A stretch of 64,000 nt of DNA, taken from positions 248,001-312,000 of the forward strand of contig NZ_FNKQ01000001.1 in the NCBI RefSeq assembly GCF_900100875.1. The letters are read 5' to 3'. The translations under genes and the position numbers were made by a program. Source of the stretch: Halopelagius longus (GTDB taxonomy: Archaea > Halobacteriota > Halobacteria > Halobacteriales > Haloferacaceae). Under the pieces are notes generated by a model that did no database searches, was not told the origin of the DNA, and was given only the letters and a program-made list of their open reading frames with translations. The first letter of the stretch is position 1; each line of letters opens with the position of its first letter. Of the stretch, positions 1-64,000 are shown in pieces.

Positions 1-870
1 TGGTCGCTCTGCGACAACACGAACCCCAACCCCGAGTTACAGGAGCCGATTCTCGGCGACGCGACCGCCGGAATCTACGGCTACACGCACGCCTTCGGCG
101 GGTACGCCGGGTCGCACGCGGAGTACGTCCGGGTGCCCCACGCCGAGGAGAACTGCTTCCACGTCCCCGACGAACTGAGCGACGAGCAGGCGCTTTTTGC
201 CTCCGACGCGTGGCCGACGGGCTACATGGGCGCGGACTTCTGCGACATCGAACCCGGCGACATCGTCGCCGTCTGGGGGTGCGGCGGCGTCGGCCTGATG
301 GCCCAACACAGCGCCCGACTGATGGGCGCGGAGCGAGTCATCGGCATCGACCGCTTCCCCGAACGACTGCGGACGGCGCGGAAAGAGGCGGGCTCGGAGA
401 CCATCGACTACACGGCGGTAGACAGCGTCGTCGAGACGCTACACGAGATGACCGGCGGGCGCGGCCCGGACGCCTGCATCGACGCGGTGGGGATGGAGGC
501 CCACGGCACCGGCGTCGCCCACGCCTACGACCGCGCGAAGCAGCAGTTGAAACTCCACACCGACCGCGGCGACGCCCTCAGGCAGGCCATCCGCGCCTGT
601 CGGAAGGGCGGCACCCTCTCGATTCTCGGCGTCTACGGCGTGATGGACAAGTTCCCGATGGGCGTCGTGATGAACAAGGGCCTCACCGTCCGCACCGCAC
701 AACAGCACGGTCAGCGGTACGTCCCCGAACTCCTCGAACACGTCGAGGAGGGGGAGATGGACCCGTCGTATCTGGCGACCCACGAGTTCTCCTTGGAGGA
801 CTCCCCGCGGGGCTACGAGATGTTCAAGGAGAAGGAAGACGGCTGTATCAGACCGGTGTTCACGCCCTGA
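1..870 (+). CDS. Zinc-dependent alcohol dehydrogenase, 5' truncated
   Basis: C-terminal 289 residues of a medium-chain dehydrogenase; the frame is open to the window edge, so the start lies upstream. The catalytic-domain stretch GGYAGSHAEYVRVP is followed by a Rossmann NAD(P) site (WGCGGVGLMA) and a long loop before RACRKGGTLSILGVYG. That long loop is typical of the formaldehyde-dehydrogenase-like branch. The protein would oxidise an alcohol or aldehyde adduct in the cytoplasm with NAD(P). The catalytic zinc ligands near the N terminus are outside the window, so the substrate class cannot be refined. It converges on the next gene with a 39-nt gap. Confidence 0.85.
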   Translation, partial: WSLCDNTNPNPELQEPILGDATAGIYGYTHAFGGYAGSHAEYVRVPHAEENCFHVPDELSDEQALFASDAWPTGYMGADFCDIEPGDIVAVWGCGGVGLMAQHSARLMGAERVIGIDRFPERLRTARKEAGSETIDYTAVDSVVETLHEMTGGRGPDACIDAVGMEAHGTGVAHAYDRAKQQLKLHTDRGDALRQAIRACRKGGTLSILGVYGVMDKFPMGVVMNKGLTVRTAQQHGQRYVPELLEHVEEGEMDPSYLATHEFSLEDSPRGYEMFKEKEDGCIRPVFTP

Positions 871-909
871 GGCTAGGCTCCGCGGCGGCGAGGACTCGCG
901 TCGCTCCGA

Positions 910-1254
910 CTACTCGCCGAGGCGCTCGGGTTCCTCGATGCTGTCGAGTATCTCGGCGGTGCACTCCAGCACCTTCTCCGGGTCGGCGTTGGCCGCCTCG
1001 GCGACCTGCTGGACGTGGACCGCAAGCGGCGAGAAGAGGTCGTACACCTTCTGGTTGAGTTGGTCGTCGTTGCTGTCGGCGTGGGCGTGGATGTAGTCCG
1101 TCCCGTTGCCGTACTGCATCGCCACGAAGAACGACTGTGGCTGTTCGACGTCGTCGTTCAGGAGGGCGGTCGCGTCACGAAGCGCCTGCCGGAGTTCTTT
1201 CGGGGAGTCACCCGGTTGGGGTCCGTTCGAGGGCTGGTCGGAGGTCCGTTGCAT
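910..1254 (-). CDS. Conserved-looking haloarchaeal protein, unknown function
   Basis: A 114-residue acidic soluble protein with no family I recognise. The N terminus is polar (Pro/Ser/Gln); the rest looks helical with a central [21 protein letters not shown] stretch and a Glu-rich end. I chose the ATG at 1254 rather than the upstream alternative because a TTATTA element (1285-1290, minus strand) sits about 33 nt upstream, which fits a leaderless or very short leader transcript. It is convergent with the alcohol dehydrogenase and divergent from the EngB GTPase. No catalytic motif is visible. Confidence 0.7.
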
Positions 1255-1433
1255 GGTACTCTGTCTCAGCCTACACAGCAACCGTAATAAGATTGTTGCT
1301 TAAAAAAGACTGTTCGAAGATAGAGACGTTATCGGGAGACGCCCGGTCGGCGGTCTCCGGACACGGGTCGAAGAGCGCGTTCGAGGAGGTCGTCAACGTC
1401 AGCATTAACCGCCGCGGCGGCGTCCGTCCACAC

Positions 1434-2054
1434 ATGTTCGAAGACCGCCCGGACCGGCAGGAGGTCGTCCTCGTCGGGCGTTCAAACGTCGGGAAGTCGA
1501 CGCTGATGCGCGAGTTGACGGGACACTCGAAGTTCACGACGGGGAAGAAACCCGGCGTGACGCGGAAGCCAAACCACTTCGATTGGGCCCCGGAGAGTTT
1601 CATGTTCACCGACCTGCCGGGGTTCGGGTTCATGTCCGGCGTCGAGGAGGACCGCCGCGAACAGATTATGACCGACATCGTGCGGTACATCGAGGCGAAC
1701 GCCGACGACATCCTCGCGGGCGTCCTCGTCGTGGACGGAAAGAGCGTCGTCGACATCATCGACCGCCACTCCGGCCCCGACGAGATACCGCACGACGTGG
1801 AGATGTTTCACTTCCTGCGCGAACTCGAAATCCCCGTCGTCGTCGCCGTCAACAAGATGGACAAGGTGGACGACGAGGACGAACGCCTCGACGAACTCTG
1901 CGACCGACTCGGCCTGATGCCGCCCTGGAAGCAGTGGCAGGACACCATCGCGCCGATAACCGCCAAGCGCGGGAACATCGAACCGTTGCTCTCCGCCCTC
2001 CAGAACCACTTCCACGAGCAGAAACGCGACGACCTGCTGAAGTTCGTCAGCTGA
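1434..2054 (+). CDS. engB: EngB-family GTP-binding protein
   Basis: A 206-residue TRAFAC GTPase. G1 is GRSNVGKS (residues 15-22), G2 lies around the TRKP segment, G3 is DLPGFG and G4 is NKMD. Bacterial EngB/YihA acts in large-subunit ribosome assembly; the archaeal relatives are assumed to do similar work. I set the start at the ATG of [15 protein letters not shown], which places the P-loop at the position usual for the family. The frame stays open upstream to 1137, but that extension is Arg-rich and low in information. Monocistronic. Confidence 0.88.
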
Positions 2055-2415
2055 ATCGAGCGCCGAGCGTTCCGCTCCGAGGCGGAGAGACGAACGCGGC
2101 GGAACTCACGCTGCGTCTGTAGACGGTGGCTCGGGAGAAGTCCTCGTCACAAGGGGCTCGGAGGGGGTAACTGTCTTCACTGCCACCGAGTCGGGGTTGG
2201 GACCGGAGCGACAAGAATCCACCTTTTCTCCGCTCCCTATCGCGAAAATGCATATGTAATATTGCAATTGCTGAAACCAACTTACTAACGTTGAGGGTGG
2301 GACCAATTAAGGAATATCGTCTTGGTATATTCGTTCAGTTATGCGTTCTATTCGCACACTATGGCAACTGTAACTACTTACGCTCGGTTTCGTGTTTCGG
2401 GTACTTTCCCCCACG
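2055..2415. other. Spacer with AT-rich block, no gene seen
   Basis: About 360 bases between the GTPase and the formyltransferase. The second half (about 2230-2390) is clearly AT-rich against the surroundings and holds several TATA-like stretches (around 2247, 2308 and 2325). Short frames exist on both strands but none has acidic haloarchaeal composition or a recognisable motif. The block most likely carries the promoter for the downstream gene. Confidence 0.5.
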
Positions 2416-3282
2416 ATGGCTCCGAACTCCGACAGTACGCTCCGCGTGGCCGTCCTCTGCGACGAGTGCGTACCCCGCTGGGAGAAACGGGCGCTCGAGC
2501 GGATGGTCTCGGAGACGGACGCCGAAATCACGCACGTCGTGTTCCGCGACCCCGAGGACCGGGAGGACGGCGTCCGAGCGTTCGTGCGGGACGCGGCGCG
2601 CCAGATACGCAACTACCCGCTGTGGTCGATGGTCGGCGCGGTGCGGATGGCGACGGAGACGCCCGAGTACGAGCGTCCGACGCCGGTCACCGACGTCGAG
2701 GGCGTGCCGGACGCGGAGTGGGTGTACTGCACGCCGCAACCCGCCGACGGACTCGGGACGGTCCTCCCGGAGTTCGTCGTCGACGGCGTCGCCTCCGAGG
2801 TGGACGTCGCCGTCCGCCTGACCGGGTTCGGCATCCTGATGGGGGAAATCCTGCACGCACCGACCCACGGCGTGTTGAGTTACCACGTCGGCGACATCCG
2901 CGAGTACCGCGGAGTGATGGGGGCGGGATTCTGGGAGTTCTTCGACGGCCGAGGCGAGATGGGCGTGACGGTGCAACAGCTCACCGAGACGCTCGACGGG
3001 GGGCGAATCGTCGCCCTCGAACGCGTCGACATCTCGGAGTTGCACACGTGGCAGGCGGTGAAAGCGCGCGCGTTCTGCGTCGCCGAACGGATGCTCGCGA
3101 CGGCCGTCGAGAACCTCTCGGACCCCGCGTTCACCCCCGCCGAACCGGACCGACTCGGGGAACTTCGCTACCCTCCGAAGGGCGCGGCGGTGCTCAGATA
3201 CCTCCTGAAGAACACGTCCGGGCGACTCCGAACGGGGTCCGACCCCCGGTCCGTCGAACGCGACCGTCCGGTACGCGACTAG
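2416..3282 (+). CDS. Formyltransferase-family protein
   Basis: A 288-residue protein with the formyl_trans_N fold: LRVAVLCDECVPRWE at the N terminus, then SYHVGDIREYRGVMGAGFWEF, which matches the HxSxLPxYRG...W region of methionyl-tRNA or glycinamide formyltransferases, followed by GVTVQQLTETLDGGRIV. The family moves a formyl group from 10-formyl-tetrahydrofolate to an amine. Archaea start with unformylated Met, so a tRNA role is unlikely; a sugar-amine or other small acceptor is more plausible, but the gene alone does not say which. An alternative GTG at 2392 adds eight residues. Codon use and composition match the neighbours. Confidence 0.75.
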   Translation: MAPNSDSTLRVAVLCDECVPRWEKRALERMVSETDAEITHVVFRDPEDREDGVRAFVRDAARQIRNYPLWSMVGAVRMATETPEYERPTPVTDVEGVPDAEWVYCTPQPADGLGTVLPEFVVDGVASEVDVAVRLTGFGILMGEILHAPTHGVLSYHVGDIREYRGVMGAGFWEFFDGRGEMGVTVQQLTETLDGGRIVALERVDISELHTWQAVKARAFCVAERMLATAVENLSDPAFTPAEPDRLGELRYPPKGAAVLRYLLKNTSGRLRTGSDPRSVERDRPVRD

Positions 3283-3326
3283 CCGCGACGGACTCACGCG
3301 TCGGCGTCGACGAGTTCCGCGTTCGT

Positions 3327-3986
3327 CTACCCGAACGCGGGAGTGTCGGCCGCCCACTGCACGCCGTTCTGAAGGAGCGCCTGCGTCCCGTCGGTGGCGA
3401 TGGCCGGATAATCGTGCCCGAGCGAGCAGTAAAACACGCGCCCGTCGCCGTACTCCTTCACCCACGAGACCGGCGTGTCCCCGTTCTCGGGGTGGTCCAT
3501 CCGGGCGAGCACCGTCACCTCGTCGTCGTACTCGACGACGTACGGTTCGTCCCAGACGCGGAAGTCGTCGAGGTCGGCCGAGACGGGGTGGTGGCTGTAG
3601 ACGACGTTCACGTCGAACGCCCCCTGTGAGGGGTGCGTGACGAAGTGTCCGCCGAGCATCTCCCGGAGTTCGGGCACCGGTTCGTCCCTGTTCTCCCCGT
3701 CGACGGTCGTCAGGTCCGACGCGCAGTGGACGCCCGCGTAGCCGTTCCCCGACTCCACGAACGAGAGGATGCAGTCGAGTTGTTCGTCGGTGAACGTGCT
3801 GTCGGTCGTGTAATCGACGAGTACGTCGTAGCCGTCGAGGTCGGTCACCGACTCCCGGTCGGTCGTCAGGTCGGCCTCGACGCCGACCGGCGCGAGCGTC
3901 TCTTCGAGTACCGGTCCCATCCGCTCGAACCGGTGGAACGGGAACCTGTTACCGCCGAGGAGCAGGGCCTGTATCTCGGTTGCCAT
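3327..3986 (-). CDS. ThuA domain-containing protein
   Basis: A 219-residue ThuA-like protein with a class-I glutamine-amidotransferase-like fold. Visible blocks are ALLLGGNRFPFHRF, GYDVLVDYTTDSTFTDEQ, VESGNGYAGVHCASD, MLGGHFVTHPSQGAFDV and the end block GRVFYCSLGHDY. ThuA proteins occur in sugar utilisation; no reaction is firmly assigned. It is divergent from a Gfo/Idh/MocA oxidoreductase with 118 nt between start codons. ThuA and such oxidoreductases often sit together, which suggests a shared sugar-derivative pathway. Confidence 0.85.
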   Translation of the reverse strand: MATEIQALLLGGNRFPFHRFERMGPVLEETLAPVGVEADLTTDRESVTDLDGYDVLVDYTTDSTFTDEQLDCILSFVESGNGYAGVHCASDLTTVDGENRDEPVPELREMLGGHFVTHPSQGAFDVNVVYSHHPVSADLDDFRVWDEPYVVEYDDEVTVLARMDHPENGDTPVSWVKEYGDGRVFYCSLGHDYPAIATDGTQALLQNGVQWAADTPAFG

Positions 3987-4104
3987 GTTCGAGACTCCCG
4001 CCGAGAGTACTTTTTTCTACGCTATTCGCCGCCCGTCCGCCGGTCGATACCGTGTCACCCCGCTTCGACCCAGCCTTTTTCCCCCTGTTGGTCGGGAGAG
4101 ACGT

Positions 4105-5205
4105 ATGGGTCCAGTTCAGACGGGCGTTCTCGGCTGCGGAACGATCAGTGAGGCGTACCTCGGCGCGGACGACCGCTTCGACGTGTACGACATCGTCGCC
4201 TGCGCCGACATCGACGCCGAGCGTGCGCGGGAGACTGCCGAGGAGTACGACTTGCGGGCGTACGCCCCCGACGAGATGCTCGCTGACGACGACATCGAGT
4301 TGGTCGTCAACCTGACGCCGCCGTCGGTCCACACCGAGACGTGTCACGACATCCTGACGGCCGGCAAGCACGTCTACGTCGAGAAACCCCTCGCCGCTAG
4401 CTTCGAGGACGCCGCCGCGATTCTCGACGCTGCGGAGGCCGAGGGATTGTCGGTCGGGTCGGCCCCCGACACCTTCTTGGGCGCGGGTCTGCAGACCGTT
4501 CGGTCGGTCGTCGACGACGGGCGAATCGGCGACCCGGTGGGTGCGACGGCCGTCTGGACGTCGGGCGGACACGAGAGTTGGCACCCGTCGCCCGACCTCT
4601 ACTACCGGCGCGGCGGCGGTCCGCTCTTCGACATGGGACCGTACTACGTGACCGCACTCGTCTCCGTGCTCGGCCCCGCCAAGCGGGTCACCGGTTCGAC
4701 CACCCGCACCTCCGACCAGCGCACCATCACGAGCGACCCCCGCCGCGGGGAGACCATCGACGTGGAAGTCCCCACGCACGAGTCGGGAATCGTCGACTTC
4801 GCCGACGGAGCGACCGCGAGCGTCCTCACGAGTTTCGACGCGCCCGGTCGCTCGACGTTCGGGTCCCCCGCGTTCGAGATTTACGGCACCGACGGGACGC
4901 TCCGACTCCCGGACCCGAACCACTTCGAGGGCCCCGTTCACGTCCATTCGGCGGACGGCACGGCGGAGGAAGTCGAGTTGACCCACGAGTACACCGCAGG
5001 GCGGGGAGCCGGCGTCGCGGACTTGGCGGCGGCGATTCGCGGCGACTGGCGACACCGGACGAGCGGTGCCCTCGCGAATCACGTGCTCGAAATCCTCGAC
5101 GGGATACGCGACGCGTCGGCGGAGGGGACTCACGTCACCATCGAGACGAGCGTCGAGCGTCCAGAACCGCTGCCGCCGACCTTCCCGGACACGCTCGCGG
5201 ACTGA
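4105..5205 (+). CDS. Gfo/Idh/MocA family oxidoreductase
   Basis: A 366-residue NAD(P)-dependent oxidoreductase. The N-terminal Rossmann domain starts GVLGCGTISEAYL, followed by VVNLTPPSVHTE and the family hallmark HVYVEKPLA (EKP lysine-proline motif); the C-terminal half is the alpha/beta substrate domain with GGGPLFDMGPYYVTAL. Members oxidise or reduce sugars and inositols. I chose the ATG at 4105 because it starts directly before the Rossmann strand and has a T-rich element about 27 nt upstream (4074-4080); the longer frame to 3985 runs into the divergent thuA promoter. Confidence 0.88.
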   Translation: MGPVQTGVLGCGTISEAYLGADDRFDVYDIVACADIDAERARETAEEYDLRAYAPDEMLADDDIELVVNLTPPSVHTETCHDILTAGKHVYVEKPLAASFEDAAAILDAAEAEGLSVGSAPDTFLGAGLQTVRSVVDDGRIGDPVGATAVWTSGGHESWHPSPDLYYRRGGGPLFDMGPYYVTALVSVLGPAKRVTGSTTRTSDQRTITSDPRRGETIDVEVPTHESGIVDFADGATASVLTSFDAPGRSTFGSPAFEIYGTDGTLRLPDPNHFEGPVHVHSADGTAEEVELTHEYTAGRGAGVADLAAAIRGDWRHRTSGALANHVLEILDGIRDASAEGTHVTIETSVERPEPLPPTFPDTLAD

Positions 5206-5281
5206 CCGCGGAGAGACGCGTTCGACGCCGACTAAGACTCCGAGCCGACTCCGAGCCGACCCCGACTCCGCGACGCGGCCG

Positions 5282-6541
5282 CTACGGCCCCGACTCGTCC
5301 CACGCGGCGTTCTCGGCGTGTTCCTCGGCGATTCGGCGCACGTCCTCGGCGTCTTCGAGTCCCGCCTCGGTCACGACGGCGTCCACGAGTCCTGCGGGCG
5401 TCGCCTCGAACGTCGGCGCGAACACCGACACCGCCTCCTCGCCGTCGTACACGGCGTCCGTCCGCGTCGTCTCCTCCGCCTCCCACGAGTCGCCCGCCGG
5501 GCGCACCTTGTCCCGGGCGGCGACGGCGTAGATGGGGATGTCAGCCTCGCGCGCGGCGAGTGCCAGCGCCGTCGTTCCGGTCTTGTTGACGACGCGCCCG
5601 TCCGAGAGGACGGCGTCCGCGCCGACGACGGCGGCGTCCGCGTCGAACTCCGAGAGCGCGGCCGGAATCGCCGCCTCCGTCGTCAGCGCGGCGTCCGCGT
5701 CCGTCTCCGCCGCGACCCACTCCGCGACGCCGACGCCCTCGCAGTCCGGGCGCGATTCGGCGACGACGACTGCCTCGGGGTCCGACTCGACGACGGTCGC
5801 CCGGACGGTTCCGGACCGAGAGAGGGTCGCGAGCGTCGTCGCCTCGCGCGCGGCGAGTCGTTCCGCGGCCGTCTCGGCGGCGGCGTCGGTGGCGTCGAGC
5901 GACTCCCGGAGGAGGGCGATGCACCGCTCTCGGACGGAGTCGGGCGTCCGGTCGGCCGTCGCCATCGCGCGGTTCACCCGATTCGAGACGGCGGCCATGT
6001 TCGGCCGGGCGTCGCGGAGTTTCCGGGCCGTCCGGGCGACGGACTCCCAGTCGTCGCTCTCGGCGGCGTCGTCCCGGAGCGTTTCGAGTGCGCGTGCGGC
6101 GATCCACGCCGACCCGTGGGTCCGGTCCTCGCGGACGGTCGGGAGGGAGGGCGCGACGCGCCGCCACGTCTCCCACAACTCGGGCACCGTCTCCCGTTCG
6201 AAAATCGCCGTCGGGTCGGTCCACTCCGCCTCGGAAATCTCCTCGTTCGTCACCGTCTCCCTCGTCTCCGCCTCGAACAGGAACGGGTGGACGGTGAACT
6301 CGCCGTCCGCGCCGGTGACGTCGAGGGGCGCGCCGACGCGGACGAGTTCGACGTCTCCGTCTCCGAGTCGGACCTCCTCGCGGAGTTCTCGCCGCGCGTC
6401 GTCCTCGGCGGCGGCCGGGTCGCCCTCGACGTACCCCGAGACGCCCGCCCACCGACCGGGAAACGTTCCGACGCTGTCGCTTCGGCGGACGAGGAGCACC
6501 CGGCCGCGGTTCCGAACGAAGCAGGTCACGACGTGGGTCAT
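5282..6541 (-). CDS. Nudix domain fused to eIF2B alpha/beta/delta-like domain
   Basis: A 419-residue two-domain protein. Residues 1-140 are a Nudix hydrolase domain; the RELREE core is present, but the loop before it is two residues longer than the canonical box. From about residue 150 comes a full IF-2B domain ending in VVGADAVLSDGRVVNKTGT and a Lys-Val-Arg-Pro tail. That fold includes eIF2B regulators, methylthioribose-1-P isomerase and archaeal ribose-1,5-bisphosphate isomerase. The GAD aspartate is kept, but the cysteine expected in the THCNS loop reads TLSRS (near residue 241), so the isomerase reaction is doubtful. Start ATG at 6541 precedes the first Nudix strand. Divergent from cofE. 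Confidence 0.82.
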   Translation of the reverse strand: MTHVVTCFVRNRGRVLLVRRSDSVGTFPGRWAGVSGYVEGDPAAAEDDARRELREEVRLGDGDVELVRVGAPLDVTGADGEFTVHPFLFEAETRETVTNEEISEAEWTDPTAIFERETVPELWETWRRVAPSLPTVREDRTHGSAWIAARALETLRDDAAESDDWESVARTARKLRDARPNMAAVSNRVNRAMATADRTPDSVRERCIALLRESLDATDAAAETAAERLAAREATTLATLSRSGTVRATVVESDPEAVVVAESRPDCEGVGVAEWVAAETDADAALTTEAAIPAALSEFDADAAVVGADAVLSDGRVVNKTGTTALALAAREADIPIYAVAARDKVRPAGDSWEAEETTRTDAVYDGEEAVSVFAPTFEATPAGLVDAVVTEAGLEDAEDVRRIAEEHAENAAWDESGP

Positions 6542-6616
6542 ACCTGCGATTTCGGCCTCCGGGGTGACGGGTCTTGCGCCTCCGAAAACCGGCCGCATTC
6601 TCCAACATCTCCTCGC

Positions 6617-6624
6617 TTTTTATC
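6617..6624 (+). promoter_or_regulatory. TATA-type promoter of cofE
   Basis: The octamer TTTTTATC is centred about 26 nt before the cofE ATG at 6646. This is the position of an archaeal TATA box in a leaderless transcript and supports that start over the longer frame beginning at 6574. Confidence 0.6.
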
Positions 6625-6645
6625 GGCGCGTCCCCCACCTCCGGT

Positions 6646-7401
6646 ATGGAACTATTCGCCGTCCCCGACGTGCCGGAAGTCGGACCGGGGGACGACGTGG
6701 CGGCCATCGTCCGGGAGCGTGCGGACCTCCGCGAGGACGACATCGTCTGCGTCGCCTCCACCGTCGTCTCGAAGGCCGAAGGCCGGCAGGCCGACCTCTC
6801 TGCGTTTCCGGCGGGGCCGCGGGCGAGAGAGATTGCCGCGACCCTCGAAGCGGCGACCGGCGAGGAGAAAGACCCCCGGTTCGCCCAGGCGGTCCTCGAA
6901 GAGAGCGTCGAACTGCTGACCGAATCCCCGTTTCTCCTGACGGAGACGCGGTTCGGACACGTCGGCGTCAACGCCGGCATCGACCGCTCGAACGTCCCCG
7001 GACACGACCTACTCCTGCTTCCGAAACGCCCCTCCGAGAGCGCCGAGCGAATCCGAGACGGCGTCGCGGCCGACCGCGTCGTCGTCACCGACACCTGCGG
7101 GCGGCCGTTCCGCCACGGGCAACGCGGCGTCGCCATCGGGTGGGCCGGAATGTGCGCGTCCAGAGACTGGCGCGGCGAGGCCGACCGCGAGGGTCGAGAA
7201 CTCGGCGTCACCGTCGAGAACGTCGTGGACGAACTCGCGGCGGCGGCGAACCTCCTCGCGGGCGAGGGGGCGGGCGGTACGCCCGTCGTCGTCGTCCGCG
7301 ACTTCGAGTGGGGCGACCACGGCGGCAGCGACGAACACTTCCGCGACGCGGAGACGGACTTCGTCCGGCAGGCCCTCCGGGGGTGGGAGTATGACGGATG
7401 A
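6646..7401 (+). CDS. cofE: Coenzyme F420-0:L-glutamate ligase
   Basis: A 251-residue CofE protein. It adds the gamma-linked glutamates to F420-0 using GTP and Mn/Mg in the cytoplasm. Family blocks seen are VCVASTVVSKAEGR, LLTETRFGHVGVNAGIDRSNVP and DTCGRPFRHGQRGVAIGWAGM. The length fits archaeal CofE. Its stop overlaps the start of the Mer-like gene by 11 nt, so cofactor maturation and a probable F420 user are translationally linked. Confidence 0.93.
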   Translation: MELFAVPDVPEVGPGDDVAAIVRERADLREDDIVCVASTVVSKAEGRQADLSAFPAGPRAREIAATLEAATGEEKDPRFAQAVLEESVELLTESPFLLTETRFGHVGVNAGIDRSNVPGHDLLLLPKRPSESAERIRDGVAADRVVVTDTCGRPFRHGQRGVAIGWAGMCASRDWRGEADREGRELGVTVENVVDELAAAANLLAGEGAGGTPVVVVRDFEWGDHGGSDEHFRDAETDFVRQALRGWEYDG

Positions 7402-8383
7402 GGGACTGCTCGGCGTCGAACTGACGCCCGAACACCCCGTCCCCGAGGTGGTCGAACGCGGCGTCCGCGCGGAGGAAGCGGGCTACGACGCCGCCTTCGT
7501 CTCCTGTCACTACAACAACCGCGACCCCTTCGCCGTCCTCGCGCATCTGGCGGCCGAAACCGAGAACGTCCGACTCGGGCCGGGCGTCGCCAACCCCTAC
7601 GAACTCCACCCGGTGACGCTTGCGGCGAAGACGGCCACCGTCGCGGAACTGTCGGCGGGTCGCGCCGTCTTCGGCATCGGCCCGGGCGACCCCTCGACGC
7701 TTCGGAACTTGGGCCTCGAAGACGAACGCGGTCTGCGCTCCGTCTTGGAGTCGTTCACGGTCGCGCGGAAACTCTGGGCGGGCGAACGCGTCTCCCACGA
7801 GGGGACGTTCGAGGCGACGGACGCCGGACTCAACTTCGAGGTACCCGGCGAGATTCCGGTGTACGTCGGCGGCGAGGGACCGCACATGTGCCGGATGGCC
7901 GGCAAGCACGCCGACGGCTTGCTGTTCAACGGCTCTCACCCGGACGACTTGGCGTGGGCGCGCGAACGCGTCGCGGAGGGCGTCTCCGACCGCCCGGACG
8001 ACCGCGGCGACTTCGAACTGCTCGCGTACGCCAGCGTCAGCGTCTCGGCGGACCGCGAGGCGGCGCGGGAGGCCGCCCGTCCGCCGGTAGCGTTCATCGC
8101 GGCGGGGGCGGCCCCGCCGGTCCTCGAGAGACACGGCATCGACCGCTCTCGGGCGGAGGAAATCGGCGAGAAGATAAGCGCGGGCGCGTTCTCGGAGGCG
8201 TTCGAACTCGTGACGCCCGTGATGGTCGACGCCTTCGCGATGGCCGGCACCGACGAGGAGGTGGCCGACCGCATGGCGGCCGTCTTAGCCCACGCCGACG
8301 GCGTCGTCGTCGGGTCGCCGTTGGGACCGGACCCCGACGAAGCGATTACTCTCGCGGCCGCGGCGTACGACTCGGCGCGCTAG
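7391..8383 (+). CDS. mer: F420-dependent methylenetetrahydromethanopterin-reductase-like protein
   Basis: A 330-residue luciferase-like TIM-barrel oxidoreductase of the Mer type. Motifs are GVELTPEHPVPEVVERG, VRLGPGVANPYELHPV, GRAVFGIGPGD and IPVYVGGEGPHM. In methanogens Mer reduces methylene-H4MPT with F420H2. Halobacteria lack methanogenesis, and their Mer proteins are thought to act in folate-type C1 metabolism. It overlaps cofE by 11 nt. Its last 38 nt overlap, tail to tail, a small membrane gene on the other strand. Confidence 0.88.
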   Translation: MTDEGLLGVELTPEHPVPEVVERGVRAEEAGYDAAFVSCHYNNRDPFAVLAHLAAETENVRLGPGVANPYELHPVTLAAKTATVAELSAGRAVFGIGPGDPSTLRNLGLEDERGLRSVLESFTVARKLWAGERVSHEGTFEATDAGLNFEVPGEIPVYVGGEGPHMCRMAGKHADGLLFNGSHPDDLAWARERVAEGVSDRPDDRGDFELLAYASVSVSADREAAREAARPPVAFIAAGAAPPVLERHGIDRSRAEEIGEKISAGAFSEAFELVTPVMVDAFAMAGTDEEVADRMAAVLAHADGVVVGSPLGPDPDEAITLAAAAYDSAR

Positions 8384-8588
8384 CGCCGAGACCGGTCGCC
8401 CAGTTCACCAACCCGCCGACGGCGAGGTAGCCGAAGAAGGCGACGGAGAACGCTATCAGCACCCCGCCGACGAGGAACGAGATGATGGTTAGCGGGTCGC
8501 CCGTGCCGATGATTCGCTGTCCGCCGGTGACTAACAGTTCGACGGCGCTCCGGAGCAGCATCACGACGAAATCGAGTACCGTGACCAT
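8346..8588 (-). CDS. Small membrane protein, unknown function
   Basis: An 80-residue protein with a hydrophobic N-terminal helix (VLDFVVMLLRSAVELLV), a second long membrane helix (LTIISFLVGGVLIAFSVAFFGYLAVGGLV) and a basic, Pro-rich tail that lies inside the convergent mer-like gene. It is not a family I can name. A coherent two-helix pattern, an ATG start and haloarchaeal codon use make it more than a shadow, although the 38-nt overlap with mer is unusual. Confidence 0.6.
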   Translation of the reverse strand: MVTVLDFVVMLLRSAVELLVTGGQRIIGTGDPLTIISFLVGGVLIAFSVAFFGYLAVGGLVNWATGLGASAPSRTPRPRE

Positions 8589-8695
8589 GCGCGACCGTTC
8601 GGGTTCCCCGTATTTGTGTGTTGATGGACGGCACGCCGTCGCGTCCCGCCCGAGATGTCGCCACGGCTAAGGTGCGAGGCGGATTTCGTCCGACC

Positions 8696-8962
8696 ATGAC
8701 CGAGGACCGTTCGCTGGACGACTTCGTCGGGGGGAGTTCCGACGCGTCGGCGTCGGAGACCGGAGACGACCCCGACGAGGCGTCCGAACCCGGTGAACCG
8801 TCGAACTCCGGCGACGCCGACGCAGACGCGCCCGAACCGGCAGTCGCGACGTACCGCTGGGACCCCGACGGCGTCGAGTGCGCCGCCTGCGGAGAGTCGG
8901 TCGAACGGGTGTGGACGTCGGGCGACGGAACGTTCGTCTGCGGGTCGTGCAAGGAGTGGTAG
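8696..8962 (+). CDS. Small acidic protein with C-terminal zinc ribbon (DUF7573-like)
   Basis: An 88-residue protein: a conserved-looking N terminus MTEDRSLDDFVG, a very acidic disordered middle (Asp/Glu/Ser/Pro) and a compact C-terminal ribbon VECAACGESVERVW...FVCGSCKEW with two CxxC pairs for one Zn. It resembles haloarchaeal DUF7573 proteins, recalled rather than searched. The function is unknown; zinc ribbons of this size usually mediate nucleic-acid or protein contacts. I chose the ATG at 8696 because upstream codons are Arg-rich and outside the family pattern. Confidence 0.75.
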   Translation: MTEDRSLDDFVGGSSDASASETGDDPDEASEPGEPSNSGDADADAPEPAVATYRWDPDGVECAACGESVERVWTSGDGTFVCGSCKEW

Positions 8963-9019
8963 GCGGTCCCAAATTCGGTCATCACCTCTATCACGTTACG
9001 TCGATTACAGTTCGTCCGT

Positions 9020-9226
9020 ATGCCGGACATCGGTAACCCCGCTGGATTCGACGTCGCGACGGTTCTGACCGGTTCGGGCCTCACCCTCTTGGTGTCGGCT
9101 GGAATCATGCGGTACGGCGAACAGTTCCAGTACACCGCCGCGGAGTTGTACGCCCTCGGCGGCGGAGCACTCGTCGCAATCGGCGTCGTCTTCGGAATAA
9201 TCCTCGTCGTGAGCGGCTACCGCTGA
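9020..9226 (+). CDS. Two-helix small membrane protein
   Basis: A 68-residue protein with two hydrophobic stretches (ATVLTGSGLTLLVSAGIM and LGGGALVAIGVVFGIILVVS) joined by a short polar loop RYGEQFQYTAAELY. This gives a hairpin membrane topology with almost no soluble part. The function is not known. It stands alone between the zinc-ribbon gene and convergent mutL. Confidence 0.65.
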   Translation: MPDIGNPAGFDVATVLTGSGLTLLVSAGIMRYGEQFQYTAAELYALGGGALVAIGVVFGIILVVSGYR

Positions 9227-9264
9227 TCCTCCGCGCCGGAACGTTCGGATTCTGCCCTCCCCAG

Positions 9265-10950
9265 TCAGCCCATCCGCGTCCCGCGCCGCCCGAACCCGCG
9301 CACGAACGTCTCCTCGTCGATGGCGAGGACCGTCGGACGGCCGTGCGGGCAGGCGTACGGGCGTTCGCAGGCGCCGAGTCGTTCGATAAGCGCCGTCGCC
9401 TCCGCCTCGCCGAGTTCGTCGCCCGCCTTCAGCGACGGGTGACACGCGAGGTCCTTCAGCATCTCCGCGCGCCCCTCGTCGGGCGTCTCGCCGTTCGAGA
9501 GGGCGTCCAAGGCGTCGCGGACGCTCTCGGGCGAGGCGGCGCGGCCCATCGGCGCGGGGACGGCGGCGACGCGCACCGTCCCGCCGCCGAACGGTTCGAC
9601 GTCGTACCCCAGTCGCTCCAGTTCCGCCCGCCGCTCTCTCACCGTCGCGGCGAGTGCGGGCGACAGCGAGACGGTCGCCGGCGGGTCCACCGCCGCAGAC
9701 TGGGGGTCGCCGTCCGTCGCGGCGCGCAGTCGCTCGTAGTTGATTCGCTCGTGGGCGGCGTGTTGGTCCACGACGAGCAGTTCGCCGTCGGACTCACAGA
9801 GGAGATAGAGGCCGCGGTACTGCCCGATTACGGTCGCGTCCTCGAACTCCGAGTCCGCCTCCGAGAGCGGTTCCAGCGAGGCTTCGAGGTCCATCGCGAG
9901 TTCCCCGCTCCGCCGGAGGTCGGCGGTCGAAAGCGCCTCGGCGACGGCGTCGCGCACCGCCTCGGTCACGTCCTCCTGCGCCCGCAGTCTCACCTCGCGC
10001 TTCGCGGGGTGGACGTTGTGGTCCGCCCACGACGGCGGGAGCGAGACGCTGACGACGGCGACGGGCGCACGGCCGTCGGGCAACAGGTCGCCGTAGCCCG
10101 CGACGACGGCGCGGCGAAGCGCGTTCGAGGGGAACGCCCGCCCGTTCACCGCCGTGTACACGTGGTCCCGCCGCGAACGCGTCACGGAGGGGTGCGAAAG
10201 CAGTCCCTCGACGCGCACGGCTATCTCCTCGCCGCCGTCCGAGACGGTTCGCTCCGCCTCGAACGCCGTGCTCCGACTCGCCACGTCCCGGTCGTAGACG
10301 CCGAGGACGGCGTCGGCGTACGACCCGGACCCGGCGGTGGCGAACACCTCGCTCCCGTCGTGGACCACGGTGAACGCCACGTCCGGGCGAGCGAGGGCGT
10401 ACCGCGAGACGGCGTCGGAGACGCGGGCGAACTCCGCGCGGGAGGACGCGAGCGACCGCTTGCGGGCGGGCATCTCCGCGAACAGGTCGCGGACTTCGAC
10501 GGTGGTGCCGCGCGCGCGCCCCGCGGCGGTGACCTCCTTCCGTCCGTCTCGGATGCGGACGCGCGTCCCCCGCGGGCCGCCGTCGTTCGTCACGAGTTCC
10601 AGCGTTCCCGCGGCGGCGGCGATGCTCGGCAACGCCTCGCCCCGGAAGCCGAGGGTCCGCACCGCTTCGAGTTCGTCGGCGTCGGACAGTTTACTCGTCG
10701 TGTGGCGTTCGACGGCGAGGGCGGCGTCCGCTTCGCTCATCCCGCGGCCGTCGTCGCGGACGCGGAGCAGGTCCGTGCCGTCGCCCTCGGTGGTCACCGT
10801 CACGCGGGACGCGTCGGCGTCGAGTGCGTTCTCGACGAGTTCGACCACCACGTCCTCGGGGCGAGTGACGACTTCACCGGCGGCGATGTGCGCCACCGTC
10901 TCGTCGTCCAATCGTCTGACCGAGCGTTCGCTCGGGTCTGCGTCAGTCAT
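9265..10950 (-). CDS. mutL: DNA mismatch repair protein MutL
   Basis: A 561-residue MutL. The GHKL ATPase motifs are [11 protein letters not shown] (from residue 37), DDGRGM and GFRGEAL. The C-terminal domain carries [12 protein letters not shown] (Asp395-Gln396-His397), the metal-binding DQHA(X)2E(X)4E endonuclease motif, plus CHPSLKAGD and the CPHGRPT block. It is therefore a nicking-type MutL, as expected where MutH is absent. The true start is the ATG at 10950, which overlaps the mutS stop by 8 nt; the two are one transcription unit with mutS first. Confidence 0.95.
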
Positions 10951-13831
10951 CAAGTTTCCGTTTGAGTTCGTTCAAGGTGTTCAGGGCCTCCAACGGCGTC
11001 GTCCCGGCGATGTCGAGTTCGCGTATCTCCTCGGCCACGTCGCGTTCGGCGGGCGTCGCCTCGGAGTCGTCGCCCTCGGGTTCTAACCCGTCCACGTAGG
11101 CGGCGAGGGTTCCGTCTGTGGGTCGGTCGTCGTCCGCCGAGGGGTCGCCGTCCGCCGGGGCGGATTCGTTCGGTTCGCCGCCGAACGCGCCGTTCTCGGC
11201 CCGGCCGTTCGTCGCTCTCTCTTCGCGTTCGGCGGAGTTGGGGCTTTCGCCGGGCGACCGAGACTCCGGTTCCGCGTCGGATCCGGCGTCCGATTCGACG
11301 CCGGTTTCGGCGCTCCGTTCGGCCTCCGCGACGTACTCTCTGGCCCGTTCGACGACGGCGTCGGGGACGCCCGCCATCTTCGCCACCTCGACGCCGTACG
11401 ACGAGGAGGACGCGCCTTCGGCGACGCGGTGGAGGAACGTCACGTCGGGGCCGCCCGCGTCGCCGCCGTCGCCGCGTTTGCTCACGGTGAAGTGGAGGTT
11501 GAACGCGTTCGGCAACTCCTCGGCGAGGGCGGTCAGGTCGTGGTAGTGCGTCGCAAACAGCGTCGTCGCGCCCACCTCGTCGTGGACGAACTCCGTCGTC
11601 GCGCGGGCGATGGCCAGGCCGTCCGCCGTCGAGGTGCCGCGGCCCACCTCGTCCAAGAGGACGAGCGAATCCTCGGTGGCGTTGTGGAGGATGTCCGTCA
11701 GTTCGGCCATCTCGCGCATGAACGTCGATTGGCCGCCCGCGATGTCGTCGGAGGCGCCGACGCGGGTGAACACCCGGTCGAGAATCGGCAGTTCCGCGGC
11801 GTCGGCGGGGACGAAACTCCCCGCCTGCGCGAGGACGGCCGTGAGGGCCACCTGCCGCATGTACGTCGATTTCCCGGACATGTTGGGGCCGGTGATGACG
11901 GCGACGCGCCCGTCGGTGAAGTCCGCCTCGTTCGGGACGAACTCGTCTTGGGCGCGTTCGACCACCGGGTGGCGGCCCCCCTCGATTCGCACGTCCGCCG
12001 CGCCCATCTCCGGGCGGACGTAGTCGTGGCCGGCGGCGACGGCGCCGAAGGAGGTGAGCACGTCCAAGTCAGCGAGCGAATCCGCCAGCGACTGCACCCT
12101 GTCGGCCTCCTCGGCGACGGCGTCGCGAACCTCGCAGAACACCTCGTACTCCAAGGCGTCGGCCTTCTCGGCCGCGCCGAGAATCTCGTCCTCGCGGCGC
12201 TTCAGTTCGGGCGTGTAGAACCGCTCGGAGTTCTTCAGCGTCTGCCGCCGGGTGTAGTCGTCGGGCACCCTGTCGAGGTTCGGGTTCGTCACCTCGATGT
12301 AGTAGCCGTGGACTTGGTTGTATCCTACGTCCAAGGAGTCGATACCGGTTCGCTCTCGCTCTCGTTCTTCGAGGTTCGCCACCCACTCGCGGCCCTCTCT
12401 CTCCGTCGCGCGCAACTCGTCGAGTTCGTCGTCGAACCCCTCGCAGATCACCCCGCCCTCGGTTATCTCCTGCGGCGGGTCCGGCCGGATGGCGTCGCCG
12501 ACGAGGGTGCGCACGTCTTCGAGTTCGTCCAAGGAGTCTCGAAGCGAGACGAGGGCGTCGCTCTCCACGTCGGACATGGCCGCTTTCAACTCTGGAACCA
12601 CGTCCAGCGTCGCCTTCAGAGAGCGCAGGTCCCGCGCGTTCGCCCTACCGCGGGAGACGCGCGCGATGAGTCGCTCTACGTCGTACACGTCCGCGAGCAA
12701 CTCCCGAACCGTCTCCCGCGCCATCGGCCGTTCGACCCACTCCTCGACGGCGTCGTGGCGGCGTTCTATCTCCGACTCATCGAGGAGGGGGCGGCGAAGC
12801 CACGAGACGAGTCGCCGCCGGCCCAGCGCGCAGGCCGTCTCGTCCACCGCGTCCGCGAGCGTATCGCCGCTCCGGTGGCTCCGCGACTCGAACAGTTCGA
12901 GGCTCCTGAGCGCCGTCGCGTCCAACTGGAGCGTCCGGCGCGGGTCGTACTGCCGAACCCGAGAGACGTAGTCGAGTGCGCCGTCGTCGCCCTGCGTGTA
13001 CTCGGCGTAGTCCAGTAGCGCGCCGCAGGCGCGCCGTTCCGTCGGGTCCGAGAGCACCGCCTCGGGGTTCGCGAGATACGACGACAGCGTCTCTGTGGCC
13101 GACTCGGCGTCGAACGCCGTCGGGTCGTGGTCCGTGACCATCGCCTCGAACTGAAGCGACTCGGTGTCGAGGGCGGCGTTGGGGCCGACGAGCAGTTCGG
13201 CGGGTTCGAGTCGCTCCAGTTCCTCCGCGATTCGGAGTCGGTCGGCGCTCGTCACCTGACACTCGCCCGTCGAGACGTCGAGGGCGGCGAACGCGTACGT
13301 GTCGTCGCTCCCCTCGTTCGCTCTCGCCACCGCGCCGACGTACGTCGCCGTCGCGGCGTCCAGCAGTTCGTCCTCGACGACGGTGCCGGGGGTGACGACG
13401 TTCGTCACCGCGCGGTCCACCAGCCCCGACGCCTCTTCTGCGTCCTCGACTTGGTCCGCGATGGCGACCCGATACCCCGCATCGAGTAGCGATTCGAGGT
13501 ACGACGCCGCGTTGTCGATGGGGATGCCAGCCATCGGGTACCGGCCGGTGGAGTCTTCGCGTTTCGTCAGCGTCACCTCGCAGACGCGCGCCACCATCTC
13601 AGCCGCCTCGCAGAACGCCTCGTAGAAGTCGCCCACCTGAAAGAGAACGACCGCGTCGGGGTGGGCCTCACAGAGGTCGAGATACTGCGACAGCATCGGC
13701 GTCAACTCCTCGCGGTTCGCACGCAGCTTCTGCGGCGGTCCCTCGGGTCGGAGGTCCTCGTCCGACGCGCCCGCGTCCGCCGGCGTCTCCCCGTCGTCCG
13801 CGCGCGTCTCGGTTCCGTCCGCGTCGTCCAT
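10943..13831 (-). CDS. mutS: DNA mismatch repair protein MutS
   Basis: A 962-residue MutS1. The mismatch-wedge Phe-x-Glu motif is DFYEAF (Phe69, Glu71); the ATPase domain holds GPNMSGKST near residue 648, DEVGRGTST and FATHYHDL. The protein recognises mismatches and recruits MutL. It is about 100 residues longer than bacterial MutS because of an acidic, Ser/Pro/Gly-rich linker (about residues 834-915) between the ATPase and the C-terminal dimerisation helices ([16 protein letters not shown]). The start is the ATG at 13831 (MDDADG). It is followed by mutL with an 8-nt overlap. Confidence 0.95.
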
Positions 13832-14117
13832 GTGGTATCGAGGGCGACGAAGGGACAAAAGCGAACGGGAACGGCGGCGCGGGCGGGTGCGAACCGGACG
13901 CGGACGGGGCGCGGACGGGACGCGACAGCAGTCTCAGCGCGCGAGTGTCGCGCCGTCGAGAGCGTCCGTCCGAGGGTGAACGACCCTCTCTACCCAGCAA
14001 AGTTACGTTGGTTCGGACGTAACTCCGTTTCACGTGCGCGCGGACCGCCCCCCTAACAGCGCCGGGAGACGCGACGGCCGGCGTCGTTTCCGGTCCGCAC
14101 GCAGTCCTCTCTGATAC

Positions 14118-15083
14118 ATGACCGACGCAGATGCAGTACCCGAACCGGAGACAGACCTCAAACCGACGTTCGACGTGGAGGAGGCGTCGACTCTCGCCAC
14201 GCGAATCACAGAGAACGTCGAACGCGTCATCGTCGGCCAGTCGGACGCGATAGAGCACATTTTGATCACCCTCCTCGCCCGCGGCCATCTCCTGTTGGAG
14301 GACGTCCCCGGCGTGGGCAAGACGATGCTCGCCCGGTCGGTCGCCACGTCGCTCGACGGGTCGTTCAAGCGGGTCCAGTTCACGCCGGACCTGCTTCCCT
14401 CGGACGTGACCGGCGTCAGCGTGTTCAACCAGAAGACGAACGAGTTCGAGTTCCAACCGGGCCCCGTCTTCGCGAACGTCGTCCTCGGCGACGAGATAAA
14501 CCGGGCGCCGCCGAAGACGCAGTCGTCGCTCCTCGAAGTCATGGAGGAACAACAGGTCACCGTCGACGGCGAGACGCACGCCGTGCCGGAACCGTTCACC
14601 GTCATCGCCACCCAGAACGACGTCGAACCCGGCCGGACGTACGAACTCCCGGTCGCGGAGATAGACCGCTTCATGAAGAAGATACGCCTCGGCTACCCCT
14701 CCGAGACCGAGGAGACGGAACTGCTCGGCCGCGTCGCGGGCGAACACCCCATCGACTCGCTGGAACCCGTCGCCTCGACGGAGGACGTCCGCCGCGCCCA
14801 AGCGACCGTCTCGCAGGTGACCGTCCGCGAACCGGTTCGGTCGTACGTCTCCCGACTCGCCGCCTACACCCGTCAGCACGCCGACTTGGGCGTCAGCCCC
14901 CGCGGCGCTATCGCCCTCGTTCGCGCCTCGCAGGCGCGTGCGGTGCTGAACGGCCGCGACTACGTCGTCCCGGACGACGTGCAGACGGAGATTCGCTCCG
15001 TCTGGATACACCGCGTTCGGACCGGCGGCGACCGAAGCGCGTCGCTCATCGACGAAGCGTTGGACAGCGTCGCGGTGGAGTAA
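14118..15083 (+). CDS. MoxR-family AAA+ ATPase
   Basis: A 321-residue MoxR ATPase: Walker A in EDVPGVGKTMLARS, Walker B in LGDEINRAPPKTQSSLLEVMEE, sensor region VIATQNDVEPGRTYELPVAEIDRF, and a C-terminal lid with SPRGAIALVRASQA. MoxR proteins act as chaperones for partner proteins with VWA-like or DUF58 domains. It is the first gene of a three-gene unit; DUF58 begins 3 nt after its stop. Confidence 0.92.
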   Translation: MTDADAVPEPETDLKPTFDVEEASTLATRITENVERVIVGQSDAIEHILITLLARGHLLLEDVPGVGKTMLARSVATSLDGSFKRVQFTPDLLPSDVTGVSVFNQKTNEFEFQPGPVFANVVLGDEINRAPPKTQSSLLEVMEEQQVTVDGETHAVPEPFTVIATQNDVEPGRTYELPVAEIDRFMKKIRLGYPSETEETELLGRVAGEHPIDSLEPVASTEDVRRAQATVSQVTVREPVRSYVSRLAAYTRQHADLGVSPRGAIALVRASQARAVLNGRDYVVPDDVQTEIRSVWIHRVRTGGDRSASLIDEALDSVAVE

Positions 15084-15086
15084 GCG

Positions 15087-16105
15087 ATGCGCCTGACTCG
15101 ACGCGGAGTTGCGCTCCTCGTTGTCGTCGCGTCGGGCGTCGTTCTCGCGGCGGTGTTCGGGCCGCGGGCGCTGAACGCCCTCGTCCTCCCGGCCGTCGTC
15201 GCCCTCGCGGCGGCGGTCGTTCAGGTGTACCGTGCCGACCCGCCGCGCGTCGAACGCCGGACGCCCGCCGCCGACTTCCCCGACACCGCGGGCACCGTGA
15301 CGCTCTCTCTGGAGTCCGAGCGGAGTTATCCCGCGACGGTGACGGACGACCTCCCCGCCGCACTCGACGGCGACGCCACGCTCGACGTCGTCGTCGGCGG
15401 TGCTCCCGCCTCGTACGAGGTGACGTACCGAAAGCGCGGCGAGCACGAAATCGGACCGCTCTCGCTCGTCTCGCGGGACGTTCTCGGGTTGGCGAAGCGC
15501 GAACTCGTCGCCGAGGGCACCGACTCCGTGCTGGTGTACCCGCCCGTCCGTCAACTCACGCGTTCCGCGACGCAGGACCTCTCGTCGCTCAACGACCCCG
15601 AACCGTCGAACCGCCGCGACGAGTTCGACCACCTCCGCGAGTACGCCCGCGGCGACTCCCTCAGAGACGTCCACTGGAAGTCGAGCGCGAAGCGAAACGA
15701 CCTCATCGTCAAGGAGTACGTCCCCGAGTCCGACGCCGAGAGCGTCCTGCTGTCGGCGGGCGGCGTTCGCTCGGCGGGCGACCGGATGGCCGAGGCCGCG
15801 GCGACGCTCTCGGTCAGTCTCGTCCGGAACGGGGTGCCGGTGACGCTCTCGACGCCCTCCGGCGTCGTCGAGGCCCCCGCGGGCGACGAACGGAGCCTCC
15901 TCGAACACCTCGCCCGCGCCGAGAGCGGCCGCGTCCCCGACGAGTCTGCTGACGTGGTGGTGCGCGCCGACGAGTCGAACACGACCGTCCGAGTGGGTGA
16001 CGAGGAGACGACGTTCGAGAGCCTCGTCGGCGACGGGGCCGGCGAGGCGACCGGACTCGGAACCGGCGACGCGGGTCGAACCGCCGCCTCCGAGGAGGTG
16101 ACGGC

Positions 16106-16109
<4 letters not shown>
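15087..16109 (+). CDS. DUF58 domain protein
   Basis: A 340-residue protein with two N-terminal membrane helices (to about residue 45), a beta-rich extracellular-type domain, and the DUF58 signature EFDHLREYARGDSLRDVHWKSSAKRNDLIVKEY. DUF58 is related to von Willebrand A domains and is the usual partner of MoxR. The C-terminal 60 residues are acidic and Gly-rich. A GAGGAGGTGA stretch near its end can act as ribosome site for the next gene, whose GTG start overlaps this stop (GTGA). Confidence 0.9.
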
Positions 16110-18777
<2,668 letters not shown>

Positions 18778-18989
18778 CCGTCCTCTAATCCCAGTCCGGC
18801 GTCGAGTCGTTTTCGGAGCGTCTCCCCTCTCGTGAGCGGTCGTACCGCTCGTCCGGTCGCGAGGGGGCGTTCTGACTTTTCCGCGTCGAACCGCCTGCAG
18901 AGAGACATCTCCGGCCGACCCGGCGAGTCAGGCGTCCGGACCGCGCACGTCGGGGCGAGTCGGACGGGCGAGCGGAGACGAGACGGGCG

Positions 18990-19367
18990 TCAGAACGGGG
19001 CTTCCGGTCCCTCGTCGGCGTTTTCGTCCGATTCGGAGTCGGCCGCTTCGCTCCCGTTTTCGAGGGGGCCGTCCCACTCCGTGAGTCCGCCGGCCATGCT
19101 CTCGACGCGCGCGTCGGCCGTCCCCTCGTACGATTTGATGAGGCGGGCGGCTTGCACGCTCGCTTGGCCGTGCGGGCAGACGGTGACGATGCGGTCGGCG
19201 TCGTCTATCTCGGCGACGCGCGTCGGCAACTCCCCGAAGGGGATGTTGCGACTCCCCGGGATGTGCCCGCGGGAGAACTCGCCGGGCGAGCGGATGTCGA
19301 CGACCCGCGGCGGGTCCTCGTCGTCGAGGAGCGTCTCGACTTCTTTCGGGTCGATTTCGCCGTCCAT
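18990..19367 (-). CDS. Rhodanese-like domain protein
   Basis: A 125-residue single-domain rhodanese: VETLLDDEDPPRVVDIRSPGEFSRGHIPGSRNIPF, then the active-site loop VTVCPHGQASVQAA with the persulfide-forming Cys, then MAGGLTEWDGPL. Members carry sulfane sulfur between donors and acceptors. The C-terminal 25 residues are an acidic tail. The start is the ATG at 19367; the much longer open frame upstream is a GC-driven artefact lying over the Nudix gene. Confidence 0.88.
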   Translation of the reverse strand: MDGEIDPKEVETLLDDEDPPRVVDIRSPGEFSRGHIPGSRNIPFGELPTRVAEIDDADRIVTVCPHGQASVQAARLIKSYEGTADARVESMAGGLTEWDGPLENGSEAADSESDENADEGPEAPF

Positions 19368-19438
19368 ATCGGCGAGAAGCGCGTCGTTCGGTAAAAGTCC
19401 TCCTCTCGCAGTGCTCGCTCGTTCCGCCCCGCGTCGGA

Positions 19439-20002
19439 CTACAGCAGTCCGTCCTCGCGGGCGAGGAGGAGGCCCTCGACCGTCGCGTCGTTCGTCGGGT
19501 TCTCCCGCGCGACGGAAAGCGCGTCCTCGACGGGGACGGACCGGACCGAGAGGAACTCGTTTTCGTCCAACTCCGGTTCGACCGGGGTGAGACCCTCCGC
19601 GAAGACGTACGCGCGTCGGTGCCGCAGGAGGCCGGTCGAACACCACAGGTCCTGCAGGACCGACGTTCCGGCGGGGTCGAAGCCCGTCTCCTCGCGGAGT
19701 TCGCGCGCCGCCGCCGTCGTGTAGGACTCGCCCTCCTCGACGATGCCCGCGGGCAGTTCCAACTGCGTCTCCCGCACCGTCGGGCGGTACTGCTCGACGA
19801 GCAGCACCTCCCCGTCCTCTACTGCGACGACGACGACTGCCGTCGCCAGTTCGGCCCAGTAGTAGCGCTTCGTGCTCCCGTCGGGTTGCTCTACGAGGTC
19901 GTACCCGCCGGTGAACCACGGCGTCTCGTACTCCGTCTCCGACGCCACGACGGGCCACTCGGGCTCCGAAAGCGACTCGTGTCTCCGTCCGTCCTCGGCC
20001 AT
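19439..20002 (-). CDS. Nudix hydrolase (ADP-ribose pyrophosphatase-like)
   Basis: A 187-residue Nudix protein with an intact box: GIVEEGESYTTAAARELREETGF. The flanking layout (TGGYDLVEQPDGSTKRYYWAE before the core, VLLVEQYRPTVRETQLELPAG) is that of ADP-ribose or nucleoside-diphosphate-sugar pyrophosphatases. It hydrolyses an X-linked nucleoside diphosphate with Mg. I chose ATG 20002; a GTG at 20014 would add four residues. The substrate is not proven by sequence. Confidence 0.88.
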   Translation of the reverse strand: MAEDGRRHESLSEPEWPVVASETEYETPWFTGGYDLVEQPDGSTKRYYWAELATAVVVVAVEDGEVLLVEQYRPTVRETQLELPAGIVEEGESYTTAAARELREETGFDPAGTSVLQDLWCSTGLLRHRRAYVFAEGLTPVEPELDENEFLSVRSVPVEDALSVARENPTNDATVEGLLLAREDGLL

Positions 20003-20053
20003 GGTGGCCGTCACTCGGCGCGCGTCCTTAGTTCCACTCGCGACCGGTCGGCG

Positions 20054-20563
20054 TCACGCCCCGTTCGGCGCGTCCGCCCCGTCGGACGCTCTCGGTTCGT
20101 CGCCGTCCCGTCTGTCGTCGCCGTCCTCACCTTCCGCGTCGTCCCCCTCGAACCGCGGCCGGTAGAGGCGGGCGAACGCCCGCCTGCGGAGCGTTCCGAC
20201 GGCGGCCTCGCGTTCGTTCTGGAACGTGGCGGCGACGACTTCGCCGGCGAACGGCGCGGCGTGCCAGACGACGCGTTCGACCGACGGACTGCCGAGTTCC
20301 GTCACCTCGTACTCCGGGTGCTCCTCGCACCACGCGTCGAACTCCTCGCGGGTGCCGACGGTGACGGCGAGACGCTCCGCGAACAGCACGTTCCGGGCCG
20401 TCTCCACCACGTCGCCGGTCACCCGGTCGCGGTACTCCTCGCGGTCGAACTCCATCGCCTTCGCCACCTCGCGGACGACCGACTGCGCGGTCGGTCCGGC
20501 CGATTCGAACGCCGCCTCGGCGGCCGACTCGCTCTCCGGTTCGAGGCTCCCTTCGGTCTCCAT
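20054..20563 (-). CDS. DUF5809-like haloarchaeal protein
   Basis: A 169-residue acidic protein that appears to match haloarchaeal DUF5809 (family recalled, not searched). The central part (AQSVVREVAKAMEFDREEYRDRVTGDVVETARNVLFAERLAVTVGT, then WHAAPFAGEVVAATFQNEREAAVGTLRRRAFARLYRPRFEG) is folded and well spaced; both ends are Glu/Asp-rich and disordered. It lies just upstream of the Nudix gene and downstream of a DUF5810-like gene, all on the minus strand. The function is unknown. Confidence 0.7.
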   Translation of the reverse strand: METEGSLEPESESAAEAAFESAGPTAQSVVREVAKAMEFDREEYRDRVTGDVVETARNVLFAERLAVTVGTREEFDAWCEEHPEYEVTELGSPSVERVVWHAAPFAGEVVAATFQNEREAAVGTLRRRAFARLYRPRFEGDDAEGEDGDDRRDGDEPRASDGADAPNGA

Positions 20564-20670
20564 GCGTCTTCGTCTCCCGCGCGGTCACTAACCGCTTTCC
20601 GTCGCCGCCGCGGGCGATGCGCCGAGAGAAGAGTCCGTCCGCGTCGGCCGCCTCGCGTCCGCGCCGCCGG

Positions 20671-21111
20671 TCACTCGTCGTCCGTTCGGCCGCCGTCTTC
20701 GTCCGCGGCGCGTTCTTCGCGCATCCGCTCTGTCATCTCTCTTGCCTCCTGCAGGACGGCGCGCGCCTCGTCGTCGAGCGTTTCGCCGCCCATCCCGGCG
20801 GCGGCCGACGCGTTGAATCCGGGGTTCTCGGCTCCGCCCTCGAAGGGCGACCCGTGGTCGTGTCCCGTGCGGCCGTGTCCGCCGTGGTCGTGGACGGTGT
20901 CCTCGAACACCTCTTCGTACTCCGTCTCCTCGGCGTACTCTGCGACGACCGGCCCCAGTTCGTCCGCGTTCGTCGAACTCCACTCGGGGACGTGGTCGTC
21001 CAACCACGTCTCGTGTTCGTCGCCGTGGAGCATCGCAGTGAAGGCGACGTGGTTCGCGAGGTGCTCTGCGTCTCGTTGCGGCGTGTCGCAGACCGGGCAG
21101 GCGTACCCCAT
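20671..21111 (-). CDS. DUF5810-like zinc-binding protein
   Basis: A 146-residue protein. It starts with a C2H2-type zinc knuckle (MGYACPVCDTPQRDAEHLANHVAFTAMLHGDEHETWLDDH) and continues with an acidic helix, a His/Gly-rich segment (HDHGGHGRTGHDHGSPF) that may bind metal, and a helical end EARAVLQEAREMTERMREERA. The pattern fits haloarchaeal DUF5810. It is adjacent to and co-directional with the DUF5809-like gene. I chose the ATG at 21111; the longer open frame is a GC artefact. Confidence 0.75.
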   Translation of the reverse strand: MGYACPVCDTPQRDAEHLANHVAFTAMLHGDEHETWLDDHVPEWSSTNADELGPVVAEYAEETEYEEVFEDTVHDHGGHGRTGHDHGSPFEGGAENPGFNASAAAGMGGETLDDEARAVLQEAREMTERMREERAADEDGGRTDDE

Positions 21112-21227
21112 GGTCGTGCGTTGGCGACCGTCGTACAAGGGTCGTGCGGTCGAACCGGACCGGAGAAACGAGTCGCCGAACGGCGACCGGCGGGCCGCGA
21201 GCGGAGTTCGGGGTGGCTCGGCGGCGC

Positions 21228-21671
21228 TCAGTAGGGGTGCTCTTCGACGGTCACGCGACCGTCTTCGCGCACGCTGACCTCGTATCCGACGTATTTGAAC
21301 CGAACGAAGGCGAGTTCGCTCTCGTCGGTGTTCGGTCGGACGGACGGCTCCCGGTTGAGCGACGCGAAAAGCCGTTCGAGCGCGTCGGTGTCGATGACGG
21401 ATCCGACCGGTGGAAGCGAGAGCGCGTCCGTCTGGTCGCCGGTCCACGCTTCGGCCGCCGCCCGGGCGACGGTGACCGCGACGCCGCAGGCGCCGTCCCA
21501 GTCGTGCCGTAACACGACCGTCTTTCCGTCGCTACCGTCTCGTTCGTACGGTTCGGCTCGTTCCCCGATGACTCGTTTTTCGTCCATAGTGTGTTCCGAT
21601 GATGTTCCGGCTCCGACCGCGGCCGATACATTCAGTTGTGCTCGGTCGGGCTTAGTCGTCGCCTCTATCAT
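21228..21671 (-). CDS. HalOD1 output domain protein
   Basis: A 147-residue protein with a HalOD1 domain in the C-terminal half: LSLPPVGSVIDTDALERLFASL, then FVRFKYVGYEVSVREDGRVTVEEHPY. HalOD1 is a haloarchaeal output domain linked to signal transduction, with unknown biochemistry. The N-terminal 80 residues are less conserved-looking. The ATG at 21671 is preceded by an AT-rich palindrome at 21697-21708, so a short leader from there is likely; an internal ATG at 21587 is the alternative. It lies just after the large Bat-type regulator on the same strand. Confidence 0.82.
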   Translation of the reverse strand: MIEATTKPDRAQLNVSAAVGAGTSSEHTMDEKRVIGERAEPYERDGSDGKTVVLRHDWDGACGVAVTVARAAAEAWTGDQTDALSLPPVGSVIDTDALERLFASLNREPSVRPNTDESELAFVRFKYVGYEVSVREDGRVTVEEHPY

Positions 21672-21696
21672 AGTAGCACGTCCGCGTCAGACGACT

Positions 21697-21708
21697 CTAT
21701 TCGAATAG
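21697..21708. promoter_or_regulatory. 12-bp palindrome at the HalOD1 promoter
   Basis: CTATTCGAATAG is a perfect 12-bp palindrome 26-37 nt upstream of the HalOD1 start at 21671, exactly where BRE/TATA should be, and 15 nt beyond the stop of the upstream regulator. It could be an operator overlapping the core promoter. Confidence 0.4.
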
Positions 21709-21723
21709 TATGTCGCCCGTCCG

Positions 21724-24700
21724 TTACTCCATGGCCGTCCGGACCAACTTCCGTTCGGCGGCCCGGAGGTGGTACTGGAACGTCGGCGAGGAGATGTCGA
21801 ACACGTCCGCGAGCGTCGTCGCGGTGGTGAGACGCGGCCACTCGTAGAAGCCGCCGTGGTGCGCCGCGGTTATCGCCTCCTTCTGACGCTCCGTCCACTC
21901 GTCTTCGAGGCGCGCGCGGAACGCGCCTTCGGTCTCTATCGGGTTCGTCACGGTGCGCTTCGAGACGAGCGTCGTCTCCGGGTGGATGGCCGAGAACGCG
22001 TCCACCACGGAGCGGACGTTGACGCTCTCGGGGAGGGTGACGACGACCCGGCAGGCCGCCTCCGTCGCCGTCATCTCGCGCAGTCGTCCGCCGCCGGCGT
22101 ACAACACCTCGAAGGACGCCCGGTCGGGCAGTTGCATCTCGTAGAGGTGGTCGTCGTCGTCGCCGTCGGTGAGTTCCGTGAGCGACGTTCCGGCCGGGAG
22201 CGCCGCTTCGACCGCCTCGCGGTCGGCCGCCGTCCGGACGAACGTCCGGTAACCACCGTCGGACGTCGGAATCACGCCCGTGACGCGAACCGATTCGCCC
22301 GTCCGACGGGCGAGGGCGAGCAGCGACTGCCGTTCGTCGGTCACCGCGAGTTCGACTTCCGTCCGTCGGTCGGCCAGCATCGCCTGCGACCGGCCGAGTC
22401 GGTCGATGACGCTCCCGAGCGTCGCGCCGAGTTCGGCCAGCATCTCGCCGTCCTCCTCGTCGAAGGCGTCCGCGTCCGTCCCGTGGACGACGAGCAGGCG
22501 ACCCTCCCCCGCGGGGACGACGGCCAAAGACTGGAAGCCGTACGAGAGGGCGTCGCGCCTGTGGGCCTCCCACCCCGGCGCGTCCACCACGTTCTTCACC
22601 ACCGCGGGGACGAGACTCTCTGCGGTGTTCGCGACGAGTTCGGGGAACGGGTCGGTCGAGAGAACCTCGACGAGGCGGTGTGCGTACCCGTCCTCGACGC
22701 CGCTCGTCGTCGTCGGCGTCGGCGACCCCGTCGCGGCGTCCACCTCGCAGAACCACGCGAAGCGGTAGGGTCGCGCGTCGGCCAGTCGCTCGCAGGCGCG
22801 GGCGGCCGCCTCCTCGCCGGTCGCCGCCCGAACGACCGCTCCGGTCACCTCGCGGATGGTCCGGTTGATGCGGTTCAGCTTCGTCAGGCGCTCGTTCTGC
22901 GACTCCAGCCTGCGGTCCCTGTCGCCGAGGGCGGCCTCCGCCTCGACGACCGACAGTATCTCGCTCATCGTCGAGGCCAACAGTCGGAACACCTCGGTGC
23001 CCGACTCGTCGGCGACGGTGTCGCGGTCCATCTCGACGGAGAGGACGCCGTACTGCCCCACCGCCTCCGCGACGAGGTTCCGCCCGCGTCCGGTTCCGCT
23101 GTCGACGATGACCGTCTTCTCCTCGGCGAACGCGCGCCAACACGGGTTCCCGCCGGGGACGACGAGTTCGTCCGGGTCGGCGTCTGAGGCGGGGTGGGGA
23201 CGGAGCGTTCGCTCTCCGGGGTCGTACTCGAAGAAGTCCACGGAGAGCGGTTCGAAGAGGTCCTCGCAGGCTTCGAGCGTCAGTTCGACCGCCGCGTCGT
23301 AGTCCGTCACGCGCGTCAGCGACCGCGTGTGCTCCTGCAGGGTGGTGAGCAACCGCTCGCGCCGGCGGCGCGCCGACACGTCGCGGGAGATGCCGACCGT
23401 GCCGACGAACCGCCGTTCGCCGTCGTTGTCCGTCTCGAACAGCGCGGAGAACCGCGTCTCTATCCAGACGGAACTCCCGTCCGGTCGGTCCAACGGGAAC
23501 TCGACGGTGGCGGCCTCCCCGGTGTCGACGGACTGCCGGCGCAGTTCGTCGATCCGTTCGGCCGTCTCCTCGTCGATGACGTCCGTGGCGGCCGTCCCCA
23601 ACAGTTCCTCCCTGCTTCGGCCGAACAGGTCTGCGAACCCTCGATTCACCTCGACGAAGCGGAGTTCGTCGTCGAGGGCGTACACGCCGTCGTCGGCCGT
23701 CTCGACCATCCACTCGTAGCGGAGCAGTTCGAGTTCGCGCTCTCTCCGTTCGGTCACGTCCGTCAGGTAGACGGAGACGCCGTTTCGAGACGGGTACACC
23801 CGGTGTTCGTACCACGCGCCCGTCGGGGCGTGCACGGCCTCGAACGTCGCCGGTTCGCGCTTGTAGCGGGCGCGTTCGTACTGCGCGCGCACGTAATCGT
23901 CCTCAAACAGCGTCCAGACGCTCCGGCCGACCACGTCCTCGGGCGTCGCGCCGAGGAGGCGGGCCGCGTTCGGGTTCGCTGAGGTTATCCGCCACTGCTC
24001 GTCGAGGCCGTAGACGCCCTCCTCGATGCGTTCGAACACCTCTTCGAGCGTCGAGCGGAGCGTCTGTCGCTCGATGGCCGCGCCGACGAGCGTCGCGACG
24101 TTCTCGATGAAGCGCCCGTCCGTCTCGTCGAACATCCCCGGCGTCGCCGAGTGAGCCGTGATGACGCCCCACGGGCCGTCGCGCCCCTCGATGGCGACGC
24201 TCAGTCCGCTCTGGATGTTCGCGGAGTCCTCCAAGGCGCTCGAATCGAAGCGCTCGTCGAGGAACACCCGTTCGGAGACGAGTGCGCCGTCGGCCCACAG
24301 CGTCCGTTCGGCGTGCGTGCCCGGACCGAGGGAGACGCCGCCGACGTAACTTTGGGGCCACCCCTCGACGGCGACGAGTTCCACGTCGCCGACGGACGGC
24401 CGGAACCGACCGACGGCGATGTACGCCACGTCCAACGCCGCCCGGAGTCGTTCGACCGTCTCCTCGATCAGTCGCTCGTACGTCGGCCCCGAGAGGGCGA
24501 ACGCGCCGAGGTCCGAGACGACGTACTGCTGGGCGATGCGGCGCGTCCGCTCTCGGTCGCTTCGGTGGGCGTCGACGGCCGCCCGGACGCGGTGCGCCAA
24601 CCACTCCGCCTCCGCGTCGGTTCCGCGCGCCGCGAGATAGTCCGTCGCTCCGGCGGCGAACGCCTCGTGCCCGCCCTCGGCCTCGTCGGGGTCCACGACG

Positions 24701-24939
24701 AGGATGACGGGCAGCCCCGGAGCCCGTTCCCGCACGTCCGAGACCAGCGTCGCCCGCGCCTCCGGCGGCACGGCTCCGACGACGCAGTCGACTCGCTCTT
24801 CGTCTCCGTCGCCGACGCGCGACGCCGCCTCCGCCGCCGAAGCCCGCCAGAGCGTCGGGTCTCCGAGGACGGCGTCGAACGCCGCGCCGAACAGCGCCGG
24901 CGGGTCGCCGACGACGAGTACGGTGTTCCTGTCGGTCAC
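21724..24939 (-). CDS. Multi-sensor Bat-type transcriptional regulator
   Basis: A 1071-residue cytoplasmic sensor/regulator starting with GTG. In order: a receiver-like domain (1-125), GAF (about 145-310), PAS (312-425), PAS (430-545, with a PAC-like GTVGISRDVSARRRRE), two more GAF-like domains (560-865), a bacterio-opsin-activator domain (870-1010) and an HTH_10 helix-turn-helix (ATTLADVFDISSPTFQYHLRAAERKLV). Relatives such as Bat respond to light, oxygen or redox state and control transcription. The receiver reads VDCVVGAVPP, with Gly where the phosphorylated Asp belongs, so it is probably not phosphorylated. No membrane segment and no kinase domain is present. Confidence 0.9.
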   Translation of the reverse strand: MTDRNTVLVVGDPPALFGAAFDAVLGDPTLWRASAAEAASRVGDGDEERVDCVVGAVPPEARATLVSDVRERAPGLPVILVVDPDEAEGGHEAFAAGATDYLAARGTDAEAEWLAHRVRAAVDAHRSDRERTRRIAQQYVVSDLGAFALSGPTYERLIEETVERLRAALDVAYIAVGRFRPSVGDVELVAVEGWPQSYVGGVSLGPGTHAERTLWADGALVSERVFLDERFDSSALEDSANIQSGLSVAIEGRDGPWGVITAHSATPGMFDETDGRFIENVATLVGAAIERQTLRSTLEEVFERIEEGVYGLDEQWRITSANPNAARLLGATPEDVVGRSVWTLFEDDYVRAQYERARYKREPATFEAVHAPTGAWYEHRVYPSRNGVSVYLTDVTERRERELELLRYEWMVETADDGVYALDDELRFVEVNRGFADLFGRSREELLGTAATDVIDEETAERIDELRRQSVDTGEAATVEFPLDRPDGSSVWIETRFSALFETDNDGERRFVGTVGISRDVSARRRRERLLTTLQEHTRSLTRVTDYDAAVELTLEACEDLFEPLSVDFFEYDPGERTLRPHPASDADPDELVVPGGNPCWRAFAEEKTVIVDSGTGRGRNLVAEAVGQYGVLSVEMDRDTVADESGTEVFRLLASTMSEILSVVEAEAALGDRDRRLESQNERLTKLNRINRTIREVTGAVVRAATGEEAAARACERLADARPYRFAWFCEVDAATGSPTPTTTSGVEDGYAHRLVEVLSTDPFPELVANTAESLVPAVVKNVVDAPGWEAHRRDALSYGFQSLAVVPAGEGRLLVVHGTDADAFDEEDGEMLAELGATLGSVIDRLGRSQAMLADRRTEVELAVTDERQSLLALARRTGESVRVTGVIPTSDGGYRTFVRTAADREAVEAALPAGTSLTELTDGDDDDHLYEMQLPDRASFEVLYAGGGRLREMTATEAACRVVVTLPESVNVRSVVDAFSAIHPETTLVSKRTVTNPIETEGAFRARLEDEWTERQKEAITAAHHGGFYEWPRLTTATTLADVFDISSPTFQYHLRAAERKLVRTAME

Positions 24940-25006
24940 TAGATGCTCGTCGGCGACGGGCGGGTATCACCTTGTCGCCCGGCGGAGTCGCGGCTACTCG
25001 CGCCGT

Positions 25007-25555
25007 TCAGGCCTGCCACGCGTCGAGGTCGAGCACCATCACGAACGCGTCCTCGCCGTCGGCGTAGTAGCCGGGGACGCGGCGCGCCCGTTCGAACCCC
25101 ACGTCGCGGTACAGCGAGATGGCGGGTTCGTTGCCGACGCGAACCTCCAGTTTCACCAGCGTCGCGCCGTCGATGGTCAACGCGACGAGGGCGCGTTCGA
25201 GGAGGTAGCGGCCGAGTCCCGCCCCGCGGGCGTCGGGGCGGACGGCGATGTCCTTGACGTGTCCGATGCCGCGCCCGTGGTTCGGCATCACGTCGGCGAC
25301 GACGTACCCGACCACCGCCGGCCCGCGGACGGCGACGAGGAATCCGGGTTCCTCGAGGAACGTCTCGAACGCCGAGTAGGGCCACGGCTGGGAGAACGAA
25401 CTCTTCTCGATGCGGTAGACGTCGAGGAGGTCCGACCGCGTCGCCCTCCGAACGACCGTGTTCTCCGGCGCGGCGGCGTCCGCGCCCGACCCGTCGGCCC
25501 GCGCGTTCCGGTCGGTTCCGTCCGGGTTCCGTGACCTCTCGTTCACTACCGGCAC
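25007..25555 (-). CDS. rimI: Ribosomal-protein-alanine N-acetyltransferase RimI
   Basis: A 182-residue GNAT enzyme. After a 30-residue disordered leader comes VVRRATRSDLLDVYRIEKSSFSQPWPYSAFETFL (RimI hallmark), then the acetyl-CoA motif IAVRPDARGAGLGRYLLE and the closing VGNEPAISLYRDVGFERARRVPGYY. Archaeal RimI acetylates protein N termini (NatA/Ard1-like activity). It starts with GTG at 25555; a run of five T on the minus strand (25573-25577) is near the expected TATA position. Confidence 0.88.
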   Translation of the reverse strand: MPVVNERSRNPDGTDRNARADGSGADAAAPENTVVRRATRSDLLDVYRIEKSSFSQPWPYSAFETFLEEPGFLVAVRGPAVVGYVVADVMPNHGRGIGHVKDIAVRPDARGAGLGRYLLERALVALTIDGATLVKLEVRVGNEPAISLYRDVGFERARRVPGYYADGEDAFVMVLDLDAWQA

Positions 25556-25678
25556 GTACGCGGGAGGGGCGCAAAAACGCGACGACTCCGGGGACGGTGG
25601 CGGGGAAGTCGAACCGACGGACCGGTCGCTACCGGGAGAGCGTCGAAAGAATGGGACGTTGTGGTGCGGAGCCGTCGT

Positions 25679-27658
25679 TCAGTCGTCCGCGGGCGTCGCG
25701 CCGCCGGAGGAGTCTTCCTCGTTCTGCTGCTTCGTCAGCGACAGCTTGCCGCCGGCGGTGAGGATGCGACGTTCGCGCTCGGAGGCGTCGAGCGTCGCCG
25801 TCGCCTCCCAGTCGTCGTTCACGCGGATCGTGAACTCTTCCTGACCGGATTCGACGGCTTCGGCGACGTCGTCGACGATCGCGATGTCGTCGCCCTGCTC
25901 TATCTTCTCGTACGTCTCCTCGTCGATGGCGAGGGGGACGATGCCGAAGTTGAACAGGTTCGCCTTGTGGATGCGCGCGAACGACTGCGCGAGGACGCCC
26001 TCGATGCCGAGGTACATCGGACACATCGCGGCGTGTTCGCGGGAGGAGCCCTGCCCGTAGTTCTCGCCGGCGACGAGGAAGCCGCCGTCGGCCTCCTTCG
26101 CTCGCTGGGCGAACGTGTCGTCGACGCGCGAGAGCGTGAACTCCGAGAGGCGCTCGATGTTCGAGCGGAACTTGAGGATGTCGGACGTGGCCGGGATGAT
26201 GTGGTCCGTCGTGATGTTGTCCTCCATCTTCAGGAGCGCCTCACCCTCGATGTTCGCTTGGAGGGGGTCCTTCAGCGGCACTTCGCCGATGTTGGGGCCC
26301 TTGATGAGTTCGTCGTCGATGGCCTCGTCGGGTGCGATGAGGTCGGCCTTCGAGGCGTCGTACTGGTCGGGGAGTTCGACGCCGGGCGCTTCGAGGTCGC
26401 CGAGTTCGTCCGCGAGGTCGCGGGGATCGACGATTTCGCCCTTCAGCGCCGCCGCGGCGGCGACCTGCGGCGAGGCGAGGAAGACCGAGTCGTCCTCGAT
26501 GCCGGAGCGACCCTCGAAGTTGCGGTTGAACGTCCGGACGGAGACGGAGTTCGAAGCCGGGACGTGGCCGATACCGATACACGGTCCGCAGGTCGCCTCG
26601 GAGACGTTGACGCCGGCCGCCATCATCTCGGCGGTCCAGCCTTCGCGGGCGAGCAGTTCTCCGGCCTGCTTCGAACCGGGCGCGACGATGAGGTCCGTGC
26701 TCTTTGCGACTTCGCGGCCCTTGACCATCTTCGCGGCCGGGAGAACGTCCTCGTAGCCGCCGTTGGTACAGGAACCGACGATGACCTGGTCTACGTCCGT
26801 GCCCGCGACTTCGTCGACGGGAACGACGTTGTCGGGCATCGACGGCTTCGCGATGAGCGGTTCGATCTCCGAGAGGTCGATGACGACTTCGTCGGCGTAC
26901 TCGGCGTCGTCGTCGGCCTTCAGTTCGACGTACTCGTCTTCGCGGCCCTGTCGGGCGAGATAGTCTTTCGTCTTCTCGTCGGTCTCGAAGATAGAGGACG
27001 TCGCGCCGAGTTCCGTCCCCATGTTGGTGATGGTGGTACGCTCGGGCACCGAGAGCGACTTCGCGCCGGGGCCGGTGTACTCGAACACCTTGCCGACGCC
27101 GCCCTTCACGGAGAGGCGTCGGAGCATCTCGAGGATGACGTCCTTCGCGGAAGCCCAGTCCTGGAGTTCGCCTTCGAGGCGGACGTTGACGACTTCCGGC
27201 ATCTCGACGTAGTACGCGCCGCCGCCCATGGCGACTGCGATGTCGAGGCCGCCGGCACCGATGGCGAGTTCGCCGAGGCCGCCGGGTGTCGGCGTGTGAG
27301 AGTCAGAGCCGAGCAGCGTCTTCCCGGGCGCGGCGAAGTTCTCCTTGTGGACGTTGTGGCAGATGCCGTTGCCCGGTCGGGAGAAGTGCGCACCGTACGT
27401 GCCCGCCGCCGAACGGAGGAAGCGGTGGTCGTCGGTGTTCTTGAAGTCGAACTGGTACGTCTGGTGGTCGCAGTACTGCGCGGCCAGTTCGGTCTGCTGT
27501 TCGTCGAGGCCGAGCGCCTCGAACTGGAGCCAGACCATCGTCCCCGTCGTGTCCTGCGTGAGGACCTGGTCGATTTCGATTCCGATTTCCTCGCCGGGCT
27601 CGAGCTCGCCTTCGACGAGATGATCGTCGAGTATTTTTTCCGTAAGCGTCTGTCCCAT
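25679..27658 (-). CDS. acnA: Aconitate hydratase
   Basis: A 659-residue aconitase that converts citrate to isocitrate in the TCA and glyoxylate routes. The 4Fe-4S ligands are visible in VIVGSCTNGGYEDV and EATCGPCIGIGHVPA; substrate-binding blocks are LLGSDSHTPTPGGLGELAIGAGGLD and GENYGQGSSREHAAMCP in the swivelling domain. The length fits the shorter archaeal/mitochondrial-type family. Monocistronic with a clear TATA box. The window also encodes isocitrate lyase, so one route from citrate to glyoxylate is represented. Confidence 0.95.
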   Translation of the reverse strand: MGQTLTEKILDDHLVEGELEPGEEIGIEIDQVLTQDTTGTMVWLQFEALGLDEQQTELAAQYCDHQTYQFDFKNTDDHRFLRSAAGTYGAHFSRPGNGICHNVHKENFAAPGKTLLGSDSHTPTPGGLGELAIGAGGLDIAVAMGGGAYYVEMPEVVNVRLEGELQDWASAKDVILEMLRRLSVKGGVGKVFEYTGPGAKSLSVPERTTITNMGTELGATSSIFETDEKTKDYLARQGREDEYVELKADDDAEYADEVVIDLSEIEPLIAKPSMPDNVVPVDEVAGTDVDQVIVGSCTNGGYEDVLPAAKMVKGREVAKSTDLIVAPGSKQAGELLAREGWTAEMMAAGVNVSEATCGPCIGIGHVPASNSVSVRTFNRNFEGRSGIEDDSVFLASPQVAAAAALKGEIVDPRDLADELGDLEAPGVELPDQYDASKADLIAPDEAIDDELIKGPNIGEVPLKDPLQANIEGEALLKMEDNITTDHIIPATSDILKFRSNIERLSEFTLSRVDDTFAQRAKEADGGFLVAGENYGQGSSREHAAMCPMYLGIEGVLAQSFARIHKANLFNFGIVPLAIDEETYEKIEQGDDIAIVDDVAEAVESGQEEFTIRVNDDWEATATLDASERERRILTAGGKLSLTKQQNEEDSSGGATPADD

Positions 27659-27683
27659 AACGTGTCGGAGTCGGCCGTCTACG

Positions 27684-27692
27684 ATTATAAAT
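27684..27692 (-). promoter_or_regulatory. TATA-type promoter of aconitase
   Basis: On the minus strand ATTTATAAT lies about 30 nt before the acnA ATG (27658), giving a near-leaderless transcript. The rest of the 197-nt divergent spacer to the dUTPase gene is also AT-rich at 27715-27800. Confidence 0.65.
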
Positions 27693-27855
27693 CCCGCGTG
27701 TTTGAGGATAGAGGTATGTTCCTTATACGCATAAAATGAATATCTGTGACAATCATGAACAACGCCTCCGTCGTTCGATTTTTCGTGTATGTTCGGTGAT
27801 ATGACTGTCGGCGGAACAACGATAGCCCTTTTTCGGTCGCCGCGACTCTCCCGCT

Positions 27856-28320
27856 ATGTTTCGCTCCGGACGATTCGTCGCGGACCGCATCGACCCGATA
27901 GACGACTCGCAGGTGCAACCGAACGGCGTGGACCTGACCGTCGCCGCCGTCCTCGAACAGGTCGGACCGGGGAGAATCGGCAGGGAGGGGAAGGAAATCG
28001 GCGAACGACGGGAACTCGACGCCGAGGGCGGCGTCTACCGCCTCTCTCCCGGCGGGTACGTCCTCCAGTACGCCGAGACCATCCGCATCCCCGAGGAACA
28101 CGTCGGCTTTCTCTACCCCCGGTCTTCGCTGATGCGCAACTCCTGCATGCTCGACACCGCCGTCTGGGACGCCGGGTACGAAGGGAAGGGCGAGGGCCTC
28201 TTGGAGGTCCACCACGAGATAGAACTCGAACGCGGCGCGCGCGTCGCGCAGTTAGTTCTCGCCGAGGCCGACCACGAGGAGACGTACGACGGATCGTATC
28301 AGGGCGAACGCGTCGATTGA
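27856..28320 (+). CDS. dut: dUTPase / dCTP deaminase-like nucleotidohydrolase
   Basis: A 154-residue member of the trimeric dUTPase/dCTP deaminase superfamily. Visible motifs are VQPNGVDLTV (motif 1), LYPRSSLMRNSCML (motif 2, with the Arg-Ser-Ser core) and TAVWDAGYEGKGEGLLEVHHE (motif 3). It keeps dUTP out of DNA or makes dUMP from dCTP/dUTP; haloarchaeal homologues are usually called dUTPase. The ATG at 27856 has a CTTTTT element about 27 nt upstream. It is divergent from acnA. Confidence 0.85.
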   Translation: MFRSGRFVADRIDPIDDSQVQPNGVDLTVAAVLEQVGPGRIGREGKEIGERRELDAEGGVYRLSPGGYVLQYAETIRIPEEHVGFLYPRSSLMRNSCMLDTAVWDAGYEGKGEGLLEVHHEIELERGARVAQLVLAEADHEETYDGSYQGERVD

Positions 28321-28528
28321 ATCGACGAGACACTAAGTACTTCACCGGGCACGCGCGAGGGACGCCGCCGACCCGGACGGCGATTCTTGACGTACGTCGG
28401 ACACGTCCCCGTTCGACGGGTTGCGAATGTCCCGTTTTCCGGCGCGTTCTCCGTCGAAATAGGCCGCCACAAACGACTTGGGGTACCCAAAGGCACATTT
28501 ACGCGCGTCTCTAAGAGTCGTGCAACTG

Positions 28529-29758
28529 ATGTCCAGAAGCCCCTCTCTCCCTGAACGCCCTCGTCTGGACCTCGACCCGGAGATGTCCGAGGCCGAACGC
28601 CTGTCGGCCATCCGGCAGCACTTCGAGCGTCTCGTCGCGGTGAACGACGAACTCGACGACCGCCTCTCGGAGGCGCTCGACCGGCGCGAGGAGTTGAAGG
28701 ACGAGGTCGAACAGTTGAAGGACCGCAACGAAGCGCTGAAAACCTCGTCGCTGTACGTCGCGACGGTCGAAGAGGTGACCGACGACGGCGTCGTCATCAA
28801 ACAGCACGGTAACAACCAGGAGGTGTTGACCGACGCCTCGCCGCACCTCGACGCCGAAGTCGAGTCCGGCGACCGAGTCGCCATCAACGACTCCTTCGCC
28901 ATCCAGACGCTCTTGGACGACGAGACGGACTCCCGCGCGCAGGCGATGGAAGTCGACGGGTCGCCCGAGGTCCGGTACGAGGACATCGGCGGCATCGACG
29001 AACAGGTCCGGGAGGTCCGCGAAGCGGTCGAGGACCCCCTCAAGAACCCCGAGATGTTCGAGGAAGTCGGCGTCGACCCGCCGTCCGGCGTTCTCCTCTA
29101 CGGCCCGCCGGGCACCGGGAAGACGATGCTCGCGAAGGCCGTCGCCAACGAGACGGACGCGACGTTCATCAAGATGGCCGGGTCGGAACTCGTCCGGAAG
29201 TTCATCGGCGAAGGCTCCCGCCTCGTCCGCGACCTGTTCGAACTCGCCGCGGACCGCGAACCCGCCGTCATCTTCATCGACGAGATAGACGCCGTCGCCT
29301 CCAAGCGGACTGACTCGAAGACGTCCGGCGACGCGGAGGTCCAGCGGACGATGATGCAACTGCTCTCGGAGATGGACGGCTTCGACGACCGCGGCGAGAT
29401 TCGCATCATGGCCGCGACGAACCGCTTCGACATGCTCGACGAGGCAATCCTCCGTCCCGGCCGGTTCGACCGCCTCATCGAGGTGCCCAAGCCCGCCGCC
29501 GAGGGCCGCGAGAAGATTCTGGAGATCCACACCCGCGACATGAACGTCGCAGACGACGTGGACTTCGCGGACTTCGCGGAGAAACTGGAGGACTACTCCG
29601 GCGCGGACATCGCCTCTCTGGCCACCGAGGCCGGGATGTTCGCCATCCGCGACGAACGGACGGAGGTCACCCGCGCGGACTTCGAGGCCGCCTACGAGAA
29701 ACTCGAATCCACCGACGAGACGACGACGCTTCCGGGCCACACCGACTACCAGTACTGA
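28529..29758 (+). CDS. pan: Proteasome-activating nucleotidase PAN
   Basis: A 409-residue AAA+ ATPase that unfolds substrates for the 20S proteasome. The N-terminal coiled coil (about residues 25-75) is followed by an OB domain (SSLYVATVEEV...GNNQEVL), Walker A GPPGTGKT (192-199), Walker B IFIDEIDAVASKR and SRH ATNRFDMLDEAILRPGRFDR. The C terminus ends Tyr-Gln-Tyr: a tyrosine is present but not penultimate as in the HbYX docking motif. I chose the ATG at 28529 (MSRSPS); an ATTTAC element lies about 30 nt upstream, and the longer frame runs into the promoter. Confidence 0.93.
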   Translation: MSRSPSLPERPRLDLDPEMSEAERLSAIRQHFERLVAVNDELDDRLSEALDRREELKDEVEQLKDRNEALKTSSLYVATVEEVTDDGVVIKQHGNNQEVLTDASPHLDAEVESGDRVAINDSFAIQTLLDDETDSRAQAMEVDGSPEVRYEDIGGIDEQVREVREAVEDPLKNPEMFEEVGVDPPSGVLLYGPPGTGKTMLAKAVANETDATFIKMAGSELVRKFIGEGSRLVRDLFELAADREPAVIFIDEIDAVASKRTDSKTSGDAEVQRTMMQLLSEMDGFDDRGEIRIMAATNRFDMLDEAILRPGRFDRLIEVPKPAAEGREKILEIHTRDMNVADDVDFADFAEKLEDYSGADIASLATEAGMFAIRDERTEVTRADFEAAYEKLESTDETTTLPGHTDYQY

Positions 29759-29819
29759 CTCCCGCGGCCGACGCCGCGCTTCCGTAACTCCTTATTTCCC
29801 GCGCCGCCGTTCTCCGACG

Positions 29820-30290
29820 ATGAGCACCATCTACGTGGTTCGCGGCGTGGGCACTGCGCCCACCGAGATGGCGTCGTACGACGCCGCCTTGGCCGCGGCC
29901 AACGTGCACAACTACAACCTCGTCGCCGTCTCCTCTATCGTCCCCGAGGGCGCGTCCGTCGAGGAAGTCGACACCGCGCCGAATCTCGGTCCGGCGGGCA
30001 ACCGCCTGACGGTCGTACAGGCGCGGGCGACGACGGCCGAGGAGGGTACCGTCGCCGCCGGACTCGGGTGGGCGACCGGACCGGGACCCGGCCTCTTCTA
30101 CGAGGCGTCGGGCGAGGACCCGGCGGCCGTCCGGCGGGCGGTCGAAGACGGACTGGCCGCGGGGCGCGGCCTCCGCGAGTGGGAGTTCGACGACGAACGC
30201 GTCGTCGTCACCGCCGCGGAGGCCGACGGCGAGGGGTACACGACGGCGGTCACCGTCGCCGCCTACGGCGAGAGCGAGCCGATACTGTGA
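29820..30290 (+). CDS. pdaD: Pyruvoyl-dependent arginine decarboxylase
   Basis: A 156-residue proenzyme. Self-cleavage should occur between Ser38 and Ser39 in VAVSSIVPEGA to create the pyruvoyl cofactor on the larger chain. Other family blocks are YVVRGVGTAPTEMASYD, RLTVVQARATT and GPGPGLFYEASG. It converts arginine to agmatine for polyamines; in archaea agmatine is also attached to C34 of tRNA-Ile2. A TTATTT box (29792-29797) sits 27 nt before the ATG, so the transcript is probably leaderless. Confidence 0.92.
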   Translation: MSTIYVVRGVGTAPTEMASYDAALAAANVHNYNLVAVSSIVPEGASVEEVDTAPNLGPAGNRLTVVQARATTAEEGTVAAGLGWATGPGPGLFYEASGEDPAAVRRAVEDGLAAGRGLREWEFDDERVVVTAAEADGEGYTTAVTVAAYGESEPIL

Positions 30291-30354
30291 CAGAGATTCG
30301 CACCCTTCGACGGCTTTATCATCGTACTGCGCTTATGAAGAGTAACTTATCCTC

Positions 30355-30735
30355 ATGAACGGAAACAACCCCTACGCGGGTTCTCCCGGCGTCGTCGATG
30401 CGGGCCGTCCGAACGAGGACGACCTCTCGACAGAACAGGTCCGGACGCTGCGCGAGGCCGTCGCGGGAATCGTCTCCCGCACGCAGTCGTATCTTCCGGA
30501 GGGGTACGCCATCGGGTCGGAACTCTCCTACGGAAGCAACGGTCCGCAGGCGACGGTGGCCGTCCACCCGCCCGTCGGCCGGCCGGTCAGCGCCGGTTTC
30601 AGCCCCGACGAGAACGACTTGGAGTCGGGTCTCACCGACGACGACAGAGACGAAGTGGCTCGCGGACTCGCCGCCTCCGCGGCGTTTCAGGTCATGAACG
30701 CAGTCGGCGACGAACTCACGCCGACCGCTCGCTGA
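30355..30735 (+). CDS. DUF5811-like haloarchaeal protein
   Basis: A 126-residue acidic soluble protein resembling haloarchaeal DUF5811 (family recalled, not searched). After a disordered start (MNGNNPYAGSPG) come a helix LSTEQVRTLREAVAGIVSRTQSYLPEG, a beta segment and a final helix RDEVARGLAASAAFQVMNAVGDEL. It follows pdaD after 64 nt on the same strand. No catalytic signature is seen; the function is unknown. Confidence 0.72.
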   Translation: MNGNNPYAGSPGVVDAGRPNEDDLSTEQVRTLREAVAGIVSRTQSYLPEGYAIGSELSYGSNGPQATVAVHPPVGRPVSAGFSPDENDLESGLTDDDRDEVARGLAASAAFQVMNAVGDELTPTAR

Positions 30736-30830
30736 GGCGTCTCCGCGGACCGTACGCTATTCTGCGAAGATCGAAGGAACGACGCCCGAACGAAGCGGTT
30801 CTACTGCGGACGTAACGAGGCGTCGCGGCC

Positions 30831-31067
30831 TCATCCCCGTCGGCCGAGACGGTCGGGCATCGGCGGTTTCACGAACAGGCCGTAGGCGAGCAACGCCGCC
30901 GATGGGAGACCGCCGACGCCCGCGCCGACGGCGACCGGAACCGACGTGAGCACGGCACCGACCACGCCGAGCATCAACGGAAGCGGCAACAACAACAATA
31001 GAACGTCGTACTCCGACTCGAACTTCGGTACTATCGCTTCACCGGTCGGTGTCTGTCTCGTGCTCAT
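30831..31067 (-). CDS. Two-helix membrane protein, start fixed by a strong SD
   Basis: A 78-residue protein: a polar N terminus (STRQTPTGEAIVPKFESEYDV), two membrane helices (LLLLLPLPLMLGVVGAVLTSV and AVGAGVGGLPSAALLAYGLF) and a basic end. The ATG at 31067 is preceded by GGAGGTGAG with five bases between, an unusually strong Shine-Dalgarno site for this genome, where many genes look leaderless; this rules out the upstream frame start at 31082. The function is unknown. Confidence 0.72.
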   Translation of the reverse strand: MSTRQTPTGEAIVPKFESEYDVLLLLLPLPLMLGVVGAVLTSVPVAVGAGVGGLPSAALLAYGLFVKPPMPDRLGRRG

Positions 31068-31241
31068 GTAACTCACCTCCACCGTAACGTACGGACGGCT
31101 CCGTAGTAAACATTACCCCGAACCGCGAGGACCTATCTGCCGAACGTCTCCATAAGTTACGAGGCGCTTCGAGGTCGGCGGACGAACGCCCGGCCGGGTC
31201 ACCGCCGAAGCACGTTTGTCCGGGTGGGTCGAAGGCGCGGT

Positions 31242-31718
31242 ATGGATCCGTCACCGCTGGACCTCGTAGACCAAGCGATCCTCTTTCACCTCCAACGCGA
31301 CGGTCGGTGCGCGATAACCGACATCGCCGACGCCGTGGACGTCTCCGATAACACCGTCCGTAACCGCATCCAGAAGATGGAGGAGGAGGGAGTCATCGAG
31401 GACTACCAGGTGAACGTCAACTACGACAACGCCGGGATTCAGCACCTGTTCATGTTCGTCTGCACCGCGCGCGTCGCCGAACGCGCGCGACTGGTCGCCA
31501 ACGTCCGCGACCTCTCCGGCGTCGTGGAAGTGCTCTCCCTCATGACCGGCAACGAGAACGTCTACGTCGTCGCGGCGGCGAGAGACAAAAGCGCCATCAC
31601 CGAACTCGCCTACGACATCGAGGAACTCGGACTCCGCATCGAACGGGAACACCTCATCTCCGAACACTCCCGGCAAGCGTTCAGCGGATTCGCGTCCGAT
31701 CTCACCTTTCGCGATTGA
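31242..31718 (+). CDS. Lrp/AsnC-family transcriptional regulator
   Basis: A 158-residue regulator. The N-terminal winged helix carries LDLVDQAILFHLQRDGRCAITDIADAVDVSDNTVRNRIQKMEEEGVIEDY; the second half has the RAM-type alpha/beta pattern (LFMFVCTARVAERARLVANVRDLSGVVEVLSLMTGNENVYVVAAARD). Such proteins form dimers or octamers and bind palindromic sites; the effector here is unknown. The ATG at 31242 begins the conserved region. It stands alone, divergent from the membrane gene at 30831-31067. Confidence 0.88.
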   Translation: MDPSPLDLVDQAILFHLQRDGRCAITDIADAVDVSDNTVRNRIQKMEEEGVIEDYQVNVNYDNAGIQHLFMFVCTARVAERARLVANVRDLSGVVEVLSLMTGNENVYVVAAARDKSAITELAYDIEELGLRIEREHLISEHSRQAFSGFASDLTFRD

Positions 31719-31767
31719 TTCTTTACTAGGATTGCAGAAAATTAAGTTCTTACATACCTCAATTACG

Positions 31768-31775
31768 TTTTTATA
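31768..31775 (+). promoter_or_regulatory. TATA-type promoter of the second HalOD1 gene
   Basis: TTTTTATA centred 27 nt before the ATG at 31799, in an AT-rich spacer (31719-31775). It predicts a leaderless transcript. Confidence 0.7.
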
Positions 31776-31798
31776 GTCCCGCGGCGTACGAGAGAGCG

Positions 31799-32077
31799 AT
31801 GGCCTACAATCGAAGTACTCTCCGCTCAGACGCCGCCGAGAGCGTCACCGAACGTATTCTCACCTCGGTTGCGGACCGCGAAGGGACGGACGTCCTCTCT
31901 CTGCCACCGCTGTACGAGGCCGTCGACCCCGACGCCCTCGAACAGCTCGTCGCGTTCGGCGGCGTGGCCGAGATCTCGTTCACCTACCTCGATTACGACA
32001 TCTCGGTCGACGGCGACGGCGACGTTCGCGTGCGCACGCTCGGCGATTCGTCCGACGGTAACCCCGTCAGGCTGTAG
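31799..32077 (+). CDS. Stand-alone HalOD1 output domain protein
   Basis: A 92-residue protein that is almost only a HalOD1 domain: SVTERILTSVADREGTDVLSLPPLYEAVDPDALEQLVAF, then ISFTYLDYDISVDGDGDVRVR. It parallels the HalOD1 half of the protein at 21228-21671. No sensor is attached, so it probably works through a partner. A leaderless promoter lies just upstream, and a tiny zinc-finger gene starts 9 nt after the stop, probably on the same mRNA. Confidence 0.85.
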   Translation: MAYNRSTLRSDAAESVTERILTSVADREGTDVLSLPPLYEAVDPDALEQLVAFGGVAEISFTYLDYDISVDGDGDVRVRTLGDSSDGNPVRL

Positions 32078-32086
32078 CGCCGGGCG

Positions 32087-32212
32087 GTGCCGAGAAACGT
32101 TCGGTGCGCCGACTGCGGCCTCAGCCTCTTGGCCTTCGAGTCGCTCGGCCCGACTCCGGTCGGGCGCGACGACTGTCCGAACTGCGGCGGCGAGACGTTC
32201 AGTTTCGACTGA
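32087..32212 (+). CDS. 41-residue CPxCG-type zinc finger protein
   Basis: A very small gene starting with GTG 9 nt after the HalOD1 stop. The product has two CxxC pairs, RCADCGLSL near the start and DCPNCGGETFSFD at the end, with 19 residues between, the exact layout of a one-zinc ribbon of the CPxCG class known among haloarchaeal microproteins. Its 126 nt are in phase with normal third-position G/C use. Likely co-transcribed with HalOD1. An internal ATG is absent, so GTG is the only usable start. Confidence 0.68.
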   Translation: MPRNVRCADCGLSLLAFESLGPTPVGRDDCPNCGGETFSFD

Positions 32213-32249
32213 CGGGGACGCCGCCGACGCGGACGTCGGGCCGCGCGTC

Positions 32250-32429
32250 TCACGTCCGGTCTCTCTTGTCGAGGTAGTCGTTGACGGCCAACGGGGCGAG
32301 GATGCCGACGACGATGACGACGAGGAGAAACAGCGTCTGGTTCCACCACGGGAGCTCGGACCCGAATATCGCGAGTCCGAGCGCTAACGCTCCGAAGCCG
32401 AGGATGACCGCGTTTTCGCGCGAGAGCAT
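32250..32429 (-). CDS. 59-residue two-helix membrane protein
   Basis: A small gene with ATG start encoding two clean membrane helices (AVILGFGALALGLAIFG and QTLFLLVVIVVGILAPLAV) joined by SELPWWN and ending in a charged tail NDYLDKRDRT. The regular hydrophobic pattern, Trp pair at the membrane interface and charged cytoplasmic end make it a convincing small membrane protein. It lies between the zinc finger (convergent) and aIF5B, 50 nt after the aIF5B stop side. Function unknown. Confidence 0.65.
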   Translation of the reverse strand: MLSRENAVILGFGALALGLAIFGSELPWWNQTLFLLVVIVVGILAPLAVNDYLDKRDRT

Positions 32430-32479
32430 GCCGTCACACTCGGGCGGCAGTCACAAAAACGGACACGTCGGTTAGGCCG

Positions 32480-34300
32480 TCACTTCCCCCAGAAGGGGTC
32501 GCGTTGGCGGTGCTTATCGAGGTAGCCCGTGAGCGCTTCCAGTTCGTCGGCCGGGATGTCGTCGGACAGTTCCTGTTCGAGAATCTTCGCGTGCTTCTCG
32601 GGGAGTTGCACCCACAGTTCGTCGCCCTCCTCTATCTGGCGGCCGACCGTCGGCCCGTCGATGGCGACGGAGACGCGCTTGCCCGCGCGGGCCTTCGAGA
32701 CGTCCTCGCCCTGTTCTTGGATGCCGGAGAGTTGGCCGACGCGCTTCGGTTCGTTCCCCTCCCACTTCGCGACGTGGGTGTTGTTCTTCAGGGTGCCCGA
32801 CAGTATCTCGACGCCGACGACGGCGGGATTCGACTGCCGGAAGACGTGGTCTTCGAGGATGCGGAACCGGCAGGGCCGGATTATCTTGTCGAGGACCGTC
32901 TCCTGTTGGGCGCGCTTTCGCTCCTCGACGAACTCCTCGTAGTCTTCGATGAGTTGGTAGATGACGTCGTCGTCGAACAGGCGCACGTCGTTCTGGTCGA
33001 GTTCCTGCTTGGCGTTCGGCAGGACGTCCACGTTGAACCCGAGGATGACCTTGTGTTCGTCCTCGCGGGCCGTCGAGGCGATGGCCACGTCGCGCGGCGC
33101 GACGTCGCCGACTTCCGCGCGGAGGACGGGCACTTCCGCCTCCTTGAGTGCGTTCGCCATCGCTTCGAGACTGCCGAGGGTGTCGGCCTTCACGACGACG
33201 CCCTCCTCCTCCGTATCGACCTCTATCTCGGCGAGTTCGGCCTCGACTTCCGCGATGACGTCGTCTACGTCTCGGTCGCGGACGACGCGAATCGGCGCGC
33301 CCGCCATCGCCAGTTCGAGGTCGGGCGCGGCGATTTTGATACCGGAGGCGGCGGTGACCGACTCCACCTTGTTGAAGCGCTTTTCTGTCCGAATCTCGGC
33401 GTTCGGGCGCGGTTGCAGGAGGGCCCGCACGTCCGTCACGATGGGGCCGTCCATCCCGCCGACGACGACGGTGTCGTCCTCGGCGATGGTGCCGTCGTAC
33501 AGCACCACGTCGAGGGTCGTCCCGAACCCGCGTTCGTCCTTGACTTCCAGCACCGTCCCCGCGCCGGGGCCGGCGACGTCTATCTCCATCTGCTCTTTCA
33601 TGTAGCGCTGGGAGAGACCCATCAGCACGGCCAGCAGGTCCGGAATCCCCTCGCTCGTGATGGCGGAGATGGGGACGACGCCGACGTTCTTCTGGAAGTT
33701 CTGGACGCGCCAGTAGAGGTCCGCGGAGAACCCCTCGTCCGAGAGGTTGCCGATAATCTCGTAGAGGTTCGAGTCGAGTCGCTGGCTGGCGTTCTGGGAC
33801 TGCTTGTCGTACGTCCGCTGGATGGGTTCGCCCTCGTGGGGGTTCCATCCGGGCGTCGTGTCTATCTTGTTCGCCGCGACGACGAACGGCGTGCCCGTCC
33901 GCTTGAGGATGTCGAGGGCCTCGATGGTCTGCGGTTGGAACCCGTCGTTTACGTCCACGACGACGATGGCGATGTCCGCGAGTGCGCCGCCGCGGGAGCG
34001 AAGCGTCGTAAACGAGTGGTGCCCCGGCGTGTCGATGAACAGCAGTCCCGGCAGGTCGAAGTCGTCGGGGTCCACGAGGCTCCCCGCCATCTCCGAGACC
34101 GTCTCTAAGGGGACGGCCGTCGCGCCGATGTGCTGGGTGATAGCGCCCGCCTCGCCCTCGCTGACGGCGGAGCCGCGTATCTTGTCGAGCAGGGTCGTTT
34201 TCCCGTGGTCGACGTGCCCGAGAACGGCGACGATGGGGGTGCGTAGCGTGTTCGGTTCTGTGGCTGCGTCCGCGTCGGCGTCGGAATCTGTGTCAGACAT
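32480..34300 (-). CDS. infB: Translation initiation factor aIF5B
   Basis: A 606-residue GTPase that promotes subunit joining and initiator-tRNA placement. G1 GHVDHGKT (28-35), G3 DTPGHHSF, G4 NKID; then domain II ([21 protein letters not shown]), domain III ([20 protein letters not shown]) and domain IV ending RDPFWGK. The N-terminal leader is only about 20 residues and acidic, as usual in archaea. Divergent from the PRC-barrel gene, with a 229-nt spacer. Confidence 0.95.
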
Positions 34301-34499
34301 GAAGAATCACCCCGGAGAAGTTCTCTTGTCCGTAGCCTGTTCGGGATTGCAGTTAAGTCCATCGTCACGTCCGGGCCGTCGCCGCACCGCGACGGCGTCT
34401 TCCGCCGCTGCGGGGCCTGATAGCACGGTTCGGTTCCGTCGTCCGTTCGTCGGTCCTCGCGCCGCGTTCGTCGGCCGGTCGTCAGACGGCCCCGTGGAG

Positions 34500-34505
34500 T
34501 TTATG
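34500..34505 (+). promoter_or_regulatory. TATA-type promoter of the PRC-barrel/nob1 unit
   Basis: TTTATG centred 27 nt upstream of the ATG at 34530 indicates a leaderless mRNA covering PRC-barrel and nob1. Confidence 0.6.
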
Positions 34506-34529
34506 TGGGGCTACACGGTATGCACCTGC

Positions 34530-34775
34530 ATGGCCGACATACTCGCCGAAAACCTCTCGGGGAAGGCCGTCATGGGCTCGGACGGAACCGAGCTCGGGCA
34601 GTTGTACAACATCACGATGGACTTGAAGACCGGCGCGCTACACGATCTCCTCGTCACCCCGAACGAGGAGGTTCGCCCGGGACAGTTCGCGTTCGAACAG
34701 AACGACCAAGGCCGATTCCGAGTCCCCGTCTCCCGCGTGCAGGCGGTCAAGGACTACATCGTCATCCAACGCTAA
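34530..34775 (+). CDS. PRC-barrel domain protein
   Basis: An 81-residue single PRC-barrel: [36 protein letters not shown], then [18 protein letters not shown]. The fold is shared by photosynthetic reaction-centre H and ribosome-maturation RimM; stand-alone archaeal PRC-barrels bind partners and some relate to cell division (CdpB-type) or RNA handling. Here it precedes nob1 by 9 nt on the same strand, so a link to 16S rRNA maturation is a reasonable guess. The start at 34530 is fixed by the promoter distance. Confidence 0.88.
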
Positions 34776-34784
34776 TCGACGCCG

Positions 34785-35243
34785 ATGCACATCCTCGACT
34801 CTTCTGCGTTCATCAACGAGTACCACACCACAGAACAGACGGCCTCTATCCCCATGGTCAACGAGGAACTGGAGGGGGAGGCGTCCTTCCGGTTCGACGC
34901 GATGGAAGGATCCGGGATGCACATCCACATCCCCGCCTCGGGCACCGTCGAGAAAGTCCGCCGCGCGGCGGGCGAGACGGGCGACCGAGAGACGCTCTCG
35001 GACACCGACGTCCGCCTCCTGGCCGCCGCCTTCGAACTCGACGGCGTCCTCGTGACCGACGACTACGCGATGCAGAACGTCGCCGACAAGCTCAACGTAC
35101 AGGTCGAAGTCATCGCCCAAGACGGCATCTCCGAGCAACGCGACTGGAAGTACCAGTGTCAGGGCTGCGGGCGCGAGTTCGACGACAACAAGGACCGCTG
35201 TCCCGTCTGCGGGATGGACCTCGCGCGGAAGAACCCGGCGTAA
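34785..35243 (+). CDS. nob1: rRNA endonuclease Nob1
   Basis: A 152-residue PIN-domain nuclease with a zinc ribbon. PIN acidic residues are in HILDSSAFINEY (Asp5), LSDTDVRLLAAAFE and VLVTDDYAMQNVA; the ribbon is YQCQGCGREF...DRCPVCGMDL. Nob1 cuts the 3' end of 16S rRNA precursor. The length is standard for archaea. It is the second gene after PRC-barrel. It is followed by CTTTTT (35252-35256) and two hairpins that probably end transcription. Confidence 0.92.
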   Translation: MHILDSSAFINEYHTTEQTASIPMVNEELEGEASFRFDAMEGSGMHIHIPASGTVEKVRRAAGETGDRETLSDTDVRLLAAAFELDGVLVTDDYAMQNVADKLNVQVEVIAQDGISEQRDWKYQCQGCGREFDDNKDRCPVCGMDLARKNPA

Positions 35244-35264
35244 ACACCCACCTTTTTACGCCTC

Positions 35265-35285
35265 GGGTCGCGCTCTGCGCGACCC
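35265..35285 (+). terminator. Stem-loop after nob1
   Basis: A perfect 8-bp inverted repeat (GGGTCGCG / CGCGACCC) with a 5-nt loop, just past the T-run that follows nob1. It may help end the nob1 mRNA, although archaeal termination mostly depends on the T-run. Confidence 0.4.
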
Positions 35286-35305
35286 CTCGGCGCAAAATCT
35301 GGACC

Positions 35306-35337
35306 AAAAAAGCCGCGAGGGTTCGCTCACCTCGCGG
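35306..35337 (-). terminator. Hairpin plus T6, terminator of the HExxH gene
   Basis: On the minus strand a perfect 8-bp stem (35330-35337 with 35313-35320, 9-nt loop) is followed directly by six T (35306-35311). It begins 53 nt after the stop at 35390 and has the form of an intrinsic terminator. Confidence 0.55.
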
Positions 35338-35389
35338 TACTGTACGGATGGGACTCAACTAACGCCCTCGGACGCGGACCCCGACCGGT

Positions 35390-36295
35390 TCACGCTCGAT
35401 ACTCGTCTAAGGCCCAGTCGTACCGCGTCGGGAACTCCACCGGGTCGGTGGAGAACGCGTCTCGAACGGCGTCCGGTCCGTCTCTGCGTTCGACCGCTTC
35501 GAGGAGCGCACACCCCACTCGGTAGGGGAGTCGCGACCCTCCGAAGAGGCGCGACACCATCTCGTCGGGCGACAGCGATTCGCGACTGATCCGTTCGCGG
35601 ACCGAGTCGTACTCCTCGACGAGGGTTCGAAGTCGTTCGGAATCGGAGAGTACGGCGTAGTCATCGCAGATGACGTGGTCGCACCCGCCGACGTTGCCGT
35701 CCGACCGACGGAGTTCGAGCGGGGCGTACGTCGCGAACGCCTCCGTGTGGAACACGGTGTTCCAGACGGCCCGCTGGTCGTCGTACTCCATGGGTCTGGG
35801 CCCGAGCCTGTCGAGTGCGTCGTGTTCTCCCTCGTAGAGGACGTGAGAACTCTCGTGGACGCACGTGTACAGCAGTTGACGCGGCGCTCGGAGGAACAGC
35901 GGTTCGTTGAGGTTGACGTAGGCACCGCTTCGGACGCCGACTCCGATTTCGTAGCCGACGCCGAGGTAGACAGTCACGTCCGACGTCTCCGCGTTCGGGA
36001 CGACGCGTCGGAGGTGTCGTTCGATTTCGTCGGTCCACTCGCGTTCCCGGGAGCGGACCCGGTCGAGGAGGCGAACGATCCGAGGTCGGGTCTCCGAGAA
36101 GCCTTCCAACCCGGGAAACGCGTCCGGTTCGCCGTCGACCGCTTCGGAGATACCTTCGGGCGTCACGTCCCGACCCAGAACGGCCGCGTGCTCCCGGACG
36201 ACGTCGTACGCGGGGTGATTCCAGAGGCGGGACACCGATTCTTCCCCGTCGACGTACGAGAGGAACCGTTCGGCGGCGGACCAATCTATCTGCAC
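35390..36295 (-). CDS. Putative zinc metallopeptidase (HExxH), unknown family
   Basis: A 301-residue cytoplasmic protein starting with GTG. A gluzincin-like motif is present: CVHESSHVLYEG with His147, Glu148 and His151, preceded by a beta strand LFLRAPRQLLYT and followed about 35 residues later by HTEAFATYAPLEL, whose Glu could be the third zinc ligand. No signal peptide. I cannot name the family; the substrate is unknown. A gene-specific terminator follows. Composition matches the genome. Confidence 0.7.
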   Translation of the reverse strand: MQIDWSAAERFLSYVDGEESVSRLWNHPAYDVVREHAAVLGRDVTPEGISEAVDGEPDAFPGLEGFSETRPRIVRLLDRVRSREREWTDEIERHLRRVVPNAETSDVTVYLGVGYEIGVGVRSGAYVNLNEPLFLRAPRQLLYTCVHESSHVLYEGEHDALDRLGPRPMEYDDQRAVWNTVFHTEAFATYAPLELRRSDGNVGGCDHVICDDYAVLSDSERLRTLVEEYDSVRERISRESLSPDEMVSRLFGGSRLPYRVGCALLEAVERRDGPDAVRDAFSTDPVEFPTRYDWALDEYRA

Positions 36296-36346
36296 GTTCT
36301 CTCACTCACGGCCGTCGAGGTAATCGGTTTTCCCTCCGACCGGACC

Positions 36347-37090
36347 TTACAGCAGACCCGTCGCCGTCGCGTACACGTAGACGAACTGGACGGTGTTGAA
36401 CAGGCCGTGGACCGCCGCGGGCACGAACAGGTTCTCCGTCTTCTCGTACACCGTCCCGAGCGTCGCCCCCAAGAGGAGGATGACGCCGAGGGTGACGAAC
36501 CGACCGCTCCCCGAGAAGGAACTCCAGTGGATGGCCGCGAAGACGGCGCTGGCGGCGACGACGCCGAAGACGGGGCCGTAGGCTCGGCGGAACGACCCCT
36601 GCACGACGCCGCGGAAGACGAGTTCCTCCGTCGGGCCGACAAGCAGGAGGGTCACCGGAATCAGGTAGAGGTAGTACACCGGTTCGTCCTGCCCCTGCGC
36701 GATGAGGTTGCTCCCGGCCATCTGGATGCCGAGCGCCTCCATCCCGAACACGATAGCGAGGTAGAGGGAGACGAGTCCCAACAGGCCGCCGGCAACCCAC
36801 GCCGCGTCGCGGGCCGTCGGCGCGCGGACGGACACCAACTCGCGTTGCTCCGTCACGACGAGGTATCCGACGGCGGCCACGCCGAATCCGACGAACTGCG
36901 CGGCGCTGGTCAACGCGCGTCCGAGTGCGCTCTCCGGGGCGACGCCGAACGCTTCGACGAGGGGTTGGAGGAGCGAGACGAAGATGACCGCCACGAGCAA
37001 GGCGAGGGCGACGACGACGAACGCGCCGCCGAACGCTCGGAGGTGCGTGCGCGCGTCGTCGAGCGACGAGGCTTGAGGGTCGGTTGCCAT
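36347..37090 (-). CDS. CPBP-family intramembrane protease
   Basis: A 247-residue membrane protein with about seven helices. The CPBP/Abi signature is complete: GPTEELVFRGVVQGSF (Glu-Glu-x3-Arg), FAAIHWSSFS and the final AAVHGLFNTVQF. These are glutamic-type intramembrane endopeptidases related to Rce1, acting on membrane substrates; haloarchaeal roles are not defined. It sits 51 nt upstream of the metallopeptidase gene in the same direction, so co-transcription is possible. Confidence 0.88.
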   Translation of the reverse strand: MATDPQASSLDDARTHLRAFGGAFVVVALALLVAVIFVSLLQPLVEAFGVAPESALGRALTSAAQFVGFGVAAVGYLVVTEQRELVSVRAPTARDAAWVAGGLLGLVSLYLAIVFGMEALGIQMAGSNLIAQGQDEPVYYLYLIPVTLLLVGPTEELVFRGVVQGSFRRAYGPVFGVVAASAVFAAIHWSSFSGSGRFVTLGVILLLGATLGTVYEKTENLFVPAAVHGLFNTVQFVYVYATATGLL

Positions 37091-37172
37091 GGCGAAGACG
37101 GCAGTCGGTAGGCCGCCCCGGCGGATAGAATCTCCGATCGGGCGCGCGACTCCCCGACGCCGACTCGTCCGA

Positions 37173-38465
37173 CTACTCGACGACCAGCGTCGTCTTCTCC
37201 GCGACGGCGTCGGCCTCCTCGAAGTCGCCGCCGCCGAGCAAGCCGCGGGCGGCCCGTTTGCCCCACTCGACGGCCGGTTGGGTGAACGTCGAGACGTTCG
37301 CGAGTTCGCCGTAGAGGACGCAGGCGGCCTCCATCCCGTAGAGCAGTTCGCCCAGTCCGCGCTCGTCCACCCGGTCGATTTCGATTCGGACGTTCGGGAC
37401 GCCCGCGGCGGCGAGACTCGCCTCCGTCGCCTCGAACTCGGCGTCCAGCAGTTCGCCGAGCGACGACCCGCCGAGGTACGACAGTCCTTCGAGGTCCGTC
37501 TCGGGAATCCCCCGGTCCTCGCGTTCGCGCGGGCGGACGAGCGTCACGAGTTTGTCCCGCGGCCCGGCGCGGTACAGTTGCAGTTGGGAGTGTTGGTCCG
37601 TCGCCCCGAGGGCGCGGGCGGGCGTCTGCCCCACGCCGTCCTTCCCGAGGCTCTCGGCCCACAGTTGCGCGAACCACTCCGCGAAGTACTCCATGGACTC
37701 CGCGTACGGCATCATCGCGTTCGTCAGCGCGCCGCGTTGCGCGAGGGCGTACGTCGTCGCCCCGTAGGCGTACGCGGGCGACTCGAACAGCGACCCCGAC
37801 AGGCGGTCGGCTTCGTCCGCCGCGCCCGCGAGTAAGGCGTCTAAATCGTGGCCCTGAATCGCCGCCGCGGCGAGTCCGACCGTCGAGAGTACGGAGAACC
37901 GACCGGGGACGCCCTCCGGCACGTCCAACGCCGGCAGGTCGTGTTTCTCCGCGAGGTTCCGGAGGTTTCCCTCCTCGCCCGTCGTGACGAACGTCCGGTC
38001 GGTCCAATCGACGCCCGCCGCCTCCATCGCCTCGCGGACGACGAGGAAGTTCGACAGCGTCTCCGCCGTCGTCCCGGACCGCGAGACGACGTTGACGACG
38101 GTTTCCGAGAGCGGAAGCGACTCCACGAGCGTCGAGACGTGCTCGGGGTCCACGTTGTCGAGGTAGTACGCGTCCGGGTCGTCCTCGTCGGCCAACGCCT
38201 CCGTCAGCGTCGCCGCGCCGAGGGCGCTCCCGCCGATGCCGACGGTGACTATCGCTTCGGGGTCGCCGAACGGTTCGACGGCGGCGCGAATCTCGCCCGC
38301 GTCGGCCGTCTCGGGCAGGTTCAACGCCGCGTAGCCGTGTTCGGCGTCGGCGCGTCCCGACTCGATGCGTTCGTGCGCGGCGGCCACCGCCCCGTCCAAC
38401 CGTTCGAGACTGTCCCGCGAGACGCTCGGCGTCCCGTCGAGAACGTTCCCGATATCGACGTGCAT
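37173..38465 (-). CDS. pgi: Glucose-6-phosphate isomerase
   Basis: A 430-residue PGI of the classical SIS fold. Phosphate-binding blocks are VTVGIGGSALGAATLTEAL and VVSRSGTTAETLSNF; active-site parts are KDGVGQTPARALGATDQHSQLQLY and the closing TFTQPAVEWGKRAARGLL. It interconverts glucose-6-P and fructose-6-P, mainly gluconeogenic in haloarchaea. The start is the ATG at 38465 (MHVDIG); the frame remains open far upstream only by GC bias over the divergent gene. Confidence 0.94.
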   Translation of the reverse strand: MHVDIGNVLDGTPSVSRDSLERLDGAVAAAHERIESGRADAEHGYAALNLPETADAGEIRAAVEPFGDPEAIVTVGIGGSALGAATLTEALADEDDPDAYYLDNVDPEHVSTLVESLPLSETVVNVVSRSGTTAETLSNFLVVREAMEAAGVDWTDRTFVTTGEEGNLRNLAEKHDLPALDVPEGVPGRFSVLSTVGLAAAAIQGHDLDALLAGAADEADRLSGSLFESPAYAYGATTYALAQRGALTNAMMPYAESMEYFAEWFAQLWAESLGKDGVGQTPARALGATDQHSQLQLYRAGPRDKLVTLVRPREREDRGIPETDLEGLSYLGGSSLGELLDAEFEATEASLAAAGVPNVRIEIDRVDERGLGELLYGMEAACVLYGELANVSTFTQPAVEWGKRAARGLLGGGDFEEADAVAEKTTLVVE

Positions 38466-38594
38466 ACGACAACAGCCGACGGCGGCGGGCAAAAAGGTGG
38501 GTCCCCGGTTCCGACGGACGCGAACCGCGACGGGAACGTGAGACGCCCGACGCGGACCGGTTCGCTTAATCGCCGCCGAGTCCAATCGCCGCCA

Positions 38595-39128
38595 ATGGCG
38601 GACGGCTACAACGGCGTCTTCGGCGCGTTCCCCTACGCGTTCCGGTCGAGTCGGTCGCTCCTGTTTAAGTCGTACGTGCTGGTCAGCGCGGCGGCCGTCG
38701 GTCTCATCTCGCTTTTCGTCCTCATCGGCGTCGTCGTCCTCGTCGGCAACACCGCCGCCGTCCAAGGCGGGTCGCTCACGCTCTCGCGGGCGTTCTACAT
38801 CGTCGTCGGCTTGCTCGTCGTCCTCCCGGCCGTCGCCCCGATACTCGTCGTCGCGCGGCGGCACCGCCGCGGTATCGAGTCGCGGGACCGGTACGAGGCG
38901 GCCCTCGCCGTCGCGGGCTTCCTGTTTCTGCTCTCTCTGTACTTCGGCCTCGTCGCGTCGATGCCCGAGACGTTCGTCCTCGACGGCGAGACGGTCACCC
39001 GCCCCGCGCCGTCCGGCGTCTTCGCCCCCGTCGTCGCCCTCCTCTATGCGATTCCGTCCGCCTTCTCGTGGGTCGTCCCCCTGGGCGGCGCTCTCCTCAT
39101 CGCGGCGGTTCACCGCCTCCTCGGATGA
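38595..39128 (+). CDS. Four-helix membrane protein, unknown function
   Basis: A 177-residue protein with four hydrophobic helices (LVSAAAVGLISLFVLIGVVVLVG, AFYIVVGLLVVLPAVAPILVV, ALAVAGFLFLLSLYFGLVA and APVVALLYAIPSAFSWVVPLGGALLIAAV) and a basic loop ARRHRRGIESRDRY. A CTTAAT element (38565-38570) lies 27 nt before the ATG, so the mRNA is likely leaderless. It ends only 8 nt from the convergent TVP38 gene. Not a family I can name. Confidence 0.78.
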   Translation: MADGYNGVFGAFPYAFRSSRSLLFKSYVLVSAAAVGLISLFVLIGVVVLVGNTAAVQGGSLTLSRAFYIVVGLLVVLPAVAPILVVARRHRRGIESRDRYEAALAVAGFLFLLSLYFGLVASMPETFVLDGETVTRPAPSGVFAPVVALLYAIPSAFSWVVPLGGALLIAAVHRLLG

Positions 39129-39136
39129 ACGGGTCG

Positions 39137-39814
39137 TCACCGCACGGCGTCGAACTTCCCGCGCCCGAGGTAGACGAGTGCGGAGAGAACGACGAGTGCC
39201 GCGGCGACCGACCCCGCGGCGAGGAGACGTCCGTCCGCGGCGCGTTCGCCGACGAGAGCGACGAGGAGGAACGTCGGGATTCGCCCGGCGGCGACGAGGA
39301 CGACGAGCGTCCGGATTCGGAGCGTCGTGAGGCCCGCGAGGGCGCAGACGGCGTCGTCCGGGAAGGCGGGAAAGAGGAAGACGACGAACAGACCCACCGC
39401 GCCGCGTTCCTCGACGAACGAGTCGAACCGTTCGAGGACGGCGTCGTCCACGACGCGTTCGACGTACGGGCGGCCGAACCGCCGCGCGAGGACGAAGACG
39501 ACGGTGCTGCCGAGGACGACGCCGACGACGCTGTACGCCGCGCCCCGCACGGTTCCGAACAGGTACCCCCCGGCGACGCCGAGGGCCTGCCCCGGTATCG
39601 GCGCGAATATCACCTGCGCGGCCTGCACGCCGACGAAGCCGACGCCCGCGTACGGCCCGAGGCGTTCGACGGCGGCGATAATCCGCTTCGGACTCGCGAG
39701 CGACGGCGCGAAGGCGTGGACCGAAAGCCCCGCGGCGACGGCGACGACGAGGAGGGCCGAGAGGCGAACGGCGGCGTCGCGCCGGGCGCGGTCGGACTCG
39801 AAGACGCGTCCCAT
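39137..39814 (-). CDS. TVP38/TMEM64 (DedA-like) membrane protein
   Basis: A 225-residue polytopic protein of the VTT/SNARE-associated family: GYLFGTVRGAAYSVVGVVLGSTVVFVLARRFGRPYVERVV, then FVEERGAVGLFVVFLFPAFPDDAVCALAGLT with the conserved FPxFPDD loop. Eukaryotic relatives scramble lipids and bacterial DedA members flip lipid carriers. It is the last gene after a CDP-alcohol phosphatidyltransferase and a PHP enzyme, which supports a lipid-linked role. Confidence 0.88.
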   Translation of the reverse strand: MGRVFESDRARRDAAVRLSALLVVAVAAGLSVHAFAPSLASPKRIIAAVERLGPYAGVGFVGVQAAQVIFAPIPGQALGVAGGYLFGTVRGAAYSVVGVVLGSTVVFVLARRFGRPYVERVVDDAVLERFDSFVEERGAVGLFVVFLFPAFPDDAVCALAGLTTLRIRTLVVLVAAGRIPTFLLVALVGERAADGRLLAAGSVAAALVVLSALVYLGRGKFDAVR

Positions 39815-39815
39815 C

Positions 39816-40634
39816 TCAGAGTATCGACGCGGTCAGGATGCTCGCGTTCGTCGCGTACTTTTCGAGATACTGCCGGGCGGTCGTCCGCTCCCCGCGGACG
39901 GCCGTTCGGCCCGCGGCGACGGCGTCGAGAACCGCCTCGGGGTCGGCTTCCTTCCCTCTCGGGACGCCGACGACGGTGTACGCCCGCCCCACGAGTGCGG
40001 GGCCGTGGGCGTCGCTCCCGCCGACGCCGGGAATACTCCGAGCGTCGGCGTACGACCGCGCCTGCCCGTTCCGCAGTCCGGTGAGCGTGTGGGCGTTGTA
40101 CACTTCGACGGCGTCCACCGCCGCGCCGTCTATCGCGCGCCGCCGCGCCCCGTGCCGGGAGCGCTGAAACGGGTGGGGGACGACGCTGACGCCGCCGGCG
40201 TCTGCCACGCGGCGCGCCGTCTCGGCCAGAGAGCGGCCGGTCTCCGGAACCGACTCGACGCCGAGAGCCAGCAGGTGTCCCTCGGCGGTCGAAACTTCGA
40301 CGCCCGGAATCCCGACGAGGCCGTAGACGGGGGCCAACTCGGCGGCCCTGAGGGACTCGTCTATCTCGTCGTGGTCGGTGACCGCCACCGCGTCGAGGCC
40401 GGCGGCCGCGGCGCGTTCGAGTATCGCCTCCACGGGCGTCTCGCAGTCGTACGAGCCCTCCGAGTGGACGTGCGGGTCGAACCGCAGCGTCCGATAGCGA
40501 CCGAAGAGCGACCCGCCCCCCTCGCGGCGTTCGCCGTCGGCGTCGTCTGCGTCGCCGGTGCCGTCCCCGTCGCTCACCTCGCCTACGCCGTCGCTCGCTC
40601 CGTCCCCGCCGTCCGGAACTCCCAGTTTCGTCAT
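39816..40634 (-). CDS. PHP-domain phosphoesterase
   Basis: A 272-residue protein. The first 40 residues are a Gly/Asp-rich disordered leader; then come all PHP metal motifs: FDPHVHSEGSYDCETPVEAI (HxH), VAVTDHDEID, VSVVPHPFQRSRHG and GVGGSDAHG. PHP enzymes hydrolyse phosphoesters or polyphosphates with two or three metals; the substrate here is unknown. Its ATG overlaps the stop of the CDP-alcohol phosphatidyltransferase by 4 nt, and the TVP38 gene starts one base after its stop. Confidence 0.88.
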   Translation of the reverse strand: MTKLGVPDGGDGASDGVGEVSDGDGTGDADDADGERREGGGSLFGRYRTLRFDPHVHSEGSYDCETPVEAILERAAAAGLDAVAVTDHDEIDESLRAAELAPVYGLVGIPGVEVSTAEGHLLALGVESVPETGRSLAETARRVADAGGVSVVPHPFQRSRHGARRRAIDGAAVDAVEVYNAHTLTGLRNGQARSYADARSIPGVGGSDAHGPALVGRAYTVVGVPRGKEADPEAVLDAVAAGRTAVRGERTTARQYLEKYATNASILTASIL

Positions 40635-41329
40635 GCGTATCCGAATTCGAGGGCGAGGCAGAGTGCGATGGTGACGACGCCGCCGACGCCGACCAACGTG
40701 TGCGCGAAGTCGGTCTTGTACGCCTTGTACTCCGAGGTCATCAGGGGGCAGACGGCGACGACGGTGAGTCCGGCCACCCACCCGTTCCAGAAGGGGACGA
40801 ACTGAAAGAGGAAGTAGTTCGCGAGGACGACGGCGTGGGTGTGGACGACGGTGGTGCCGTGGTAGTAGCTCGTCCCCTCCTCGTCGAAGAACCCCTCGTC
40901 GTTGTGGCGGATGAGTCTGAGGCCGCCGAACATGATGACGACGAACCCGACGACGGCGCTGGCGACGGCGTGCGGCGAGACGACGACGTGGTACAGCAAC
41001 GCCGCCGAGACGAGGTAGGTGAAGATGTCGATGAAGGAGTCTATCTGCCGCCCGAACGCCGACGGACTCCCGTGTTCCCGCGCGTAGTAGCCGTCGAGTT
41101 TGTCGAACGCGAACCCGACGAGGACGGCGACGATGCCCCAGTTCGGTTCGTTCTGGACGAACAACACCGCGCCGACCCACGCCCAGAACAACGCGGCGAG
41201 ACTCAACCAGTCTGCGACCCCCAACCGGCTCACCATGTTGTCGCCCGCCGACGAGCGGAGCACCCGACGCGCCCGCGCGTCTACCTGTTCGCTCCAGCCC
41301 CGAAGTACGGACCTCCCTTCGTTGGACAT
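40631..41329 (-). CDS. CDP-alcohol phosphatidyltransferase
   Basis: A 232-residue membrane enzyme with about six helices and the exact family signature Dx2DGx2ARx8Gx3Dx3D, starting at DKLDGYYAREHG and ending at RQIDSFID. It joins CDP-activated lipid (here CDP-archaeol) to an alcohol such as glycerol phosphate, serine or inositol phosphate; the motif does not tell which. First gene of a unit with PHP and TVP38. The 100-nt upstream spacer is AT-rich (AAATTTATGC on the minus strand), a likely promoter. Confidence 0.9.
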   Translation of the reverse strand: MSNEGRSVLRGWSEQVDARARRVLRSSAGDNMVSRLGVADWLSLAALFWAWVGAVLFVQNEPNWGIVAVLVGFAFDKLDGYYAREHGSPSAFGRQIDSFIDIFTYLVSAALLYHVVVSPHAVASAVVGFVVIMFGGLRLIRHNDEGFFDEEGTSYYHGTTVVHTHAVVLANYFLFQFVPFWNGWVAGLTVVAVCPLMTSEYKAYKTDFAHTLVGVGGVVTIALCLALEFGYA

Positions 41330-41429
41330 GTGACGCTCTACCTCGATGTCGGTCCCGAGAGCGCATAAATTTTCCCGCCGCGCTACATAATTAAATAGAA
41401 GATATATAGAAACGGAGCGCTACCGAGAC

Positions 41430-42008
41430 CTACGTGCGCTCAATATCTTCGAGGCGTCGCCGTCGAAGGGGGCCGACGCGGTAGTAGGCGTGTTCGAACC
41501 GACGTTCGAAGCCGTTGGCCTCGAACACCCACTGGGAGGGCTTGTTGTCGAGGGCGACGAGGGCGTGCACCGCCTCGGCCCCGGCGTCGGCGGCGGCGTC
41601 GCGCGCCCGAGAGACGAGGGCGGTGGCGATTCCCCGTCCCCGATAGGAGGGGCGGACGAACACGCGCCTGACGTACCCGCCGTCGAACGTCAGCGTCTCT
41701 TCGAGAGGGTGGATGCGGTGCGTGACGTCCACGCTGACGAACAGGTAGCCGACTATCTCGTCGCCGTCGAGTGCACAGAGGACCGTCTCGTCGTCGCGGA
41801 GTTCCGCGAACGCCTCGTACTCGTCGCCGACGTCCGCCGGGCCGCGGGCCGCGAACTCGATTCCCTCGACGGCGTCGTCGGCCCCGGCGTCGTCCCGCGG
41901 GTCGGCGACGTACTGGTACATCCGCGTCCCCGTGACTCCGACCCGCTTCAGCGCATCGTACACCCGTCGTGCGCGTTCGTTCCGCGTCAACCGCCAGAGC
42001 GCGGGCAT
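41430..42008 (-). CDS. GNAT-family N-acetyltransferase
   Basis: A 192-residue acetyltransferase. The acetyl-CoA motif A is GGYVRRVFVRPSYRGRGIATALVSRARD, followed by VHALVALDNKPSQWVFEANGFERRF (motif B, with the usual Asn-x-x-x-x-Phe-Glu-x-x-Gly-Phe end). The N-terminal 40 residues look like an extra helical pair (RNERARRVYDALKRVGV). Substrate unknown. The start is the ATG at 42008. Confidence 0.85.
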   Translation of the reverse strand: MPALWRLTRNERARRVYDALKRVGVTGTRMYQYVADPRDDAGADDAVEGIEFAARGPADVGDEYEAFAELRDDETVLCALDGDEIVGYLFVSVDVTHRIHPLEETLTFDGGYVRRVFVRPSYRGRGIATALVSRARDAAADAGAEAVHALVALDNKPSQWVFEANGFERRFEHAYYRVGPLRRRRLEDIERT

Positions 42009-42104
42009 GTGCGGGTGGTCGCCGAGGGGGCGGATAAACGCTCGGGAGGCGGCGGTCCGCCGATGACGAAACCCCGAAGGGGGCGCGCGGCGTACCCCGC
42101 GGCG

Positions 42105-42581
42105 ATGACCGACGAAGAACGGGTCGAAGGCACGTTTCTCGTGACCGCCGCGGACGACGACTCGGCCGTGTTGAAAGACGTCGAGACGGGACAGGTCCAC
42201 ACCCTCTCGTCGAATCCCGGCGTCGAACGCCACGACGCCGTCGAGGGCGTCGTCTCCCCGGACCCGCCGATGAACGTCTCCTACCAACTCGTGGAGATGC
42301 GGGAGCGCAGACCGCTTTCGCTGGAGGTGTCGGACGAGTCGCCGACGGCCCACGCCCGTGACATCGCCGCCGACCAACCGGTGGGCGAACTGACGCGGGA
42401 GGAACGGGCGGGGACGGGCGAACTGCACGTCATCACCGTCCCCGAGGAGACGACGGACGAGGCGGTTTCGGACGTGGCCGACGACGAGGAGGGGACGCTC
42501 TCTCGGGCGGCGCGCCTCGGCGTGAACCGCGTGGAGATTCGTTCGGAACCGGGCGTCGTCGTCGTGCGGTACATGCCCTGA
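42105..42581 (+). CDS. DUF5812-like haloarchaeal protein
   Basis: A 158-residue acidic protein resembling haloarchaeal DUF5812 (recalled, not searched). The first half is a beta-rich small domain (GTFLVTAADDDSAVLKDVETGQVHTLSSNPGVERHDAVEGVVSPDPPMNVSYQLVEM), reminiscent of an SH3/OB barrel; the second half holds RAGTGELHVITVPEETTDEAVSDVADDEEGTLSRAARLGVNRVEIR. The ATG at 42105 directly precedes the conserved region. Function unknown; it stands alone. Confidence 0.75.
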   Translation: MTDEERVEGTFLVTAADDDSAVLKDVETGQVHTLSSNPGVERHDAVEGVVSPDPPMNVSYQLVEMRERRPLSLEVSDESPTAHARDIAADQPVGELTREERAGTGELHVITVPEETTDEAVSDVADDEEGTLSRAARLGVNRVEIRSEPGVVVVRYMP

Positions 42582-42613
42582 ACGCGGGCGACGGACGCGG
42601 CCGGCGAGGAAAT

Positions 42614-42619
42614 GTTATA
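42614..42619 (+). promoter_or_regulatory. TATA-type promoter of the 98-aa membrane gene
   Basis: TTATAC centred 27 nt upstream of the ATG at 42643; a leaderless start is expected. Confidence 0.6.
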
Positions 42620-42642
42620 CGGTTGTCGGGAAACCGACCGGC

Positions 42643-42939
42643 ATGGAGAGACAGCGAATCGTCGTGCTCGCCTACGTCGTCTTCGGACTGCGCACCACGG
42701 TCCGCGGAACGGTACAACTCCTCGCGGACGGCGTCTCTCTGTGGCCGGTTCTTACCGCGGCCTGCGGGCTTCTGCTACTGGTGGCTCTCGCACGGAGCGT
42801 CGTGCGGGGCGAAATCGACGGTGAGTTCGAGAGGACCGCCGAGAACGACGTGCTGTTCTGGTCTCTCGTCGTCGCGACCGGCCTCGGGGTGGCGCTTATC
42901 GTCTACGATTTACTCACCTACGACTTCGTGCTCTCCTGA
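42643..42939 (+). CDS. Three-helix small membrane protein
   Basis: A 98-residue protein with three membrane helices (IVVLAYVVFGLRTTVRGTVQLLA, WPVLTAACGLLLLVALARSVV and LFWSLVVATGLGVALIVYDLLTYD) and a charged loop RGEIDGEFERTAEND. A TATA box lies at the leaderless distance. Function unknown. It is convergent with the next small gene. Confidence 0.75.
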   Translation: MERQRIVVLAYVVFGLRTTVRGTVQLLADGVSLWPVLTAACGLLLLVALARSVVRGEIDGEFERTAENDVLFWSLVVATGLGVALIVYDLLTYDFVLS

Positions 42940-42985
42940 CGCCGCGCGTCGCCCTCCGCAACCGCGTCACTCGCCGGTCGAGTCC

Positions 42986-43339
42986 TCAACTCCCACCGTC
43001 GCGCGCTTTGCCGGTCGTCGCGCCCGGCCCGCCGTTGCTCTGGACCTTCCACCCGCCCGCTATCTCGCCGGGTTCGGTGTCGCGGGCGGTGTACGCTATC
43101 TCCGTCTCCGCCCCCATCGCCGACGGCCCCTCCACGGACTCGATGCGGAGGGGAACGTCCAAGGAGTCGCCGCAACAGCCGGTATCGACGAACTCCTCGT
43201 ACGTGTCGCCGACGCTCGGGTCCTCGACGACCCGCCGGAGGTACGACCTGAACCGGTCTGTCTCCAGTTGGTCGCGGCCCCACGCGCTGAGTTCGTCCGG
43301 GTACGAGACGACGACTCTGCGGGCGGTGTCTGCGCTCAT
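42986..43339 (-). CDS. Conserved-looking small haloarchaeal protein
   Basis: A 117-residue soluble protein. Features are a beta segment RRVVVSYPDELSAWGRDQLETDRFRSYLRRVVEDP, a Cys pair in FVDTGCCGDSLDVPLRIESVEG, and a Gly-rich end. The adjacent cysteines could bind metal or form a disulfide. It is divergent from secF with a 119-nt AT-containing promoter region. I do not recognise the family. Confidence 0.72.
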   Translation of the reverse strand: MSADTARRVVVSYPDELSAWGRDQLETDRFRSYLRRVVEDPSVGDTYEEFVDTGCCGDSLDVPLRIESVEGPSAMGAETEIAYTARDTEPGEIAGGWKVQSNGGPGATTGKARDGGS

Positions 43340-43458
43340 GCCCTCGGATACGCGCTCGAACGCAAAGGCACTCCCGCCGGCACTCGCAGGGGAGACGGTT
43401 CACCGAACCCCGCGAACGTATAAGAAGGCTTATTCGGCACCCAAGATGAACGGATTCC

Positions 43459-44343
43459 ATGGCCGAGTTCACTGTACCGGAGGTAGATTACACCCGGTAC
43501 ACGAATCGCCAACTCGCGGCGGTCCCGCTTGCGGTTCTCGTGGTCGCTCTCCTCGTCATCGCGGGATGGTACGTCGCAACCGGTGCACCGGTGAACCAAG
43601 GGATAGAGTTCACCGGCGGTACCGAGATACAGGTCGCGGTCGATGCACCGCCGGCGCAAGCCGAACAACAGATACGGCAGGCGTTCACCGCCGAACCCGA
43701 GTCCATCCGCTCGGTTCCGACCGAGAACACGTACATCGTGACGTTCCAGTCGAACGACGGGTCGTCGGTGAACCCCTCGGAGCTCGAACGCCAGGCGGAA
43801 CAAGCCGGCTTCGAGATACGAGCCATCTCCTCCGTCTCGCCGAGCTTCGGCGGTGACACGCAGACGCTCGCCCTCGGCGGCGTGGTGGCGGCGTTCCTCG
43901 GGATGAGCCTCCTCGTCTTCGCGATGTTCCGGACGTTCGTCCCCTCCATCGCCGTCGTCATCTCGGCGTTCTCCGACATCGTCATCCCGTTGGCGCTGAT
44001 GAACGTCCTCGGCATCGAGCTGTCTCTGGGGACGGTCGCGGCGCTTCTGATGCTCATCGGGTACTCCGTCGACTCGGACATCCTGCTGAACAACCACGTC
44101 CTCCGCCGGTCGGGTGACTTCTACGAGTCCACCTACCGCGCGATGCGGACGGGCGTGACGATGACGCTCACGTCCATCGCGGCGATGATAGTCATGACCG
44201 TGACGGCGACCATCTTCGGCATCCAACTGCTGGCTGCCATCGGGACGGTCCTCGTCTTCGGTCTCTCCGCCGACCTGATGAACACCTACATGCTGAACCT
44301 GAGCCTACTCCGCTGGTACAAGTACGAGGGGGTGGCCCGATAA
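43459..44343 (+). CDS. secF: Protein-export membrane protein SecF
   Basis: A 294-residue RND-type protein with six helices. The first helix is followed by the external P1 domain (GIEFTGGTEIQVAVDAPPAQAEQQIRQAF); the conserved membrane part includes MLIGYSVDSDILLNNHVLRR and MTLTSIAAMIVMTVTATIFGI. SecDF helps translocation after SecYE, using the ion gradient. Order secF-secD is the archaeal arrangement; the TAA stop shares its last base with the secD ATG. Confidence 0.94.
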   Translation: MAEFTVPEVDYTRYTNRQLAAVPLAVLVVALLVIAGWYVATGAPVNQGIEFTGGTEIQVAVDAPPAQAEQQIRQAFTAEPESIRSVPTENTYIVTFQSNDGSSVNPSELERQAEQAGFEIRAISSVSPSFGGDTQTLALGGVVAAFLGMSLLVFAMFRTFVPSIAVVISAFSDIVIPLALMNVLGIELSLGTVAALLMLIGYSVDSDILLNNHVLRRSGDFYESTYRAMRTGVTMTLTSIAAMIVMTVTATIFGIQLLAAIGTVLVFGLSADLMNTYMLNLSLLRWYKYEGVAR

Positions 44344-45917
44344 TGGTCTCACTCCGCGACAACTGGCGCATCGCACTGCTCGTCGTGTTCGTCCTCGTGG
44401 CGGCGTTCGCGCTGTTCTCGCCGACGCTCGCCCCGGACGACACGGGCGGCGCGGGCGGTGCCGTGGCGAACGATAGCGGCATGACGAACCTCCAGTACGG
44501 CCTGCAACTGTCCGGCGGGACGCGCGTCCGCGCGCCACTCGTCGGCATCACCGCCGAGGAGGTGCAGTTCGGCGGCGACCAACCGCGGACGGTCGAACGG
44601 AACGTCGCCTCCCAACTGTCGAACGCGACGCCCTCGGACGTCATCGCGCGACCGACTAGTCAGAACACGGGCACCGTCGAGGTGACCGTCGAGAACGTCA
44701 CGCAGGCCGAACTTCAAACGGCGCTCGGCCAAGCGGGCTACGAGTACGGGACGGTCCGCGACGGCGTGACCCAGACGACCCGGCAGGACGCCGTCTCCGT
44801 CCTCGAAAACAAGATCAACGAGGCCGGACTCTCCGGCGGGACCGTCCAGACGGTGCGGACGGCGACCGGGGAGCACTTCATCCTCATCGAAGTGCCCAAC
44901 CGGGACCGCTCGGAGGTGCTCGAACTCGTGAGCGAACGCGGGACGGTCTCCATTCAGGCGTACTACCCCGCGGAGAACGGGAGCGGGTACCAGACGCGCG
45001 AGATACTCCAACAGGACGACTTCCAGAGCATCGGCACCGCCTCCGAGAGTCAGGGAGGCGGCGCGTTCGTTCCGGTGACCGTCGAGCAGTCGGCGGCGCA
45101 GGACTTCCAACAGGCGGCCGTCGAGACGGGTATCGCCCAACCGGGCGGCACGACCTGTACCTACCGGGAGAACCCCAACGGCACCGAACCGTGCCTCCTG
45201 CTGGTCGTCAACGGAGAGGTCGTCAACGCCTTCGGGATGAGTCCCGGCCTCGCGCAGGGGATGCGCTCCGGCGAGTGGGCGAACGCGCCCGAGTTCCAGC
45301 TCCGGACGCGGAACCTCACCGAGGCGCAACAGGTCGCCATCAACCTCCGCGCGGGCGCGCTTCCGGCGAAACTCGACATGACGGGTCCCGACGGCGGCAC
45401 CTCCTCGTACGTCTCGCCGAGTCAGGGGGCGGACTTCAAGTCGAACTCGCTTCTGACGGGTATCGTCGCCGTCCTCGCCGTTAGCGGCGTGGTGTTCTTC
45501 CGCTACAAGGAGATACGCGTCGCGGCGCCGATGGTCGTCACCGCCCTCTCTGAGGTGTTCATCCTCCTCGGCTTCGCCGCCGGTATCGGCTACGCCCTCG
45601 ACCTCTCCGTCATCGCGGGCTTCATCGCCGTCATCGGGACGGGGGTGGACGACCTCATCATCATCGCCGACGAGGTGATGGCCGAGGGGCAGATAAACTC
45701 CCGACGCGTCTTCCAGTCGCGCTTCAAGAAGGCGTTCTGGGTCATCGGCGCGGCGGCGGCGACGACCATCATCGCCATGTCTCCGCTGGCGGTGTTGTCG
45801 CTCGGCGACCTGCAGGGCTTCGCCATCTTCACCATCCTCGGCGTCCTCGTGGGCGTCCTCATCACCCGACCGGCGTACGGCGACATCCTGCGCGCCCTCA
45901 CGACGAAGGAGCGCTGA
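44343..45917 (+). CDS. secD: Protein-export membrane protein SecD
   Basis: A 524-residue partner of SecF. One N-terminal helix, a large external domain (LQYGLQLSGGTRVRAPL near its start; GAGLSGGTVQTV-like middle), then five helices with GTGVDDLIIIADEVMAEGQ and the final FAIFTILGVLVGVLITRPAYGDIL. The periplasmic-side domain binds emerging protein chains. Translation is coupled to secF by a 1-nt overlap. Confidence 0.94.
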   Translation: MVSLRDNWRIALLVVFVLVAAFALFSPTLAPDDTGGAGGAVANDSGMTNLQYGLQLSGGTRVRAPLVGITAEEVQFGGDQPRTVERNVASQLSNATPSDVIARPTSQNTGTVEVTVENVTQAELQTALGQAGYEYGTVRDGVTQTTRQDAVSVLENKINEAGLSGGTVQTVRTATGEHFILIEVPNRDRSEVLELVSERGTVSIQAYYPAENGSGYQTREILQQDDFQSIGTASESQGGGAFVPVTVEQSAAQDFQQAAVETGIAQPGGTTCTYRENPNGTEPCLLLVVNGEVVNAFGMSPGLAQGMRSGEWANAPEFQLRTRNLTEAQQVAINLRAGALPAKLDMTGPDGGTSSYVSPSQGADFKSNSLLTGIVAVLAVSGVVFFRYKEIRVAAPMVVTALSEVFILLGFAAGIGYALDLSVIAGFIAVIGTGVDDLIIIADEVMAEGQINSRRVFQSRFKKAFWVIGAAAATTIIAMSPLAVLSLGDLQGFAIFTILGVLVGVLITRPAYGDILRALTTKER

Positions 45918-46159
45918 ACCGCCGACGTTCGGTCATTTATACGTATCGCTCGTACGGTATTTTCCGCCGACTCCCGTCCGCTCGGATCGATCGCTCATCG
46001 GCCGTATCGCCCTTCGCTCGTCGGTAAAACGCGGGTTTAGAGCTTCTATCAAACCTCCGGCGTAATTCTCAGGAGCGTAGAATCGGCCATTACCTAAATA
46101 TCCTCGTAGGAGGTACGGGTAGGCGTACCGAGAGACGACCGAAGCCGCCCCCCGTCGGT

Positions 46160-46176
46160 TTCGAACGGGGTTCGAA
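46160..46176 (+). other. Hairpin in the leader of the DUF7511-like gene
   Basis: A 7-bp perfect inverted repeat TTCGAAC-GGG-GTTCGAA ends 9 nt before the ATG at 46186, in the place where a ribosome site would be. The TATA-like element (TAAATAT, about 46094-46100) gives a leader of about 55-60 nt, so the hairpin is transcribed. Confidence 0.4.
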
Positions 46177-46185
46177 GACACAACG

Positions 46186-46440
46186 ATGGATACAAATCGG
46201 CATCTCACGGGCGACGTCATCGGTGCGACGAACGACGCTGAGGTTCCGCGACGCGTCGGTCCCCGGCCGCGACTCGGGGAACCGGCGTCACCGCCAGCGT
46301 ACGAAGCCACCGTCGTCTCGTACGACGACGAACCCGACGAGTGCACTATCTATCCCGCCGACGCGGACGACGACGAGTTGGTAACGACGTGGATATCCGC
46401 CAAATCGGGTTCGTTCGTCTCCCTCGCCGACATGCGCTGA
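46186..46440 (+). CDS. DUF7511-like small haloarchaeal protein
   Basis: An 84-residue acidic protein whose second half (YEATVVSYDDEPDECTIYP, then DELVTTWISAKSGSFVSLADMR) matches my recollection of haloarchaeal DUF7511. The first 45 residues are variable and Pro-rich. Function unknown. The 268-nt spacer upstream has AT-rich elements near 45952 and 46097 and a hairpin before the start. A T6 run at 46464-46469 follows and probably ends transcription before convergent rnhB. Confidence 0.72.
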   Translation: MDTNRHLTGDVIGATNDAEVPRRVGPRPRLGEPASPPAYEATVVSYDDEPDECTIYPADADDDELVTTWISAKSGSFVSLADMR

Positions 46441-46475
46441 GTTCGGCCGTCGAACAGTACGGGTTCTTTTTTGCG

Positions 46476-47168
46476 CTAAAACTGGTCGAGCGACGACTGC
46501 GCCGCGGCGGCGAGAACGTCGTCGCACGTGGACCACGACGCGCGCGCACAGTCCGGCAGTTCCCCCGTCTCGCCCACGTACTCGCGGAGGAACTTCCGCG
46601 TCGTCCCGTCGCTGGGGTACCCGCTTCCGACGGGGCCGTACTCGGCGTACTCCTCGGCGATGGCGGCGACGCGCGCGTCCCGTTCCACCTTGGCGACGAC
46701 GCTCGCCGCGCCGACGAGTGCGTACGACTCGTCGCCGCCGTGTTCCGCCCGGACGCTCACCTCGACGCCGGCGTCGCCGACGTCCGACGCGACGCGGCGT
46801 CCGAACCGCGCTTCGTCAACGTCGCCGGCGTCCGCGACGACGGCGTCGCCGTCCCGCGCCGCGGCGGCGACTGCCTCGGCGTGCGCGGCGACGGTCAAGG
46901 AGTTCATGTCCGTCTCCGGGGCGTCGATGCGCGACGGCGGGACGACGGCGACGCCGACGGCCACCGCGTCGTCATCGCGGAGGGCGGCGGCTATCTCCTC
47001 CCGTCTGGCGGGCGCGAGACGCTTCGAGTCGTCGATGCCCTCGGGAAGCGCCGCCGGGTCCGCCCGCACCGCGGCGGCGACCATCGGGCCGAGAACCGGC
47101 CCCTTCCCCGCTTCGTCGCATCCGACGCGAAACGCGCGTCTCTCGCCTTCGCCGCGTCCGTCTCCCAT
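46476..47168 (-). CDS. rnhB: Ribonuclease HII
   Basis: A 230-residue RNase HII that removes ribonucleotides from DNA. Catalytic motif VGCDEAGKGPVLGPMV (Asp-Glu), VVADAGDVDE (third acidic residue), the serine-rich helix GAASVVAKVERDARV and the C-terminal SGYPSDGTTRKFLREYV are all present. Length standard. Monocistronic and convergent with the DUF7511-like gene. Confidence 0.93.
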   Translation of the reverse strand: MGDGRGEGERRAFRVGCDEAGKGPVLGPMVAAAVRADPAALPEGIDDSKRLAPARREEIAAALRDDDAVAVGVAVVPPSRIDAPETDMNSLTVAAHAEAVAAAARDGDAVVADAGDVDEARFGRRVASDVGDAGVEVSVRAEHGGDESYALVGAASVVAKVERDARVAAIAEEYAEYGPVGSGYPSDGTTRKFLREYVGETGELPDCARASWSTCDDVLAAAAQSSLDQF

Positions 47169-47364
47169 GTACGCCGCAAGGACCCGGCGGCGACTAAGCG
47201 GTTGTGGTCCGCGGGGACGCCGACCGCTCGAACCGCGTTTTCGGGCCGTTCGACCGCCGCTAAATGACAGGTTAATGTCTCGTCTTTAATTCACCCCATT
47301 CCGACGATACGTCGTAGCGACAGCCGCGGCGTTTCGGTCGTCCCCGCTGTCGCGGAGACAATCA

Positions 47365-48309
47365 ATGGTACACGACACACAGTCGCTGTCGAACGACCCC
47401 GACAGAGCGGCGTCGATGCAAAGCAGACTGACCGAGTGGGCGAGGAGACGGGGAGAATCGTGGTGGGACGCGCTGGTGTACAGTTCGGCGTATCTCGCAC
47501 TCATCGCGATGGCCGAAGTCGCCGTCGTGATGTCTCTCCTGTCGCTTCCGTCGAACGCCGCGCCGGTCGTCGTCGGACTCGTCACCTTCGCCGTCTACAC
47601 GAGCGACCGCATCGCGGACGCGGACACCGACGCGGTTTCGAACCCCCGGCAGGCCGCGTTCGTCCGCCGGCACCGCGACGAACTCTACGTGCTCGCGTCG
47701 CTCGCGTACGGGCTCGCCGTCGCGCTCTCGGTCCTCGGCGGACCGGTGGCGCTGGCTATCACGCTCCTCCCGGGGGCGTTCTGGGTCCTCTACGCCTCCG
47801 ATTGGGTGCCCGAGAGTGGCCTGCCGTTCCACCGCCTGAAGGAGGTTCTCCTCGTCAACTCCGCCGTCGTCGCCTTCGCGTGGGCGGCGACGCTGACGTT
47901 CCTCCCCCTCGCCTTCGCGGACGCGGCGTTCACGCCGACGGCCGCCGTCGTCTTCGCGTACTTCTTCCTCGCGACGTTCGTCAACGCCGAGATTCCGAAC
48001 GTCCGCGACGTCGAGGGCGACGCGGCCATCGGCGTCTCGACGCTCCCGGTCGTCTTCGGCGTGCGTCGGACGCGACAGGCTCTCTACGGCGTCAACCTCG
48101 CGGTCGTCGCACTCGCCGGATACGCCGCCTTCTCGGGGTACGTCTCCGTCGCGGCGGCACTCGCGTTGCTCGTCGGCGCTGGCTACTCCTGCGCCGTCAC
48201 CTCCTTGCTCGGTCGGACCGAGAGGGAGGGCGCTCTCGTCCTCGCCGCCGAGTGCACGTTCCTCTTCGTGTTCGTCACGCTCGGCATCGTCCGTCTGCTC
48301 CCCGTCTGA
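47365..48309 (+). CDS. UbiA-family prenyltransferase
   Basis: A 314-residue membrane enzyme with about eight helices. The two Asp-rich prenyl-diphosphate motifs are VYTSDRIADADTDAVSNP and EIPNVRDVEGDAAIGVSTLPVVFG. UbiA members add prenyl chains to quinone precursors, lipids or carotenoids; the first motif with its SNP end differs from the usual NDxxDxxxD, so the acceptor is open. The first 40 residues are a polar, soluble leader. Monocistronic. Confidence 0.85.
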   Translation: MVHDTQSLSNDPDRAASMQSRLTEWARRRGESWWDALVYSSAYLALIAMAEVAVVMSLLSLPSNAAPVVVGLVTFAVYTSDRIADADTDAVSNPRQAAFVRRHRDELYVLASLAYGLAVALSVLGGPVALAITLLPGAFWVLYASDWVPESGLPFHRLKEVLLVNSAVVAFAWAATLTFLPLAFADAAFTPTAAVVFAYFFLATFVNAEIPNVRDVEGDAAIGVSTLPVVFGVRRTRQALYGVNLAVVALAGYAAFSGYVSVAAALALLVGAGYSCAVTSLLGRTEREGALVLAAECTFLFVFVTLGIVRLLPV

Positions 48310-48392
48310 GTAACCGACCGGCGGCACGTCCACTTTTGCGAAACTTTCACCGGACAGTTAATATGTAATGCGACACGTCTCTCTGTAAAGCG

Positions 48393-50105
48393 GTGCTCCC
48401 CGTCACCCTGTTACCGCCGGTGTTGTTCGCCACGATTACCGTCGGAACGACGGCGGCGTTCCTCGCGTGGCGGGAACGGCCCGAACCGGGGTCGGTTCCC
48501 CTCGTAGCCATGCTGTCGGGGCAGTGCTGGTGGTCCGCCTTCCTCATCTTCCAGTTGCAGGCGACGACGCTCGACTCGAAGTTGTTCTGGATGAATCTCT
48601 CGTGGGTGGGCGTCGTCGTCATCCCCGTCGCGTGGTTCCTGTTCGCGTTGGAGTACACCGGACACGACCAGTACGTCCGCCTCCGGTACGTCGCCCTCCT
48701 CTCCGTCGTCCCCGTTCTCACCGTCGTCCTCGCGGTGACCAGCGAGTCCCACGACCTGCTGTACGTCGAATCGACGCTGGTCCGCCGCAACGGCGTCGCG
48801 ACGCTCTCTCGAACCCCCGGCCCGTGGTTCTGGCTCATCACGGTGTACACGTACCTGCTCGGACTGCTGGGGTCGATTCCGCTCTTCGGCCTCATCCGGA
48901 GCGACTCGCTCCCGTTCCGCGGACAGAGCGCCGCGCTCCTCGTCGGGACGCTGGCCCCGTGGGCGAGCAACGCCCTGTTCGTCGCGGGCGTGGTTCCGAT
49001 TACCGGGCTCGACCCGACGCCCATCGCCTTCGCCGTCTCCGGCGTCGCCTACCTCGGTGCGCTCACGCGGTTCCGACTGCTGGGGACGAACCCCTCGCCG
49101 AACCGGCGGGCGCGCCGCCTCGTCTTCCAACGGATGCAGGAGGCCGCCATCGTGGTCGATAGCCACGACTACGTGGTGGACGTAAACGAGAGCGCCGTCG
49201 AGACCCTCGGCGTCGCGCCGCGGGAGATACTCGGACGACCGGCGGCGCAGTTCTTCCCGGAGTACGACGAGTTGCCCGAGGACGGGGCGGCGACGGGCCG
49301 CGTCACCCTCGACGGCGACTCCCGGGAGGCGCTGTACGACGCCACCGTCACGCGAATCACCGACTTCCGCGGGCGGGCCATCGGCCGGGTCATCACCCTC
49401 CACGACGTCAGCGAGCACATCCGACAGCAACAGCGTCTGGAAGTGCTGAACCGAGTGCTCAGACACAACATCCGCACCGAGACGAACCTCATCGCCGGAT
49501 ACGCGGACCTCATAGAGAAGGAGGCGGGCGACCCGCGCGCGACCACCGTCAAGCGACACGCCGCGAACATCGCGGAGATAGGGGAGAAGGCGCGGGAGAT
49601 TTCGGACATCTTCGAACAGGGGCGCGAACCGACCGAGGCGACGCCGCTTGCGGACCTCCTCTCCGAACACGTCGCGGACGTCCGCGAGGCGTACCCGGAG
49701 GCGACGGTCACCTGCGACCCCCTCCCCGAGGACGTGTACGTTGCCACCGTCCTCGACGCCGTCTTCTCGAATCTCCTCGAAAACGCCGCCGAACACAACC
49801 CGAGCGACCACCCGCACGTCGGAGTCACGGTCGAGGTGACCGACGAGTGGGTCCGCGTCGCCGTCGCCGACGACGGCCCCGGCATCGACGAGTACGAGCG
49901 CTCGGTGTTGGAACGCGGCACGGAGTCCCCCCTCGTCCACGGGAGCGGTCTGGGCCTCTGGTTGGTCACGTGGGCGACGGGCGTCGCCGGCGGAACAGTC
50001 TCCTTCGAGGCCAACGACCCGACCGGGTCGGTGGTCAGCGTGCGGGTTCCGTCGCTGTCTCCCGGCGAGGCGGGACGAACCGCCGCCGAGACGCGATCCT
50101 CCTGA
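48393..50105 (+). CDS. Histidine kinase with 7TM sensor and PAS
   Basis: A 570-residue sensor kinase starting with GTG. An N-terminal 7TM sensor (residues 1-225, His_kinase_N type, helix 2 LSGQCWWSAFLIFQLQ) is followed by PAS (about 245-345), a HisKA-like box with His358 in LNRVLRHNIRTETNLIAGYADLIE, and HATPase_c with FSNLLENAAEHNP (N box), VADDGPGI (G1) and GSGLGLWLV (G2). It should phosphorylate a response regulator not found in this window. An AT-rich element TTAATATG (about 48358-48365) is at promoter distance. Confidence 0.9.
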   Translation: MLPVTLLPPVLFATITVGTTAAFLAWRERPEPGSVPLVAMLSGQCWWSAFLIFQLQATTLDSKLFWMNLSWVGVVVIPVAWFLFALEYTGHDQYVRLRYVALLSVVPVLTVVLAVTSESHDLLYVESTLVRRNGVATLSRTPGPWFWLITVYTYLLGLLGSIPLFGLIRSDSLPFRGQSAALLVGTLAPWASNALFVAGVVPITGLDPTPIAFAVSGVAYLGALTRFRLLGTNPSPNRRARRLVFQRMQEAAIVVDSHDYVVDVNESAVETLGVAPREILGRPAAQFFPEYDELPEDGAATGRVTLDGDSREALYDATVTRITDFRGRAIGRVITLHDVSEHIRQQQRLEVLNRVLRHNIRTETNLIAGYADLIEKEAGDPRATTVKRHAANIAEIGEKAREISDIFEQGREPTEATPLADLLSEHVADVREAYPEATVTCDPLPEDVYVATVLDAVFSNLLENAAEHNPSDHPHVGVTVEVTDEWVRVAVADDGPGIDEYERSVLERGTESPLVHGSGLGLWLVTWATGVAGGTVSFEANDPTGSVVSVRVPSLSPGEAGRTAAETRSS

Positions 50106-50174
50106 GGCGACTGCGCGGCGACCGTTCGAAGAAAGAGGCGGGCCGAGGGCGTCTGCGCTTCCGGTCTCTCCGAC

Positions 50175-50327
50175 TCAGTCGTCCGCCGTCGGAACGTCGG
50201 GCGCTTCGGGTTCGACGCGTTCGACTTCCGGTTCCGCCTCCTCGTCGTCGGACTCCTCGCGGCGCGCTTCCAGTTCTTTGCGGACGAGTGCCTCCCACTC
50301 GCCCGTCGACTCGTAGTGGTGGCACAT
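50175..50327 (-). CDS. 50-residue acidic protein (MCHHYES type)
   Basis: A tiny gene with ATG start, preceded by a purine-rich GAGGAG seven to eight bases upstream. The product starts MCHHYESTGEWEALVRKELEARRE and then turns into a Glu/Asp/Pro-rich tail ending PTADD. The Cys-His-His start could bind a metal. Small proteins beginning this way recur in haloarchaea in my recollection. Function unknown. It lies between the histidine kinase and pus10. Confidence 0.62.
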   Translation of the reverse strand: MCHHYESTGEWEALVRKELEARREESDDEEAEPEVERVEPEAPDVPTADD

Positions 50328-50439
50328 GGTATCTCTCCTCACGGTGAGATTGCGACCGGGGTCTGAAAAGCGTTGTGCGGGTTCCGGCGGAGAAGGGCCG
50401 AGCGAGCGTCGGTTCCGACGTCGGCGTCCGCGCAGACGC

Positions 50440-51723
50440 TCAGTCGCGGAAGTACTCCTCGTCCTCGAACGGTTCTTCGACGCCTTCGACGGCGACGACG
50501 TCGAGGGCGGTCACCTCCGCGCCGACGCCGAGGATGTCGGCCAGACTCGGCTCGGTCCGCCCCTCGTCGCCGGAGATGAGTTCCTTGATGTAGAGGCCGC
50601 CCGCGCCGTGAATCTCCACGGTGGCGTGGCGGGCGTCTTCGAGTTCGCCCGTCGCCTCGTACACCTCGCGGGTCCGCGTGAGGTTCGCGCGCCGGTGGTC
50701 CACGCGGTGCGGCGTGTACTGTTCGACCGTCGCGCCGTCGAGTTCCTCGATCGCGGCGGCGAGTTCGGCCTCGGTCACGTCGGCGTCGAACTCGACTGCG
50801 GCGCGGTACCGCTTGCTCGCGTCGAGTTTCTTGACGCGTTCGACCATCTCGTAGTTCGCGAGGCGGAGGCCCTCGACTTCGACCTTCCCTTCGGCGAAGA
50901 CGTTGATGTCGCCCTCCAGTCGGTCGGTGTCCACGCGGCGGCGACGCGGTTCGACTATCTCGATGACGAACGGACGGCCCGTCCCGAGCATCAACGCGTC
51001 CACGTCTTCCCGCCCGGCGCCGTGGAACTTCGCGCCCGTCCCGTCCATCACGTCGCGGACGACGGGGGCGGTGAGTCCCTCGACGCTCTCCTCGTAGAGG
51101 TAGCCCGACCCGCCGCACTTCTCGCAGACCTGTTTGCCGACGTAGCCCGACCCGTCGCACCGGTTACAGGGCCACTCGGTCTGCGGGATGTCGCGTTCGA
51201 GTTTGCGGTAGCGACCGTAGACGAACGCCGAGTGGACGTCCACCTCCACCTCGTCGGCTTCGATGTCGAGGAGGAACATCACGTCCGGTCGGCCGAACTC
51301 CACCTCCGTCTCGGTGATGCGGCCGAGTCGCTTGCCCACCTCGCGGTTGAACTCCGATTTGAACAGTTCGCCGGCGTCCTCGGGGAGTCCGGCCCCCTCC
51401 CGGAGGAGCACTTCGTTCTCCTCGACGAGGGGCGGGGCGCGCGTGCCCACTTGGTAGGTGTCGAACTCCACGTCCTCGACGGCCTCGGCGCAGCGTTCGG
51501 CCCACTCGTCGAAGCGGGCCACCTCGCCCTCACACACCCAGCACTCGGCGGTGTCCGTCGCCTCGAACGCCTCGTCGTCGTCGAGTGCGGCGGCGACGCG
51601 GAGGCTCCGCCCTCGCTCTGCGTTCGTCAGTCCGAAACTCCGGTCGGCGAAGACGCGGCCCAAACAGGCGTCGCAGACGGGACCGCTCTCCGCCAACGCT
51701 CGGGCGTCCTCGAGGATGCTCAT
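50440..51723 (-). CDS. pus10: tRNA pseudouridine synthase Pus10
   Basis: A 427-residue archaeal Pus10 that makes pseudouridine 54 and 55 in the T-arm of tRNA. The N-terminal domain has zinc Cys pairs (PVCDACLGR, CWVCEG) and a THUMP-like part; a second Cys cluster (WPCNRCDGSGY and VCEKCGGSGYLYEESVE) precedes the catalytic motif HGAGREDVDALMLGTGRPF, whose second Asp is catalytic. The insertion between Cys pairs is longer than in thermophilic homologues. Monocistronic. Confidence 0.92.
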   Translation of the reverse strand: MSILEDARALAESGPVCDACLGRVFADRSFGLTNAERGRSLRVAAALDDDEAFEATDTAECWVCEGEVARFDEWAERCAEAVEDVEFDTYQVGTRAPPLVEENEVLLREGAGLPEDAGELFKSEFNREVGKRLGRITETEVEFGRPDVMFLLDIEADEVEVDVHSAFVYGRYRKLERDIPQTEWPCNRCDGSGYVGKQVCEKCGGSGYLYEESVEGLTAPVVRDVMDGTGAKFHGAGREDVDALMLGTGRPFVIEIVEPRRRRVDTDRLEGDINVFAEGKVEVEGLRLANYEMVERVKKLDASKRYRAAVEFDADVTEAELAAAIEELDGATVEQYTPHRVDHRRANLTRTREVYEATGELEDARHATVEIHGAGGLYIKELISGDEGRTEPSLADILGVGAEVTALDVVAVEGVEEPFEDEEYFRD

Positions 51724-51865
51724 ACCCTCTCGTGACGCGGATTGGGTTTCTGTCTTGCCTTTTCAGGGCAGTCCCGCCGCCGCGAAGGGCCGCCGGACGC
51801 CCGTAGCGACGCCCGGCGGGGGCATCGTCGCCGCGAGGGGGTGACGCCGAGGAGGGCGACGGACG

Positions 51866-52186
51866 CTACCGGAGTTCGACGCTCTCGACGGCCTTGACGC
51901 CGAAGCCGTCGGCTAACGACTCCGCCGCCCGCTCTCGGTCGTCCGGCGGGACGTCGACCAGAAGCGCCGCATCGACGCCGACGCGCAGGTCGTTCAGCGC
52001 GGGCTTGAGGCCGCGTATCTCCACCGACTCGACGGCCTCGACGCTCTCGACGGCGGCGAGGCGCTTTCGGACGCCCGCGGCCAAGTCGCCGTCGGCGTCG
52101 CGCGTGACGAGCACCGTCATCGACGCGCGGACGGCGGCGGGGCGGTCGGGGTGCGATTCGTTCTGGCTGGACTGCTTTATCGCCAT
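51866..52186 (-). CDS. Small protein of unknown family with structured leader
   Basis: A 106-residue acidic protein. After a polar leader MAIKQSSQNESHPDRPAAVR it shows an alternating beta/alpha pattern: MTVLVTRDADGDLAAGVRKRLAAVESVEAVESVEIRG, VDAALLVDVPPDDRERAAESLADGF, VESVELR, suggesting a ferredoxin-like fold. The ATG at 52186 follows a GGGAG ribosome site that lies inside a stem (52190-52240). A shorter ATG at 52123 would give 85 residues. Function unknown. Confidence 0.6.
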   Translation of the reverse strand: MAIKQSSQNESHPDRPAAVRASMTVLVTRDADGDLAAGVRKRLAAVESVEAVESVEIRGLKPALNDLRVGVDAALLVDVPPDDRERAAESLADGFGVKAVESVELR

Positions 52187-52189
52187 GAG

Positions 52190-52240
52190 GCTCCCGGCGC
52201 GACTCGAACGCGCGTCGAAGACGACTGCCGACACGGGAGC
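52190..52240 (-). promoter_or_regulatory. tRNA-like acceptor/T-arm helix over a ribosome site
   Basis: On the minus strand a 7-bp stem (GCTCCCG / CGGGAGC) encloses a perfect T-arm look-alike: 5-bp stem GCGCG/CGCGC around the loop TTCGAGT, stacked directly on the 7-bp stem as in a tRNA. Only 20 nt replace the D and anticodon arms, so it is not a normal tRNA. The 3' strand of the outer stem contains GGGAG, 3-7 nt before the ATG at 52186. Confidence 0.5.
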
Positions 52241-52293
52241 GGTCCGGTCGCTCCGCGGCGGCGCGAGGTGCGTCACGCGAGAAGAGTGAGGGG

Positions 52294-52323
52294 CCGATTC
52301 CGTGGCGTGCGCGACGGAATCGG
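52294..52323 (-). terminator. 10-bp perfect hairpin
   Basis: CCGATTCCGT and ACGGAATCGG are separated by a 10-nt loop. On the minus strand it lies 32 nt after the doubtful ORF and is followed by a C/T-rich stretch instead of a T-run. Terminator or structured RNA element. Confidence 0.4.
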
Positions 52324-52354
52324 GTTCCCCCGACCCCGCCCGCGCGGCGCGACG

Positions 52355-52561
52355 TTACGCGCCGAACGCGGACCGGACGCGGAGGGGGCCGAGTACCCCG
52401 GGTGCATCGGATGCGGCGGGTGCCGCGGATACTGTGGATACACCGAGGATACCGGCGTTTCCGACGACCGGACACCGGGACCCGTCGCTTGGTGCGGACG
52501 CCGCGAGAGATGCGGACGCCGCGGCGGGTGCGCGACGGGTGGTGGTGGTGGTGTCGGTCAT
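52355..52561 (-). CDS. Doubtful 68-residue Ala/Ser/Thr-rich ORF
   Basis: An ATG-initiated frame with Thr-rich start (MTDTTTTTRRAPAAAS) and an Ala/Ser/Pro/Gly-rich remainder, no motif and few acidic residues, unlike its neighbours. In favour of expression are a TATA-like box about 55 nt upstream and two hairpins at and after the stop. Against it are the low-complexity composition and 13-bp direct repeat. It may equally be a non-coding RNA unit. Confidence 0.3.
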   Translation of the reverse strand: MTDTTTTTRRAPAAASASLAASAPSDGSRCPVVGNAGILGVSTVSAAPAASDAPGVLGPLRVRSAFGA

Positions 52562-52716
52562 CGGATGCTCCGCCCGCGGGGTCGCGGGACTCGGTCGATG
52601 AGTCACCCGGTCGCTACTTAACGATTGTCCGGGTGTGCGAACGTTTGCCGCGGTCCGGCGCGGCGAGTTCGCGGCGGCTCTCCGGCGGGGTGTCGTGCCC
52701 ACGGGACCCGGCCGGT

Positions 52717-53769
52717 TCAGTCGTCGTCGCTCTTTATCGGGTCGGACTCCTCCTCGGAGAAGCCCTCGGACTGTTCGATGCGCTCTTTGGCCTCTCTGTC
52801 GAAGCGCGTCTCGATGTCTTGGAAGTCCTTGACGAACGAGAGTTCGTGGTGGGACTCCGTGGGGTGGCCGATGTAGCGCGATTCGAGGTCGAACTGCGCC
52901 TCTTCGTCGTTGTCGGCGATGTTGCTGAGGTCCTCGTAGACGGCGTGCGCGCCCGAGTGGAGGCCGTAGAGGGTGATGAAGATGTACTTGTAGCCCAAGT
53001 CGCCGAGTTCCTCGAACGTTAGCGGGTCCTCCTCTTCGGACCACGCGAACGACGACGAGTAGTTGAACGCGAGGTCGAGGTCCGGATGGGTCTCGTGGAT
53101 GGTCTCGGCGTACTCGACGGCGTCCTCGCGGGAGGGGTCCGGCATCTCGGGCCAGACCAAATCGACCCCGGCGTCGGCGTAGATGCGGCCGCGTTCGAGG
53201 TGTTCCTCCCAGTCGCCGTTCGCGGAGCCGTAGGCGTCGGTCCGGGCGATGATGACCGTGTCCTCGGACTGCTTTGCGTCCACCGCCGCCTCGAACCGGG
53301 CGCGGGCCTTGTCGCGGGAGACTATCTGCTTGCCGGCGATGTGGCCGCACCGCTTCGGCGTCGTCTGGTCCTCGATGTGAATCGCGGCGACGCCGGCCTT
53401 CTCGTACTCGCGGACGGCGCGGCGGACGTTGTGGATGCCGCCGTACCCCGTGTCGCAGTCCGCGACGACGGGCAGGTTCGTCGCCTCGACCATCCGCTTT
53501 GCGTTCTCGACCATCTCGGTCATCGTCACCATCTCCAAGTCCGGGAAGCCGAACTGGCCGAGGACCGTGGAGTAGCCGCTCATGTACGCGGCGTCGAGTC
53601 CGGCCATCTCTGCGAGGCGGGCGTCGAGAGCGTGGTAGATGCCCGGCGCGAAGGTGAAGTTCTGCTCGTCGAGAAGGCGGCGGAACTCCCGGCCGGCGGG
53701 GTTGTCGATGTCGCGGGTGAACACCTCCTCGGCTCCCATCTCGTCGCCGCCGATGGTCTCCTCGCTCAT
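52717..53769 (-). CDS. aceA: Isocitrate lyase
   Basis: A 350-residue ICL/PEP-mutase-superfamily enzyme that splits isocitrate into succinate and glyoxylate. The active-site loop is [10 protein letters not shown] with the catalytic Cys; metal site [17 protein letters not shown]; also HIEDQTTP and FNYSSSFAW. The C-terminal 35 residues are highly charged. Its ATG overlaps the stop of the repeat-protein gene by 4 nt. Malate synthase, the usual partner, is not in this window. Confidence 0.93.
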
Positions 53770-54065
53770 CGGCTTCCCCCCAGCGTCGATTCGATGCGAT
53801 TCAGTTGCGTCTTCAGGTCGGCGATTTCGCGGCGGACGTCGTCGTACTCCGCGTCCGGGTCGGTGTCCGTCTCGATGAGGGGGACCAACGGCGCTTCCGC
53901 GTCCTCCTCGTCGGTCGGTCGCCGCCTCTGCTCGGTCTGTCGATACCGTCCGGTGGTCGTGTCGATGATGGGAACCAAAGGTGCCTCTCTGTCTTCTTCT
54001 TCGGTCGGTCGGCGCGTTCGTTCGGCGGTTCGAGTCCGTCGGGTTCGTCGGGTCGTTCGTGTCAT
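53766..54065 (-). CDS. Repeat protein translationally coupled to isocitrate lyase
   Basis: A 99-residue protein. The first 20 residues are Arg/Thr-rich and basic. Then a 19-residue module occurs twice with a 30-residue period: [19 protein letters not shown] (18-36) and [19 protein letters not shown] (48-66). The C terminus is a short coiled-coil-like helix [22 protein letters not shown]. Stop and aceA start overlap (ATGA), so it is made together with the enzyme. The frame is open to 54215; I took 54065 because upstream codons lie in the CGGT-repeat leader. Unknown family. Confidence 0.65.
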
Positions 54066-54394
54066 GTTATGTCGCGTATCGGTCGGTCGGGTCGGTCGGT
54101 CGTCGGTGTCGTCGCGTTCGTTCGTGCGCGGACGCCTGCTACGTCGGATTTGGTGGTGCGTACGTTCATTCGTCGTCGCCTCACTCCCACGGAGGACCAT
54201 CGCACGAATAAACATAATGATTGATAGTGATAATATTCTTTAATGAGTTTAATTGTCTTCGGTACCGACGACGCACCCGGCCGAGACGCCGCGTTCGCCA
54301 CGGTCCGTTTTTCCCCGAAAAACGACGTTCTCGGCGTCTCACCCGTCGATTCTCCCGCATAGACCTGAAGTCGGGGTAGTCCTAACCTCCGCTC
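54066..54394. promoter_or_regulatory. Divergent control region of aceA unit and flavoprotein
   Basis: 329 bases. The block 54203-54252 is the most AT-rich of the window and contains TATA-like GTTTATTC (minus, 54206-54213) for the aceA unit, giving a leader of over 100 nt. Between 54074 and 54106 lies an imperfect run of CGGT tetranucleotides in the transcribed leader. Promoter elements for the plus-strand flavoprotein must lie right of 54250; no strong TATA box is seen close to its GTG. Confidence 0.5.
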
Positions 54395-56194
54395 GTGAAC
54401 CCGAACGCGGACCGACCGGACGACGAAAGTGCACCGACACCTGCGTACGAGGAAGTTCGTGCGCCCGTCCTCGTCGTGGGTGCGGGCGCGGCGGGCGCCC
54501 GGACGGCCATCGAACTGCAGGAACGCGGCGTCGAACCGTTGGTCGTCGGAAAACGCGACCACGGTGACGCCCACACGACGTGGGCGGCGGGCGGCATCAA
54601 CGCCGCACTCGGGTCGTTGGACCCCGAGGACGACTGGGCGATTCACGCCGCGGACACCCTGAACGAGGGACACTTCGTCAACGACCCCGAGGCGGTCGAA
54701 CTCGTCGCGAAGACGATGCCCGACCGAATCCGCGAACTCGACGAGTGGGGTGCGAACTTCGACCGGACCGAAGACGGGAAGATAAACCAGCGCTACTTCG
54801 GCGCGCAGTCGTTCCGTCGAACCGTATTCAGGGGCGACGAGACGGGGAGAGCGGTCCTCGACGCCCTCGTCTCGCGCGCGCAGGAGTTGGAGGTTCCCTA
54901 CCGCGAGAACGTGATGGTGACGACGCTCCTCTCCGACGGGTCGCGCGTCTACGGCGCGGCGGGGTTCGACATGGAGGACGGCCGCTTCCTGTTGTTCGTC
55001 GCGGACCACGTCGTCCTCGCGGCGGGCGGGTTCTCCGCCGTCTACGACCGCCACTCCTCGCGCGACGACGAGAACACCGGCGACGGTCCGGCCCTCGCCT
55101 ACGACGCGGGCGCGAGTCTGTTGGACGTCGAGTTCGTCAAGTTCCACCCCACCGGGATGGTCCAACTCGACCGGTACGACGAGGACTGGTCGGGCGAACT
55201 CGTGACGGAGGCCGTCCGCGGCGAAGGGGGGCGGTTGTACAACGGCGAGGGCGAACGGTTCATGGAGCGATACTCGCCGGACCAGATGGAACTCGACGCC
55301 CGAGACGTCGTCGCCCGCGCCATCGCCCAAGAGATACGCGAGGGCCGCGGTACGGAGGCGGGCGGCGTCCACCTCGACATCTCCCACCGCGACGGGTCGT
55401 TCATCCGCGAGCGTCTGCCGAAGATGTACGAGCGATTCCAGTCGCTCGGCGTCGATATGGCCGAAGACCCCGTCGTCGTCGCGCCGACGGCCCACTACAC
55501 GATGGGCGGCGTCGCAATCGACGCGACGACCGGCGAGACGGGCGTCGACCGACTGTACGCCGTCGGCGAGACGGCGGCGGGCGTCCACGGCGCGAACCGA
55601 CTCGGCGGGAACTCGCTGGCTGAAACCGTCGCCATCGCACCGTACGTCGGTCGCCACGTCGCCGAGAGAATCGCCGCGGGCGAGACCGACGACGAACTCG
55701 ACGCGGACGCCCGCCGCGCCGCCGAACGCGAGTACCGCCGCCTCGACCGACTCGAACGGGCCGAGGGAGACGTGCGCCCGCGGGAACTCGTCGCGGAACT
55801 CCGCGAGACGATGTGGGAACACGCCGGCATCCTCCGGGACGCGGACCGACTGGGCGACGGCATCGACCGAGTGCGCGAACTCCGCGACCGGATGGACGAC
55901 CTGCGCGTGGAAGGCGACAGGACCGGGAGGGACTTCGAGTTCGCGGTGGACCTCCCGTTCATGCTCACCGCGGCGGAGGCGACGCTCGTCGCCGCCCGGT
56001 ACCGAACGGAGTCCCGCGGGGCGCACTTCCGCGACGACCACCCCGAAACGAAAGCGGAGTGGCGGGTGAACGTCCTCGTCGAACGCGACGGATCGGACGC
56101 GAACGTTCGGACCCGGTCGGTGGCCGAACCGAGCGACCCGGTTCGGGAGGCGCTCGCGGCGGGGTACGAACTCGACTACCACCACCTGGAGTGA
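54395..56194 (+). CDS. Succinate dehydrogenase/fumarate reductase-type flavoprotein
   Basis: A 599-residue FAD protein starting with GTG. FAD motif PVLVVGAGAAGARTAIELQ; His60 in DAHTTWAAGGINAALG sits where SdhA/FrdA bind FAD covalently, while L-aspartate oxidases lack it. Active-site blocks EFVKFHPTGM, TEAVRGEGGRLYN, HYTMGGVAID and the C-terminal RYRTESRGAHFRDDHP are present. It should interconvert succinate and fumarate or act on a similar acid. No iron-sulfur or membrane-anchor subunits are nearby. L-aspartate oxidase is the alternative. It faces the aceA unit, whose reaction also yields succinate. Confidence 0.85.
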   Translation: MNPNADRPDDESAPTPAYEEVRAPVLVVGAGAAGARTAIELQERGVEPLVVGKRDHGDAHTTWAAGGINAALGSLDPEDDWAIHAADTLNEGHFVNDPEAVELVAKTMPDRIRELDEWGANFDRTEDGKINQRYFGAQSFRRTVFRGDETGRAVLDALVSRAQELEVPYRENVMVTTLLSDGSRVYGAAGFDMEDGRFLLFVADHVVLAAGGFSAVYDRHSSRDDENTGDGPALAYDAGASLLDVEFVKFHPTGMVQLDRYDEDWSGELVTEAVRGEGGRLYNGEGERFMERYSPDQMELDARDVVARAIAQEIREGRGTEAGGVHLDISHRDGSFIRERLPKMYERFQSLGVDMAEDPVVVAPTAHYTMGGVAIDATTGETGVDRLYAVGETAAGVHGANRLGGNSLAETVAIAPYVGRHVAERIAAGETDDELDADARRAAEREYRRLDRLERAEGDVRPRELVAELRETMWEHAGILRDADRLGDGIDRVRELRDRMDDLRVEGDRTGRDFEFAVDLPFMLTAAEATLVAARYRTESRGAHFRDDHPETKAEWRVNVLVERDGSDANVRTRSVAEPSDPVREALAAGYELDYHHLE

Positions 56195-56274
56195 CCCGTC
56201 GAGGCGGCGACCGAACCGGAGACGGGCGCACGGGACCGTGCGACTGCGTGACACCCAGTTCCGGGGTCGGAGCG

Positions 56275-56281
56275 CTTAATC
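56275..56281 (+). promoter_or_regulatory. TATA-type promoter of the ABC exporter
   Basis: CTTAATC centred 28 nt before the GTG at 56306, consistent with a leaderless mRNA and with GTG as the true start. Confidence 0.6.
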
Positions 56282-56305
56282 CCGTCCGTTGCCGACTGGC
56301 GGGTA

Positions 56306-57256
56306 GTGCCTCCCGCGATAGAGATACGCGATCTACGGAAGTCGTACGGCGACGTGCAGGCGCTCTCCGGTGTGGACCTCGACGTGCCAGAGGGCTCTTT
56401 CTTCGGCCTGCTGGGACCGAACGGCGCGGGGAAGACGACGTTCATCAACGTCCTCGTCGGTCTGGTCCGGAAGTCGGGCGGGACGGCCCGCGTCTTCGGC
56501 CACGACGTCGAGGACGACTACCGCGAGGCGCGGGACAAGATAGGCCTCGCCCCGCAGGAGTTCAACGTGGACCGTTTCTTTCCCATCCGGGAGGTTCTGG
56601 AACACAAGGCGGGCTACCACGGCGTCCCCAAGAGCGAGGCCCGAGAGCGCGCCGACGAGGTGCTGAAGCGAGTGGGCATCTACGACAAGCGCGACACCCG
56701 CTTCGATTGGCTCTCCGGCGGAATGAAGCGCCGGTTCATGCTCGCGCGCGCCCTCATCACCGAACCGGACCTGCTCATCCTCGACGAACCGACGGCGGGC
56801 GTCGACGTGCAACTGCGCCACGAACTGTGGGAGACCATCACCGACCTCAACGACCACGGGACGACCATCCTCCTGACGACGCACTACATCGAGGAGGCCG
56901 AACGCCTCTGCGACGAGGTGGCCATCTTAGACTCCGGACGCGTCGTGGACGTGGCGAGTCCGGACGAACTGATGGACCGCGGGACCGACCGCATCACCGT
57001 CTCCCTGCGGGACCCGCCCGCCGCGGTGCCCGACCTCTCGGCCCTCGACGGCCAGTACGAGGCGGCCGAACTCACGGAGTCGGGCCTCGCGGTCACCGCC
57101 CAGCAGGGCGGTCTGGTCGCCCCGGACCTCGTCCGCGCACTCGACAGGGCGGGCCACGAGATTGTGGACCTCGAAATAACCCGAACCTCACTCGAAGAGG
57201 TGTTCGTCGAGATGACGCGGCAGGACGACCGCGAGACGATGGAGGTGTCGAACTGA
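56306..57256 (+). CDS. ABC-2 exporter ATP-binding protein
   Basis: A 316-residue ABC ATPase starting with GTG. Walker A GPNGAGKTT, Q-loop LAPQEFNVDRFFP, signature LSGGMKRRFMLARAL, Walker B LLILDEPTAGVD and the switch His in LLTTHYIEEAERL. The C-terminal 90 residues are the DrrA/NodI-type extension. It energises export by the permease that follows with a 1-nt overlap; substrate unknown (polysaccharide, drug or lipid). Confidence 0.92.
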   Translation: MPPAIEIRDLRKSYGDVQALSGVDLDVPEGSFFGLLGPNGAGKTTFINVLVGLVRKSGGTARVFGHDVEDDYREARDKIGLAPQEFNVDRFFPIREVLEHKAGYHGVPKSEARERADEVLKRVGIYDKRDTRFDWLSGGMKRRFMLARALITEPDLLILDEPTAGVDVQLRHELWETITDLNDHGTTILLTTHYIEEAERLCDEVAILDSGRVVDVASPDELMDRGTDRITVSLRDPPAAVPDLSALDGQYEAAELTESGLAVTAQQGGLVAPDLVRALDRAGHEIVDLEITRTSLEEVFVEMTRQDDRETMEVSN

Positions 57257-58026
57257 TGTCGAGCGTCGATATGACCGGGTTCGTCGCCCTCCTGCGGCGC
57301 GAAATCCTCCGGTTCCTCCGCCGCCCCCGCAACACGTTCGTCCCGCCGTTCATCACGAACGTGCTGTACTTCTCCGTCTTCGGCGTCATCCTCGGGGAGC
57401 GAATCAACGAAATCGCGGGCGTCCCGTACATCCTCTTTATCCTGCCGGGTCTCATCGTCCTCGGAGCCATCTCGAACGCCTTCGAGAACGCTTCCTTCTC
57501 CATCTTCCACGGTCGCTGGAACCGCTACATCGAGGAGGCGTTGACGTCGCCGCTCTCCTACTCCTCGATGGTGTGGGCGTACATCCTCTCCTCGGCGCTC
57601 CGGGGGGTCATCGTCGGCACACTCGTCGCCATCATCGGCGCGTTCTTCACGTCGGTGGGCGTCACCCACCCGTTCTATCTGGTCGCGTTCATGCTCGTCA
57701 TCACCCTGCTCTTCGCGAGTCTGGGCGTCCTCGGCGGCCTCTGGGCGGAGGACTTCGACGACCTGACGATGCTGAACCAGTTCATCCTCCGACCGCTGGT
57801 GTTCTTCGGCGGCGTCTTCTACTCCATCGCGGAACTGCCGCAGACGCTCCAGCAGGTGTCGCTCCTGAACCCGATGATATACATGGTCAACGGCGTCCGG
57901 TACGGCTTCCTCGGCGTCAGCGAGGTGGACCCGAACACCTCGCTCGCCGTCCTCGTCGTCTTCGCCGCCGTCGTCACCGCGTTCAACGTCGCCCTCTTCC
58001 GCCGCGGGTACGGCCTGACGGACTGA
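57256..58026 (+). CDS. ABC-2 type permease
   Basis: A 256-residue membrane protein with six helices and the ABC-2 motif FDDLTMLNQFILRPLVFFGGVFYSIAELPQTLQQVSLLNPMIYMVNGVRYGFLG. It begins at the ATG that overlaps the ATPase stop by one base, forming a two-gene exporter. Related systems export polysaccharides or drugs; no substrate gene is linked here. Confidence 0.92.
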   Translation: MSSVDMTGFVALLRREILRFLRRPRNTFVPPFITNVLYFSVFGVILGERINEIAGVPYILFILPGLIVLGAISNAFENASFSIFHGRWNRYIEEALTSPLSYSSMVWAYILSSALRGVIVGTLVAIIGAFFTSVGVTHPFYLVAFMLVITLLFASLGVLGGLWAEDFDDLTMLNQFILRPLVFFGGVFYSIAELPQTLQQVSLLNPMIYMVNGVRYGFLGVSEVDPNTSLAVLVVFAAVVTAFNVALFRRGYGLTD

Positions 58027-58080
58027 CTCGGACCCTTCTCTTCGGTCCCCTAGACTGCTTACCAAGAAAATCGGTCTACA

Positions 58081-58094
58081 CGAGAAAGCATATA
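58081..58094 (+). promoter_or_regulatory. BRE/TATA promoter of the 57-aa gene (twin 1)
   Basis: CGAGAAAGCATATA combines a purine-rich BRE and TATA box. Its first base is 36 nt before the ATG at 58117. The first 11 bases recur exactly at 58429-58439 before the next gene at the same distance. Confidence 0.65.
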
Positions 58095-58116
58095 GCCCAG
58101 TTAGAGAACCATCTGT

Positions 58117-58290
58117 ATGCAAGAGTCCTCCTTCCTTTTGTCCCTCGCTGCTACTGTTATTCGTTCCACCACGCTTGCTCCAGCAGGTGACTCCGCCCCG
58201 ATTTGGCAAGCGACGGTGATGAATCTCGTTATCGTCGCGCTGTTACTTCTGATACTTGTCGGATTCCTCCTCCTCTTACTTCGGAGATAG
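58117..58290 (+). CDS. 57-residue single-pass membrane protein
   Basis: A small gene with ATG start. The N-terminal half is mildly hydrophobic with Ser/Thr/Pro (residues 1-30), the C-terminal half is one strong helix MNLVIVALLLLILVGFLLLLL ending in two Arg, giving an anchor with a tiny cytoplasmic tail. Codons such as GCT, ACT, GTT, ATT and CGT in a row make its third positions AT-richer than neighbours, a sign of relaxed selection or recent arrival. It has its own promoter and a downstream hairpin. Confidence 0.62.
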   Translation: MQESSFLLSLAATVIRSTTLAPAGDSAPIWQATVMNLVIVALLLLILVGFLLLLLRR

Positions 58291-58312
58291 GACGTCTGAA
58301 CGGGCGGGCAGC

Positions 58313-58327
58313 ACCAGCAATGCTGGT
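58313..58327 (+). terminator. Stem-loop after the 57-aa gene
   Basis: ACCAGC-AAT-GCTGGT, a 6-bp stem with 3-nt loop starting 23 nt after the stop at 58290. No long T-run follows, only CACGTTCTC. Weak terminator candidate. Confidence 0.35.
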
Positions 58328-58428
58328 CACGTTCTCTATACCGGGCGATTCGCTGTCTCCCCGACGACACCGCCCTCCGAGAGGTTCTTCCGCAGAAGCT
58401 GTGCGTCTCTCACACGGAGTCGATACAC

Positions 58429-58445
58429 CGAGAAAGCATTTATCG
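58429..58445 (+). promoter_or_regulatory. BRE/TATA promoter of the 100-aa gene (twin 2)
   Basis: CGAGAAAGCATTTATC; the first 11 bases are identical to 58081-58091 and lie 37 nt before the GTG at 58466, against 36 nt at the first copy. The TATA part is at the leaderless distance and supports the GTG start. Confidence 0.6.
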
Positions 58446-58465
58446 ACCGTCCGCGATGGCCGGTC

Positions 58466-58768
58466 GTGGTCCCCTCGAAACGGATACTCGTCGTCGCGGC
58501 GGTTAGCGCCGCGTGGAGCGTCGTCGGAACGGAAGCGTTCGAGACGCTCTTCGCCCTCGACGGTCCTCCCGCCCCGGCGGCGGCACTCGCCGTTCTTCTC
58601 GTCTGTGTGGTCGGATACGGCTTCTCTCACGTTCGACGCCCGAGAACGACGGCGGTGCTCTGTTTCGTCGCCGCCCTCTCGTTCGTCGTCGGCTTCGTCG
58701 CCTTCTTCGCGTGGAGTGCGGCGACGTCGTTCCCCGACGCCGTACCCGCGTTCGTCCTCCGGTCCTAG
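58466..58768 (+). CDS. Three-helix membrane protein, probably leaderless GTG start
   Basis: A 100-residue protein with three membrane helices (RILVVAAVSAAWSVVGTEAF, APAAALAVLLVCVVGYGF and TAVLCFVAALSFVVGFVAFFAWSAAT). The frame is open further up, but that part overlaps the preceding small gene and is Ser/Arg-rich. The twin promoter 37 nt upstream fixes the start at GTG 58466. Function unknown. It is followed by ggt after 85 nt. Confidence 0.65.
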   Translation: MVPSKRILVVAAVSAAWSVVGTEAFETLFALDGPPAPAAALAVLLVCVVGYGFSHVRRPRTTAVLCFVAALSFVVGFVAFFAWSAATSFPDAVPAFVLRS

Positions 58769-58853
58769 TAGCGGAGTCGAATCCGCCGCGAGCGATACCT
58801 TCCCCTTTTCCCCTTCGGGTGGACTTTTGGCCGCCGTTTCCGAACTGTCGCGC

Positions 58854-60485
58854 ATGGATATCGACGGGAACGCGGACTTAGACAGGTTCACCTCGCGTCG
58901 TTCGACGGTGTACGGGCAACGCGGCGTCGTGGCGACGAGCCAACCCCTCGCCGCCGAGGCGGGTATCGAGACGCTTCGGGAGGGCGGCAACGCCTTCGAC
59001 GCCGCCGTCGCCACCGCGGCGGCCCTGAACGTCGTCGAACCCACCTCGACGGGACTCGGCGGCGACGTGTTCGCCCTCTACCGGACGGCCGACGGCGAGG
59101 TGGGCGCGATGCGCAGTTGCGGCGGTGCGCCCGCGGACGCGACCATCGAGAACGTCCGAGAAGCCGTCGCCGAGGAGGAGGGCGTGGACCCCGAAGACGC
59201 CGAGATGCCCGACACCGGCCCCCACGCCGTCACCGTCCCCGGCACCGCCCGCGGGTGGGAGGTGACCGTCGAGGAACTCGGGCGATTGACGCTCCCGGAC
59301 GCCCTCGAACCGGCGATTCGCTACGCCACCGAGGGCTACCCCGTCTCGGAGGTCGTCGCCAGCCAGTGGGAACACGGCGAGGACCTGTTCGAGAGCGACA
59401 ACGCCCGCGAGGCGTACCTCTTCGACGGCGACGCGCCCGACGTGGGCCAGACCGTCACCCTGCCGAAACTCGGCGCGACGATGGAACGCATCGCCGAGGA
59501 GGGCGCGGACGTGGTGTACGAGGGTGACATCGCCGAGCAAATCGCCGCCGAGGTGCAGGAGGCCGGGGGCTTCCTGACCGTCTCCGACCTCGCGGACTTC
59601 GAACCGGAGTTTCCCGACCCCGTCTCGACGACGTACAACGGCGCGGAAATATTCGAACTCCCGCCGAACAATCAGGGCTTCGTCGCACTCGAAGCGCTGA
59701 ACGTCGCGGAGGAACTCGGCGCGGGCGAGTACCCCCTCGATTCGCCTGACCGAATCCACTACTTCGCGGAGGCGACGAAACTCGCCTTCCGCGACGGTCA
59801 CCGCTACGTCACCGACCCCGAGTACGAGGAGATACCGCCCCTCGCCTCGAAGGAGTGGGCGAGAACGCGCGCCGAGGAGGTGAGCGAGGAGGCGAACCGC
59901 GATGTCTCCTTCGGCGTCCCCGACGCCAACGCCGAGGACGCGGACACCGTCCTCCTCACCGTCGCCGACGACGAGGGCAACGTCGTCTCCTACATCAACT
60001 CCCGGTTCGCCGGGTTCGGGTCGGGCCTCGTCGCCGGCGACACCGGCATCGCCCTCCAGAACCGCGGGAGTTCCTTCTCTCTGGACCCCGACCACCCGAA
60101 CCGCCTCGAACCGGGCAAGCGGCCGTTCCACACCCTGATTCCGGCGCTCGCGAAGTTCGACGAGGACGACTGGGCGGCCTTCGGCGTCATGGGCGGGTAC
60201 ATGCAACCGCAGGGGCACGTGCAGGTGATATCGAACGTCGTCGATTACGGGATGCCGCTTCAGGCGGCCCTCGATTACCCCCGGTGGCGCTACCGCGAGG
60301 ACGACACGCTCGCCGTCGAGGAACGCCTCAGCGACAGTCTCGGCACGAAACTCGTCCGGCGGGGACACGACGTGCGTCTGCTCTCACCCGGCACGTTCGG
60401 CGGCGCGCAGATAGCGCGGAACGATAACGGAACGCTCTCCGCGGCGACCGAACCTCGGAAGGACGGGAACGCGCAGGGCTACTGA
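58854..60485 (+). CDS. ggt: Gamma-glutamyltransferase family protein
   Basis: A 543-residue Ntn-hydrolase proenzyme. The large-chain part has GVVATSQPLAAEAGIETLREGGNAFDAAVATAAALNVVEPTSTGLGGDVFALY and PGTARGWEVTVEELG. Self-cleavage should expose the Thr of EDADTVLLTVADDEGNVVS, followed by small-chain blocks SRFAGFGSGLVAGDTGIALQNRG and GKRPFHTLIPAL. Such enzymes cleave or transfer gamma-glutamyl groups; haloarchaea use gamma-glutamylcysteine instead of glutathione. No signal peptide is seen, so a cytoplasmic site is likely. Confidence 0.9.
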   Translation: MDIDGNADLDRFTSRRSTVYGQRGVVATSQPLAAEAGIETLREGGNAFDAAVATAAALNVVEPTSTGLGGDVFALYRTADGEVGAMRSCGGAPADATIENVREAVAEEEGVDPEDAEMPDTGPHAVTVPGTARGWEVTVEELGRLTLPDALEPAIRYATEGYPVSEVVASQWEHGEDLFESDNAREAYLFDGDAPDVGQTVTLPKLGATMERIAEEGADVVYEGDIAEQIAAEVQEAGGFLTVSDLADFEPEFPDPVSTTYNGAEIFELPPNNQGFVALEALNVAEELGAGEYPLDSPDRIHYFAEATKLAFRDGHRYVTDPEYEEIPPLASKEWARTRAEEVSEEANRDVSFGVPDANAEDADTVLLTVADDEGNVVSYINSRFAGFGSGLVAGDTGIALQNRGSSFSLDPDHPNRLEPGKRPFHTLIPALAKFDEDDWAAFGVMGGYMQPQGHVQVISNVVDYGMPLQAALDYPRWRYREDDTLAVEERLSDSLGTKLVRRGHDVRLLSPGTFGGAQIARNDNGTLSAATEPRKDGNAQGY

Positions 60486-60527
60486 GACGGGAAACAGTCA
60501 AGTCATCGGACGTGTCACGTTGGTACA

Positions 60528-61919
60528 ATGACGAATCTGGGTCGGCGGGGATTTCTCTCGCGCGTCGGGGCGGCCGCGTTCGGAGTGGCCGCCGGTTCGG
60601 GCGTCGCGGGCGCGCAGACGGCGGACGGCGGCGAGCGTGCGGGCGGCGGCGGTGCCGACGGCGGGTTCGACCCGGCGCGCGACGGGTTCGGCTTCCCGAA
60701 CTGGGCGGGCGGCGACAGGGACGCCTACCCCGGTCACGACCACCGGGCCGTCTCGAACCAGGCGGTCAAAGAGCGCATCCGGAACGACTGGCGCGGCGAT
60801 TTCGCCGACCTGTTCGGCGTGGGCGTCGGCGAACTCCCGCCGTCGCTCGTTGACCTCATATCCTCGCAGATTCGCGTCGGCGTCGCCCAACTGGCCTCGA
60901 CGAACGGCCACTGTTACGGGATGATATTCACCGCACAGGAACTGTTCGAACGGCCGGAGTCGCTCCCCGCGGACGCCGACGCCGCCGCCGACCTGCACAG
61001 CCCGGAAGTGACGCTTTCGGACGGCGAGACGACCGTCGGGCGTCGAATCGACCGTTACCAGTCGTCGCAGATTCTCGACGTGTACGCGTGGCTCGGCCGC
61101 CGGCGGATGCTCACCCCGGCGAAGATAGACTACACCGCGGAGATGTCGGCGCTCACGGCCTGCGTGGACGCCTTCGGAACCGCGACGGTCACCCTCGTGG
61201 ACACCGAGACGCGCCTCTCCCATCAGGTTCTCGTCTACGACTACGAGGAGACCGGCGGCGGCGTCGAACTCCGCCTGTACGACCCGAACGTCCCCGCGCA
61301 GGGCTACCGAAAGGGACGGCGGCGCACCCTCTCGGTCCGACCGACAGAGGAGTTCCCGGTGGTCGGCCACCCGACGTACGACGCGTTGGTGTTCAACCGC
61401 TGGGACCGCGCCATCCGCGCGGGGGCGTCCGTGACCGCGCCGCGACGCGCCGACGACGAGGCCGACTTCGGCCACCTCCTTGACTGCGCGGTTCGGTTCT
61501 CCGTGGACTCGGCGGACGTGGCGTTCACCGCCGTCGGGCCCGACGGCGACCCGGTGGGACGGACCCACGGCGCGTTCACGGACCGGACCCGTTCGGACGT
61601 GCACGCGACCCGGTACCGCTACGGCGCGTCGCACGGCACGTACCGACTCTCGGTCGTCGGCCGCCGAGCGACGGCGTACGAACTCCGCGCGCAGGTGGCC
61701 GGGACGGACGGCGGCGCGTTGGACCGGACCGTCTCGGGCCGCGTCGGCGCCGGCGACGTCCACGAGTACGTGGTCCGCGTGCCCGAAGGGTCGATTCGGC
61801 GCGCCGGGACGGCGTTCTCCGCGGGCCTTCGGGGGTCCGTCGACCCGTCGAGCGCAGTGGGCGGTGCGGCGGGCGGGGCGGCCCTCGGCGGGTACCTCGT
61901 CCACCGGTACGGGAACTGA
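60528..61919 (+). CDS. Tat-exported putative papain-like cysteine hydrolase
   Basis: A 463-residue protein. A twin-arginine signal peptide opens it (NLGRRGFLSRVGAAAFGVAAG, cleavage near GAQTA). A Gly/Ala-rich linker leads to a domain with a Cys-His-Asp triad pattern: Cys129 in NGHCYGMIFTAQELF, His232 in SHQVLVYDYEE and Asp252-Pro-Asn in LRLYDPNVPAQGY, as in papain-like and C39-like folds. The last 130 residues are beta-rich (a carbohydrate- or protein-binding-like domain) and end with a Gly/Ala-rich, weakly hydrophobic tail. Function inferred only. Confidence 0.7.
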   Translation: MTNLGRRGFLSRVGAAAFGVAAGSGVAGAQTADGGERAGGGGADGGFDPARDGFGFPNWAGGDRDAYPGHDHRAVSNQAVKERIRNDWRGDFADLFGVGVGELPPSLVDLISSQIRVGVAQLASTNGHCYGMIFTAQELFERPESLPADADAAADLHSPEVTLSDGETTVGRRIDRYQSSQILDVYAWLGRRRMLTPAKIDYTAEMSALTACVDAFGTATVTLVDTETRLSHQVLVYDYEETGGGVELRLYDPNVPAQGYRKGRRRTLSVRPTEEFPVVGHPTYDALVFNRWDRAIRAGASVTAPRRADDEADFGHLLDCAVRFSVDSADVAFTAVGPDGDPVGRTHGAFTDRTRSDVHATRYRYGASHGTYRLSVVGRRATAYELRAQVAGTDGGALDRTVSGRVGAGDVHEYVVRVPEGSIRRAGTAFSAGLRGSVDPSSAVGGAAGGAALGGYLVHRYGN

Positions 61920-62064
61920 ATCGCGTCAGTTCTCGCCGGCGGGGGTAGTCCGACGACGTCTCCGCTCTTCTTCGGCCCGAACCGGCCGTCGCGCCTCGCG
62001 TTCGCGGTGCTCGCCCGCTAACCGACGAAAGTAAACGCGCTCTCGCCGTACTCCGAACGAGACG

Positions 62065-62565
62065 ATGCCGCCATCGAACGGAGCGACCGAACGGCAGGAC
62101 CGCTACGGACTCGACGACGTGAGCAACCCCGTCGCCGCCGCCCTCGGCAAGTTCGTCCCGCAGTCGGTCGTCCGCCGGTCGCTCTCGGTGACCGTCGAGA
62201 CCGACCGCGAGGTGTACGCCCGCGGCGACCCGGTGGAACTGACCGTCGTAATCGAGAACTCGTTTCCCCTGCCCGTCGCCGTCGAGACGGAGACGCGACG
62301 GCTCTGGGGGTGGACGGTCGACGGCGAACTCGAAGCCAGCGACGAACGGGTGTACCTCGGCGACGCCACCGGAACGCTCGCCTTCCGGGCGAGAGAGCGG
62401 AAAGTCCTCACGCACACGTGGGACGGGCGGTTCAAGCGCGTCGGCGGGGATGGAGAACCGACCCGGTGGGTCGAAGCGGAACCGGGCGTCCACGAGGTCG
62501 GTGCGTTCGTCGCCGTGCCCGGAACGCGACCGAGCGACAGCGTCGAGATACGGGTCGAAAAGTAA
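62065..62565 (+). CDS. BsuPI-like beta-sandwich protein
   Basis: A 166-residue soluble protein. The core SLSVTVETDREVYARGDPVELTVVIENSFPLPVAVETETRRLWGWTVDGELEASDERVY...LTHTWDGRFKRVGG...VEAEPGVHEVGAFVAV has the order of strands seen in BsuPI, the intracellular proteinase-inhibitor domain of Bacillus. Assignment is by eye and moderate. It follows the Tat-exported hydrolase by 145 nt in the same direction. No signal peptide. Confidence 0.6.
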   Translation: MPPSNGATERQDRYGLDDVSNPVAAALGKFVPQSVVRRSLSVTVETDREVYARGDPVELTVVIENSFPLPVAVETETRRLWGWTVDGELEASDERVYLGDATGTLAFRARERKVLTHTWDGRFKRVGGDGEPTRWVEAEPGVHEVGAFVAVPGTRPSDSVEIRVEK

Positions 62566-62591
62566 CGCGAACGGCTACCGCGAGGTGGCCG

Positions 62592-63878
62592 TCAGTCGGC
62601 GGTTTCGCCGCCGCCCTCGCGGTGGAGGTGACACGCCGCGAGGTGGGGTCCGTCTCCGAACTCGGGGTCGACTTCGTACGCCGGCAGTTCCTTCGCGCAG
62701 ATGGACTGCTCGGCGAACGACTCGACGAGTCGGTCCGCGGCGGTCTCCCACTCGTCTTCGAGAACCTCGTCGATGCTCGTCTCGACGATGCGTCCGGCCT
62801 CGCCGCCGGGCGTCCCGTCGGGGAAGAACTCCGCGCGAAGGGACGCCTCGCCCTCGACTTCGAACGTCTTGCGCTCGACGGCGCGCATGAATCGACGCAC
62901 GTCCTCCCACTCGCTCTTCGTCAGGTCGTACTCCGGGGGCGAGATGAGTTTCGGACACCGCGTGCGGAAGCGACATCCGGAGGGCGGGTCGATGGGCGAC
63001 GGCACGTCGCCTTCGAGGACGCCGCGTTGGCCCCGCGCCCGCGGGTCGGGCACCGGAATCGACTGGAGCAACGCGTCGGTGTAGGGGTGCTGGGGGTTCT
63101 CGAACAGTTCGTCCGTCTCGGCGAGTTCGACCAACTGACCGAGGTACATCACGGCCACGCGGTCGGAGATGTGGCGGATGACCGAGAGGTCGTGACTGAT
63201 GAACAGGTACGTCAGCCCGAACTCGTCCTGCAGTTCGCGCATCGTGTTCAGCACCTGCGCTTGGATGGAGGCGTCGAGCGCCGACGTGGGTTCGTCGCAG
63301 ACGATGAAGTCCGGGTTGACCGCGAGTGCGCGCGCGAGGTTGACACGCTGGCGTTGCCCGCCGGAGAACTGGTGGGGGTACCGGTTGTAGTGCTGGGGGT
63401 CGAGTCCGACCTTCTCCAACAGCATCCGGGCGCGTTCCTCGCGTTCGCCCTCGTACAGTCCGTGGGCCTTCATCGGTTCCTCGACGATGGGTCCGACCTT
63501 CATCCGCGGGTCGAGCGACGACTGCGGGTCCTGGAAGATCATCTGCATGTCCTTCCGCATCGACCGCAGTTCCTCGCCGCCGATTTCCGCGAGGTTCTTG
63601 CCCTTGAACAGGACGGACCCGTCGGTCGGTTCGAGCAGTCTGAGGATGGTCCGCGCGAGCGTCGATTTGCCGCACCCGGACTCGCCGACGAGTCCGACCG
63701 TCTCGCCCTTGGCGATGTCGAACGTCACGTCGTCTACGGCCTTGACCGTCTCCGTCTCGAAGAACGCGGAGAGCAGTCCCTCCCCCTGCGTGAAGTGTTT
63801 GGTCAGCCCGTCGATTTCGATGAGCGTTTCGCCGAATCCGACCGAGTCCGTCTCTTCTCTGGTTATTACTTCGCTCAT
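62592..63878 (-). CDS. Peptide ABC transporter ATP-binding protein (DppF/OppF type)
   Basis: A 428-residue ABC ATPase for di/oligopeptide or related uptake. Walker [16 protein letters not shown]-loop [13 protein letters not shown], signature [15 protein letters not shown], Walker [17 protein letters not shown], switch His [11 protein letters not shown]. The oligopeptide C-terminal region begins [12 protein letters not shown] but a charged insert of about 100 residues separates it from the final Cys-His block HLAACHLH, making the protein longer than the usual 330. Its ATG overlaps the upstream ATPase stop by 4 nt. Confidence 0.9.
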
Positions 63879-64000
63879 TCGTCGTCACCTCTGGCTTCGA
63901 CGAGGCCGCCGCCGAACGCCTCCGTGGCCTCCGTCTCCAACGGTTCCGCGTCGTCGTAGCCGACGTTCTCGTACTTCACACAGGAGACCATGTGCCGCGC
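63875..64000 (-). CDS. Peptide ABC transporter ATP-binding protein (DppD/OppD type), C-terminal end
   Basis: Only the last 41 residues are in the window. They start [17 protein letters not shown], matching the Cys-containing end of the oligopeptide-transporter C-terminal domain, and finish with an acidic tail ARGDDE. The stop overlaps the next ATPase start (ATGA), as in dpp/opp operons. The rest of the operon lies beyond the window. Confidence 0.7.

Follow-up and report, generated by a model that had tools for sequence, protein, structure and literature searches.

A microprotein family tied to isocitrate lyase in haloarchaea and its putative docking segment

In the 64,000-nucleotide stretch of the Halopelagius longus genome analyzed here (hereinafter, the window), the isocitrate lyase gene aceA is preceded by a small open reading frame (ORF) which belongs to a microprotein family without a name, tied to isocitrate lyase. 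Comparison of the family across haloarchaeal genomes suggests that the microprotein docks on isocitrate lyase via a short, nearly invariant segment or is otherwise closely associated with the glyoxylate shunt, a reading to which we assign a probability of about 0.5. The functional link between the microprotein and aceA, understood as a link to the shunt as a whole, is strong.

A duplicated module in the small ORF preceding aceA

The small gene is located on the minus strand of the window (53766..54065) and runs from ATG to TGA over 99 codons; its TGA and the aceA ATG share four nucleotides, ATGA (53766..53769, minus strand). Reading of the ORF and its homologues adjoining aceA in other genomes identify its 99-aa product as an aceA-linked microprotein of the APLVP type with two copies of the motif, and the ORF is presumably translated in H. 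longus. The downstream gene, aceA (52717..53769, minus strand), encodes a protein of 350 aa with Pfam and NCBIfam matches to the isocitrate lyase/PEP mutase superfamily; we assign it to isocitrate lyase because its relatives are isocitrate lyases, as judged by the phenotype of the aceA deletion in Haloferax volcanii. This deletion is reported to abolish growth on acetate, which was restored by aceA supplied in trans (PMC7746861).

Comparison of the small protein to itself revealed two modules, at residues 18-36 (53958..54014) and 48-66 (53868..53924, both on the minus strand), which are spaced with a period of 30 residues and are identical at 15 of 19 positions. The repeat exceeds the level expected by chance because, when the protein was shuffled 2000 times, the best 19-residue self-match reached only 10 identities. 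Our coordinates, module identity and shuffling control confirm the first-pass annotation, which had described this duplicated ORF overlapping aceA by 4 nt and had given no strand. The N-terminal head of the protein is basic, with nine Arg or Lys residues against a single Asp or Glu among residues 1-21, and a C-terminal helical region is predicted at about residues 74-95 (53781..53846, minus strand, limits approximate), based on alignment with a Haloferax segment that is itself predicted to be helical. Searches with the window protein yielded no significant match in Pfam or NCBIfam; ten relatives compared with Pfam and NCBIfam produced only weak matches, below the curated cut-offs, and profiles of the family had no match in PDB.

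Conservation of the small gene at haloarchaeal aceA loci

The one other genome of the same genus that was examined carries the ORF beside aceA, with 68% identity, and the frame is open in the relatives. More broadly, an ORF of the family precedes aceA in 100 of 120 haloarchaeal loci, a set of related sequences consisting of 79 of the 107 aceA-containing genomes from the family of the window (f1; nearly all genomes outside genus g13 and 18 of g13) and 41 loci picked across other families, some of them from the same species as the 49 named loci described below. The expectations of the first-pass annotation, namely, that the ORF would be found next to aceA in a close relative, would be free of disruption and would have homologues beside aceA in other Halobacteria, were all borne out by these comparisons.

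A scan of the 120 loci with fixed patterns recovered 97 family ORFs, 87 of the APLVP type and 10 of the ENTG type, to which examination of the reading frames by eye added three more (L179, L188 and L210). When the 49 named loci were scanned, 29 matches were obtained, one of which (L043) was spurious and was dropped; the matches came from Haloferax, Halogeometricum, Halorubrum, Halobellus, Haloprofundus, Halobaculum, Haloparvum and other haloarchaea, and reading of the frames contributed L040 and L056. Variants falling outside the first patterns, that is, these two loci, APLCP in g27 and the ENTG types, were all recognized by such frame reading. At L045, L050, L054 and L055, the segment was not seen in the upstream frames that were read, and these loci were counted as lacking it. 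The upstream ORF of L045 overlaps aceA but contains no PxVP segment, its C-terminus being RQPRLFDTND. At L097 and L099, an extra mini-ORF of 29 aa (DPRELSLFDTE) is located upstream of the PLVP ORF.

No small gene adjoins aceA at 20 of the 120 loci, which include all 13 loci of f4, the f10 locus, three of the six f5 loci, and L093, L139 and L140 of f1; the aceA of L093 groups with those of f4. On the aceA tree, obtained in a quick FastTree run, 10 label changes were counted, compared to 30.9 in shuffles. In Haladaptatus caseinilyticus, the small ORF precedes aceA-aceB and is labeled as a hypothetical protein in RefSeq. The Haloferax gene that follows aceA is 80% identical to aceB of Haladaptatus caseinilyticus, and aceB is found directly after aceA in both Haloferax and Haladaptatus.

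Gene spacing and the upstream element

The spacing between the stop codon of the small gene and the start codon of aceA falls between -8 and +10 in 77 of 82 loci outside g13 and is exactly -4 in 52 of them. The small ORF of g13 (Halorubrum type) stops more than 100 nt short of aceA. The interval between the PLVP ORF and aceA contains another small ORF, with a conserved VPMxGTG segment (VPMxGTGxGPRPD), at 11 of the 19 Halorubrum-type loci scanned (18 of g13 and L141), for example, at L153, L155, L161 and L163. It has been reported that 45.2% of H. volcanii gene pairs spaced by -8 to +10 encode subunits of heteromeric complexes, compared to 5.6% of those spaced beyond +20 (PMC10666635), and coupling by termination-reinitiation is established in this organism (PMC6728339; PMC10666635). 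The overlapping Haloferax pairs for which termination-reinitiation is reported there (PMC10666635) resemble the loci analyzed here in the ATGA overlap and the short spacing, but the upstream member in our case is a microprotein predicted to be disordered, and relatives without the overlap exist.

Upstream of the small gene, there is a conserved AT-rich element (about CATTAAnGAATATTATCATTATnAATCATTAnnTTTAT; 54207..54245, minus strand), the 30-nt core of which was found with at most 8 mismatches at 97 of the 120 aceA loci, against a minimum of 13 mismatches in shuffled sequences. The element occurs both in families that have the small gene and in those that lack it, and is positioned before aceA where the small gene is absent. 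It is a candidate for the ace promoter/operator region and, more specifically, for an operator of the glyoxylate shunt. A divergent flavoprotein gene with the FAD_binding_2 and Succ_DH_flav_C domains (54395-56194, plus strand) has its upstream region in common with the small gene.

The conserved segment and the architecture of the proteins

The sole near-invariant part of the family is a segment of the form [D/E/G]-A-P-L-V-P or E-N-T-G-x-P-x-V-P; the first form can be extended to E-x-x-[D/G]-A-P-L-V-P-x-[L/I], and the second one is found in the shortest relatives. Among 135 copies of the segment, Pro is always present at positions 0 and +3, although both of these invariant residues are set by the P-x-[VIC]-P pattern with which the copies were chosen; Val occupies position +2 in 130 copies, Ala position -1 in 124 and Leu position +1 in 111, the other positions being more variable. 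The strict APLVP sequence is encoded within 700 nt upstream of aceA at 80 of the 120 loci, whereas each of three control sets of frames (the opposite strand, aceA itself and the antisense of aceA) gave 0 of 120. Synonymous codons vary, such that the 107 copies of APLVP are encoded by 44 different 15-mers, and the pN/pS ratio of the small gene is 0.32-0.52 (eight genera); taken together, these observations indicate selection on the peptide. The suggestion of the first-pass annotation that the repeated segment could be a docking peptide fares well in this respect, given that the segment is under strong selection. A search of 40 genomes for DNA encoding D/E-A-P-L-V-P returned, beyond the aceA-linked genes, only unrelated or implausible frames, and the idea of APLVP as a general docking word for many enzymes was dropped.

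The proteins contain one or two copies of the segment, with single copies in members from Haloferax, Halogeometricum and Halobaculum as well as in short members, and their length among genus representatives ranges from 41 to 134 aa, the smallest relatives (41-47 aa) being without the basic head. Hence, the basic head and the duplication emphasized by the first-pass annotation are present in the window protein but do not define the family. A helix-like C-terminus is found in Haloferax, Halogeometricum and the window protein. For a Haloferax relative of 81 residues, AlphaFold2 predicts a single helix at residues 49-75, with blocks of pLDDT 87-93, and disorder in the remainder. The counterpart of the putative coiled-coil end of the original description is, in this prediction, a single helix, and in several genera other C-termini take its place: DPFELxLMEDxE or a close variant in Halobaculum and two other genera, and SHR[L/I] in f12 and f14. 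The APLVP and ENTG types hold the same place before aceA, in different families, and comparison of their profiles with hhalign gave a probability of 77% and an E value of 2e-5, over only 19 segment columns.

Co-occurrence with aceA beyond adjacency

Profile A3 produced 65 matches in 60 of the 170 f1 genomes, each of which, upon comparison by hand with the aceA positions, was located upstream of aceA at a distance of up to about 320 nt; there were no A3 matches elsewhere, nor any in the 63 f1 genomes without an aceA match. The tail-plus-motif profile of the ENTG type, A5, matched 54 of 391 genomes of the order at E<1e-5, and all 54 proved to carry aceA when compared by hand, with aceA being present in 159 of the 391 genomes. 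Best A5 matches at E values of 0.001-0.008 in five more genomes were treated as noise; of these genomes, G197 carries aceA, and G200, G365, G385 and G411 have no aceA match.

In f4, a broader profile detected the small gene in 27 of 49 genomes with aceA and in 0 of 60 genomes without it; it should be noted that genome-level Fisher values for this comparison overstate independence, the sequences being related, and that the p values are inflated by shared ancestry. Counted by genus, the corresponding fractions are 8 of 11 and 0 of 7 (p 0.004). In the 20 f4 genomes that have both genes on one contig, the small gene lies 103-2719 kb away from aceA. Because these unlinked copies still track aceA, translational coupling or position behind the ace promoter is insufficient to explain the link. 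The co-occurrence in f4 pertains to the ENTG type, and its relevance to the APLVP type of the window would hinge on the two types being homologous. At the same time, no match to the small gene was found anywhere in 22 of the 49 aceA-containing f4 genomes; together with the 20 of 120 loci without it, this means that the small gene is dispensable for the lyase.

Stand-alone small genes were detected in f4 and f5.g32; the 20 stand-alone loci read include f5.g47 copies that supplement an aceA-linked one. A search for a neighbour common to the stand-alone genes returned none. Based on Pfam matches, the L253 copy is flanked by a 3-hydroxyacyl-CoA dehydrogenase and an AMP-binding enzyme, with a thiolase near the L250 copy and CetZ near the L252 copy; L254, L264 and L265 have similar neighbours, as judged by eye from the N-termini, and the others are unrelated (primase, CetZ, inositol phosphatase). 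At the 20 stand-alone loci, the best versions of the ace promoter element had 9-18 mismatches, overlapping the shuffled minima of 10-16, and we do not claim that these relatives possess the element.

A putative accessory protein of the glyoxylate shunt

We favor a docking microprotein because the family combines a near-invariant segment, a free linker, a helix-capable tail, the overlap with aceA and co-occurrence with aceA when unlinked. The product of the small ORF would be a mostly disordered accessory protein of the glyoxylate shunt, with the APLVP/ENTG segment docking in a groove of isocitrate lyase and the C-terminal helix or short conserved tail providing a second contact, either for self-association or with another component. 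The succession of the ace promoter, the small gene, the ATGA overlap, aceA and, in some genera, aceB would allow the microprotein and the lyase to be made in a coupled ratio, and binding of the microprotein may then tune the assembly, stability or activity of the lyase. The lyase is the simplest partner for the microprotein; that it is the partner itself, and that binding has an effect on it, we infer.

In the AlphaFold2 prediction obtained for a naturally in-frame pair of small protein and lyase from Haloferax elongans (L027), with the intervening TAA read as Gly, the lyase was folded and the segment was undocked, with pLDDT below 50. We regard this as a weak negative, the model being a monomer prediction with one lyase chain, in which the small part was covered in the underlying alignment (A2) by only two near-identical Haloferax rows. 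The complementation of the H. volcanii deletion in trans is silent on the importance of the small gene because the latter may have remained in the complemented strain. What stands of the proposal in the first-pass annotation that the lyase has a partner in this protein is a genuine gene, with a layout suited to translational coupling and a tie to isocitrate lyase, with co-occurrence persisting when the genes are unlinked; the single docking prediction, on the other hand, was negative.

Possibly, the microprotein serves the glyoxylate shunt while its segment binds a protein other than the lyase, such as malate synthase, a regulator or a hub of acetyl-CoA metabolism. The link to aceA-containing genomes is inseparable here from a link to the remaining shunt, the gene next after aceA in Haloferax and Haladaptatus is aceB, some of the stand-alone copies reside beside beta-oxidation or thiolase genes, and the segment was undocked on the lyase in AlphaFold2; however, every adjacent case adjoins or overlaps aceA itself, and the remaining stand-alone neighbours are unrelated. 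Another reading, under which the small ORF is mainly a translation-coupling leader that lets ribosomes reinitiate at aceA and yields a peptide without a partner, draws on the ATGA overlap of most loci and on termination-reinitiation as reported for H. volcanii (PMC6728339; PMC10666635). We deem it improbable, given that coupling needs neither a constant PxVP segment with varying codons nor a pN/pS ratio below 1, and that stand-alone copies far from aceA still track it.

A nascent-peptide or attenuation leader, in which the PLVP-like stretch would stall ribosomes and gate the translation of aceA, has a certain appeal for a proline motif preceding a gene that would be required only on acetate, but the distance from the segment to the stop codon varies, there are one or two copies of the segment followed by a long tail, and relatives occur away from aceA, all of which makes such a leader very improbable. 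The low-complexity Arg/Thr/Pro composition is what might be expected of a chance ORF in GC-rich DNA, an explanation that conservation, the codon pattern and the 0 of 120 controls leave with hardly any credence. Both the leader-peptide and the chance-ORF readings were set aside on the strength of the APLVP controls, the pN/pS values and the co-occurrence of unlinked copies in f4.

Comparison with known systems

Small disordered proteins devoted to a single enzyme are an already known kind. CP12 and similar proteins that regulate central-carbon enzymes are likewise small, largely disordered and tied to a central-carbon enzyme, whereas for the haloarchaeal family both the complex and the partner are putative. 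In Methanosarcina mazei, sP26, acting on glutamine synthetase, and MtrR, acting on the Mtr complex, are described as archaeal small proteins directed at one metabolic enzyme; they differ from the present family in enzyme and lineage, and the haloarchaeal gene, in which the segment can be duplicated, overlaps that of the enzyme in most cases.

EPYC1 and CsoS2 are repeat linkers that gather enzymes. Members of the family with two copies, such as the window protein, may be read in the same way, as disordered chains that repeat a short enzyme-binding motif. By extension, the microprotein could be a dedicated subunit of the shunt, with a segment of 6-10 residues binding the lyase, and the duplication of the segment and the helix clustering the lyase, and possibly malate synthase as well, into an assembly for channelling or storage, which we consider unlikely. 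Unlike in EPYC1 and CsoS2, single-copy members are numerous and the smallest proteins have about 41 aa, so that multivalency is not a feature of the family; a motif repeated in every member was looked for and not found, the Haloferax, Halogeometricum and Halobaculum proteins being single-copy.

Among open-licence full-text papers, we found no accessory protein of archaeal isocitrate lyase; in the same body of texts, we found neither the microprotein family nor its link to isocitrate lyase nor its signature. The docking microprotein proposed here belongs to a family small enough to escape annotation and would represent a clear-cut example of a docking segment recognizable from conservation alone. 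The aceA deletion of Haloferax volcanii, with its clear phenotype, makes the family testable in that organism. Isocitrate lyase decides whether these cells live on acetate, and the family suggests that the enzyme which allows such growth has an overlooked partner.
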